From Ulota crispa (lineage: Eukaryota; Streptophyta; Bryopsida; Orthotrichales; Orthotrichaceae), in NCBI GenBank assembly GCA_963920765.1, contig OY987249.1:19316483-19380482 (forward strand): a stretch of 64,000 nucleotides of DNA, in the 5' to 3' direction. Shown here piece by piece: positions 1 through 64,000 of the stretch (its first letter is position 1; each line of letters begins with the position of its first letter). The notes beneath the pieces are model-generated. The model saw only the letters and a program-made list of their open reading frames with translations. It did no database searches and was not told where the DNA came from. The position numbers and the translations under genes are program-made.

Positions 1-77
1 CTCCTTTTTTCTTTTCTTTTTGCTCCCTCTTTTTGCTCCTTTTTTTTCTCCTTTTTCCTCCCTTTTTGGTCCTTTTT
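1..77. repeat. Pyrimidine-rich tract
   Basis: Almost pure C/T on the + strand, made of T runs separated by CTCC or GCTCC. It is a low-complexity tract that continues off the left edge. No coding potential is seen. Confidence 0.8.
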
Positions 78-1042
78 ATCATTTGCACTTAGTGACTGAC
101 AGAGAGTAAGCTAAAGACAACGTTGAATTTCTGTGATCATTCAACTAACTTACTAGGACGAAAAATATTTCTCCCTTTCGTTTGCAGAAAAGCTGCCAAA
201 TCTGAAATTCTTATTATCAAACTTTTCAAACCACAAAATTAATGGTTATTTTCTTCGTGTATTTGGTTTTTTTGAAAAGCACCAAAACAAGGTACTGTAT
301 CTCAAAGAGGTTTTGTTGTTTTTAGATTGCTCCTCTTGCTACCAATGAAGTCCTTGCTTACTTTCAAAATAAAAAGCCACACAAATCAACAGCAATAGTA
401 GTATGAATAATAACAATGATTGAAAATGATGATGATACTAATAAGACAATTTTGGTTTTTCAATTTATCACCCAATGTTGGAGATGGGTTTGATATCTTA
501 AAATACTAACCTAATAATTCATAGTTTGCTTGTTTACGACCCTACTATCAATTCCATAGGCCAACAAACAATAATTTTTAAATTTGAAACCATAAAAGAC
601 TAGACTCATAAGCTGAATTTGAATATCAAGGACTTTTGACATTTTTTTGATGGTTGTTTCTCTAGTAAATTTAAGGAAGATATTTAATTAAGGAGTTTTT
701 GAATATTGATTAAGTTTCAGTTTTTTTTTTCTTTTTGACATAAATCTAGCAATTACGTTAATTATAGACTATTTTTAGCATTCTGAATCCACACAAAATA
801 CATTACATTGCATTGCATGGTTTAACGTAGCAACAAATTAATTATGGTTTTTTGCCATTATTAATAGAGTCAAGTTGATCTCAATAAGCCAAATAAATGA
901 ATTTTAAAGTAGCGGTGAGCCCGTTGCAAACGAAGTCCTTTAGAATCAAAAACTAATCCTTTGGCGGTTGCTTTTTAAAACCTTTAGTGTGGTCTCCTCT
1001 TAAATGTTGAAGAAGAAAAAACAGTAGTCACTATATAAATAA
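78..1042. other. AT-rich intergenic DNA, no gene seen
   Basis: Stops are frequent in all frames and no conserved protein motif or RNA gene was recognised. Confidence 0.6.
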
Positions 1043-1424
1043 GGGACCGACTAGGTGGACACCCTCCAATTGCTACGCGGACACCCCATAGTCAAATTTA
1101 TTAAATTTGAGATTATTATAATAAAATCAATGCAATACTTCAGCATACGTTTACAAGCACTACAAACATACAACAAATTTGTCTCATTTGTGACACGGGT
1201 AGGAATCAAACTAGTTACTCTCTTCAGTTACTAGTTTGACTCTTGACTATGTCACAAATGAGGCAAAAAAGTTGTACGCTTGCAGCGCTTGTAATTGTAA
1301 ATGTATGCTGAAGTATTGCTTTGATTTTATTTCATATTTCAATGTAAAAATAATTTCAAATTTAATAAATTTGGCTATGCGGGTGTCCGCGTAGCAATTG
1401 GGGGGTGTCCACCTAGTCGGTCCC
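1043..1424. mobile_element. Long-TIR MITE (382 bp)
   Basis: The two ends are inverted copies of each other. The left end starts GGGACCGACTAGGTGGACAC and the right end finishes with its near-perfect reverse complement. The similarity runs inward for well over 100 bp on each side, so the element could fold into one long hairpin. Flanks are ATAAATAA (left) and ATAAATTA (right), an imperfect 8-bp target duplication that would fit hAT or Mutator-like elements. There is no coding capacity. It lies immediately beside a TTAA-type element starting at 1434. Confidence 0.75.
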
Positions 1425-1433
1425 ATAAATTAA

Positions 1434-2385
1434 CCCCTAAAGGACCAAGGGTGCTTTTTGAGAAAAAATCTCAGAAACTGCCATATTTTATGGCATTGCC
1501 CAAAATCAAAAATAAAAACCTTTTTTCTCAATTTCCATAGTACAAAAGTTTGTAAAACCAATGTGTGCTAAAGAATTCAGCCTATTTGACTGCACAAATT
1601 GTAAGATTATAACATTTGAAGTGAGGAAAACAACTTCTTTTCATTCTTGCAAAACAAGGCCAACAGACTTTGAGCCTTCCTAGAGTAAAATTTTTACTCT
1701 ACAAAAATTTGAGCTTTTTGACTGTTCACAAGTATATGATGTTAGGTTCACTCATGACAATTTTCAGATGCAAATATAGAGTCTAGCTTATTCTAAATCA
1801 CCCTCCAATGCAAGGAGGTTTAGTGAATTGGCAATACATTAGACATTCTTTCATGATTTCTTGTGCAATGAGGGAGTCTTTTGTTTGAAATTTGAAAGGT
1901 GGAAAGTTGTAGACAAACACTTGGAGTATGTGAAAAAAAGTTTCAAGAGTTTGAGGTTTATAGATTGAAAGATAATAGGGCTTGACGTTATAGGAAAACA
2001 TTTTTTCTTGAAACTACCCAAACATAGTTAACAAAGTTTGACTCCCTTCAAAATGTGATGTGAGAGCTCAATATTTTTTTATTTTTTTGGCAATTGTGCA
2101 TCATGTTTTTTTAGTTACATACTTGCCAAATTTCAAAATTGATGAGAGTTTTAGCTTAAGATTCTTCAAAGATGCTCAAATTGCCCAATTTCTTTTGGGC
2201 AACATAACTTTTGAACCGTGCATCTGACTGCTGAAAAAATTTAGATTTCCACTTGGGCAATACATATTTGCACCTTGTGTAATAATTTTGAGAACATCCA
2301 ATAAAAATTAACTCCATATGAACCTACTCAAGTTCTCAAGTGGTTGTTGAACAACCACTTCCTTGGCCACTTGGTCCTTTAGGGG
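1434..2385. mobile_element. TTAA-type MITE, group A copy 1 (952 bp)
   Basis: Left flank TTAA is followed by CCCCTAAAGGACCAAG. The right end is CTTGGTCCTTTAGGGG-like and is followed by TTAC, one base off TTAA. The terminal inverted repeat is about 16 bp. The interior is AT-rich without a convincing ORF. TTAA target sites with CCC/GGG termini are typical of piggyBac-family elements, and this is the basis for the tentative classification. Confidence 0.65.
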
Positions 2386-2425
2386 TTACAGAACAACTCC
2401 ATTCATTTAATTATTTATGCATGAG

Positions 2426-2460
2426 TCTTGTAAACCCATTTACCAAGGTAAATGAATGCC
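2426..2460 (+). repeat. Dispersed hairpin motif, copy 1
   Basis: GTAAACCCATTTAC is followed by a 2-nt turn and GGTAAATG, giving an 8-bp hairpin arm (CATTTACC/GGTAAATG). Related sequences occur at about 4146-4176 and 34351-34384 (inverted), and more weakly at 31725-31750. It probably marks one end of a dispersed repeat family. Confidence 0.5.
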
Positions 2461-2556
2461 TAAGCATATATTATGTTCCATATTAGTTTGCTTATATACC
2501 CAAGAACACACATTTTTATAAAATCTGAGCATGGTTGTAAAACTTTGTTTTCTTAA

Positions 2557-2918
2557 CCCTTGAACGTCGGATGGGTGGCCGTGCATGCCCTCTACAATTA
2601 TTTCTACAGTAGTGTGGCAGGTGCCCACCCATTAAAATTTGGTTTCTTAAAGTTGCAAAAGTCAACAGTGCATGCTTCCCTCATGAAAAGTGTACGATGG
2701 GCAGCATGGGACCTAACACTGTGACTCTAAATCTTCTCACAATTTGGGTTATCAAAAAATATGAGTGCATTTGCTAAGATTGTTTTTGCCTTCTATGATG
2801 CACCATGTGTCTATGATCACTTCTACAAAAAAATTAGCTGAAAATCAATTTTTTTTTGTAGCTCAACTTGTTTTTTGGTGGTCAGCGGACAATTTTTGTC
2901 CGTGTTGAAGTTTAGGGG
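2557..2918. mobile_element. TTAA-type MITE, group B copy 1 (362 bp)
   Basis: Flanked on both sides by TTAA (2553-2556 and 2919-2922). It begins CCCTTGAACGTCGG and ends GTTTAGGGG. A diverged second copy lies at 54017-54371; both share internal blocks such as GCAAAAGTCAA followed by AGTGCATG, and CTTCTCACAATTTGG. There is no coding capacity. The intact TTAA duplication supports a piggyBac-like mechanism. Confidence 0.75.
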
Positions 2919-2922
2919 TTAA

Positions 2923-5736
2923 ACACAATCTCAATTTTTGTGTTATTTTTTGTTTGACGCTTCTAAATTCAAATAGTTTTGAATTAAATAAAAATGAATA
3001 TTTAGCAAATTTGAATGATTTTTGAATTGAATCTAACAAAATAAATGTATATGCCATTAATATAATAGGTAGAAAAAAAGACATAAAAATAATTGAAATC
3101 AAATTTAAAAAAGTAACCAATGGTAATCATTCAATTTTTAAAATTCAAATCATTTTGCCTCTTCATCTCCCCTTTGTATGTGAATTTCAAATCTAAGTTA
3201 AAAAAAATTCAATGGGTTCCACCCAAAGATGTCCTTTCACACCCAACCTCCATGTCATAGCCCTTTCACTTTGCCCCTTGATCCCTAGCCAATCACAAAT
3301 TAAAAAATGAGCATTCTTACTGATGGTAACACCGTGATTAATGACTAAATAGGGACGTTGCAGCATGAGTTTTTTTTATTAATTGTAAATAAAGGTATGC
3401 AAGCACTGTAGAAGTGATAGAAATGTTCTATGATACAACATTGTTATACCAGACTTTACACCACCACCAAGTGAAATAATGAGATGTTTACATTTTGTAA
3501 AGAATATATTGACTATTGGAGAGAAGCCATCTTAAATTTCAATTACTGGCAAATCTCTTCTTTTTCTTTTATCAATTGTTTACAACTAGTATAGGCACCC
3601 ATTGGTCCAATGGGACACAAAATAAATTTAGGTCCAATTACGCAAAACATTTCTCTAGCAAGATTTAGTTTTTTTTCTTTTTATCCATATAATCCAATTT
3701 CAAACTTTACCCATGCCAATAAAATACTTGTTTCTTGTTTACAAAAATTCCCTTGTAGTGAAACATTTTTTGTTTTATACCCATAGAGTATTTTACTCAC
3801 GCAATAAAATGATTGCAATTGTTTTCTCAAACATTTTTTTTACCCACACAATAATTATCCACACAAATTTTTTACATTTTTTACCCATGTAGTTTTTACC
3901 ACATATTTTTTACTCATGCAAATTTTTACCCACTTAGATTTTGATCACATAGGTTTTTGCGCACACATACTTTTATGCACGCAAATTTTAATCCATGCAA
4001 GGTTTCACCCATGCTGTAAAAGGCTAGCTAGTTGTATTCTTTTTTATATATGCACGCGGGTTTTTACCCACTTAAGTTTTTATCCATGCCATAAAAGGAT
4101 TGCGGACTACCATATTGGTTGATTGTACTCTTTTATATAGATAGGATACTTGGTAAACCCATTTAGTTAAGCTAAATAAGTAATGGTGACTCAATTTACC
4201 ATAAATTAGGATTTTATTTTAAAAAAACTATTTAGCATCTATTTGACATAATTAAACCCATTTAGCATCCATTTAGCATAGAATTCCATTTATAACTTTT
4301 GCACTTTTACTTTTATCCAAACTTATACTCTACTCTATGTTTTGATTTTTCTACTTTGGTTAAACTCTTAATCTACTCTATTTTTAAATGGAAATTGAAC
4401 TAAAAATGGATGCATCAAACCAATACACATGCACACACACACATCATTTTTTATATAATTAGAAAAGATGGAACATGACATACCAAGATGAGAATGCTAT
4501 GTTTCAATAACAGTTAAGCTATGGTAAAACTTACAAAAACTTGACAAAGATAGTGTACTATAGATTAGGTCACAATCTTTGTCAACTTTTTGTAGATTTG
4601 ACCATAGTTTCCTTCTATTGAGTTCATTACTTGTTCAAGAACTCTAGTAAAAAACTTAATAATTTTAATTTGACTTTAAATCTTTTTAAATTTTTTTTCT
4701 TATAGAAATGCTCGTAAATTATGGTTGTTGATGGACTATTATTTTTTGTTTTTTTTCTTGTTTGTTTGTGTTCCAAGTTGAGTATGATGACTTTTATATA
4801 TAGAAAATTCTCAATGATTAATAATCCATTTTGATTGGTGACCTCTTTTTTTGTGCACTTAAAAATTCAGAATCCGTCCAATTTTTATAAGTTTTACAGC
4901 AAATGCTTACATTCAACAGTTTCAACTTATTAATTTTTGTTTCTATTGCATTAAATATAATATGTAACATCATTCAATATCTCGCAATCCAAGCATTTGG
5001 TCAACTATCCAAGTTGCATTTTCAAAAGGCAAATAACGACGCTAGAAAGCAATACATATCAGAAGTTTTACAACATACATCTTTACAATTTGTGTCGTTT
5101 TAGTAAAAGGATTGATTCCAACATTCTTATATTATGAGTACACATTATAGCATTTGTTTATTGAACAACTTAAAAAACTTTGCCTTGATAGACCTGATAT
5201 GCTAAGGAATTTAAGACGTTTGCCTTCAGGACTTTGGCTTGGGATCCTAAATTGGCTTGGCATCCTGAAAAGTGGTCTTTAAAATCATATGGGTTTTCCA
5301 AAATGTCAAAAGTGGTTTCTTATCCAAAAATCAATTACAACTTCTACATATCATCAAGTTGTTTGTTTTGATCCCTTCATCCCAGATAAGATTAATTTAC
5401 ATCAATTCTAAAAAAATATGTGAATTTACAAGCTGTGCTAATATGAGAGTGCAAAAAAATTTGAGAATGTGTCTTACATGTATTTTCATGTTGGAGGTAG
5501 TGTAAATAATAATGAAATATTTAAAGAAGATATTAAAAAGATATCTCCTAATCTATTAATAATTCGAATGAAAACATTAGAACCTAACAAAATTATATTA
5601 TAAGTATATATACATTTATTCACTTTAATTGAAGGTTGAGTACCAAAATCAAAGCTAGAATACATTGTTCTATCCAAAACTCTCAGAAATTGCAATTTTG
5701 AATTGATTAGAAGCACATTGTTTCAATTACAGAAGC
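2923..5736. other. AT-rich intergenic DNA with dispersed repeats
   Basis: No gene seen. The stretch from about 3590 to 4460 is rich in ACCCA/TACCC motifs, contains a second dispersed hairpin at about 4146-4176 (ATTTAG/CTAAAT arms), and shares sequence with the region around 51420-52160 (for example the block CTTTTACTTTTATCCAAA). It is probably a degraded repeat. Confidence 0.5.
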
Positions 5737-5740
5737 TTAA

Positions 5741-6145
5741 CTCCTAAAGGACCAAAGAGCCCAATATGGTCAAATGGGGTTCTTGGAGGTGTAAAAGTAG
5801 ACAAAAAAGACATTGCATGCTCAAGTTTTGGTTTGTCACTCAAGTCCAAATGGAGCTAAAAGTCCAACAAAACTTTTGGATTGGCTTGTTGTTCCTTGAA
5901 GCCTCTAGATTTTGCACCCAAACATTTGAATTTACTATTTTTAAAATTAAAACTATTAGTGGGAGTGTATATAGGCATCGTACATTGCATTGTGGATGGA
6001 GGAATTTTGGATGGGATGGGTTGGAAGCCAACACTCCCATGTATAGGGGAGAATGTTGGTGATGTGTCACCTTTTTTTCTTCTTTGGATTGGGCAAGATT
6101 TTTGTACCTCTAAATTAGCTAGTGAGCTAGCTAGATTCACTTACT
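5741..6145. mobile_element. TTAA-type element, left end only (group A copy 2)
   Basis: TTAA at 5737-5740 is followed by CTCCTAAAGGACCAA, a group A terminus. No matching right terminus was found before the next left terminus at 6150, so this copy looks truncated or interrupted by its neighbour. Confidence 0.4.
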
Positions 6146-6149
6146 TTAA

Positions 6150-7064
6150 CCCCTAAAGGACCAAGCAAAGTTTTCACCAAAAACTCTTCAAAATTGTCAT
6201 TTTTAGAGCATCAACCAATTTTGAAAACTTTTTTTTTTTTTATGCATATGTGACCGTAGGATCTTGTAGAGGAATGGTTTTGGAAGACGTGGAAAATTTT
6301 TCAGAGTTTTCCACCAATTGGATTGGAAGTTAGAATGGTTTGAATATTCAAAAACGTCTTGTGAAAAACCAGGCAGCTACCCTTCAGAAGGTGAAATTCC
6401 TAAGGAAAAAAGGCCATGTGGGTGGTACTTCTCTAAGTTCCTTATTCCACCTAAGTAAAGTACATGTCAAAAAAGTTTCAACTCATTTGGAGTTGTATAA
6501 CATATGGAAAAGAATTATTAAGTAAAAAAAAGTAGAGAATGACTCAAAACACTAAATCGTTTAGAATTTACTTATGGAAATGAAAAATGCCAATCCCAAT
6601 GGTCATAATGTTGTCATAAACAACCTTCATCCTTTGGCTTTGTTTTTTTTTCCAAAATGTTGAAAATTGAGTAAAATAAAGGACCTCAAAGTTTATTTTG
6701 GAGTAGAGAATCCATAACTGCCCGCAAACAAAAAATCCTCATAACTTTCATCTTGTTGATTTAGACAAAATGGTTTGAAGCTTCCTACATTCACATAAAT
6801 CTCCTAAACCCATTTAAATTTTTTGTTGTTGAAAAAAGTGATTTTTGAAAATCTGCCCAAGCTGCCCGTTGAACGTAAAAACAACATATTAGGCCATAAC
6901 TTTGTACTCATAATTCCAAGTGTCATGAAATTTAGTGCATATGAAAGATAAACCTCGTCCCCACATTCCATTAAAATTTCAGCCTAAAATGTGAAAAGCT
7001 CCAATCACAGGTACCTGCCCAAAATCACCATGTTTCTAAAAAAGGGGGATTGGTCCTTTAGGGG
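6150..7064. mobile_element. TTAA-type MITE, group A copy 3 (915 bp)
   Basis: TTAA (6146-6149) precedes CCCCTAAAGGACCAAG. The right end is TTGGTCCTTTAGGGG followed by TTCA (TTAA with one change). The interior at about 6520-6780 is homologous, in inverted orientation, to the interior of copy 4 at 17888-18699. This shows the two are members of one family and do not merely share end motifs. Confidence 0.65.
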
Positions 7065-7070
7065 TTCACT

Positions 7071-8865
7071 AGAAGAAAACTGCCATAAAATTGCGTTTAT
7101 TGATCATAAGTTTTGGAGTTTTTTCCCATTTGAGGAGTTTTCTTTTCCATTAAGTATAGCTAGACATGATCTCATGGGATCAATCATTAGGTAAGATTTT
7201 TTTGGGCAAAAATCACATCAATGTCCAAAATCCATATTATGGACTGCTACCGAAATCAACAAATATGAGATTCTCAATGGTGAAAATTTTGCAAATTTAC
7301 TTGGATTTGAAATTAGACTAGCCTTAAACTTTTGATTTGTAACTGGGTATAGAATGACCGGTGTGGATTGTGAGATACTTGTTCAACTTTCTAAATTTTA
7401 AGAAAATGTGCTGAAGGTTCCATATTGAAAGTATACTAAATTTTCTTAGCAAGAAGCTTAGGAGTTAAGTAAGTTACTAGCCACTCTCCAGTTGCAAAGT
7501 GCGGGTGCCGGCCATGTGGGGAACTGCCCCAGGAAGGTAAAAGAAAGAATTCTCCCCGGGACTAGGGAATATTCCTTCCCGGGTAGTCAGAGGTAAAAAG
7601 GAATTTCACATCCATCCACCCCGCCTGACGCGGGCAGGCAAAAAGCGACCTACGATCAAGACAAGTCAGACTGGAGATCGCATGGGCAGGATGGACCAGA
7701 ACCTCTCTCCATCTATGGCCGTCCGATGTGCAGAAAGATCGATGGTGGCCCCACGCCGTCCTTCCTCCGTTCGTCGACGGTAGCCTTCTTCCGTCCTCTC
7801 CGACTTCCCCGAGGACGACGGAACTCCCAGCAATCCCCCCCCTCCGCGCTCCTCCGCCCCGCCTGCATCCGGGCTTCGCTTGTTTCCATGGCGTCGCACA
7901 GAATGATCGAGACGACGACAACGACAAAGCACCACGATTGCAGGGCCTTTTTCGCAAATTTTTGACATTGTTTTTCGTCACTTTTTTTTGTTTCCAACGA
8001 ATTATCGTACTCATCCAACCGGTCTCATTGTGTTCGTGCCGGGGAGTCGGTTGCGTCGGGTTTGGGAGTAGATTGCAAGGGTTGCAAGGATTACAACTCC
8101 GTAGCCGACTCCGTTAGAGACGATGAAGCAGGTTTCGACGTTGGATTGCAGTCGAGGTTTTTAGTTGCAAGACGACGGTGGTGGAACTTTACGGTGGAAT
8201 GTTAGCTAGTTTCGAAGGAATCCAAACGCGAGCTAGAATTGACGAGGAAATCGGGATGTTTACGAGAGTTAACAGTTTCGGTGTCGGAAAGGATAGGTGC
8301 TGAGGTTCGAGACGCGTTCTTTCGAGTACAGTTTTCTTCTGAGGTCGAAGTCGGAGCTTCCGAGACCACGGAGCGATTCTTGTGGTGCAATTTTTTTTGT
8401 GTAGATTGACTGCGGATTGAACACCTGTTGCTACCACAGGTCCGGCACCTCGTGCATCTTAGAGTCTTGTTTGCGTTTCGGCGAGTGCACGTGGGAAGAA
8501 GCTATGGATGGAGCAGCGCTCAGGAAGGCGGAGGATCCGCTGACATAATTGAGATAAAGGATGGAGACGAGAAGCGCGAGGGGAAAGCAAAAAGAGTGTC
8601 GGAATTGAATGGGACACCGAGCGTGGTTGTTGTCGTTGCGGCGGGAGCTCCGTGGCATTAGAATGCGTGCATTTGCATTCCCGTGAAAATGTTGCTCATA
8701 CTGTTAGGATCTGAGGTTTTGTTACTACCTCCACCTGCATGGACAGCAACTCCGCAATCGACCCTGGAGTAGTAGTCCCGACCCCCGCCCTCTCGTAATA
8801 TTTTGCTTAAGCTTTCGAGATCCTGTACACGGACATAGCATAAGGGAGTCAGTGAGCTTGGTCGG
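7071..8865 (+). promoter_or_regulatory. 5' flank and probable leader of the SANT/DUF3755 gene
   Basis: From about 7500 the sequence becomes GC-richer than the upstream repeats and stays so to the start codon at 8866. Several overlapping ORFs on both strands (7562-8117) show no recognisable family and most likely reflect composition. The transcription start cannot be placed from sequence alone, and a spliced leader is possible. Confidence 0.4.
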
Positions 8866-11800
8866 ATGGCTCAAGCGGCTATGGCGGGATCTGGTGCGAA
8901 TGCGCCGAAAGCCGCCACCGCCACCAATTCCGCTGTCAAGGCGCAGTTGCAGATGCAGAATGCCCAGCCGAGTCGCAATAATGCAGCCGACAACGCCTCG
9001 CCCGCAGCTGCCCCGCCGGACACCACCTCTCCAGCAACAACGACGACCACAACGACGAACGGAGTCTCCAACGGCACGACTCCAGTGCCCGAGAACGCCA
9101 CCAGCACAACCACGGGCTTGAAGCACGACTCGGGGTTGGCAACGGAATGGAGCGCCGATGAGCAATCCATCCTCGACGGAGCCCTCACCAAGTGAGTCTC
9201 ATCCTCATCTTCATCCTCCTCTTTCTCTTCTTCACCTTCGCATTGAGCTCCTGCAATCGGTGCACCTCCACTTACCTTCTAATCTTAAGCTTTCTCATGA
9301 ATTGCCACTGTCTTTTTGCTCTTTGCCGTTGAAGATAAGGCAATTGCAATTGAGTATTGTTTCCATTTTCGACTCCACACCTGTATTGTTTCAATCCGTG
9401 ATGCCACAAGAGAGATCTCCTTACAAAAGCCATACAAAGTCCCTCTTGCTTCTTCCATTTTCACACCATCCCTCACGACTTGTTTAGAGAGCAGTTTTTA
9501 CCACACACTTTTCCTCTTTTTAGCTGCACTATGGTTGGCAGTAACCGAACTTGGCTAACACTTCGATTCGAGTTCTCCTTGAGCTCAAAGCAAAGGCATT
9601 GCTGACCTAGGTTAAGAGAATGGAAGAAGAGAATCTAAGGCATGAAATATATGGATCCATCTGACTTTCCTTGAATTTAGTAAGCCCTGAGTTGTTAGCA
9701 GGTCCTTGTTAAGGGGTTTATATGCATCAAGTTGCATAACTACACATATTTTCTTGTGTAACTGCAATTATGCGAGAACGGGAATGTTTATGAGATTGCA
9801 AAGGCTTAAGAATATGAGATCTGGTTGTAATTGAGGTGTTGGGGATTTCGGGTTTGAGCTTATGCAGGCATGCGGTCCAGACGGACAGCATTATCAAGTA
9901 TATTAACATAGCTGCACTTCTAAGCGAGAAAACTGTTCGCGATGTTGCATTGCGCGTTCGATGGATGACTGTGAGTGTGGTTTTTCTTTATTCCTTGCAT
10001 GCATGTTTGAGAAATCCTGAACACTGTATGTGAAATTCTCCTTATTTTTTAACTGTGGGAAAATATCTTTTCTCCGAAGGTTTTGAAAGTGGCAGTGTGG
10101 TTGATGATTAGAAGAAGGAGAATGGGAAGAGACGGAAAGATGAGGTGCAGATTGCAACCAAGAAGAGCAAGGATAGGAAGGTAATACAAAACTAACTCGG
10201 AAAGATTATCAACCTACCCCCTGATTTTCCACTTTTGAAGCATTCCCAAAATTATATGTACCATCTAAACTGATTTTTAGTAATTATGCTTATAAAGTAC
10301 TTGGCATTAGACTTTTGCAACGCTTTAGCATTTGTTAGTTGACATGTGATAATTGTGTATTCAGAGTTGTACACAACATTAAGTATCATCGAAATATGTT
10401 AGAAATGTGTCATGACAAAGTGTATTGTTAGGTTATATAAGTAGAATGTACAGTTATAGAGGGTTGAGTGGCAAGCATATTATGTAGCATATTTTGCCAT
10501 AAAACATCTTGAATGATTACCAGTTGAATGAAGTGGGCTTTACAAAACACTCGAGGTTTATTGGGTGGATGTTTGCACGTAGGAGTGTTAATTCCTAAAA
10601 TGGTGTAGATTGCTTATGTGTCCTGTGTTCACAGGATAAAGCAGAGACAATACTCAAGCAAATGCCTGCTAGCAACATGGTTGCTAGGTCGCCCATGCCA
10701 ATGTACTCGCCTCCTCCTCCAATTGACAACGATGATGGCATCTCTAATCATGGTGCGTGTCAAACATTGTAAACTAGTTCCAATTTAATCAAATTTCAAC
10801 AAATCCTTGCAATGCTCTTTATTGATATATCCTATTTTCTTGAGCATTCAAACTATAACATCAAGCTTGGTTTACAAACCCATTTAGGCACAAACTTGCA
10901 AGAACTTTGAGCCCAAATATGTGTTTGAAATCCACCAATTTTGGTTCCCGCAAATTATGCTAGTGACATGAAATCACGGTGTTGAATTTGGAAACTGGTC
11001 ATTTATAATAACGTGAATCATTCCCTTTGCAATTATATTTAAATGATGTTTTTTTTTAAAATTTTGCAGCTATTGGAGGTACAACTGGGCAGTTGCTTGA
11101 GCAAAATGCCCAAGTCATTGCTCAAATTCGCTCCAACTTGGCTTCTATGAAGGTACAATACATTTTCATATTTTTGAAATGTCAAATATTTGCCTTGTTT
11201 GCTTGAACTGGAGAGATTCTTTGCAATTTTTGGGGCTTGTGATGCATACCCTTTCTACTATCTGACGTTTGCCCAAAACTTAGCACCAACTAGTTTTTGC
11301 AGCTAATTCTGACATGATTGATTTTGTTTGTGTGGGGGCAGATGCAGGAGAACACTGATCTGCTCTTTCGGTTCAGGGACAATATTTTTGCAATTTTGAA
11401 CGGGTAGGTCTTCTCACATCAACCACAACACATATCTGTTATAAACCCTTTCCTTATCTTGGATGCACATAACATTCTTTGAAAAGGAACTTTTAATTAC
11501 CTTAGAATCAAAGCATTCAAGCTGCTGCTCCAATCCACTGAATCTTCGTATGATCTAACACGCATTCTCTTGAACCTTGAATTCAAGAATCTGGAGAGCA
11601 AATCCTCTTGACATCAATCACTCCAGTAGCTCTCCCTTGTTAGTAGCTCCCACATTGACACGTATGAGCAAGTAGAAGTAGTACACCATCCTCAGCCATA
11701 ATGATTAAATCCAAACCATGTCCAACATCATATTTACCTAATTCTAAACAATCTGAAGTCTAGAAACAAAAAGCATATCATAAAGCCTAAAGAACTTCCA

Positions 11801-12283
11801 AGCTAAAACATAACTGTTGGCTTCTATTAATTATATGAGGAGATCTTTTGATAGGAAACCAGTCCACACTTGGAAATCTCAGTTCTCAAGAATATGAATG
11901 CTTTTTGAGTACCTCTCAGTCATTATAACCGTGTTGTATAGTTATGATTTGCCAAACTAAGTAAACAGAGCATTCTAACTTTGCATAAACAACAAGATGG
12001 AAGCAGTTACAGATATATACATATATGCGATGCAATTAAAAAGTAGACCTTTGCAAAGGAAAAAGACTATAAAGACGGGATCTCACAAAGTGAAGTGTAG
12101 GAGTCTTTTAAAAACGGTGGTGGGATTGATTGATTGATTGGGAGCGGAGAAGTGTTGCATGGGAATGGCAGGATGACGAACATGCCAGGCATCATGAGTC
12201 AAATGCCACCATTGCCAGTGAAGCTGAACACGGAGCTGGCGGACAGCATTCTTCCCAAGTCCGGCCTTCTGCTCCAGTCCTAG
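8866..12283 (+). CDS. SANT/Myb-like DUF3755 family nuclear protein, 7 exons
   Basis: Exons: 8866-9191, 9868-9970, 10112-10180, 10635-10752, 11070-11152, 11342-11403, 12172-12283. All junctions are GT-AG and phases agree, giving 290 residues. Residues about 1-85 are Ala/Thr/Asn-rich low complexity. Next is the conserved block GLATEWSADEQSILDGALTK, then a SANT-like helix segment containing SIIKYINIAALLSEKTVRDV and ALRVRWMT. After that come a basic KKENGKRRK stretch (possible nuclear signal), a Pro-rich segment, and a C-terminal part with GGTTGQLLEQNAQ and MPPLPVKLNTELADSILP. The layout matches the plant DUF3755 family (Arabidopsis At3g07565 type). I know no firmly established biochemical role; the SANT-like fold suggests a chromatin or transcription function. 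The ATG at 8866 is chosen because it opens the only frame leading into the conserved block. Confidence 0.88.
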
Positions 12284-12700
12284 CAGCACCCACGCTCCTG
12301 TACTCACTTCGCTCTACTGTACATTTGCCCCCGTTTTCTCACGTCCTCTTTCTCATCTACGTACCTCTTGTTGAGTATCCAACTGCAGGTAGCTGTTGTC
12401 TGACTCTGTCGATGCCAGTGTTGTTGGATTTAGGTTTTAGGGTTTAGTATTTATCCGACGGTGGAAACGGTCCAGGTTTGTGAACAGGAAAAAGGAGGAA
12501 GAGGTGACTGAGCTTACACCCGTAGTGCAGTTTGTGGTGAAGGGTGTTCTAGACGTGCAGTAGCCGGTCTGTCTGTTTGTCTCCCGTGCGGTGCTGTGTA
12601 GTTGGTCTTGCTTGGCCCAATTTTTGTTCCGGTAATCGGTCCTGTTTATTTCCTGAAGAGATGCTCATTTCAATAAAGTATCTGGTGCTGTGGAGGTTCA
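12284..12700 (+). terminator. 3' UTR and candidate poly(A) signal of the SANT/DUF3755 gene
   Basis: T/G-rich sequence follows the TAG at 12281-12283. An AATAAA hexamer at 12672-12677 followed by TG/TTTTG-rich sequence is the best poly(A) signal candidate. ORFs here are short and unconserved. Confidence 0.4.
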
Positions 12701-13331
12701 TTTTGTCTGTTGTTGTTTTGCTCTCTTCGTACATAAATGCGCTTCTGAGTGCACTCTGCTCTGTGGTGGACTGGTAGTTGTCTGATCAGATATGTGCTCG
12801 CAATGGGAGATTCTGAGCATGGCTGACCGTATGTGCAATTACGGAGGGACGGGAGTGGATGAGAGATTCTAAGCATATTCGTTGGGTGTGTGATTATGGA
12901 GGGGTGGGAGTGGATATAAAGTACACTTGGTGCCTCTTTTATATCACATGCTTTTCTTTTTTCACTTCTGGAGAAAACAGATGTAATTAGTGAAGAGCTT
13001 TATAGGAATCATGGTGCTACACCTAGTCCCGGCGGGGCCAGGGTGAACTGACCCCCTCATTGTCTTTTTCCTGGATAAACGGGGTATGGAGCTCAGTCAA
13101 TTGCTTTATGAAGTTGTAGGGCCAGGTCGAAAACTCTCCGCTTTTTCACATTTCAAGAATTCCAAGAGTTTGGAAATTTACAGTTAGGAAAGTTAATTTG
13201 AAAATCCTGACTTCATATTTGGATTTAGAGACTCTAATTTTAGTCCAGAACCCCAAAGGAGGTCATAATTGAACCTTACAAATATAGGGAGGAAATGATT
13301 ACTTTTACCCTTGCTTGAGAACTCTACACCA

Positions 13332-13624
13332 AATAGTGCATTTAGGTTGCCCCACACTAATTTCTCAACATTTTTACACTGTTTAAATACTTAATGTTGC
13401 TATAGTAACTTTCAGCAATAAATACTACAATGAGCAACTTCTAAAGGCCTTGCTAACAACAACACAGCTCCAAGACAACAACTTAGCAAAATTCACGTGG
13501 TAAATCATTTGAAATCCTAGTATCTAAATAGTTTCATGCGCCTCCAAGTGGTCAAGCCATGAGTCATGCGGTAACTTTCCATGGTAAGGCAACCTACTTG
13601 TTAAGGCAACCTAAATGCACTATT
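13332..13624. mobile_element. Group D MITE copy 1 (293 bp)
   Basis: Terminal inverted repeat AATAGTGCATTTAGGTTGCC with its reverse complement at the right end. It has no coding capacity. It is homologous over its whole length to copy 2 (13626-13918) and copy 3 (39216-39480). Confidence 0.75.
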
Positions 13625-13625
13625 C

Positions 13626-13918
13626 TTAGGTTGCCCCATGCCAATTTCTCAACACTCCACACTATATAAATACTTACTATTACTACAGTAGCTTTTAACA
13701 ATAACTATTGTGATTAATAATTTTAAAAAGATTTGACAACTATTACAAAGCTATAGAAACACGAACTAGCAACATCCAAGTTGTAAACCAAGCGAAATTT
13801 TAGTATATAAAGAGTTAAGTACACTTCCAAGTGGGCAAGTGGTGGGTCATGAGGTAACTTTCTAAGATAAGGCAACCTAATTGTTGAGGCAACCCAAATG
13901 CACTAATTGATGTAGAGC
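13626..13918. mobile_element. Group D MITE copy 2
   Basis: Begins TTAGGTTGCCCCA directly after copy 1 and ends GGCAACCCAAATGCACTAATT. It has the same internal order as copy 1 (short-TATA block, CTCCAAGTGG-like block, GGTAACTTTC block), so the pair looks like a tandem insertion or local duplication. Confidence 0.7.
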
Positions 13919-14262
13919 TTTTCCACCTTGATCTAAAAACATGGATGTGCAATGGAAAAACTTCAAAGCCTCATTCATCCAAGCAAGGGGCAATGACGGG
14001 GTCAATTCACCACAAACCTACGTTATACAATAGAGTGGTACACGGTACACCTGTTCTTAGTAGAGCAAGACCTATAACCAATTTATGTGAGATTTTATGA
14101 AAAATAGGTTCTCTTCAATTTAGGAAACTTAGTACTTGTGTGCCCACTATTATAAATGTTGATTTAAGGTGCCATTTGTATATGAACCTCGAAACTCCAT
14201 AAAATATTCATTTTTTGTTTAGAAGGTTAATACTTTCTCTTCTTGAAAATTCAATACTTTAA

Positions 14263-14485
14263 CCCATGAAGGGCCCTTGGGCTTTGGAGCTATAATATCA
14301 AATATGGTTGTAACCAATATTTAGAAATTTGAATTAGCTGAAAATTAAGTGTTACAACCATACATATTGAAGGGTTGTATGATGGTGGGTGCATAAAAAA
14401 AATTGGAAAGTCCTCAGAGCAGCTCAAATATGTTTGTACATATGGTCGTACATACTTTTGCAAAGGGCTTCATGACATTCAGGGA
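14263..14485. mobile_element. TTAA-type MITE, group C copy 1 (223 bp)
   Basis: TTAA (14259-14262) precedes CCCATGAAGGGCCCTTGG. The right end, read inverted, is TCCCTGAATGTCATGAAGCC, and it is followed by TTAA at 14486-14489. That right-hand TTAA is also the left target site of the adjoining copy 2. No coding capacity. Confidence 0.7.
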
Positions 14486-14489
14486 TTAA

Positions 14490-14716
14490 CCCTTGAACAA
14501 CGATAGGGCATAGTATATACACCAACGTATAATTGTCATTTGCTACCAACAATTTTTTTATAATTTGAGATCTCAAGTAGCTCACAAGAACCGCATTGAT
14601 CTATTCTCCAACTTCTTTGTTGATCTCAAATGTAGTAGAGGTGTGGATCCATTCCAAATACAAGAAAAATACCTAATATTATAATGGTCGCAAAGGGCCT
14701 TCTTGTCGTTCAAGGG
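14490..14716. mobile_element. TTAA-type MITE, group C copy 2 (227 bp)
   Basis: Intact TTAA on both sides (14486-14489 and 14717-14720). It begins CCCTTGAACAACGA and ends TCGTTCAAGGG, a terminal inverted repeat of about 14 bp with minor mismatch. This is the best-preserved example in the window of the TTAA-CCC...GGG-TTAA structure. Confidence 0.8.
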
Positions 14717-14720
14717 TTAA

Positions 14721-16114
14721 ATGGCTAACTTGCTTCATATATTTTATTAAAGTACAAAATATGTAAGTATGTTGATCTTTGTAAGGTGTGGAAATATGTG
14801 CATCCACTTCGTGTTGTGTCATAAGAAGTTGTTTACAATTGTGATGGTTAACTCCTAAATGTTTAAGAATCTCAAAATATATTGAAAGAGAGTTAAATTT
14901 TTGCGCTTTAGACACTGAGCGATTAAGAACTTAATCACATTATGTTGTCACATTGTTATAATATTCCATGTAGCCATGTGTAGTTTGGGCATGTGAGTTG
15001 CGTTATGAAAATCTAATTGTCTTTTCTTTGACTTCTAAGTAAAAGAAATAAAAAGCATGTTTTCTAGCTACATTGTTGTATAGTTGTCGATTGATGAATT
15101 CCAATCTGTATCTACTTTTTCACACTTTTGTATGCATTCAAGTTACCACAATCTATGTTTTGAAATTTAATACACGTATGTATACAAGTATGTATGCGTG
15201 TGTGTGCATTTTTTTTATTGAAGCATCTTATTGGCTATGTATATTATGGGAGTAGAAATAGATACTTTCATACTTTCTTATCCAGTTGTATTTTGACACA
15301 TTGTGCACATTGCGCAACTTGTAATAATGTGTGTATCCTAGATTTGTAAATTTAAATGTGTATTTTAACATAACTTTGTAAGGTAGTGCAATATCTTTAG
15401 CATTAGTTTACAAATCTAAAAAATTATATACACCTAAAAGTTACATGTCAAATTAAGGCATTGTACATATTGAACACTTTGAAACTTTGAAAATTTAGTA
15501 TAGGATGATTGCAAGAATGACATGTACTACAATCTGTCCTCCTTACCATCTATAACTTGTTTTCTGCTTGTAACTTTTGCAAAAGAAATCATATTGACTT
15601 GTCCTTTTAGGATAACATGAACATGCAAGTTATTGACGTTCCATAAATTTTTATGTTTTTAAAATTACTTTTATGTTTTTAAGCAGCCCCCAAATAAGTG
15701 TCTACCTTGGCAATTTTGGGGATTTTTAGTACTATTTTGGGTTCAAAAAAGCGTTTCTAGGGCTATAAATCAGGGATGTTGTTTATGGAGCATGCTTACA
15801 TGCATTTATAGAAGGGTTTTGCAAAATCATAAATTCCATGGCATCTACATTGTCTCAAAGTGGGCATCCTATCTCCCTTCATTGGCAAAATACAAAAACA
15901 TTCCTCAGCAAAGCAATTGTACCATGTGAATGTGTTCGATGGGTTCTCAAATGGCCACCTTTTTTTTTTTTTTGAATTATTTTATTAATTTCTAAAAAGC
16001 AAAAAAGAAATTGGCTTTTTGTTGGTGATTTTGTTTTGTGCATAACTTTTAGAATAAAAAATTTATAGGTTTGAATTTTTAGGTATGCTATTTTAAGTGC
16101 TTTACAAATTACCC

Positions 16115-16158
<44 letters not shown>

Positions 16159-16380
16159 AAGCTCATAGTACTACATAGTACTACTAGGTTTAAGGGTATT
16201 TGAGACAAAATTGGCAGGTCATTCTTCCAACTACCCTATAGTGACCATTTACTTTGAAAATGGCAACCATTATTTTATTGCTTTCTTATATGCAACTACT
16301 TCATCTACAACAAAAGCAATATGTAATTTCAAATACTGTAGCCCTATGTAAATCAAGAATCACTAGCAATTATTAAGGGG
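14721..16380. other. AT-rich intergenic DNA, no gene seen
   Basis: Holds a (TA)n microsatellite at 16123-16154 and T-rich tracts. No ORF with recognisable content was found on either strand. Confidence 0.6.
16123..16154. repeat. (AT)16 microsatellite
   Basis: Sixteen uninterrupted AT units. Confidence 0.9.
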
Positions 16381-16780
16381 ATTGATATGTGCATACTACT
16401 GGTTTGATATACGCACATTGGCTGATAAATTTTAGGTGTTTACCATCAACAAGCTGAATTCCAAAAAAAATAACTTAGATTTGGATTTAGAGGCCTTGAT
16501 TTTTTTCTAGAACTATAAAGGAGGTTACAATTAAACAACGCCTAGTGAAAAAGTTTAATTAGTTTTTTTATAAATAAGGGCAAAAGTAATAATTTGCACT
16601 CTAGCTTATTTATTTCACTAGGCATTATTCAGTTGTAACCTCCTTTGTAGTTCAAGACAAAATCAAGGTCTCTGAGTCCAAATTTGAATTTAATTTTCAA
16701 AATCAACTTGCTAATGAAATATATCTAAAATTTAACCCCCAAGCGTGCTTATATCAAACCTTTGGTGTGCATATATCAAT
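16381..16780. mobile_element. Foldback MITE (400 bp)
   Basis: The left end ATTGATATGTGCATAC and the right end GTGTGCATATATCAAT are inverted relatives. The pairing continues through a GGTTTGATAT block and, further in, through blocks around CCTCCTTT and GATTTTG, so most of the element forms one imperfect hairpin. No coding capacity. Confidence 0.7.
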
Positions 16781-17887
16781 TTGTATTATTAATTGGAAGA
16801 GTGATCTTTGTAAATTGGGTTTTTGCATGGAATCCATGTTCTGGTAATATTTAATTAAAAATGTTCAAATATAGTGAATCAAATATTGAAGTGATAGAGC
16901 ATAGTATTTGTATAGGTATTGGAGTTGGTGGCAAACTTTGAGCAATTCACTGAATTTTCCAAACAACTTTATTGACACTTTGGCAACAACATTTTATTTT
17001 ATTTTCATAATCCTAGAAATTTTTCATTGAAAGAACCATTTATTATAATGTTAAAAAACCAAATTGAACAAAACTAATGAGACATTGAAACTTCTTTTCC
17101 TCAAAATTGGATTTATAAATTAAACTTGTAAAACTCATGTAATGGTTGCAAAGCTGGTCTTTTGCTAGATTTGTGTCTTATAAAATGGATTCATTATGTA
17201 TTTATACATCAACACATGAAAAGAGGTAATTCGTGACAAATATTCTTTCAAATTCTAGTGGGATTTTTTTTGGATGATTGCAAATGTCCAAATTGTTAAA
17301 CATAACATACATAAATTTAATACGTAACAAACAAGTTTGAAGAAACTATCTCAAAATTATTTTGTATAAGATAAAATGTAAATTTTTTTTCATCAACCAC
17401 TCTTTTTTAACTATAGAACTCACAATTGAACATGCCATTTCATGCAATTTGAATTTTGATCTTAAAATATTTATAGTTAGTGCAATCATTCCAAAAAAGA
17501 AAAAATTTAAACAAATTCAATTTTTTCTAATTTCTTTTAGATTAAGAAAAAACTATGTATTTAGATTTGAAATTTTTTTCTCTTGTTAGATATACTTTGC
17601 CTCCTAGATTTTCAGAGAATGAGAAGCTCCAATCCAAGTCCTTTATAGGAATGATATGAAGTAAGAATCTATTTCTACAAGGCATCAAACTAAAGTCTAT
17701 AAACAATAGTACATAGTTGATCCTATATAAAAAGCTTAGAAGCAAAAATGACTTGAAGTTGCTTCTCCACTATCCGTCCTCTTATTCCCATTTGGTAATT
17801 TCTATTGAGATCCTACAAATGAGTTCTTCATTTTCTCCTCATTCAAAACAACGGTTCACTTTGAATCTCATGTTCTTTTTGGTTTAA
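16781..17887. other. AT-rich intergenic DNA, no gene seen
   Basis: Very AT-rich on both strands. The short ORFs here are Ile/Phe/Lys-rich as expected from composition. Confidence 0.6.
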
Positions 17888-18592
17888 TCCCTAAAGGACC
17901 ATTGTCCCTGCGGGTGACAAGTTGGACTTTGGGCATGTACCTATGGCTAAACTACTTTGCGTGATTTTTTGAAACTCTTATGGAAGGCGGGAAATTAAAC
18001 AATCTATGTGGGCATCTAATTTTTTCTTCATTCCGACATTTGATGAAGAAGTTATGCAAGATTTTATAAAAATTTAGGAAGGGCTGCCCATTTGGGCAGC
18101 CCAAAAACTTTTTAAAAAATTACATTGTTTTGAAATAAAATTTTGAAATTGGTTCTTTATGTTTTTTTATAAGTGAGAAGCTTTGGATCATTCAATTTTA
18201 ATCAATGAGATGAAAGTTACGAGGAGTTTTTGTTTGTGGGTAGTTATGGATTCTCTACTCTAAAATAAACTTTGAAGTCCTTTATTTTACTCAGTTTTCA
18301 AAATTTTCAAAAAAAAACTAAACCAAAGGAAGTAGATTGTTTATCACAACATTATAACCGTTGGGATTTGCATTTTTCATTCCAATCTTAACAATTTAGA
18401 GTTTTGACTTATTCTCTACTTCTTCTTAGTTACTAATATTTCCCATGTGTTGTATAGTTCCAATTGATTTGAAATTTCTCCCACACATACTTAACTTGAT
18501 CTCCTACATGGAAAAAATAAAGAGCAACTTTGGGTAGAGTAATTTTTTTGTTATAAGAGTGGTCAAAGGCTTCTGAAATTTTTGGGCAGCAT

Positions 18593-18629
<37 letters not shown>

Positions 18630-18699
18630 ATTTTAGATGTAGAAATCTCATAAAGTGTTTAATTGCAAGTTAGGTTTGAGAACCCTTGTTTTTAAGGGA
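17888..18699. mobile_element. TTAA-type MITE, group A copy 4 (812 bp)
   Basis: Intact TTAA on both sides (17884-17887, 18700-18703). Left end TCCCTAAAGGACCATTG, right end TTTTTAAGGGA. The interior is homologous to copy 3 (inverted) and to copies 5 and 6, sharing for example GGCTAAACTACTTTGC. It contains a long T tract near 18597-18627. No convincing coding sequence. Confidence 0.7.
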
Positions 18700-18703
18700 T
18701 TAA

Positions 18704-20060
18704 GTAATTTTCCTTTATTACACAAAAACTTTCTTCTATTCAAATTGATTGTAATTGGATGCTCTCATGCAACATTCTTCATTTCTTGAGATTTCATTAT
18801 ATCAAGATCCATTTACATGTTATTTCTTATAACATGATCAACAAGACCATCAAGTGTTTCAAACAACTTTTCTAGATGGAAGGAGTTCTTTTTGATGTAC
18901 CACTATGTTTCTACTTATATGATTTGGACCAAAGAATACTAAGGGATTTTTAAAACTTAAAAGGGTAACTTCACCTATTCAATGAATAATTGTTGAATCT
19001 CATAATTACAAAAAAAATTAGCCTTATTTATTTTGAATGTGGAATCGAGGTTGTTGCCATATAATAATACTCTTGTCTTGTGTTCTTTTTAGTGTTATAA
19101 CAGCAATACTTGAATCTTACTAACAGTGGAATTCATTGAGATAGTAAGGGCAAACTTCCACGCTGCATTAGAATTGAACAAGGTGGGATTTAGAATAGCA
19201 GAATATGTTTGCTATCCAAAATTTCTGTATGTTTTATAAAAAACTTGCGAGAAAACTATTCTCAAATATTCGTAAATTTGTTGTTTTCTAGGACATTTCC
19301 AAACATGGCTTTGTAACTTCTTTTTCATTTTTGCAATTTTCCAATTTTAATGCAGCATGAAAGTTGACCCTAAGAGGTGGTAAACATGAAAAAAAAGTAT
19401 TTCAAATGCACCATCTTCACACTTTTTAAAGTAGAACCACGGCATAAGGTAGAAGCATCCAATACCAATTGTGTACCTAATGACATTACTCTTTACACAC
19501 AATAGTCATTCTAGAACTTAAATCTAAGTACTCCACTGATAAATTATTGTTGTTAGCTAAAATGATAAGTTATCTATGCTACACCTAGATTTGAGTTCTA
19601 AAATGACCACCTTGTGTAGAGAGTGATGCTATTAAATACACTATTGGTAAGGTAACCTACCCCATACGTGAGCGGTCCCCAATGCCGCACTCTACATTTG
19701 GGGTGTTCTCCACACACTCTTGAACCCAAAGTGGAGTAGTGCACAAGCCACATGTTAATTTAGGAGCTAGTTTGGAGGGTCAGAATTGGGACCGTCAAGT
19801 ACAGGTATAGGAATACATCCAAGCAATTTCAAGGGTAGTTTAGAGTTGCTAATAGGGACCCTACAAGTTGCAACTTTGCCCTTTAATATAAAATAATCTA
19901 CAATACCTTTTTCCACAAAAATTACACTCCAAGATAGCTTGTTGAAAGGTTAAGCCTACGGGAGTTTTTTTTTTCCTAAATTTTTAGAGACCTTGAAGTA
20001 CCCTAAACCCTTAAACGCTTGGGTATGGATACGGTTACCTTAATGGGTGCTTCTACCTTA
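18704..20060. other. Intergenic DNA, no gene seen
   Basis: AT-rich with scattered low-complexity tracts. No repeat family other than those listed separately was recognised. Confidence 0.5.
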
Positions 20061-20322
20061 GGCCCAATTCAGACTAGCAACCGGCTAAGACATTGAAATC
20101 GGCACAGTGTTTGGTGTTTTGCTCAATAAAAAAATTTCTGTATAATCGTGTGTCATCCAAGAGTGTGCATTTGCTGAACAAGTTTGGTACCGGCCCAACT
20201 CACACTAGCGACAGGCCGAGACACAAAAATTGGCACCGTGTCTGGTGTTACGCTTGATAGAAATTTTTCCGTATAATAGTGTGTCATCCAAGAATGTGCC
20301 TCTACCGAACAAGTTTGATACC
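20061..20322 (+). repeat. 131-bp tandem duplication, two diverged units
   Basis: Units 20061-20191 and 20192-20322 align end to end. Each begins GGCCCAA.TC, has GTGTGTCATCCAAGA.TGTGC in the middle and closes with GAACAAGTTTG.TACC. Divergence by eye is about 15-20%, so the duplication is not recent. Confidence 0.8.
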
Positions 20323-21642
20323 ACTTTTACAACAAACCCCAAAATTTCATTATCTTGGCTACTGACGAGACTATACAAGTTGGTGAAAATACATGTAAAA
20401 ATACCAGACAAACAGTACTGGACAAACCCTCAGTCTAAACCCTGCAGCGGTCGAAACCCAAATTTCAACCAATCAATTTATTGGCGGGTCGCTAGTCTGA
20501 ACCGGGCCTTAGAGGTACGCCAAAAGTCCACATTTTTAAGTCCACATTTTAGGGTTTGTTGAGAAAACAGAGGATGTGATATTAGAAAAGGTTTCGCAAA
20601 GGAGCACCGTGGAAAATCTAGGAAGACGAAGCCCGCGCTCATCGGCTAAGCTTATTTGTCAATCGATCGCCGGAGCTGGCGATGAGAAGAGCAGCGATGG
20701 TCGATCCTTGAATCTCTTCTTCACCGCAACAATCAACACCACTCAAGCTCATTCTGGTGTGCTCTTGTTTCATCGAAATCCTTGTTTTGTTTTCAAAGCT
20801 GCTAACTTACACACAAGCTCTAGGATCGAAGCTTCAAGTGAAGCTCTCTGCTTGTTACTCGCATTTTCACTACGCCTTTTTTTAAGCCCTAGGATTTTGC
20901 ATTTTGGTGATTACTCGTAGATTTCGATCGCAACTGGTGATCACTTCAATCGCGGCACAATTTGGTATGCAATTTGGTGGTGATGATGCGAATTGGCCTT
21001 GTAGCGGAAGGCGCGGTTCCTACATTGCTAGCGTTATGCTCTCTCTCGTTGCTGCTACTTCTAGATAGTCAGTGCTGTGCTCGTGTATCCTAATCTCTTA
21101 AGCAAAGTTAGAGCTTCAGAGACAAGTCGTTTTTGAATTGCGTCTTGAATGTCCTTAGAGTTTGGTGTTTTGAAGAATTCCACGGAGATGCGAGTTTTGT
21201 GTCCCTAATCGTGACGTAGCGATTCGGAACGCGTTTCAGAGATTCGTGGTGCGGAGATTCAGGCTCCGGTATCGGGATTCTATCATTGGTCACCATTTTG
21301 AACGCAAACCCTAGATTACAGAATCCTGCTGTTTACTTCCGTGGTGTGTCAATTGCGTGTTTAGTAAAGAGCTGATCGATTGATCCAGTGTGAGCATAAG
21401 TTGATCTCAGGCGAATGTTTGGATTGCAACAATGCTTCACGTCTGGTGCACATTGAGATAGAGCTTCAAGATCATTGCTTTGTGAATTTAGCCTTTCTCG
21501 GCTGTCTATCTGGGATTACCTTGATAAGGGCGAAGAGCGATTAAGCTTTATGCTAACTGTATGATTTTGAATTAGGTGCTTTGATGAAAACGTTTCGAAC
21601 TGGCGGTTGTGAGCACGGGGAGTTTCTGGTTTAGGTGTAGCC
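20323..21642 (+). promoter_or_regulatory. 5' flank and probable leader of VPS18
   Basis: Composition shifts to balanced, gene-like sequence from about 20560. CT-rich stretches and several short upstream ORFs precede the start codon at 21643. No TATA box could be assigned with confidence, and the leader may be spliced. Confidence 0.35.
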
Positions 21643-24600
21643 ATGTCTGGGTGGGAGCCATCCGATTGGAACAGCGGCGGAGGAGAAACTCAAAACACGG
21701 TATGAATCTCCTATTCAGGGTTTAGGGTTTTGGATTCTGGCTTTGTTTGCAACAATAAGGCTTGTAGCTATTTTCTCTGGACTAAAGAGTAAATCATGCT
21801 CATTTTCTTGCAATTCTACAATTGATGATTATGTGCATGAAGTGCACACGAAGAGAAGTAAATTTCTTTGAAAATGAACAAAAATTTCTCCAACCATTTT
21901 GCACAGGTGGTGTGTTGTTATTGCCTGGAGAAGGGAATTGTACGGTCAATGGCATGTTTACCTTAGTCTTAAGCAGATGAGATCAACATGAATGCTGTGA
22001 AGCCGGTATTGAGGTTTTTAAGGGAATGCAGGTGGACGATGCTTCTGGTGGAGATGGCTTTTATAGAAATGCCGAGACGCCGATCTTTTCTGTGGACACG
22101 TTAGAGAGGAACGCGTCCAAAGGGCATGGGTTGGTGACTGATGTTGCTGCTGGTAACAATGTTCTTCTGGTGGGCACGAATAAAGGCTGGATTGTGAGGC
22201 ATGACTTCTTCGGAAATGATACTCTCGGTGGGTATTGGTTTTTTGTATTTCATATTACTTTTATCCAGTTTTTTGGCAAATACCAGTTGAGGTCATATGG
22301 AGCTGCAACCACAATTTTAACATCAGCACTCATTGGCTGACTTTATGGTGATCTTCTGCAGAATTGGATCTCAGCGCCAGAGGCATTGAACAGTGGATCC
22401 CAAAGGTGTTCATTGATCCCGGTGGAAGACATTCGATTTTCACTGTTTGCAGCAGCACAAGTGCCGATACATATTACCTGCATGGGAAATGGAGGAAACC
22501 AAGGATGTTTAGCAGATTGAAGGGGTCCACTGTGAGCGCTGTTGGATGGAATCGGGCACAAATAAATGAAGGTTTTTTCCCGATCACCATTTTCATTCTG
22601 TGGATATCACTTTGTGCAGTTGGTTGCTGGATTAATACTGCTTGCATGTACAACTGATTGTTCCTACGACAGTGAATGTGATGTCCTTCATGCTTGTATT
22701 TGTGTCCTTTACAGCCTTTACTCGTGAAGTGATCATGGGGACCACAACTGGGCAGTTGTACGAAACTGCAGTGGAGGAAAAGGATAAGAAGGAGAAGTTC
22801 TGCAAGCTCCTCTTTGAGCTTCCGGAGGCTCCAGAGCCTTTTGTTGGTGTTCAGGTGATTGCCTCTGCTTAGACACCGGAAAATAGTACACCGTGACTGC
22901 AATGGAGAAAATTGTGCTTTGTGTGAATTGGGAAAAAATGCAGTGGCTCCTTCCAGAAGTCCCACTATTGTGGTGCTTCTTTATGGCAGATGGAGATCAT
23001 GAGCTTAGGGAATACTACACGCTATTTTATCATGGCCGCCACTCCTTCACGTCTGTATATTTTCCAGGGCACTGGTTCTTTAGAGGTTCGTCCCCATAAT
23101 CCTCTGCGGCATAGTTCTTATTCCCTTTTGCTGCTTTAAATCTTGTATCTCGCTGATCTCTGAAATTGTTCAACAATATCTTTCTGGTGTATGGTACATA
23201 GAAATTACCACTTGCTTTCCTTTAAAAGGCAAACGCATGCCATCTGGTTCCTTATGTCCTAACGTACTCTAATCAACAGGCAGTGTTCAAGGCTTATTCG
23301 GAAGGTCCTCCCCATTTCACAGAGCTTCCTGGTGAGATCCCGAACAGGTAGGTGGTTCTCTTCTTTTGATCGACCATAATCGTTTGCAGGTTTTAGACTT
23401 TTCAGGTTTTGCTTTATATCTCTGATTTTTTTGTGCATGTGTAGCGTCTCATTCTTGCTTTTGCGCAGTGAGCTGCAGTGTTATGGAAAACAGCGTAGGG
23501 CAGAGAGGTTTGCTTGGCTTTCAGGGCCTGGTATTTATCATGGACATTTGAATTTTGGAAACGCTCAAAGGTAACATTCTGCAGGCTCAATAGTATTATC
23601 ATTCTCTTGTTGTTGTATCTAAGGCAGCGTCGTGTGTGAATTTTCTCTTTCCAATAGTTATACTTGAACATCTAGGATGATGTCTCTGTATTAGCCTTTT
23701 CAGCAATGTGACATCGGTTGAGATTTGACTTAGATCTTGTTAGTCTCATTGAAAATCTGATTTTTTGATTGTTCTCAGTGCCAATCACACTCACAACGAG
23801 GATAGTAATGTGGAACACAAGTGGCTTTTGGAGTATTCAAAATTAATGGGTGGTTCTGGGACACCAAAACCCCTCTCGCTTGCTCTAAGCGAGTACCACT
23901 TCTTAGTTCTTATGAACAACATGCTCAAAGTACGATCTTGGCCATTCAGTTTTCCTTCTTAAATTAATTTTGTATATATATATATGTCGTCGGGTAGTTT
24001 CTGAAAGTTTATTGCAGTTAATTAGAAATGTGACATCACAATGAGCTCTGGAATATGCTGTAATTGCTGCTTTCTCTTCTATCCTTTGTTGCTATAGAGA
24101 ACTGCATAAAGTAACCGAAATGTGAAATCTGGAGTTTCTTAACTTATTTTTGCAACTTCTTAACATCCGTGTCTGTTGTGATTTGAAGATTGTGAACAGG
24201 GTAAGTCAGAAAGTAGTGGAGGAGCAGCGGTTTGACACCCGTAATGATCTAGGCTCACCTACTATGCTGGGTCTGTTCTCAGATGTAGCCGGTGGAGCCT
24301 ATTACGCTTTTGATGAAAATTCCATCTATGAGGTAAATCTTAGTTTTTAAGTAGACATTCTCATGTTTAGTTCTCTTATTTTTCTGCTGCTAAAAGTTGG
24401 GTTTTATCCTCTTATTTGTTTCTCTGTTGCTCAATTTTTTGGTTTAATGAGTACTTTTCAAAGCACACTAAATATTTCAAGTGGAGTGTACAGTTCAGGG
24501 GTCAGAATTTTATCTCAACAGCATATGGCTTGAGTGCAGATCACAGTTCAAGATGAGGGACGCGACATGTGGCAGGTGTACTTGGGTTTGAAGGAGTATA

Positions 24601-27600
24601 CGGCTGCACTTGAAGCTTGCCGGGATTTAGTGCAACGAGACAGCGTGTATGCGGCTCAGGTGCTGTTTTTTTCCTGCCGTTTCCTGTGTATGGTGGTGAT
24701 TTGAATTAGTGCTTTACCAACGCAAGCACTTCCAGTAACTTCTCATATTTCGTTTAATCTGCTTCAGACATGATGATTTTGAAATTTGAGGCTCTCATTC
24801 TGTTCTATTTTGTCATGTTTACAGGCAGAGGGTGCATTCGATGCTAAAGATTACGAGCGAGCAGCATCATTCTATGCAAAGGTGCACTTGAAGGACTAGA
24901 ATTTGATACAATTTCAGCTCACTTGGCACTCCTTTGATTGAAAAGATTAAAATATTGTTTCTGCTTTGTGGCTCACCGGGACTTCATTTCTAAGTCATAA
25001 TATTCATACATCTGTCGCTCCTTATACTGCAGACCGCAACTGTGGCAACGTTTGAAGAGGTTGCATTGAAGTTTGTGACAGTTGGTGAACAGGTGAACTA
25101 CTTGTTTATTGTATCTTAATTGTCTTCCGTTGTGCCTCGCTCTAGTAGGTACAGGATAGTTTACTCTTGTGATTTCCTGTCTTGTTATTGCCGAAATGAA
25201 CATGTCTTTGGATTTTGACAGGATGCATTGCGAACATATCTCCTAAGGAAGTTGGACTTTTTGGAGAAAGAAGATCGCTCACAAATCACCATGATTGCTA
25301 CGTGGGCTGCAGAGCTTTATTTAGATAAGGTACACTTGCCTACTGATAATGCGGGCGTATCTGAGATTCAGTATTCTAAAGCTGGTGAAAGAAGATTATA
25401 GTCACTACTCGTGCAAAATCAATTATGTTTTCTGATTGAGCTTGCAACTGCGTGGATTTTATGTTAGTTATATAAAAGGTGCATCATCTTAATTCTTGAT
25501 AATAGTTCTATTGACTAAATGCATTTAGGTCATGCCTTCATGCTTTTGCTCTTGGATTGAATTCAGATCAATAGATTGCTTCTAGACGTTGAAGATGAAA
25601 AGGAAGTGAATGCAAATGGAGGAAGTAGTGGAAACTCAGAATATCACAACACCGTGCGAGAGTTTCGGGCATTTCTTAGTGATTGCAAGGATGTGCTTGA
25701 TGAGGCCGTTACAGTAAAATTATTGGGCAGGTAAAGCTTTCTTGGGTCACTCTCTCCGGCTTCTAAAAACATTACTTTGGGATGCGGAGGGCATTGAATC
25801 AAATGAATAGGAATTGCGACATGTTCATTTGATAGTTTCCTTTATTTATTCTGCACCATTATATACATGTTAAAGCACAATTGAGGAGGATTTGTTCATC
25901 AAGTGTATTCTGCTACCTACACGCCGAAGGTCTCATCATTGAGTTGTTATGACTCCTTTGCGTGACTGTTATTAGCTATGGGCGAGTGGAGGAGCTGGTC
26001 TATTTTGCTGGCTTAAAGGAGCAATATGAAACGCTCATTCATCATTTTGTTCAGGTGGTTATTTTTCAATTAGCTGACATTTTTGACATCATATTATGCC
26101 ATTAGATATCTATATGAAGTGATTATCGCTGTGAATATTCAAGTAAGGAATCCCTATCCTTCGGGGTCATTTTAATGTCTAATTTTTGCTATTGCGTGTT
26201 ATTTGCATGGTATTTCCATATTTACATTTCTTATGCTTTGTGCATTTGTTTTATCATTTCCAGCAAGGTGAAGCAAAGAAAGCATTGGCAGTGCTTCGGA
26301 AACCAGGTGTCTCCCCAGAGCTCCAGGTGCGTTCACTAGTCTATACGAGCATTTCATTTCGTCTTGGCAAATGCCATGGCTAGACTGTTACTTATTAGTT
26401 TCCATGTCGTCGACTTGGAAGAAGTTTTGCTTATCAGAGGTTTAAGGAAAATAGTGCTTGGAATCGAAAGCTGTTATTTGAATTGCTATTGATAAGCGAC
26501 AACACCTGTGCAGTACAAATTTGCCCCTGCATTGATCCTGTTAGACCCACTTGAAACAGTGGATGCATGGACTTCAACCGGACTCAATTTGAATCCAAGG
26601 CAACTTATCCCTGCCTTAATGCGATATTCCAGTGAGCGCCGACCAAGGTATGCTCCATGTTCGATCTTTGGATTATGTGTTCAAAAGTTTATGCATTTTT
26701 GTTTTTTAATAGTATGGGCTGGCTTGATAAACTACCTTTGGCAATTAAGCATGAACTCAATAATTTTTTGACTAGTAGTCCTTTCTGGTTTTTTAGAGAC
26801 GAGCTCAATGCAGCTATTCGATATCTCGAATATTGCGTTGTCCGCCAGCAGAGCGAGGACAGTGCCGTCCACAACTTGCTTCTCTCTTTGTATGCCAAGC
26901 AGGTACGTCATCTTTTTTGTTTCTTGCAGAGGCATTACGATGCATAAAATTTGGTACGCTAGCCTAATATTGTAAGGCTATCAACATGGTATAATGGGGA
27001 TGAAAATTTATCATTTGATATGTTCAGCATTTCCAAATCCCTTCATAGAGTAACGATATGAACATAGAGAAACATACGCACCTGTGGTTTTGTACTTTCC
27101 ATAATTCAATAGAGCCTACGTTCGTGCTGCAATTTGTACTAACTTATTAGAGAACCAACTCATTGCTCACTTTGGCGGTGCCCAATATGCTTTTCTACGA
27201 AGCTTTGTACTGCATGAAATCAGTGGTTGAATGTGAGTAGGACATATGTTTTGCATGGCTTTTTAGCGTATAAAAAGTAGTTTCTCCTTCTTCTGTGATT
27301 GATGGATTTTAAGGATTCGGCAAGTAGTGAAGTTCTGTAGAAGATCGCATTCTTAGCGGGGTAAGTTAATTTAGGTTGATAGATCCTGTAACGCTTTTCA
27401 CATCTGACTATATCTTAGAGATGTTCCGGTAAAATGTATCGTAGAATCCCGGAAGTGCAACGGAATATTTCATTGATCTTAACCGATTTGACATCAGAGG
27501 CTGTTGACGGAATGTGTGCAGCGAGACGATACTGCGTTACTCAGGTTCTTGGAGGCAAGGTACGGCAAGGGGCGATCCGAAGGGCCGGATTACTTTTATG

Positions 27601-29800
27601 ATCCCAAGTATGCTTTGCGTTTGAGTTTGGAACAGAAGCAGATGCGGGCTTGTGTTCACATCTACGGCATGATGGGAATGCATGAAGAAGCTGTGGCACT
27701 AGCATTGCAAGTATGTTAATGTCCTCTTTTTTTCTTCCCAGTTTGGTGTTCCTAGCAATGCATTTTTGTCTATTTATCTGTGCTTTTCGGAGTCTTCAGA
27801 AACTCTTATACTATCCAGGCATTTTGAATTTGTGCTTGAAAGACGTAGATTTCTTATGACCAACTACTTACGTAATGCGGTAGCCTGTTCGATTGTGATT
27901 GTTGAAATTTGATCTCAATGAATGCTTTATTCAGGTGGATCCTGAGATGGCTAAAACAGAGGCTGACAAAGTTGAGGACAACGAAGAGTTGAGAAAGAAG
28001 CTTTGGCTTATGATAGCTAGGAATGTCATTCTACAAGGAAAAGCCACAAAAGGAGAGAACATCCGTAAAGCCATTGCGTTCCTGAAAGAAACAGATGGAT
28101 TGTTAAAGATCGAAGACATCTTACCCTTCTTTCCAGATTTCTCCCTCATTGATGACTTTAAGGTAACGTACAAGTTTGCTCGATCCTGTCTGGTAGATTT
28201 TGTTTTTTCATGAGATTTAGCCAACGAAGTCAGATAGTTCTGCCAGAGAGCTCTTGCCGGATTGCTCTATTGACATGCATGGGTATTGTGGGGGTTACAA
28301 CGGGATATAGGAAGCGATCTGTGCTTCGTTGGAAGACTACAACCGTCAAATTGAAGAGCTGAAACGAGACATGAACGATGCTACGCTTGGTGCTGAAAAC
28401 ATTAGAAACGATATCACCGCACTATCACAGCGCTATGCTGTTGTGAAGCGCGATGAAACATGCAAGGTTAGCAATTGTGTTTCTATCGACTTTGAGTATC
28501 CTGAACTTTTAAATTTTCTCTTTTAGGATGAGTTTACATTTGTGCCGGCAAGCCCTGAGGATAATAAGACATTTCAACTATATTTTAAGAACTCTAGCAA
28601 TGTTGTTGGTCAAAGGTTGTATGGTTGTCCTTCAGGTCTTTATACTCCAAATCTACACCTTTTTAAACCGTTTACAATTGTTACTTAAACTTTTCTTCTG
28701 AGAGTTGTATTTCCCTACGTTGTTGGAATCTATTGTAATCACATAAAAGAGCAAGTACCCTGCTTGTATGTCCAGGTGTGTGGACAACGAATATTGGCAG
28801 CAAAAGGGGCTTTGGGAGCATTAGGGACAGCCCGGAGTTACACCTCTCTTGTGGCTCCGTTTTATGTATTCCCATGCGAGCACGCCTTCCATGCTCAGTG
28901 TCTTACTGACTACGTGCTTCAACACACTGATGCAAGCGAGGTACCTTTCTAACTTTCATTTTTCTTTAAACCGAACTCAAAAGAAACATTTACGATGCTG
29001 TACTTGTACTATTATGTACATAATAGAATCCTAATTGCTGTTCTTTTCTAATTGATTTTCTTAAGTTGGTCACCTTCTCACATTCTGTTTGGAATCCTCT
29101 GTGGGGGATTTTAGAAAGAACGCATACGAGGGCTGCTTCGGCAGATCACGTACTTGGGCTTCAAGGAGGCCAGTGAACAGTCAGTGAAATCTACTTACGA
29201 TGGACGTGAGGAAGAGACCGACACTGCCAATGGGAGTTTGTCTCCTATGGATAAGGTACGTATATCGGCCAAAGTATAACATTTCAAACCAACATTTGAT
29301 CTATTAGGTAGGTTTGCTTAGTACTGGACAACGCCTTGCATTTGTCCTGTACTGTACATCACAAATTCGATGAATGAAGTACACTTACACCTCTTTGTTA
29401 TCACCTCTAAAACGACGTTTTGGACTTTCCAGTACACTTGTTGTACTATCAACGTCTTGCCTCACATGAAAAGTACGTTCAATCGGGTTTTTTGAGACCG
29501 CAGGTAGTCACGTTAAAGTGGCCGGAGTGGTACTCAAGAGTAGTTTTTGTCATTGGTTTTATTTAAACATTAGAATAGTGTACTTACAAGACAATTATGT
29601 TGGTAGGTATCTAAACCTTACCGTTGTTTGGGCAGCTTCGAGCACAGATAGATGACGCAGTGGCTGGAGAATGTCCGTTTTGCGGAGAGCTGATGATCAA
29701 AGAGATAGCTGAAGCTTTCATTTCTTCCGAGGAAATCGATGACGTTGCTTCTTGGTCAATCGGCAGTGGCAATTTTGCCACTACAGAGTATATTGTCTGA
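21643..29800 (+). CDS. VPS18: VPS18, core subunit of HOPS/CORVET tethering complexes, 24 exons
   Basis: Exons: 21643-21699, 22032-22227, 22362-22571, 22715-22854, 22990-23085, 23280-23347, 23469-23570, 23779-23929, 24189-24332, 24540-24659, 24825-24881, 25033-25092, 25222-25329, 25567-25730, 25976-26054, 26264-26326, 26514-26647, 26797-26902, 27522-27710, 27935-28162, 28311-28466, 28776-28940, 29115-29255, 29636-29800. Phases join without error to 1032 residues (the Arabidopsis protein is about 990). It has an N-terminal Pep3/Vps18 beta-propeller region (FIDPGGRHSIF, GWNRAQINE, FAWLSGPGIYHG), a long alpha-solenoid (YGRVEELVYFAGLKEQYE, DPKYALRLSLEQKQMRACVH), a short coiled coil (EDYNRQIEELKRDMND) and a RING-H2 split over exons 21-24: CKVC, PCEHAFHAQC, CPFC. 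By family knowledge it acts on late endosome and vacuole membranes in fusion with VPS11, VPS16 and VPS33. The first 19 residues are encoded by a separate small exon and are not conserved, so the start is less certain. Confidence 0.95.
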
Positions 29801-30343
29801 ATTGGAAAGTGGTGAACCTCAAAGTGTATAATGCTGTGTAGAATTTGTCTTGCAATGTTTTGTTGAAACAGCATTTCTTTGAAAGCGTGCTACGTAGATT
29901 GTGCCATTCCTAGTGAACATTTTTGGAAGGTTTGATCTACTAAGGCGTGTGCTTGTTGAATAAGGTTTATTGATCGATCATGCCATCTCACCTCTTGGCG
30001 TGATCTTGTGTACTTTATCTTTCTACTGTTTTCAGGACTTGGAAACTACTGAAGGAGTTTTCAAGGCGGTTGCCGTAATTTTCTTTATTAGCTTTATTAT
30101 CTTGGACTGATGCACTGTACTGTACAACTGCAGAAATATGACGAGAATTGTCAGACTTTTAATGTGTGAAGTCTCTTTCTGATTGGCAAGTGATTCTTTC
30201 TTGTACTTCTCTGTCCATTTCAGTAGAGATTCTCGTGACTTCATTGCACTGTAGGCCTAAACTCAGTGACCTGGGAACTGGCTTCTGGTGATTTGCAGTG
30301 ACTGGTTCACAGAAAACAAAATTTGTTACAAAGTCGACACTCA
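29801..30343 (+). other. VPS18 3' flank
   Basis: Holds the VPS18 3' UTR (TGA at 29798-29800) with T-rich sequence and AATAAGG at about 29960 as a weak poly(A) signal. No other gene seen. Confidence 0.4.
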
Positions 30344-32050
30344 GGGCCGCTTTACATATGGGGCCGGGCCAATTCGGCTTGGGGCCGATTGTCTCAGCCC
30401 ACATTTTGCTTAAGGCCGGCCTCCACTACTAATTAAAATACTAATTAAAATACTAATTAAAATAATATTATAGTGTGGGCCAATTGTCTCATATGTGAAG
30501 GCCTTAAGGTCAAGGAGTTGGGTCAATCCAATAAAGTTAAGCCATCTTTACATTAGATGTGAGAATTTGTGACAAAAATCTCTTATGAGCCATGGCTTGT
30601 TTTCAAAAAGCTAGCCTTTGGAGATAGTGGCTTCTTGTTGCAATGTAAAGTGAGAATAGGTCACAATACATTTTTAAATGAATTAATTTCTTTATTTTTT
30701 GATTTTTTAATTGAAACAATGACATGATGATAAACACCAAAAAAATAGAGTTGGACAAAGGGGGATGTTGTCAAAATGTGCATGAACCCTAAACATGAAG
30801 TTTGATATAAACTCTTAAGTTATTTGTTTACATTATCAAGGTATGTTATACCAATTGTCTTCATTTATTTTCTTTTTATCAACCACAAAGCATTTATAAT
30901 ATTTTTGCTTATTAATTAGTTATTCCAAAAATCAAGTTTTATGTAGATAGTATCTAGCAAAATAAATACTATGAGTAATAGATCATCAAGAGTATCTTGC
31001 ATAAAAGATGATAGAAAAAATCAACATATCAACATATGCAAGGTTTACATAAAGACTTCATGAAAAGCATAGAAGGAAAAAATGATTTGCAAATGGATAC
31101 TCCCTTTGGCCCATTATAAAGCTCCAAAAAACTTCTCCATGAGGGATTAACTAAATTTTTAGTCATCATGCTAGTGGCAAATGTATTCAAGAATCAATAT
31201 ACCACCTACCAAATATTTGCAAAATCTCAAGTTCTTATGTTGCCGTTAAGACACCCAAACTCCATGCAAAAAGTACCATATTTGTGTATAGTTTGTGAAG
31301 GTTGCCGGCTCCTCATTATTTTAATCTTTGTACTAATGACACTTGCATTCTAGAATCAATATACCATCTACCAAATGTATACAAAATCTCTAGTTTTGGT
31401 GTTGCCATCTGGGCACCCAAATCCCATGCAAAAAGTACCATATTTGTACATGTTGCTAGCCCCTCATGATTGATGATTTAAAGATTAGTAGCAACAACGG
31501 TACCTCATATGAGCAAGGCCAAGCTTGTTAGGAGAGGAATGCTCTTTAATTGCTTAACTTGCTCCCATGAGATCATTGGACATGACAAATGCTTTCTCAA
31601 CAATTGAAATTTGCAAAAAGGAGTTTTTTAGTGGGACAAGAACTATGCCTAATTTGGAGCTTTATATTGGGATAGAGGGAGTACAAAATATACAAGCCTA
31701 GTGTTTTTTATACACTTAAGAACTAGTTAGTAAATCCATTTAGCAAGTTAAACACCCCATGTTCCCCATGTTCCCCATGTTCCCCATGTTCCCCATGCCC
31801 CCCATGCCCTCCATGCCCCCCATGTACAAGGGTATTATGCATTTGATTCAAGAAACTATATATATATAATGAAAAATATAGTTTTTTAATGAAACTTGAG
31901 AGTGGTCCCAAGGCCAAGAATTGGCCTCTCATTTTTGGTGCACCCAATTCAAAGAGATCGGGCCATGTCAAATCTTATTTTTGTTAAATTTTAAATATTC
32001 ATTTCCACCAAATTGGCCCTCTCTTTAGATGTAAGGGGGTTGAGGCTGAT
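30344..32050. mobile_element. Possible hAT-like non-autonomous element
   Basis: The left end reads CAGGGCCGCTTTACAT followed by a GGGCCAATTCGG block. Near 32000-32040 the reverse complement shows CTTACATCTAAAGAG followed by GGGCCAATTTGG. The imperfect inverted similarity and the CAGGG start would fit a hAT-type element of about 1.7 kb, but no clear 8-bp duplication was found and no transposase is encoded. Confidence 0.3.
31755..31824 (+). repeat. CCCCATGTT-type minisatellite
   Basis: About eight units of a 9-bp repeat, first CCCCATGTT then CCCCATGCC variants. It directly follows a weak copy of the dispersed hairpin motif at 31725-31750. Confidence 0.85.
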
Positions 32051-33057
32051 TGCAACTTATTGTCCAATCAGAAGCCAAGATTAATGGCCTCTGACGCAGT
32101 TCGTCTGCCTGGCCCGCACTGAATGTTCTTCAAAAAGCGTTTCTGCACGGTATTTATCAATGGAGTGAACCTTTCTGAATGGGACTCTTTTGTAGTGGGT
32201 AGGCCATGAATAGACCTTGGATGGCTGCTATTCAGTAAGTATTTAGAATCTTCTGAACATGACGAAGGACAACTTGATAACGTTAACAGGATGGCACCTT
32301 GGCTCTGAATAATGTTATATTTGGTTGTTATGAGAGGTCAAAAAAAGTTTTTGGTTGACAGATAGAGGGAATTTTTCTACGAATTTGCCGTAAGTGCATG
32401 GTAGTAAATTTGCACAAGAAAAATTACAAACAATATTTTTATCTTTTCTTCAAAAAGTTTCTCGTATAATAAAATCAAAAATATACACGTGTACTAATGT
32501 AGAGATGTGAACAAAAAGATCCATTCCTCACTCAAACCCATCTCATGTAATCAATTCTTCATCAAATCTAAAATCAATTATGCATTCTAAAAGCCCATAA
32601 AAGGGGACAATATGTATTAAAATTTGAAAAGTAGACTATACCAACTCCATGCCTCTAACCCATGCCAAGTGCTATTTTTTATTATCAAATATGCTATATT
32701 CATCAATTTTTAGGCTTCCACCAACAATGTCTGTAGCTTTTAACCATCTTTTACATCTTGAAATTACCTCAATTCAAGCAAGCCTCTTGTAGATAGAAAG
32801 AGGGACACAATGTACAAAATTTTGACATGAATCAACGTAGGAGAAGTGCTAGTAAAAAACATTTGAAAAAAGCATTAGATTTTGATTAAAATGCTTTTAA
32901 AAGCACTACAAATCCACCTTCAATTTAAAACCAACACATTCTCAATCTATATTCAGAGCTTATAAGATATGTAATTTTAAATTTTAGATTTAATGAAGTA
33001 TTGATTGTGTGGGAGGGGTGTGGGTTGGGAATGAATCTTTGTGTCCCCGTCTTTATG

Positions 33058-33060
<3 letters not shown>

Positions 33061-33140
<80 letters not shown>
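33061..33140. repeat. (TA)n microsatellite
   Basis: Nearly uninterrupted TA repeat of about 80 bp, within otherwise gene-free DNA (32051-33319). Confidence 0.9.
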
Positions 33141-33145
<5 letters not shown>

Positions 33146-33319
33146 AAATAGGGAATTGCTAACGGGACACCCCCTTTGAGCATGAAATGTGATTTTTAAT
33201 GCTGATTTTTTTATTTGGATCAAAAGATTTGTTTCACCTTGATCATTCTAAGGCTATCCTATAAAAAAAAGGTATGCTTAAATTTGAAACTAAAAGATTA
33301 AGACTTTTGAGTTACTTAA

Positions 33320-33884
33320 CCCCTAAAGGATTGAGGGCCCTTTTGGGGGACAAATGGGATTTTGGGCAGGTACCCATGGCTAAACTACTTTGCATGATTT
33401 TCTAAAACTTTTATTGAAAATGAGGAATTCAAAGATCCACGTGGGAATGTAATTATTTCTTCATTCCAACATTTATTGAAGAAGTTCAAAATGAATTTCT
33501 AGAAAAAGCTGCTCCCCAGGCAGCCAAAAAAACCACACCTACCCGCAAACTAAAACTTCTCATAACTTTCATCTCATTTATCAAAATTGGATGATTCAAA
33601 GCTCCCCACATCTATATAAATCTAAAGAACCTATTTCAAATTTTTATTTGAAAAAAATGAAAATTTTAAAGAAATTTTTGGCTCCTTAAGGAGCAGCTCT
33701 TTCCAAAAATTCATTTTTAACTTCTTCAATAAATGTTGGAATGAAGAAAAAATTACATTCCCACATAGATCTTTGAATTCCTCACCTTCAATAAAATTTT
33801 CAAAAAATCACGCAAAGTAGTTTAGCCATAGGTACCTGCCCGAAATCCCATTTGTCCATTGAATAGACAATGGTCCTTTAGGGC
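33320..33884. mobile_element. TTAA-type MITE, group A copy 5, long inverted arms (565 bp)
   Basis: TTAA (33316-33319) precedes CCCCTAAAGGATTGAG. The right end is ATGGTCCTTTAGGGC, where the target site has decayed. The arms are inverted copies over about 200 bp (33320-33530 against 33670-33884); shared blocks include GGCTAAACTACTTTGC and CTTCATTCCAACATTTATTG. Copies 4 and 6 carry the left-arm sequence, so copy 5 may have arisen by internal inverted duplication. Confidence 0.7.
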
Positions 33885-34035
33885 AAAAATACATCAAAAA
33901 TTAGTCTTGGTGCAATAATATTTCAACAAAAACTTTTATTTGTCTTATTTTCTTTCAAGGAGGTGATAATACCATGATTGAATTATTGATGGGCCACTTT
34001 AATAAATAAAAAATATCTCTAAATTATCAGATTTC

Positions 34036-34107
<72 letters not shown>

Positions 34108-34156
34108 GTATGTATACATACATACATATGTACATATATACATATATATATGTATG
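34036..34156. repeat. A tract and (TA)n/(ATGT)n microsatellite
   Basis: Poly(A) followed by TA repeats and then GTATGTATACATAC-type repeats. Confidence 0.85.
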
Positions 34157-34179
34157 TCTTTTTATACTTATAAAAAAAT

Positions 34180-34395
34180 GTCCCCCCTTACTTGTCTGTT
34201 GGGTATTTACTACCGGATTGGCAGGTAAGAGGGGGGTGGATGGGGAATGGGGGATGGATGGATGGGGGATGAGACATGCGGATGGAATGGGGACATGGGA
34301 TGAGTCATGGAGGACATGGGCACATGGGGGACATGTAATTATGCTCAAACTTGCATTTACCTTCGTAAATGGGTTTACATGACTCGTATATATAA
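34180..34395. repeat. GGGGATGG-rich repeat with dispersed hairpin motif
   Basis: G-rich imperfect repeats of GGATGG, GGGGAT and GGACATGG occupy 34228-34338. On the minus strand these are CCCATG-rich, like 31755-31824 and 51653-52080. At 34351-34384 an inverted copy of the hairpin motif occurs (CATTTAC/GTAAATG). The same order, hairpin then C-rich CCCATG array, is seen at 31725-31824. Confidence 0.5.
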
Positions 34396-34400
34396 AGTTT

Positions 34401-35733
34401 TCCACAAATAGAAGATAAGATAGAATTCATGATTGGATTTGAGTGAGAATGGCTTGAGACTCAGTAATTGTATTACTGATGTGACTGGTTTTGTTACAGG
34501 TGTTCAGCAATTATGCGTTTAAAAAGAAATTCAGTCAAGTACAGTTGTACTCTTATAACGTTGTCTCATCGAATATGCGAGTGGGACACTAATTTGTACA
34601 AATTTTGTTAAAATAGAAGAAAAACAAGGAAAACAAAGATTTTGCAACGACATAAGTTTTTTTGGATAAATCATTGTATAAAACAAGATGTCGTCTTGTT
34701 CATTCTTTTTAAACAAATTTTCATCACTTGAGTGTTAGAAAAAAGGTATGTGAAGTCTTGAATTATGGCACTTTTCATGTATAAAAAAGTGTTTACATAA
34801 ATGTTGAAAATCATGTGCTGAAATTAAAAACAAAGAAGTGCTACCTAAAGGTGTTGAGAAGAGTAAAAAAATATAACATGAAATGTTGCAAATCCTACTT
34901 ATACGTAGCATCAAAATTTTTAGTACTATGTACTTGTACGATTTTTAAAGTGTATATCAAATCATTATAGTGGCTTGTTCCTGTTTATAAAACATTCTTG
35001 AGTCTTATTCTTGAGCTTGTGTTATAAGCACCTATTTCTATAAAATAAGATCTAGAACACTCCAATCTGAGCTTTGGGCTTCACAAGGTTCTCTTCAACT
35101 ATTGCCAAATTTACTTTTAGAATTTAGTCCAAAATCTCTTGGATCCAAAGGCTCTATAATTCCCAAAGGAAAATGGCACTTATGTTCACAAACCTATTAG
35201 AGATGAAGGGATAATTTTTTCATGCAATATCTAGGTAATGCATTGGAAAGAGTACAAGAATATTAATAGTAGAGAGCAAATAACATGATGTGGAGAGTTG
35301 AAAGTCACAGTGTATCTAAAAAATTTGGGTACAATTTTTTTAATAATTTCAACTACTTCCTAAGAACACACTACTGCCATTTATATGCTATTACGTGTTT
35401 GAGTCATATGAGATGAATAGCCTTACTAAATTTTTTTTATCATGTTATATGGCATTTAAGGAATTTCCAAATGCAAAGAGTAGAGAACAAAAAAATATCC
35501 TTAAGTACTAGACCTTGCCAAGTTGTGTTTTACACAGTAGATAGAGGAGAATACACTAGTTGTCTTATGAATAAGAATAAGAACCTAATGCAAGATGGGT
35601 TTGATAACAATAAAAATTTACAAATTTAAAAAAGGTAAACCAAAACTTTAAAAACATGTTGACTAAAATAAGTAAGACTAGGATTTGCCTATAATAGATT
35701 AGAACTCAAAGGGTTAAAAAAATGTTTTTCTAA
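34401..35733. other. AT-rich intergenic DNA, no gene seen
   Basis: No conserved ORF or repeat family was recognised here. Confidence 0.5.
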
Positions 35734-36669
35734 CCCGTAAAGGCCCAAGTGGTCCCTTGAGGGCCAAGTGGGGTTTTAAGAGTGTACCTACAGCTAAACT
35801 ACTTTATGTGATTTTCTGAATCTTTTATGGAATGTGGGGAATTCAAAGACCTGCTTGGGTATCTAATTCAGTCTTCATTCCAACATTTATTGAAGAAGTT
35901 ATGCATGAATATCTGAAAAACAAGAGAAGCAGGCAGTCCAAAAAAAATAAAAATTTGAAATTGGTTCTTTAGATTTTTATGTATGTTGGAAGCTTTGAAT
36001 CATTCACTTTTTATTAATGAGATGAAAGTCATGAGAAGTTTTGGTTTGCGGGTAGATATGGGACTCTCAAACCTCCATTTCTTTTGCCCCTTGTAGAATT
36101 TGGTGCTTTACTCTTTGAAGCTCTTTGTGTATTTGTTTATTGGTTTTCTTTTTTCCCAAGTTGTAGTAAACTAAGATTCCTTGGTTTTCACCATTTGGAT
36201 CAAAGTGATTCAAATTTCTGAATTTTACATAAATCTTCCAATTTTGCCTAGTGTATATGCAAATCTCATGACCTTATGGCATTGCAAGATTTCATGAAGT
36301 ATGATTCACACCTCCAATTAATCTGAAAATTCTCCCACATATACCTAACTTGGTCTTTTACATGGGAAAAAAAAACCTCAGTTTTGCATAGAGCAGTTTT
36401 TTTGATATAGGAGTGGTCAAACTGTCAAAGGCTTCTAAATTTTTTGGGCAATAGGAAAAAAAACCTTTTTTTTCACTTTAGATGTCAATATCTCACTTGT
36501 GTACATCTAGAATGAGTTGATTTTTTCCCACAAGTACCTCCCATAGTCTAGGGCAAGATCTTACAGTTGGATTTTTGAAAAAAACATTTTTTTCTACTAT
36601 TCTACTTATTCTCCAAAAGTGGCAATTTTCAGTGACTTTCACAAAGAAAAGAGCTTGAACCTTTAGGGG
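35734..36669. mobile_element. TTAA-type MITE, group A copy 6 (936 bp)
   Basis: CTAA precedes CCCGTAAAGGCCCAAG. The right end is CCTTTAGGGG followed by an intact TTAA (36670-36673). The interior shares the GCTAAACTACTTTATG and CATTTATTGAAGAAGTTATGC blocks with copies 4 and 5. No coding capacity. Confidence 0.65.
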
Positions 36670-36673
36670 TTAA

Positions 36674-38619
36674 GACTTAAGATCAATGGAGTCCTTACCA
36701 ATGATTCATATAAATAATCTCACTTTGAGAAGATTTGGTCAACTTTTTACAAGCAATTGGCAGAAGCCTTTTGCAACTTGTACTCTTGACTCCTATACTC
36801 CTACATTCTTGAAAATTTTCAATACTTTTGATGAAAAAGTAGCTTTCCTACTAGGAGTTTAGGCAAAATTTGGCCAAAATCTTGCTTCCTTTTGACATTG
36901 TCTACCTTTACACTAAATAATTAGTTGAAAAATAATCAAATTGCCAAACTTTTCTTAAGAAGCACTAGTTACTCCAATTTTTTGGATGGAAGACTAATAA
37001 TGAATAAATAAATAGATGAATGTGTATACACGGATTGTTCTCTTCGTTTTGTACTTACCTATATACACTTTACTACAATGAGAATGAAGCCTTGAAATGT
37101 CTATTCATCTCCTACTATTGTTCATCCTACAAAGACACAACTTTGATCAACGAAGTAATCAAAGTGCTCTTATTCTTCATTTTACCATGTTGGCCTCAAC
37201 AACCTAAAACAAAAAATAACAAAGCACTAATGAAGTCACACTCATTTTATAGGACCAGTAGTACAATTTTGATCCCCTAGAGCCCCTTAAGGTTTGACAA
37301 ACCAAGTTATTAATCGGCTAGCATGAGTACAAGAAAAGGGCACTCATACCCATTGCTACCTTCTATGAAGGACCTAAGCCACATGCACAACCCAAAAGAA
37401 TAAAAAAGGCGTTGAACTCATATGTAAATGTACTCACTACTCACTATCCAAGTACCTCACTTGATCTTCTCAAATAAAGTAAAGTAGAGTTTATGGTCCT
37501 ATTGTGCATTTGTACCCACAATTTTTGTCTAGTAGGGACAACATAATAGTATAGTTTTCATGATTGCATTGAATTCAAAAGGTGAGCAAAAATAGGGGAT
37601 TAGTGATTTGTTTATTGTAGTAAGTACATGTTGTAAGACCCCTTTAGAGAATTTCTAGGGGCTCTTAAAGGGCTCAAAATTTTGCTATATGTTGAACAAA
37701 CTTCCACGATGGTCCAATGTTTTGTTACTAACAATCCACTAACAAGTTTAAGTCCATAAAAAAGTTTAGGCCAACTTCCAAGGATGTTTAAATGGCAAGT
37801 TACAAAATCCTCTACATAAGTTTGATATAAAACCACCGTATTGAAAATAAGAAACAATGTTTCAATCTAGCAAGAAACACAAGAATTTTGGAATCTTAGT
37901 TTCCTAATATTAGAAAACAAAAATCACCATGGCCAATTCTAGACTACCATAGAAGTTGGCCCTTTGCAAGGTAAAACTGTTTGTTCTTTTTGGCTTTTTG
38001 ATCTGAGGCTAGCATGGAAGTTTTCTCCTTAAAGTGCCTAAATACAAACTTCCATATAGCTCCAAAATGGGAAAATCAGGAAGAAAAAATAACAAAAATA
38101 AAAATCATTTCTTGCTCTCTACGGATAGGACAAGCAAGGCTCATAATTATGCACTAGTAGTACAAAAACCCTAAGAGCATCCACACCCTTACAGCTTACA
38201 TGATAAGGATTTGACATTGGCCATACTTAAACTTTAAGTGATCTGGACCCCTCAAAACATTCTCATGGCACATAATTTTAGTGTTTCAAGAAATGGTCAT
38301 TGAATCAATATTTATCCTAAGTTTAGTAAGCATTACCTTATAATCTACTTGGTGATTGACCACTGAGCTATATATGGGGCACATTTGGTGTGCAAAACTG
38401 GGAGACAAGAATTTATAAGGCTCTTCAAAAATCGATGTGAAATTTTAGCACATTGAATTTGGCTAATAAGGGTGTAGATTAGGGTTTTTTTTCTTGGCAA
38501 ATTTTTGCCTAAATCTTACCTCAAATTAACATTATCTCTTATTATATTGAAAACGTGGATGAATTTGCTAAATCCCTCTCCAATCAAACACTAGGTTCAC
38601 CAAAATCTACACTCAATAT
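36674..38619. other. AT-rich intergenic DNA, no gene seen
   Basis: Two ORFs of 81-86 codons (37020-37280 +, 37612-37857 -) are present, but neither resembles a known family. Confidence 0.5.
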
Positions 38620-39210
38620 TAGGGGGTTTCAGATATCTCAAAAAAAAGGTGAACAAATGGTTGTGAACGAGTTTTTGTTCATGGTGAACGTGAAGTCACA
38701 AAAGTGAACCACCCATGAGGACCTCTAGGAGGTCCTCATGGCTCGTTCACGCGTGAATGATGTGAAGCCTCTCCCTCCTCGTCTCTCCTGCTAGCTTTGC
38801 TTGTATTCTTGTCGCTCCCGCGCCTGCGCCTGTTTGTGTTGTTGCCCGCCTCTCGACTCTTGCTCCGCTCCTGTAAACAGTTTGGATGTAGAGATGAATG
38901 CCAGGTCAAGGTAATTCAAGGAATTGTAATGCACAAGAAGCAAAGATGGTGGAGCTGAAGAGATCTTGATTAGAAGCAAACAATTGTGGAGACAAAGGGT
39001 TTGAGATTAGAAGCAATGATGGTGGAGTTCAAGGGATCCGTACGGAATTGATGATTGTGGGCAAAGTTGAAAGGGTGGTGAGTAGTTCACTACAATTTGG
39101 ATATTTGAATGGGTGATCGCGAGGACATGAATGGTGGCTTGACTAACTTGTTCACCAATTTCATTCACGTGAACAAAATTGCTGGTGAAAGGCATATTTG
39201 AAACCCCCTA
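38620..39210. mobile_element. MITE with TAGGGGGTTTCA ends and internal palindrome (591 bp)
   Basis: The termini TAGGGGGTTTCAGATAT and ATATTTGAAACCCCCTA form a 17-bp inverted repeat with one mismatch. If the outer TA is the target site, this fits Tc1/mariner-like MITEs; a hAT origin (TAGGG start) is the alternative. A 13-bp-arm hairpin with a 3-nt loop lies at 38713-38741. The next element starts six bases beyond its right end. Confidence 0.65.
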
Positions 39211-39215
39211 TTGTG

Positions 39216-39480
39216 TTGAGGTTGCCCCACACTAGTTTCTTGACATTTTACACTATATAAATACTTATTGCTGCTACAAAAATTTCCATCAAAAAATATT
39301 GTAGAAAACAATTTTTATAAGGCTTAACAAGCCTAGCAACCACAAAAAAGTTGTGGAAAAACAAACTAACAATGTTCAAGTCGTAAACCATGAGAAATCC
39401 CAATATCTAAAGAGTTGCATGGGCCTCCAAGTGATGAGTCACAAGGTAACTTACCATGGTAAGGCAACCTAAATGCAACA
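39216..39480. mobile_element. Group D MITE copy 3
   Basis: Starts GAGGTTGCCCCACACTA and ends AAGGCAACCTAAATGCAAC. It is homologous end to end to the pair at 13332-13918, about 26 kb away. Confidence 0.7.
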
Positions 39481-39630
39481 TTTATTGTAGATAAAGTAAC
39501 TAACATAAGTAAATAATTTTATGGATGTATGTGCACGCATCATTGATTCTCTCTAATTTTATCCAATTTTTCCTCACTTGCGTTCTTTGGGGTGGGGCAC
39601 TCTAAGGTAGGAGGCTCTAATTTGGAGCAG

Positions 39631-39742
39631 GCTCTAAAATGGAGCACCTCCTCAAATGTGCTCTTTTTGTACACGTTGTTTTTCATAGCCCTTCAACAAT
39701 TAACATGTCATGTACATTTGAGGAGGTGCTCCATTTTAGAGC
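39631..39742. repeat. Perfect 29-bp inverted repeat (hairpin)
   Basis: Arms 39631-39659 and 39714-39742 are exact reverse complements, starting GCTCTAAAATGGAGCACC and separated by 54 bp. The perfect arms suggest a recent or selected hairpin, probably a very short MITE. Confidence 0.8.
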
Positions 39743-41541
39743 CCTATGGCCTTTCCACTTCAATTATTCATAACTAACTCCACAAAGTTCCAAAATATGA
39801 AACAATTTGGGTTAAGGAATGTACACCCATAAGCGTCAGTGTCCCCATAACCGCCACCTCTAAAAATCTTGGAAAATCTGTGGAAGTGGATAGATGTAAT
39901 GACAAGAATGTACAACATGTGAACATGAAATCTTGAAAGTGATTATGGGTGCAATGGCTATTTGCTCTTTAAAAATTCACAACTTATTCTCGCAATATCC
40001 AAATAATACATTCAAAAGTGCAAGCCCATTAATTTTCTGTTCCTAATAGGATCCTATAATTGGCTAGCTGTTTATTGATACTCATCATGTTCAAAACCCT
40101 TAGTTTGACGCTTATGAGTGTACACACCTTAGATGCCAATTCTTCTTTTCTTTCAAGGAATTCAAGGAGTTTCACCTACCCAAAATTCAGTTTCAGCCCT
40201 TAGATGCTACATTTATGAGCCTCCTACCTTACTCTGACCAAAACAAAAAAAGGACCCTGGTGTAGATGCCCTGAGCACTGGCACAGCTTAAACCCAGAAC
40301 CCTGGCAGTGCCCTTCAGTCTGCCGGTCAATGCTGACCGACGTCACGACCGGATCGGTTGCAGCAATCACGGCGACGCCCAAGTGTCTGTCGCCTGTCGA
40401 ATGCTCCCGAACCTTTTCCTCTCCAAAGTTGCGGTTGGCGCTGCGCTGACCCACCACATGTCTTGCGTTCAAAGCTTCCTCACGTACTACTACACAAACT
40501 TCAAACTCCTCGTCTTGGATGCTCTTTTTGTACTTGCTCGACGTCGAGCAAGTGCAAACTTCCACACGCAATCCCAAGCATCTTTTTTCCCAGGACCCAT
40601 GTCGAAGTGTTCAGTAATCGCCAACGCTTGTGGCTCGGACTGTTGTTGTTGTGCTCTTTGAGAAAACGTTGGTTGCAGTGGCCATGGCTCGTTTCTGAGT
40701 GATTTCTTTGCAATTGTGCCGCATGAATTGCATGATATGACGCTGCGAGATGACACCCCAGGTGTGCGCACTTACTACTGCTGGTGGCCTTTTAGAGCCT
40801 GATCTCAGTTGAGAGGCGCTTCTTCGCAGGTACAATTGTAGGGTTTTTGATCTTGAGGGAAATGCAGAAATTCTCGGTTCGAGCGTCAATTCGGAACTTA
40901 GCTGGTCAGTTTGATAGTTGCGTTTTGATTTTATAAGGAAGCGTCACTTGCTGAATTCACCGCTTTCAGTTTTGCCCTGTTTCGTCGACGCGCGTGCGTG
41001 ACGTTCTTGAGTAGGGTTGAGTTTGCACCCTTTCCATTGTTGGATACTCACAAACAGAGCTGGTTTGTGTATCTAGAAACTGCAAATTTCGAACTCATCG
41101 TTTTCTGACTAGTGGAAGGGCCTCAAATTAGAAAGTTAGCGTTGCTGAAATCTTGGTTCTTTCGTGAATAGCAGTTGGGCTTACGGTGTGAGGAGCTGCA
41201 TCCAGGAATGCTCCGTGGCAACTGGAGCTGAATTTAGGTTTTAGATCGATTTTTCCTGTGTTGCACGCATCTCCTCCAGATTTTTGAAGTTTGAAGAGAT
41301 GGCGATTTCTCCACTCTCAGGTGATCAACTTTCTGGGTCTAATCTTAAGCTTTGTTTTCTTGTTTGATCGTTTGAGGCGCAACATTCTTGGAATCTAGTG
41401 ATTTTGAGAGGAGTGCCTACAAAGAGTTGTTGGTTAGAGCAAAGTTAGAGCAAATCTCTGACATGTGAAGATCATAGCTCATTAGGTTGAAGAGCATTCA
41501 GTTCTTCTCAATTGAGCTTCAAATGCCAGAGGTTGCTTCTC
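39743..41541 (+). promoter_or_regulatory. 5' flank and probable leader of the ABCC gene
   Basis: Balanced composition begins near 40240. Overlapping ORFs on both strands at 40224-40889 match no known family. A 22-bp perfect palindrome lies at 40532-40553. A 23-codon upstream ORF (41523-41594) overlaps the likely start codon at 41542. Confidence 0.35.
40532..40553. repeat. 22-bp perfect palindrome
   Basis: ACTTGCTCGAC is followed immediately by its exact reverse complement, with no spacer. It is upstream of the ABCC gene and could be a dimeric binding site or chance. Confidence 0.8.
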
Positions 41542-44500
41542 ATGCCAATTCAGAGGGGTTACGGCGACATGCATTTCCAGAGTTCTCTCCGTGAACCTAT
41601 TTACTACACGACTGAAGTTGTCGATGTTTTGATTGCATTATTTGCAGATTTGTGGGCGGCATCTCAGCAGCGTTTGACGTCCATTGCAAACTACCTCGAC
41701 ATCGACGCTTGTAGCCCCGACGCGATAGACACCGAGAATATTCTCTCCCTGGGCAACTCTTACATCCAAAACGGTTTAATTTCAGGGATTCATGTGATTT
41801 TCATTGCAACATTACTAGTTCTACTACTGGCAAACAGGTCACGTACAAGCACGGCCAATACGCGTTCCAGCCCAGTCTCCTTCTTAGAATGGACATGCTT
41901 CGTCTCTACCTCGGCACTAAGCCTTTTCACATTCGGGCTAGCAGTATGGTTATTCGCCTCCGACAGACAAACCCCAGTGCTGCAATGCATTTTCTTTCTG
42001 GTACAAGCACTGGCGTGGCTGTGCCTCGCCTTTTCAGTGAAAATATACCAAGTATCTGAATACGCAAAGCTTGTGCGCGTCTGGTGGGTGGCGTCCTTCA
42101 TGTTGGGCACCTACGCTGCCACTGCAGCAATCCTCCATGTCGTTGATACCCACAAGGTAACCATGTCAACGGCGTTGAGTTTCGCCTCCTGGTTGGCGTA
42201 CAGTTTGCTGCTTCTGTGCACTTGCGTCAAGGAACAGAGTAAGCAATGCCGAAGTGACGAGGAGCCGCTTCTCGATAGAAAAACAGAAGAAAACGTGTCC
42301 ACGTTTGCAACCGCGGGCGTCTTCAGCTGCGCAAGCTTTTGGTGGCTGAACCCACTTTTGACAGCTGGTTTTCAGAGTCCTCTGGAACAAGGTGATGTTC
42401 CTCGCTTAGGGAAGAGGGATTCCGCCGAAGAGAATTTAGAAAAACTTGCACAGGCGTTAAAGGATCAGGAAGCGACAGGAAAGCCATTTTCCGTGTTCTG
42501 GGCTCTGTCAGCGTGTTTCTGGAAGCCCATGGCGTTCAATGGCTTGTTTGCTCTGGGGAAGAGTATTACAGTCTCCCTGGGGCCGGTGGTGCTGAAGACG
42601 TTTATTGAGTACACTGGTGGGAAGCGCGTGTTCAAGTACGAAGGTCTTGCGCTTGTGGCTGCGCTGTTTTCTGCCAAGGTGTTGGAATCTGTGTCACAGC
42701 GGCAGTGGTACTTCGGAAGTCGGAGAGTGGGTTTGCAAGTGAGGTCTGCTCTCATGGCGCTCATTTATCGGAAGGATCTCCGTCTCGCAAACGCAGGTAT
42801 CTCAAGCATCATTCTGTTTCAATCTACGAATCTTTGGTGCTTCCTGGTTGCGGTGTTTTTCCTGCTATTCTTGGTGCATTTTCTTGAGCACCTCGTATTT
42901 TGGATTGTGACAGGAAGGCAGAGGCACGCGGCGGGCGAGGTGGTGAACTACATGTCAGTGGATGCGTATCGGATAGGGGAGTTTCTGTACTGGCTGCACT
43001 TCACATGGACCACGGCCCTCCAGATCTGTATTGCGCTGGTGATCCTCGCGTACGCAGTCGGATGGGCGACGCTGGCTGGCCTGGCGGTCATTCTGATATC
43101 CGTGGCGGTGAATACCCCGTTAGCACGCTCTCAGAACGTCTACCAAACTGAACTCATGGCTGCTCGAGATGTATCCACCCGGGCCACCACCGAAGCCCTT
43201 CGGAACATGAAGATCCTCAAACTCCAGGTACCCTTCAAACAAAACCTGCATGTTGTAGCTGAATTGGACCTACCTAAACCCTAAAACCATAAACCCTGCA
43301 CACTAAACCGAGGTGATTGCAACCTTTTCAATGTGCTTGCAACGTATGGATGTGCAGGCGTGGGAGGACAGGTTCAAGGAGCAGATACTCAAACTACGTG
43401 AAGTAGAAATGAAGTGGCTATCGAAGGTGTTGTACAGAAGAGCTTACAACACTGTGGTATTCTGGTTGTCGCCCGTAGTAGTTTCCGTTGCCACTTTTGC
43501 CGCATGCCTGTTTTTGGGCATCCCACTCACCGCGAGCAGTGTGTTCACCGCGCTTGCCACGCTGCGGATCATCCAGGAGCCCATCAGAGTGATCCCCGAC
43601 ATGGTGGCCACCACCATTCAGGTACGCTTTTGAGCAGCTGCTGTAACTGTGCCTTTTGCTTGCGTTGATATTGAGTTTGGATAAGGGCATGAGTTTCTGA
43701 CTCAAGCAAGCATGGTTGCCAGGTCCAAATATCGCTAGCTCGGCTTTCCAAGTTCCTTCAAGAGGATGAGCTGCAGGGTGACGCCGTAGTGAGAAACGAT
43801 GCTTTCCAGGAAGAAAACTATGCAGTGGAACTAGAGGATGCCACCCTCACCTGGGACCCCGATTTGGAAATGCCCACGTTGAGGAAGCTGAGTGTGGAAA
43901 TCAAGCGTGGCCAGCGCGTGGCAGTGTGCGGAGCAGTTGGATGCGGGAAGTCGTCTTTCATTCAAGCCATCCTTGGAGAGATGCCCAAACTCTCGGGCTC
44001 GGTACGTTTTATCATTACCTCAGCTGTTAACATGGGTTACCGGGTGTTTGAGAATCAGGGTTGAAGTGCGTGGTCACTGGATTGACACCCCATCGGCAAA
44101 AACGCTGTGCAGATCCGAGTGAACGGCAGCATAGCATACGTTGCGCAATCCGCGTGGATCCGCAGCGGGACGTTTCGCGAAAACATCCTGTTCGGGAAAC
44201 CCATGAACAAAGGGCGCTACTGGAAGACGCTACGAGCATGTGCACTGGACAAGGACATCGAGAGCTTCCCGCACGGCGACCTCACCGAGATTGGCGAGCG
44301 CGGCATGAACATGAGCGGAGGCCAGAAGCAGCGCATGCAGCTGGCGAGGGCTGTGTACCAGGACGCTGATGTGTATCTCTTGGACGACCCCTTGAGTGCT
44401 GTGGATGCCCACACTGCTGCAACCCTGTTTAACGTACGTGTATCTCTCTTGTTTCTGTAGCTTCTTATATTTGCTGGCAATGGCTTCTGATCTAAGGCCA

Positions 44501-47500
44501 TAGTGACATTGTTTGCAGTGTCGACTCCTTTCTCATTCTAAGACGGTGGACATTGAATTAATGAGTGTCACTCAGCTTGTGATTGTTCGGGTGTTATTCC
44601 GGATCAATCCCTAAACCCTGAACTTTAAATGGCTGTAATTCTTGCAGGGTTGCATCATGGAAGCTCTGGAGGGAAAGACCGTGATTTTGGTGACACATCA
44701 AGTGGAGTTTCTTCCAGCCGTGGATTTTATTCTGGTAAGAGAGCTCGTGCAGATTGCTGTCATTATGAACGTAGAAACATACAAGTTTCCATATTTACTT
44801 TTTTTTAATTTTGTTTCAACAAGTAATGAGACTTTTCGGATGGATGGTCGCTTCTATTTTCTGCAACAGCTGCTGCGAGACGGCGAAATATGGCAAGCCG
44901 GACCGTACAATGAACTGAGAAGCACCGGCACAGCCTTCGAGGAGCTCGTGACGGCGCACGAGGAGGCGATGGGTGGATCCAACTTTGAATATTCCTCCAA
45001 CGCGAAGGCTCCAGATCCGGTGCAGAGGCTGCCGAGCCGAAGCCGGTCGCGGAGAGAAGAGGATGCAATGCAGTTGGCGAGAGCCAAGCAGAGCGAGTCG
45101 CAGCTGACAGACCAAGAGCAGAAGGAGACGGGCAGCACGGGGGCAAAAGCGTACCTGGATTATCTGAAGCAAGCCAACGGATTCACCTACTTGTTCCTCT
45201 CCGTCGCCTCCCAGATTGTGTTCGTGGCCGGCCAAGTGGCTTCCAACTGGTGGCTCGCCTCCGAAGTCGACAACCCCGCCATCAGCGCTTCCAAGCTGCT
45301 GTGGGTCTTCACCGCCATTGCGTTGTCCACGGGAGCCTTTGTCTTCTACCGATCTTCGTTTCTTGCCACGCTTGGGGTGGCAGCGTCGCGCTCGTTTTTC
45401 GCTGAGATGCTGGGCTCTTTGTTCCGTGCCCCTATGGCCTTCTTCGATTCTACACCAACTGGTCGAATTCTGAGCCGGGTACGCATATTATCTCTAACGC
45501 TCTACTCTCTCCATGACAGGCTTGGTTTTTATACTCTGGTATGCAAGTTGCAGTATACACCTCACCATGTTGTCCACTTTGGGTGCAGGTTACTTCAGAT
45601 TTTAGTATACTCGACTTGGACGTGGCGTTTGCCTTCGGTTTTTCTGCGTCTGCCACCTTGAATGCGCTGGGCAACTTCGCTGTCAACGCTTGCGTGACAT
45701 GGCAGATCTTGTTCATTGTCTTCCCATTTGCTTATGTTGCTCGAAAACTGCAGGTAAGTAATATAAGCTATTTGAGCAAACTCTTACCTCATGAGAAAGC
45801 AGATGTTGGTTTGAAACGTGAGCAATTGCAAGGTTAGGGTGCCGTACACATACTGATCCTGCTTAACTTCACCTCAACGCAGCTTTATTACTTAGCATCT
45901 GCCAGGCAGTTCATGCGGATCAACGGCACAACCAAAGCTCCCATTGTGAACCACTTCGCCGAAGCAATTGCAGGAGGATCCACCATTCGTGCCTTCAACA
46001 AGGAGGCCGACTTCGCCATGGAGAATTTGTCCCTCATCGACGCCAACGCCAGCCCCTTTTTCCATAGCTTCGCCGCCATAGAGTGGCTCATCTTGCGCCT
46101 TGAGTTTCTCTCAGCGATCGTCGTGGCTGCAACTGCGCTTTTCATTGTTCTCCTTCCCGAGGGTCACATCGACCCAGGTACCCCCCAAGCAAGCTCTTAT
46201 GCTCAGTATGTCACTCTTTTGTATGACCACGTGGCATCAATCTCGCAAGACAAGCGCAGTTTTGCATACTAAATGTTTGTTCTGGGGCTTGGAATGCAGG
46301 TTTTGCGGGTCTCGCCCTCACCTACGGCCTCTCTCTGAACATGTCCGTAGTGTTTAGTGTCCAGAACCAGTGCACTCTGTCGAATATAATCATTTCCGTA
46401 GAAAGGATCAAACAATATATGCACCTTGAAAGCGAGGCTCCGGCTGTCATCAACGACAAGCGGCCTTCTGCACAGTGGCCCAACATCGGCAAGGTTGTGC
46501 TCGAGAATTTACAGGTAAATATATTCCACTCTTTTCCCAAGACATTCTCCGAATGTAGCGCACTCAAGATGTCAATGTTGCTGTGAATTGAGTTCTTTTA
46601 TCATATCAACAGGGTTCAAATAGTCTAATGCAAAAACCTCAGTTAGGGTTTCTCCTTTGAAATCTTAATCCGTACGACCCCTGTTTATAACTTGCATTGC
46701 ATTGCAATGCCATTTCAGGTCCGGTATCGTCCGAACTCGCCGCTGGTTCTTCGTGGAATTACGTGCACTTTCGAGGGAGGGCAGAGAGTGGGAGTGGTAG
46801 GTCGCACAGGAAGCGGCAAAACGACGCTGATCAGTTCGTTGTTTCGACTTGTGGAGCCAGCGAGTGGCAGGATCACCATCGATGGCATCGACATCTCCAC
46901 GGTCGGGCTGCATGACTTGCGCTCACGGCTTGGAATCATCCCGCAAGAGCCGACGCTGTTCCGAGGAACCGTCCGGTTTAATCTGGACCCCGTCAATGAA
47001 CACTCCGACGCCGAAGTCTGGCAGGTACACGTTTCTCTCTTCCTTTGTATTTCTCACGAAATTCATCGACAATAACCCGCATGTCTTTTGGTTTTCAAGT
47101 AACTGACTGGCACCCTTCAACCTCTGCAGGCCCTTGACAAATGCCAACTTGGTGACGTGATGCGCGCAAAACCGGAACGGCTAGACGCACCAGGTAAGTA
47201 ACGAGATTTTCCAGGTTTTGCATGTTGTCTCTCTGTTTTACAAACAAGCCCTCCTGGGGATGAAGTATCTCTAAAAGTGGGAGATTTTCTTCACATTGTG
47301 AAGTTTGGTGGCTTGTAAGAAGTTTTTGTATGGAAAGATAGAGTGAAGGCAAGTGGGGTTTTGCAAACGTTGCAGTGTCGGACGACGGGGAAAACTGGAG
47401 CGTGGGACAGCGTCAGTTGTTTTGCTTGGGACGAGCTTTGCTGAAGCGGAGCCGAGTGTTGGTGCTGGACGAAGCCACTGCCAGCATCGACAACAACACG

Positions 47501-48399
47501 GACGCCATTCTGCAACGCATCCTGCGGCGGGAGTTCTCAGATTGCACCGTTGTGACCGTGGCCCATCGCATTCCCACAGTGATCGACAGTGATATGGTTC
47601 TGGCTCTCCATGACGGTTAGATTTCTCACTATCTACCCACAATTCCATGCCATGATACTGTGCCCTTCTTTTTCCATTTCATTTTCACAAACTATGGGCT
47701 TCTGTTGCGTACTTTGATTCATTTTCATGTTTAGATATGAAGTAGGGAAGAGGTGGTGGTTGGATAGTTGCTTACTTGGTTAACGTATACTAAAGAAGAT
47801 CTGGAGCAAGAAATTTAATCTGCTTTCAAAGTTTTCCATCTAGGCCTGATGTCTAAAAGAATTTGAGACTTCATAGATGAAGACTCCTAATTGTAACTTT
47901 GGTGTGCTCTGTGAAGACCTTCGTAAATAGTAAACTCTATTAAGATTTTTTTGATAAGGATGGAGCAGATGCAACAGATGTCGTGCTTGGATCCAATTAA
48001 AAGTTTACAAAATATGGTTATCCCCCAGGGGTTGCTCTTATGGAGCTTTGGCTTTTATGAACTCACAGAAATCAATGCAAGCCCCTTAAAAGTATTTTGA
48101 AATTTTGTGATGTTTAAGCGTAAATATTCGAAGATTCTCTACATTCAGTTGCCTTCAATATCCTATAGAACGTTGCATCTGCACGGGGTCCTTTACATAT
48201 ATATATATACCTCTGTTCCGTGAAAGAAGGCCTTATAACTCTCCATTTCGTGCCTGGCATTGCAATCATCTGTGTTTCTTGGGTGTGCGTGATTGCAGGA
48301 AAGATGGCCGAGTTTGACCAGCCTAAGAAGCTCTTGGAGAACAACAACTCACTGTTCGCAAGACTGGTGGCTGACTACTGGGCTAATGCCCACCACTGA
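41542..48399 (+). CDS. ABCC-type (MRP) ABC transporter, full length, 14 exons
   Basis: Exons: 41542-42796, 42914-43227, 43358-43621, 43723-44001, 44113-44433, 44648-44734, 44870-45478, 45589-45753, 45883-46177, 46300-46514, 46719-47024, 47130-47193, 47376-47615, 48299-48399. They join to 1504 residues, the usual length for plant ABCCs. Order: TMD0 with about five membrane helices (residues ~50-240), linker, TMD1, NBD1, TMD2, NBD2. NBD1 has Walker A GAVGCGKS (~681), signature MSGGQKQR (~771), Walker B VYLLDDP and H-loop VTHQ. NBD2 has GRTGSGKT (~1296), SVGQRQ (~1401), VLVLDEA and VAHR. Asp after Walker B in NBD1, against Glu in NBD2, is the normal asymmetry of the subfamily. Family members export glutathione conjugates, phytochelatins, folates or inositol phosphate into the vacuole or out of the cell; the substrate cannot be told here. 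The ATG at 41542 is preferred; 41569 is the alternative. Confidence 0.93.
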
Positions 48400-49800
48400 A
48401 GCAACCTTAGTGGGAATTTGTTAGACATTGGAGTCTACATTCATGGACATAAATATTGAGCAATGTTGATTGAGTAAATTTAGAATAATTGTAATTAAGA
48501 CCCGGGAGTTGTGACTATTGATACCACTAAATTGCTCGTTTTGCCGTCCAGCTAATTGATAGTTAGGTTGTAGACAGCTCTTTTCTTGATCAAACATCCT
48601 CTAAAGAGGAGATATTGATTTAGTAGATCTTGTGGCCCAAGAGAGATAGGGAATCATTTGGCACTTGAGAGTGGTTTCTATTTCCAGAGTGGAATTATCT
48701 TTGTGGGCCTTGCCTCTTTCATCAAAAGGATTCCAATGTACTAATGTGTGTATTACATGGTCACTTCATATGCACCTTATGAATTGTTGAAGCAACAGAT
48801 TTCAATCTGAGGCCTTGAACAACCATATGCATTTTATATATGCTTTTTGAAAACACTTTTTCCAGCTGTCTAGAAGTGTATGTGTCACATGTTTGGAAAA
48901 CGTTTTATAATGTGTACGTCGTTCTTCAGCCACGGCAAGGGTTCTTATGATGTGTTCAACTGAGTACCCAGTTTTGTTGCTTCACAATCTTCTTATTAGG
49001 ATTGATAATATTACTGATGTTGTATTGTGTTACTCTTTTTTTTTTAATAACAGACTTGCATTTGACATTACAGAAAGTTACCTAAGCATCTGGTTATTAT
49101 TGCAGTTCTTTACACTTCTATCCGAAAATAAGAAAAAGAGCCGACGTTGCTAAGCATCATGTCAAGATTTATAACGCATACTCCTATCTGAGCTGCGGCG
49201 AGACTTGTGGAATTTGTCAAACTGTTCGTGATATTCTCCGTCTATTTTAAACTCTTCTAGTGTATCGATTGCTACACTACCTAAATTCGACGCTTGCTCA
49301 AGTTTAACCTAATTTCGCGTACCGTAGTGGTCAGAGATTTGCTATATCGTAGGCTATCAACGACAGAAAATTGTAACTTTGTTACACCCCGATAGCAGAA
49401 CAGATGAGAATTCATTCACGAGTGAACGGCTTTGGATTTCACAGTTTTCGCAACGGTACATTTCTATCAATGGTTCTTTTTTCAGACCTCAGTCCCTGGA
49501 GACTACTATAGATTTCATATTCGTAAACACTATAGATGGAATCAACCTCGTCATATCAGTAGCATGTCCTCTCGTGAGGGACGAACGACTGAAATGGAAT
49601 CTCTAAAACACAACCAACATCTTTAAGAGGGATAATCACGTGATTATTTACAAACCGTCAGGTCACCAAAACTTTGAAACAAGAGACTCGCGTTGTCAAA
49701 CAGTGCGATCTCATCAAGAAAATACAAATATAAATGAAATACATACAAGTAGCACAGCACAGTGCAAGTCGGGATGGTGTAAAAAGTCCAGGGGAATGGT
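48400..49800. other. ABCC 3' flank and intergenic DNA
   Basis: Holds the 3' UTR of the ABCC gene. No other gene seen. Confidence 0.5.
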
Positions 49801-49816
49801 GGTGTTATAAAACACC
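49801..49816 (-). promoter_or_regulatory. Stem-loop 29 nt after the histone H3 stop
   Basis: In transcript sense the sequence is GGTGTT, loop TTAT, AACACC: a perfect 6-bp stem with a 4-nt loop. Size and position resemble the 3' stem-loop of replication-dependent histone mRNAs in animals and green algae, although two stem positions differ from the usual consensus. It could be chance. Confidence 0.35.
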
Positions 49817-49844
49817 GGTTGAAAAAAGTTAACTCGCATCTTAC

Positions 49845-50315
<471 letters not shown>

Positions 50316-50414
50316 TCAGAGAAAACACAAGCGCAGGAGACAGAGAGCTTGGAAACGATGGTGAGGGTCTTCAGGAACGAGGGGTTTACATAAGCTTAGG
50401 TCGCGGGAGGTCTG

Positions 50415-50546
50415 TTGGGAAATTTGAAATCCGGCGCCAGAGAATGGCCGAGATTTGACACAAGGCGGGAAATTTGAAATCCGGCGCCAGAGAACGGCTG
50501 AGATTTGAATACAAAGCGGGAATTATGAGATCACTATTTCCCGCGC
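50415..50546 (-). promoter_or_regulatory. Histone H3 promoter with 50-bp duplication and E2F-type sites
   Basis: Two tandem 50-bp units (about 50415-50464 and 50465-50514) share GAAATCCGGCGCCAGAGAA. GGCGGGAAA at 50464-50472 is a consensus E2F/DP site (TTTCCCGCC on the other strand). TTTCCCGCGC at 50537-50546 is a second, and AGCGGGAAT at 50515-50523 is a weaker third. The matching position in the first unit is decayed to TTGGGAAA. E2F sites commonly drive S-phase histone genes in plants. Confidence 0.7.
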
Positions 50547-50688
50547 ATTATTGAATGGAAACTTCTGGATGACATTTGCTTCTGTTGCTGTATTCCGTTC
50601 GTCCAGTTTCATGAGATTGTGACATGGATGAATGAGACGAACGTTTACTGGTATATTTCATTTCTGTGTTCTACGTAGCAATATACTT

Positions 50689-51217
50689 TACAGTACCCTA
50701 AAGCAAGAGTACATAAGTCCCTCCTATAGGATTTGAAGAAGTTTGTACTATAAATAAATTGGTTTTTGGCAAAATAAACATATCATCATGTTTAAAGATA
50801 CAAACTTAATGATATGAGTCAAATAACAAAAACTAATTTCTATAAAGAATTATATATTTTATAGTCACCCTAAAATTAAAATCTCTATAGAAAAAAATCA
50901 ATTTTTTTTGGAAATGTTTGTTTGAAACAAAGATGTGCATATGGATTTCTCCTACATATCCATGCGAGCAAATCTCAAAAATTCATCACCATTGTTTTTT
51001 AATCTATTTTCTTGTAAAACCATGATTTTGACACAAAATGATTTACTAAAAATAGGATTTTGGTTTTCAGTAACTGAAATTTGGTGTGCTTGATCATGAT
51101 TGCACAAGGTTCACATACACAAAATCTGAGGATAAAATGCTAGTTATATTTTTTGTTATACCAACTTTTATGGATGCCATGAGAGGGACTTATGTACTCT
51201 TTCTTTTGGTTACTGTA
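50689..51217. mobile_element. MITE with TACAGTA ends (529 bp)
   Basis: The left end TACAGTACCCTAAAGCAAG and the right end CTTTCTTTTGGTTACTGTA are inverted relatives, continuing inward through a perfect AGTACATAAGTCCCTC/GAGGGACTTATGTACT block. The terminal inverted repeat is about 37 bp. The interior is very AT-rich and non-coding. The superfamily is not assigned. Confidence 0.7.
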
Positions 51218-51414
51218 CAATACTAGGATATTATGAAGTTCTTGAATTCAAACCATCCAAGGCCCCCATCTGCGTTCCCAGGGGTGCTTTTCCGCAATTT
51301 GCAATTCTGCTATGACAGCAAGTTAGTGTAGGGTATTGCTGCTATACCCAATTGCCATGGTAAAAGCCGGGCAAAGACATTAGGGGAAAAAAGGTCAAAA
51401 TATGTATTCTATAT

Positions 51415-52160
51415 ATATACTAGTACACGCACATGTTGTACCAATGGGTGCAATAGCAATCTTATCACAAAATGTGGTCAATTAAAAAACATATATAATC
51501 TAGTTAACTCACAAATGCTAGCAACTTGATTCATTTATAACTTTTGTACTTTTACTTTTATCCAAATTTGATACTTTGGTTAAACTTACATGCACCCATT
51601 GTATCAACAGGTTGATGAGGTGATGCATCAACTCTAAGCCACATCACACTTTATGCCACATGTCCTCCTAAGGCCCATGCCTCCTATCCTTGTGTCCCCT
51701 ATCCTCGTGCCCCCCACTATCATTGTGCCTCCTATCCCCATGTCTTCTATCCCTACCCCTATCTCTATGCCTCCTATCTTTGTGCCCCCTATCCCATTGC
51801 CTCCTATCCCCTTGCCCCTCTTAGTCTTGTGCCCCCCTTATCTATATGCCTCCTATCCCCATGCCCTCTTATCTCCATGCCCCTCTTAGTCTTGTGCCCC
51901 CTTATCTATATGCCTCCTATCCCCATGCCCTCTTATCTCCATGCCCCTCTTAGTCTTGTGCCCCCTTATCTATATGCCTCCTATCTCCATGCCCTCTTTT
52001 CTCCGTGCCCCCTATCCTAGTATCCCCCTTACCCATGTGCTCCTCTTATCCTCTTATCCCCGTGCCCTCTATTCCTATGCCCCCAAATTTTACTTTATTC
52101 CATTTAAGAATTTAGTTAAACTTGTACTCTCCTCTATTTCACTTTACATCCAACATGGAA
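51415..52160 (+). repeat. C-rich minisatellite within a dispersed repeat
   Basis: 51653-52080 consists of CCCATGCC and CTCCTATCC-type units. Inside it, three longer units starting near 51814, 51880 and 51943 (CCCCTCTTAGTCTTGTG) repeat with a 63-66 bp period. Flanking sequence (CTTTTACTTTTATCCAAA and TTGGTTAAACT blocks) is shared with 4280-4370. The Pro-rich ORFs here are artefacts of the repeat. Confidence 0.75.
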
Positions 52161-54016
52161 TTCTTTTAAATATGTGATGATGAGATATAGAAAAAAGTTG
52201 TATTATGTTCTTGGTTGTGTTTTCTTATATATAGAAAAGGTTGTATTCTATTATTTATAACAATCTTTTTACTTGTAGTGTAGATTGCAACCTAAAGGAT
52301 AAAATGGGAGGTCATTGTTGGCTATTATTGTAGAATGTCTTTGTAGCACTTGTTAAAGTAATGTTAGAAATTGTCCAAAATTGGCGACTTTGCTGTGAAT
52401 ATGGTAATACATACACACTCACGGTACGTGTTTGTTGTAAACCATAATTAATGTAGTGTGAAAACATTGCAACTTAATTGTAAAGGACAATGTTTCACCA
52501 TGTAAATTCTTGGCAGATACTGTAAAGCAATGAATTCATGATTTTATACAAACAAATTGAACACAGTGTATGGCACTAACTTGGGAGTTGAACCCAACTG
52601 GATTGCCCAAATTGCAGTGTTAGTGATTTGCACAACAACACAAACAAGCCACATTAGAAGTACAAGTTAGAATAAACACATGTAACATGAAGTTGTAGTT
52701 GCTCTTGGCTGAGGCTCACTGGCTCCCTGCTGCGACTTCGGCTCCTTGCTCATGCTTGAAGAGTCCTCCAAATTTGGCACTCCAAAGACGTCCCAATTGA
52801 AGTTGGAAAGCTTAAAAGTTAAGATCCACTTTGGAGGTGCAAAACATGCAAATCTTATGAAAACTAAGAAATATAAAACGAAGCAGTGAGGATACCTAAG
52901 CCCTAGAGATCTCCATAGCGGCCACCCTTGACTACGCTTTTCCTAGAGTCAATTGCCTCTTTATAGGGAAAAGTGTTAAAGGTGTAGTATTTATGCCTAA
53001 ACATGTGGACAGCTAATGGCAAATGTATTGCTGCTTTGATCTTTAAAGCTAAAGCAACCACTGATTTATGGTTTTAAAACAACTAGACTGGTCATAATGT
53101 GGAAATTAAACAACATTGACATATTGAACATTATTTTGCCATAATTAGTGAAATATATGCTTGTGTCAACTAGAAATATACACAAAATCTAGTAAAGGAG
53201 ATGAAGTCTCCTTTTGAAATAATCTAAAAGGTTCCTTGTGTAATGAAGTCTAGTGTAGGCTTTTTGGTATTTTTATTTAGAGGCTAGAACACTTTGAAAT
53301 GATTAAGAAATTGACAACCAAAGATCAAACAACTAAGAATTAAAAGATAGGAAATCTAGAAGCAAAATAGAACCAATGCACAACATGTTGAGATTGAGAT
53401 ACTTTGTCAAAGTCCAACCTTGACCACTATGCATATATTCTTGAACTCAACAACTAACATTATGTAAGCAAGCAAATATTTGCAAGAAAATACTACACGT
53501 CATATATACAATTGGTCAACTATTGTTGAGATTGTGGATGAGACTCCAAATAATCACCAATTTGTATCATCTCCTTTGAGGATGTGAGCAAGTTGAGAGT
53601 AAAAACCTTATTTTCTAATTGATGTTACTTTTGTTCTTCTAAACATTGAAAGAAGATTTTTTTGATAAACAGTACATATGAAAGATTACATTAGTTTGAA
53701 ATGAGAGCATTTGATGCATGCATGCTCCATAGAAAAATGGCAATTTTACAAATTGTAATGTAAATTAGAAGAATTTTATATTAGGTTATAGGGTTAGGAT
53801 AGGTTTAACATAAATTTGAAAACCTCCTCACTATTAAACAAATAGTTGAAAAGATCAAAACACTTCAAGTTGAAATATCTTTTAGACAACATGATTTAAT
53901 GTTGTAAAATGTGGATGTAGCGTGTGCTTACTCATACATATTTTCAATTTTTTATATAATATATCAGCATTAGATGCTATGGTTGCCTTTCATTGTTTCT
54001 ACTTTCTAGGATTTAA
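52161..54016. other. AT-rich intergenic DNA, no gene seen
   Basis: A short GC-richer patch (52690-52960) contains no convincing ORF. Confidence 0.5.
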
Positions 54017-54371
54017 TCCTTAAACGCCAAGCTGGACACTATGACTAGCCTAGCTACAGTACTTTCTACAATAACAATAAGTGCCCAACAATTAGAATAT
54101 TATTTCCTAATGCTGCAAAAGTCAATAGTGCATGGTGTCCTCATGAAAATTGCAAAAATGACAACTTGAGACCTAACACTATGTTTCCAAATCTTCTCAC
54201 AATTTGGACTACTTAAAAATATAAGTGCATCTAATGAGACAATTTTTTGCCCGGCTCTGTGTATGATCACTTCTGGAAAAAAAGCAAATGAAAAACAGCT
54301 TTTCTTTTGTTTCTACAAAATCTTTTTTTTGGAGCTGGAGGACAAAGAACGTCCTTTTCGACGTTTAAGGG
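54017..54371. mobile_element. TTAA-type MITE, group B copy 2 (355 bp)
   Basis: TTAA (54013-54016) precedes TCCTTAAACGCC. The right end is GACGTTTAAGGG followed by CTAA (decayed TTAA). The interior matches copy 1 at 2557-2918, 51 kb away, including GCAAAAGTCAATAGTGCATG and TCTTCTCACAATTTGGA. Confidence 0.7.
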
Positions 54372-54511
54372 CTAAGACGACCTTGGTCTTCAAATCGGAC
54401 CACCCAGCTTTTGTAAAGATAGCTTGAAATATATGTACATGTCCTCAACTTTTGAGATTGTTTTCTTCAATTTTGAATATAGTCAAGCACACATATGACT
54501 TAACTATGGTA

Positions 54512-54970
54512 TCATTGGAAAGACGATAAATTTCTATCAAATTTGCTGACTTGAGAGATGAAAGCTCCATTCAAATATTGCAATTGTAAATCAAATGAAA
54601 TTGTCGTTTGGCTGTAAAACCTCTGCCAAGAGTTGACCATCATTGAATTGCAGCGTATTATAAATTCTGAAAGTAAACACAACGGATTAGGGTTTAGGGT
54701 AAAGATATGAACGTCAACAGACTTCACTAAAGGATCACTGAAGGAGTAAATGAAATCTACTGATCCGCCATTATCCACCACTAGGAAACAATCATCCATC
54801 CACCTACGTAGAAGCTGCTGCAACGCTTCAAATGAATAATTCGAGAATGTACAGTACAGAGCTTTCCTCCACAACCCGTGCGGAGTACAATAAAACAGTC
54901 CGCGAGTTGACAATACAAGCTTCTGTAAGTGTGGGTACACGCACGGAACCGATTCAGTTGAAACAAACAT
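54512..54970 (-). other. Unrecognised 152-codon ORF downstream of CDKA
   Basis: ATG-initiated and uninterrupted, containing a Trp/Asp-rich stretch RRWMDDCFLVVDNGG. No family was recognised. It starts 288 bp beyond the CDKA stop on the same strand, so it may lie in the CDKA 3' UTR or be a separate small gene. Chance is also possible. Confidence 0.15.
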
Positions 54971-55257
54971 CTGAGAACGATGAATTATATACCGAGTTAA
55001 GAGATCCGAAATTGCTTTTTCAGGATTTCTATATGAATTGTGAAGTTAGAATACGATATCCGGCAGCAAGATGTATAAAAGCCAAGGTCCTCCTACACTG
55101 GATGAAGGATTGGAATGCACTACACAAAGAACTTACAACGCATTGATACCATTGACATTTGTCTATGCCAGGGAATATTCACCGGCTACTGCGAGAGGGA
55201 GACCAAAAAGAAATTTACACTAGGGTTGAGGCAATATCGTACAAGTAAAAGCACATA

Positions 55258-57648
<2,391 letters not shown>

Positions 57649-59160
57649 CACAATTGCCGACACACTAGTGAGATGCTGTGACAGGGCACATGCGCTTGCT
57701 CAAGATGAACAGAAATAAAGCCTCAACAAAATCGAAGAAAATCTGACCTATTCGGTTTCTAATTCTAAATTTTATTGCCACTTCAAAAAGAAGTAAAAAA
57801 TAGCAGATTTGAGACGCATACGCACATTCACTTAGAGTAGTATCACCTAAGACTAGAACGAGTATTCTCAACGACAATGTCGGATCGCATATAATCCTTA
57901 GTATTTCAACTGTGAGAAGACAAGACTAACCTGATCCATTGATACCTTGGAGACAACCGAATGAATCCGAAATTCAGCGCGCTTAAGAGTCTCACAAGCG
58001 GAAGGAGGCGTTGCACTCAGCAGTAGAAGACATGAAGAGCGCCTCTAAAGTCTAGCTCCAGAGCTTCATACAAAATGCATAACGTTCACTCTAAAGGCAA
58101 CGACTCGGGATTAGACAAACTAGACTAATCTGTGTCAAGACCTCAGCTTGCCTAACATCATTTTCCCGCGAGGATCTTAGAATCGATGTAGAGAAGCTTG
58201 AAAGAGATCAAAAGCCTTGAAAATTAGAAAGGTAGGAATTAGGTGATCGTCCGACTCTCACTGAGGCCAAAGAGAGAGAGGCTAAGTTAGTAGAAGAAGT
58301 AAAGGCCACAGGCAGGTTTCTGTGAACATACAAACTGGACACGAGACAAAATGGTCAAGAAGGCGCCGTCACTGAATCCCTAATAAAGCTTGGCGAAATG
58401 TCGAAGAAGAAATACTCCTCCTCATGACCTCAATTCTCGAGAAGTGCGTCCCAGCGTCAATGCAGCTCTCTAAAAAGGAATGGCGCGAACATACCGATTC
58501 AAAGCACAAAAAGAAACAGAACAATGCCTCACTATATATCTAACACGAACATGCCGCACGAGAGGAAGGCACTCGCGGCTGATACAGAAAGGACATTAAC
58601 TTAGCTCAGTTGCAGAGCGATTAAGCAATCGACGACGGACGAGAAATACTCGAGAGTGCCATTGTGCCGAGTCACAATTAAGAGGAAAAAAATGTTTCCA
58701 AAATCCGCGGTAAGCTTAAAGGATGTTCGTGACGCAGAATGAGTCTAATCCTCAACGGAACGAACATAGTCGCGCTGAAGCAGAAACTCACAGTACTGAA
58801 GAAGAACGACACAGCCTCCTAAAATGGCAGTGGCAGTGGCAAATCGGTGAAAGCAGTGATCATTCGACAGAAGAAACACTCAGGCTCTCGCGCTCGTCTT
58901 CGATTCCTGCGTGAGTGCTCTGTCCCGAGCGAGATGAACTGCATATCAGATTCTTGGCGGCCGCACCAAACACCACACCATAGCTTACCACACGACACAG
59001 TCAAGAGTCAAGAGAGAGAAAGAGAGAATGGTCCTGCAGACGACGCAGACAGACGGAGTAAAAGCTTAGCACGAGCCGAGCCGACGCTTCATTGAACTCT
59101 AGCACAAGTGAGCTCCAGTAGTGCGTGTCGAACATTCGATTTTCAATGGTTTTCGGATAA
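57649..59160 (-). promoter_or_regulatory. 5' flank and probable leader of CDKA
   Basis: Balanced base composition extends to about 59100, then drops sharply to AT-rich repeats. An AGAGAGAAAGAGAGAA purine tract lies at about 59010. The transcription start was not identified, and a spliced leader is plausible given the length. Confidence 0.35.
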
Positions 59161-59169
59161 CTGTATCAG

Positions 59170-59870
59170 GTAAATTTTACTCAAAGTTACAGGGTGGTGC
59201 TCATATCGCAATCTACAAAGTTATCACCCTTGTAAAGCTTCACAAACTAAGCTTAACTTGATAAAAATTCTAGTAAATGTATGATGTTATAAAGAGACAC
59301 ATGTGATGTTACACAAGTCAAGATGTGATACTATAAAGGTCATTGTGATTATGTCCATGATATCACATAGAATGGAGGTGTGATATTAAAGAGGTATGGT
59401 GTGATGTTAAAGAGGTTAGGGTGTGATGTTAAAGAGGTTAGGTTGTAAAGAGGTTAGGGTGTGATTTTAAAGAGGTTAGCATTACTACTAATCATACTAC
59501 TAAAATCTCAATTACTTTGTAATATCACATCCTAACTTATTTAATATCACATCTCTATTCTCTATGATATTATGGATACAATCATAGTGACCTTTGTAAT
59601 ATCACATTTGACCTCTTTAATATCACACCCTATCCTCTTTAATATCACAAAATTGCATAAAGTAGAATTTGAGATTTAGTAGTGAGAGGAGGTTTGCATG
59701 CTAGAAGAGAGCTGCAAGATCACTTGATAACTTATAAAGAGAGGCCATAACTAGTTTGAGTTGTCAACCACCTTTAGAGGTGGGTGATAAAGTTATCATA
59801 CTTGATAACTTGCAAAAGTGGTTGAGTTATGGGATGAACCTAGCCAAAGTTATCAAGTGGGAAACACTAA
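59170..59870. mobile_element. Foldback element with internal tandem repeats
   Basis: A left half with several TTAAAGAGGTTAGGGTGTGA units (about 59370-59480) faces a right half with inverted units CCTCTTTAATATCACA (about 59515-59650). Further out, GATGTGATACTATAAAGGTC pairs with an inverted relative, and AAAGTTATCA blocks recur near both ends. The whole region could fold into one hairpin with repeated subunits. No coding capacity. Confidence 0.6.
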
Positions 59871-60200
59871 AAAACATCCAAGTTTGACACCCACTACTGC
59901 AAGGTCTAGGGAGAACAAACCGCTAGTGTAAGATTAATCAATTAAGATTAATGAGATTTGGCTGGTTCAAATTCAAGTCTTAAGGCTATAAAACCAAAGG
60001 CAATGAAAATAAGACGGAAACTAGCCACATAATAAAAAAACATAAAGGGAAATTATCTACTCTTTTTCAAAATGCCGGTACTAAATGGTGCAAATAAGTT
60101 GCATGATGCCCACCAACATGAAGATATTTATGACATATTATTTATGCTAATGTGGAAGATTTTCTTGCAAAGTGAGAGTGCTTTCTCTTTACAACTACAA

Positions 60201-60532
60201 TGGTGCTTGGTTAGCGTCATCTTTTATAAGTGCAATAAATGGATAGGATCACAATCCCACTCCCCGTTTGCTCAAAAGCATGTATTATGAGCTTGGTTAA
60301 GGTCAAGTGCTTGCATATGGTCAATGTTTTCTTTTCATTAATGCCCATTTTGATTAATCAATTAGAAAAATGTTTGGTTAGTGTACCAAAAGCATGGGTG
60401 GGAAAGTACCTCCAAATATGCAACCCCTTGAACTAAGGAAAATAATACAAATAGAGTGTATGTTTATGATCGATGCTTGGATAAGGTCAACACTTTCTAC
60501 AAGCCCAAAGTGTTGACGCTAACCAAGCACCA
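60201..60532. repeat. Inverted repeat, 19-bp perfect arms
   Basis: TGGTGCTTGGTTAGCGTCA (60201-60219) and its exact reverse complement (60514-60532) are about 300 bp apart. TAAGGTCAA-type motifs repeat between them. Probably a short non-autonomous element. Confidence 0.6.
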
Positions 60533-60950
60533 CTGTATCACACAGGATCATTTCGATACAATTACGGTGGTCGTTCAGTCTTACAGTCTTACAGCCTCAC
60601 CAGCACTAATACCAACTTTCCTTGCAAAGCCTCATTTCTTTTCTACTGCAGACAAACTGTAAGTTAAGAGCCAGTTTCCATGCATGGGACCAGCAGGCTA
60701 CTAGAATCTCTAATCCCTCGCCTTCAAACCGAGGCGAGGCGGATGTCCTTTGAGTGTCACAAATTCTCAAGCTCCCTCGCAGTGCCTACATCACTGCAGT
60801 GGTTCTTCCTTCACAACGCTGGCTGACTGGAAAATTCAGTTGGACTACAGCAGCAGCCCCTGCAGCTCCTGTAAATGGAAACGGGCTCTTCATCGTGCCG
60901 GTACTATTGTCAACAGTACGTAACTCTTTCGAGCTGCTTCCTCAAAAGTG

Positions 60951-62593
60951 TTACAGGACTTTGGTGATTCCCCCCCTTGAGATAAGCGCAGCTGCAGCTG
61001 TGGAAGCGGTTGGGACAATACCCGCAGGTACTCCAGGCTTTGAAAGATGCACAAGCCTTCATGCCAGACACACGACAGAATCAGTGAATCTTCCAATGCC
61101 GAACTCCCCTTCTATCCCCCAAAACAAGTGTCCGCAACGTTGTACAAAACATTTCACACTACTTGCATTGACCACAAAATATACACTTTTGTACTACCAG
61201 AAACGATGAAGAAACCGCATGTGTTCATCAAGTTATGAAATCAAACAGGCACTAGAGAGTTCTAATATATCCCTACGCAAAACCAATGAAAAATATGAGA
61301 GAGAGTCCAAATGGGCAAAGAGCTTACGGTGCTAGGTGCTCAGCCAAAGCAGAAATGGCGTTGACAACATCGGCGTAGTTGTCAGCAGATGCGGGAGCTG
61401 TGAGCTGCACCATGTGCAAGCCAGGTGTGACTTGCTGAGCGTCGTCCACTGCATGAGTCTTGGGCAATCTGTGCACGGCTGTAACAGCTATGGTGATGGT
61501 GACAGCCACGGGTATTGTTCTGTGCATCTGAAACGAAAAGCCTGTTCGCAGCATTTCGTAGTCGAGCTTGTAGCCAAGTGCATACATGAAGCGGAGAGAG
61601 TTGTTACTGATGGTAGCTTCGAGCACAGGACGCACCAACGCCGGAAGTTGATCTGCTCCAGCTCCTCGCATTGCCCCTCCTACATGACGTACTGACCTGC
61701 CTTGTATTCAGCAGATGTGAATGAGATCCTAATTCTCTACACTATCAATCATAAGCCGTACGTCAGAAACTATGTTGATGCTGTTACTTTGCTGTATTTC
61801 ATAAACGACAGCGTTGCAATTTTCTTCGTTCCAAAACAACAAGGTGAACATATTGTGAGTAATCGTTAATTTACTATGGGCCAAATTTCATATCACTAGA
61901 ATCAATCAAGATAAACCGCATGTGTTGAACCGAAAAGAAAGAAGAAGAAAAAGAATTTGGAAAAAAGGAACTCTTTACATGACTACTGAAAACTGCTAAA
62001 AAGACATGAGGCCCGATTTGGGACTCTTGGTCCTTAAGCAGTTGAGACTGGATTTCTACGAGAATCTTTCTCTCGTGTGTATCCTTTCATAATGAATCTG
62101 TACAAATCTCTGAGATTACGAGGAATTTTATTTTAGTCCAAGTCTCTTAATATCAGACATACAAGCCACAGAATGATGCGCTCCCTGTTCAAGTATCAAT
62201 TTTACCTTTTAAGCGGTAACGAGGTTGGAAACTGCTACAACTGTAAACCAACAAGGTTTTGGATACTATTACTGGAAATCTGAAAAAGCGGACGATGGTA
62301 TCACGAAGACGGCAGGCTGTGACATACCAGACAGGCTCCGCCTGGGATAATGAGCAGCATAGGTGGACTTCAGACGCCACCGCACCTGAAAAGACAGTGT
62401 TCTTCAGGCGTGCCGTTTGAAATTTCATACCCATACTGCTGAACTCAGCTGGAAATCAGAAAAGAAAAAGAAACGAGGATCCATGGTACGCACCTAAATT
62501 GGGCCCGGTCTTCAAACAAATCTCATGCACTTTGATTGTTTCTCGGAGCCCTCCACAGAGCCCCTGCAATAAAACCTCCAGCGCATCCACGTG
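60951..62593 (-). CDS. MED18: Mediator subunit 18 (MED18), 5' exon not found
   Basis: Exons found, in transcript order: 62593-62494, 62385-62328, 61696-61328, 61056-60951. Phases are consistent and the stop is at 60951-60953. MED18 is a Mediator head-module protein that links transcription factors to RNA polymerase II. Seen: HVDALEVLLQGLCGG, ICLKTGPNLGAVASEV, VRHVGGAMRGAGADQLPALV, FMYALGYKLDYEMLRTGFSF, VTPGLHMVQLTAPASADNY and a C-terminus LVHLSKPGVPAGIVPTAS, all in the order of Arabidopsis MED18. The first listed exon starts after a CCACCAG acceptor at the point where plant MED18 genes have an intron behind about 12 codons (normally MECVVQG-like). No such exon was recognised up to 64000, so it is diverged, far upstream or lost. 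At least 211 residues are present. It is convergent with no neighbour; CDKA lies downstream on the same strand. Confidence 0.88.
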
Positions 62594-64000
62594 CTGGTGG
62601 AAGAGCAACAAACACACAAATCTAAACAGATTAATAGAAGTGAAGGAGCAGTGAGAAGCAAATCAAAAGGTGCGAGACAAGGCACTATCACTGCTCAACA
62701 GCACAGGTATATGCTCCCACTGTACGAAATATCATATTACTACATGAGCACCTCCACCATAGAAAAGTCCAGAGAACAAGGATTCATACTCATCTCTACG
62801 ACTCAGAGTCAGGACTCTGACTCGTGCACAATCTCTGAAGCTGTGTGGGTGGGTGTCGGTGCGGATGCAGGAACATAATATGACAGCGATTTCAAAAGAA
62901 AGACCGACATGTGTATACATTTTATTTTAAAAAAAAGCACCCACCACCATGGACCACCAACATATATCTTTGTATAAAAGATACTCGCTGTCCGGGAAAA
63001 ACAGCTGCAAGGATAGAGCTTCAACGCCACGGTTCCGCATCTACACCCGCGCCATCGTCGATGCTACGAAGGACTAAAAGCTCTGTGGCTATCACAGCAT
63101 GCAACTCCGGCGCAGGTGCAGGTGCAGATACGTGGCATTGGAGCAGTTCATTATGGATGACGTCTAAAGCCCCCAAACACTAAAAGTAAGAGCAGCGTGC
63201 CCACACGAAGCCAAAACCAAAGTAGTCGCTAAGAATAACAATATTAAACCAGGTGTTCGGGATTCGGGAAGGACAAGCAAAAATGGAAAAAGAGTCCTCA
63301 CAAACGCTCTCACAAGAGTAGTCACGTACAAAGGAACAGCTCTTCCGCCATCGTAGACAATGCTAATAAATTCATGACAGTCACTTTATGCTTTGAAGCT
63401 TTCCAAATACGGTAAAACAAATGAGTTGGAGATCGGGTGACGTGAGTTCAGAGAAACCAGCCAGCGTTGCGAATTGACAAGGACGAAGAGATCCTGACCA
63501 ACTTCAAATGAATCCAATTCACGTCCTAGTAAGTTAACATATTTTTGCCACTTGCAATTCAGAGATAAGGCTGTTAATTTCTCTATGGAGATGATGAGGG
63601 AATGTTAGCCACTCTGTTGACTTCCACGGCAAGACCACACCACCAAGTACTGTACTTGAAAGTGAAGCACACACATAAGTTGCGTTCCAATTCGAGAGAA
63701 CCCCTGGTTTGTTTTCACCCCTAAAGGAATGACCAAGAATTCACGATTATAAAAAGACCACTACACTCTCTTATGTTTTGAAATATACAACTCAGATGGA
63801 GCAAAATTTTGTATCACCGACATCGGCGAAGAATATTGCAAACAGTTCAAAATATAAAAAAATAAAATAAAGACATGAAAAAAGTTCTCACACGATCTAC
63901 TCAAAACTGCTCAAAAGATATGAAGCACAAATTGGGCTTCTTGTTCCGGTAGGGCTTAAAGTCGACAGAGCCCCCCTGACTGACTACGGCCAGGTACGCG
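62594..64000 (-). other. MED18 upstream region, no further gene seen
   Basis: Should contain the missing first exon and leader of MED18. Short ORFs on both strands show no known family. Near 63717 a terminus-like CACCCCTAAAGG occurs, and near 63930-63960 a TTCTTGTTCCGGTAGGG, which together look like a decayed group A TTAA-type element. Confidence 0.35.

What the first reader, a model, noticed from the sequence alone, without database searches (positions are those of the whole stretch)
14259..14720. Back-to-back MITEs sharing a TTAA target site (piggyBac-like)
Two short elements (14263-14485 and 14490-14716) lie head to tail, with TTAA before, between and after them. The second starts CCCTTGAACAACGA and ends TCGTTCAAGGG. 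TTAA duplication plus CCC/GGG termini is the defining signature of the piggyBac superfamily. That superfamily is known from animals, fungi and some algae but is not, to my knowledge, an established land-plant transposon. If correct, these are non-autonomous piggyBac derivatives in a plant.
Basis: partly seen in the sequence, partly recalled or inferred. Interest (0 to 1): 0.75.

Follow-up and report, generated by a model that had tools for sequence, protein, structure and literature searches.

The report
piggyBac transposon relics in a moss
Two short dead transposons lying side by side in what looks like a moss genome belong to piggyBac, a jumping-gene family best known from animals, and the same genome holds over a hundred, mostly decayed, copies of the piggyBac enzyme gene.

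Summary
In detail: two elements (14263-14485 and 14490-14716) lie between three TTAA sites. Both are high-copy families with TTAA borders. An E2 copy inside an E1 copy (L024) is flanked by TTAA on both sides, where 18 of 21 uninterrupted E1 copies have a single TTAA and three a one-base variant. The genome (275 Mb; a bryophyte, most likely a moss) gives 120 match rows to the piggyBac transposase domain (best E 1.3e-73), with the catalytic DDD largely kept in 18 copies examined. I judge eight of 20 transposase loci to sit in 5.0-5.7 kb elements ending TTAA-CCC...GGG-TTAA, with ends that follow transposase clades. The MITEs are best filed as non-autonomous piggyBac elements in a land plant. The window pair looks like two solo insertions sharing a TTAA; elsewhere E1-E2 dimers form a subfamily that seems to have moved as one unit. 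No full-length parent of E1 or E2 was found. The kind is known, and a 2023 review already lists PiggyBac among angiosperm MITE superfamilies. What I did not find in print, in nine piggyBac searches of open papers, is a piggyBac radiation with transposases in a moss.

The parts
14259..14262 (.). TTAA target site, left
   Evidence: sequence
14263..14485 (+). E1, non-autonomous piggyBac-type element, 223 bp; ends CCCATGAAGGGCCC / TTCAGGGA
   Evidence: ten fetched solos 85-88% identical
14486..14489 (.). TTAA shared by E1 and E2
14490..14716 (+). E2, non-autonomous piggyBac-type element, 227 bp; ends CCCTTGAACAACGA / TCGTTCAAGGG
   Evidence: 13 fetched solos 89-93% identical
14717..14720 (.). TTAA target site, right
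14345..14348 (.). internal TTAA of E1; in relative L024 an E2 is inserted exactly here

Best explanation
E1 and E2 are internally empty (MITE-like) members of the piggyBac superfamily in a moss genome. A DDD transposase made by full-length relatives would recognise the TTAA-flanked CCC...GGG ends, cut the element out and insert it at another TTAA, duplicating those four bases. In the window one element inserted into the TTAA bordering the other, leaving three TTAAs. Shown: termini, TTAA borders, TTAA on both sides of an insertion whose unoccupied relatives have one, high copy number, and many piggyBac transposase relics in the same chromosomes, some with the same kind of ends. Inferred: that such transposases moved E1 and E2, the order of the two insertions, and the cut-and-paste chemistry.
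For: TTAA at 45 of 48 solo ends. L024: E2 in E1's internal TTAA, with TTAA on both sides; 18 of 21 uninterrupted E1 copies have TTAA there, L011, L016 and L019 one-base variants. E1 solo L071 against unoccupied relatives: L052, L018 and L039 have one TTAA at the site, L012 has TCAA. PF13843: 120 match rows, best 1.3e-73, all over the cut-off. L042 transposase against PDB piggyBat 9c0f E=1.7e-16 and 6x67 (named Transposase) 3e-13. Catalytic D kept in 17/18, 14/18 and 16/17 copies. Ends of one locus match each other better than ends of different loci: 8.93 against 7.17 of 12, SD 0.34, 0 of 2000 shuffles, 14 of 20 loci usable. End sequences follow transposase clades. MITE ends match 23 hand-picked transposase-element ends better than shuffles for E1 left (49 of 2000 as good), E1 right (31) and E2 right (4).
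Against: No full-length parent with the same subterminal sequence was found; only 20 transposase loci were read to their ends, and 6 of the 20 show no inward TTAACC pair. E2's left end is not significant (215 of 2000 shuffles as good). A loose count of inward against outward ends around the transposases is weak (16 to 13 upstream, 27 to 17 downstream), and L039 has an outward pair matching 12/12, perhaps a neighbouring MITE. Diverged unoccupied relatives of L063 (CCAA) and L073 (TCCT, TTTT, TCCC, TCTT) keep the spacing but not TTAA, and one of L072 has a one-base gap next to the site (part of that output was cut). A TA duplication inside an obligate TTAA gives the same sequences. No empty site for the window copy itself was found. 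The 14 control genomes are a weak control, since they seem to be prokaryotes.
Confidence: 0.92

Rival explanations
1. The MITEs belong to another TTAA-duplicating superfamily (Kolobok or Sola3, recalled) that happens to share CCC ends, and the piggyBac transposases are unrelated to them.
For: TTAA duplication is not unique to piggyBac (recalled); no direct parent found.
Against: Transposase-bearing elements with TTAA-CCC...GGG-TTAA ends in this genome encode piggyBac transposase; three of the four window MITE ends match theirs beyond CCC better than shuffles. Kolobok and Sola3 proteins were not searched for.
Confidence: 0.05
2. Mariner-like element: TA duplication inside a TTAA-preferring context, ends ACCC...GGGT.
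For: The filled and empty sites cannot separate TA from TTAA.
Against: Full TTAA at 45 of 48 solo ends with variable bases outside means a four-base target; the transposases found with such ends are piggyBac. Mariner transposases were not searched for.
Confidence: 0.02
3. The window pair is a copy of the amplified E1-E2 dimer rather than two separate insertions.
For: 35 of the 45 other match rows span both halves in the same order; 4 of 13 aligned dimers keep an inner TTAACCCTT as the window does.
Against: 9 of 13 aligned dimers lack about 8 bases of E2's inner left end that the window keeps; both window halves are closest to solos (the solos were picked as top hits, so this comparison is biased).
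Confidence: 0.25
4. Assembly contamination by an animal genome.
For: The superfamily is best known from animals; every named protein relative found is from an animal.
Against: MITE or transposase matches lie on contigs C1 to C11, and the 21-Mb contig C8 carries the window, MITEs, transposases and LHC genes.
Confidence: 0.01

Closest known systems
piggyBac of Trichoplusia ni (PDB 6x67; that this entry is the T. ni protein is recalled) and piggyBat (PDB 9c0f)
   Same: TTAA target, CCC ends, DDD transposase domain
   Different: host is a moss; transposases only distantly alike; elements 5.0-5.7 kb and mostly decayed
PiggyBac MITEs of angiosperms, listed as a superfamily in PMC10004981 (one passage seen)
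   Same: superfamily label, non-autonomous elements in land plants
   Different: the passage shows no transposase with matching ends; here such transposases are present; host is a moss
animal piggyBac MITEs, such as those of corals (PMC2872659, search listing only)
   Same: MITEs assigned to piggyBac
   Different: host; dimer subfamily with a junction deletion
Plant Tourist and Stowaway MITEs
   Same: short, abundant, non-autonomous (recalled)
   Different: Tourist has a 3-bp TAA/TTA duplication (PMC10004981 passage) and Stowaway TA (recalled)

Membership tests
piggyBac superfamily | TTAA target duplication | tested here: met
   TA within TTAA not separable; some diverged empty sites lack TTAA
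piggyBac superfamily | terminal CCC/GGG inverted repeats | tested here: met
   window E1's right end reads GGGA
piggyBac superfamily | DDD transposase encoded by full-length relatives with such ends | tested here: met
   at superfamily level, not a parent of E1 or E2
piggyBac superfamily | C-terminal cysteine-rich domain | tested here: inconclusive
   by eye in L042: CQCCGTRCRTFCPMCGDVYLCIGDC; no Pfam hit for it
piggyBac superfamily | footprint-free excision | not testable with these tools
   needs an assay
piggyBac superfamily | MITE shares extended ends with its own autonomous parent | tested here: inconclusive
   motif-level match only; ends of 20 loci read
PIF/Harbinger MITE (Tourist) | 3-bp TAA/TTA duplication | tested here: not met
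   TTAA at 45 of 48 solo ends

The most novel reading that the evidence does not exclude
Mosses carry an old, land-plant lineage of piggyBac transposons with at least six deep branches that has lived and radiated there, giving plants a native transposon of a type that excises without a footprint.
Probability: 0.5. Interest if true: 0.72.

Novelty: new member of a known kind. Interest (0 to 1): 0.55.

Why it matters
[quoted passage not shown] A native plant piggyBac with its own transposases would put the superfamily's host range in land plants on protein evidence, give a coding source to look for behind plant MITEs labelled PiggyBac, and offer a natural starting point for studying footprint-free excision in plants.

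Tried and rejected
The exact 17-mer E2 end gave only two inward pairs, each about 230 bp, among its 58 matches, so no long element. BLAST of the E1-E2 sequence against eight transposase loci gave one chance 14-mer. An empty site for the window copy was sought with its own joined flanks and only the flanks themselves came back. Counting loose TTAACCCYT sites around transposases was too noisy and was replaced by within-locus against cross-locus end matching. The 23 transposase-element ends were picked by hand, so that test is not blind.

Literature: ten searches, nine of them on piggyBac and one (53) on PDB codes. The listings showed no title on piggyBac in a moss (one search listed 20 of 225, 15 of 576, one search found 0 papers). 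Only passages of papers were read. PMC5505980 on Physcomitrella speaks of the insect piggyBac as a tool not yet tested there. PMC10619864 came up only for the word piggybacking. Against novelty: PMC10004981 lists PiggyBac among angiosperm MITE superfamilies; PMC10813416 says piggyBac has been isolated from insects, fungi and plants; PMC10794571 lists PiggyBac among superfamilies in plants, citing a classification; PMC4438587 lists it among superfamilies found in all groups; PMC6890710 and PMC8319324 have table rows PiggyBac for a fern (1230 copies) and a grass (1 copy of 75 bp). For: PMC2528002 (2008) names five superfamilies in plants, without piggyBac. None of the passages seen shows a moss element or a plant piggyBac transposase with ends.

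Changed in checking: interest lowered from 0.62 to 0.55 because of PMC10004981 and PMC10813416; the count of intact empty sites in E1 corrected to 18 of 21.

Full report
What is there. The window has TTAA at 14259, 14486 and 14717, with a 223-bp element E1 and a 227-bp element E2 between them. E2's inverted repeat is 24 nt with the TTAAs, 83% complementary. As a single DNA strand E2 folds end to end (z -3.1). E1 and E2 share 81% over the last 31 bp, so they are related families in the same orientation.

Copies. A search with the pair gave 46 match rows from 40 scored of 5458 candidates, so counts are lower bounds. Besides the window, 35 rows span both halves at 78-84% identity, four hold E2 alone at 92-93%, and six are second pieces. 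Separate searches gave solo E2 and solo E1; by inspection none of their listed places is one of the 35 dimers. Exact end motifs occur 58, 1291 and 452 times against 0, 3 and 0 for reversed controls. In 24 solos 45 of 48 ends are TTAA; the exceptions are two E2 right ends and one E1 left end. The best pairwise identity among them, the window included, is 94.4% for E2 and 92.2% for E1, so this sample holds no very recent copies.

Dimers. Of 13 dimers aligned, nine lack about eight bases of E2's inner left end and four keep an inner TTAACCCTT. The shared deletion and fixed order point to one dimer that amplified by its outer ends. The window pair keeps the full junction and both halves resemble solos more, so I read it as two insertions at one TTAA. 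The solos were chosen as top hits, which biases that comparison.

Target duplication. In L024 an E2 sits inside an E1, with TTAA on both sides, and E1 resumes without loss. Of 21 uninterrupted E1 copies including the window, 18 have TTAA there; L011 has TTAC, L016 CTAA and L019 TTTA. L071 (E1) has unoccupied relatives without a gap at the site: L052, L018 and L039 with one TTAA, L012 with TCAA. Others are less clean: L063 (E2) has a relative at window 60385-60203 with CCAA; L073 (E1) has four relatives at 72-74% identity with TCCT, TTTT, TCCC and TCTT; L072 has one with a one-base gap beside the site. They keep or nearly keep the spacing. Part of the output was cut and not seen.

Transposase. 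PF13843 gives 120 match rows (116 of 528 candidates scored), all over the cut-off; a few genes give two rows, and all but ten rows have in-frame stops by my count. The control (0 of 14 genomes) is weak, as those genomes seem to be prokaryotes. Twenty loci of 8.5-9 kb were read. L042 is a 5746-bp element whose ends agree in the first 12 nt after TTAA; its protein is cut by one stop, matches Pfam at 2.6e-59 and PDB piggyBat at 1.7e-16. L055 and L056, whose matches are split, were left out of the residue count. In the other 18 copies the three catalytic aspartates are kept in 17/18, 14/18 and 16/17; all six changes are to asparagine. L045 and L051 have no stop within the matched part and keep DDD.

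Ends. Fourteen of 20 loci have an inward TTAACC pair around the transposase and six do not. I regard eight as convincing, by distance and by agreement within a transposase clade: L039, L044, L042, L043, L048, L050, L052, L053. Within-locus end matching beats shuffled pairing; six loci also have outward pairs, scoring 1-8 of 12 except L039 with 12. For the match of MITE ends to transposase-element ends, shuffles as good numbered 49 (E1 left), 31 (E1 right), 4 (E2 right) and 215 (E2 left) of 2000, and 8 for the E1 left form common among copies.

Host. The genome has 56 LHC match rows. One LHCB is 94% identical to an unnamed JGI protein, and 89% over its whole length to Sphagnum fallax and Marchantia polymorpha; angiosperms in the 120 listed of 1017 hits are mostly 84-88%, with one (Jatropha) at 89% over 81% of the length, so the margin is small. 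Its second-best PDB hit, 8htu, is called PpPSI-L in PMC10005731 (figure legends); that Pp is the moss Physcomitrium patens, and that the third hit 7xqp is from the same moss, is recalled. I take the host as a land plant with confidence and as a moss as most likely; the species is not known.

Relatives. Searches of 5.8 billion proteins gave 17 and 31 hits. In a tree of 29 rows, made before the second search, the 18 moss copies fall with seven unnamed database sequences in one clade (100/100), in several deep branches, and are not one group. That fits long residence better than one recent transfer, but the origin of the unnamed sequences is unknown.

Verdict. The superfamily is known and has been named for plant MITEs in print. 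The moss host, the transposases with matching ends and the depth of the radiation are what I found no report of in the searches named.

Noticed in passing
window 1430-2389 and 6146-7068: Two longer (0.92-0.96 kb) candidate piggyBac-type elements with ends CCCCTAAAGGACCAA agreeing in 16/16 and 15/16; the right outer four bases are TTAC-like and TTCA-like, decayed.
   Followed up: partly
G000 C2:36765124 / 36779670, C7:18203169 / 18223004, C10:676128 / 785346: Transposase matches with equal or near-equal scores in opposite orientation 15-110 kb apart, as if parts of inverted segmental duplications.
   Followed up: no
L045, L051: Transposase domains with no stop in the matched part and DDD intact; possibly young or domesticated.
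   Followed up: no
L018, L012, L017: Dimers that lie next to or inside the TTAACCC-TTAA ends of other family members, which looks like self-targeting.
   Followed up: partly
transposase copies L040, L046, L054, L057, L058: All six lost catalytic aspartates are asparagine, as C-to-T decay would give.
   Followed up: no
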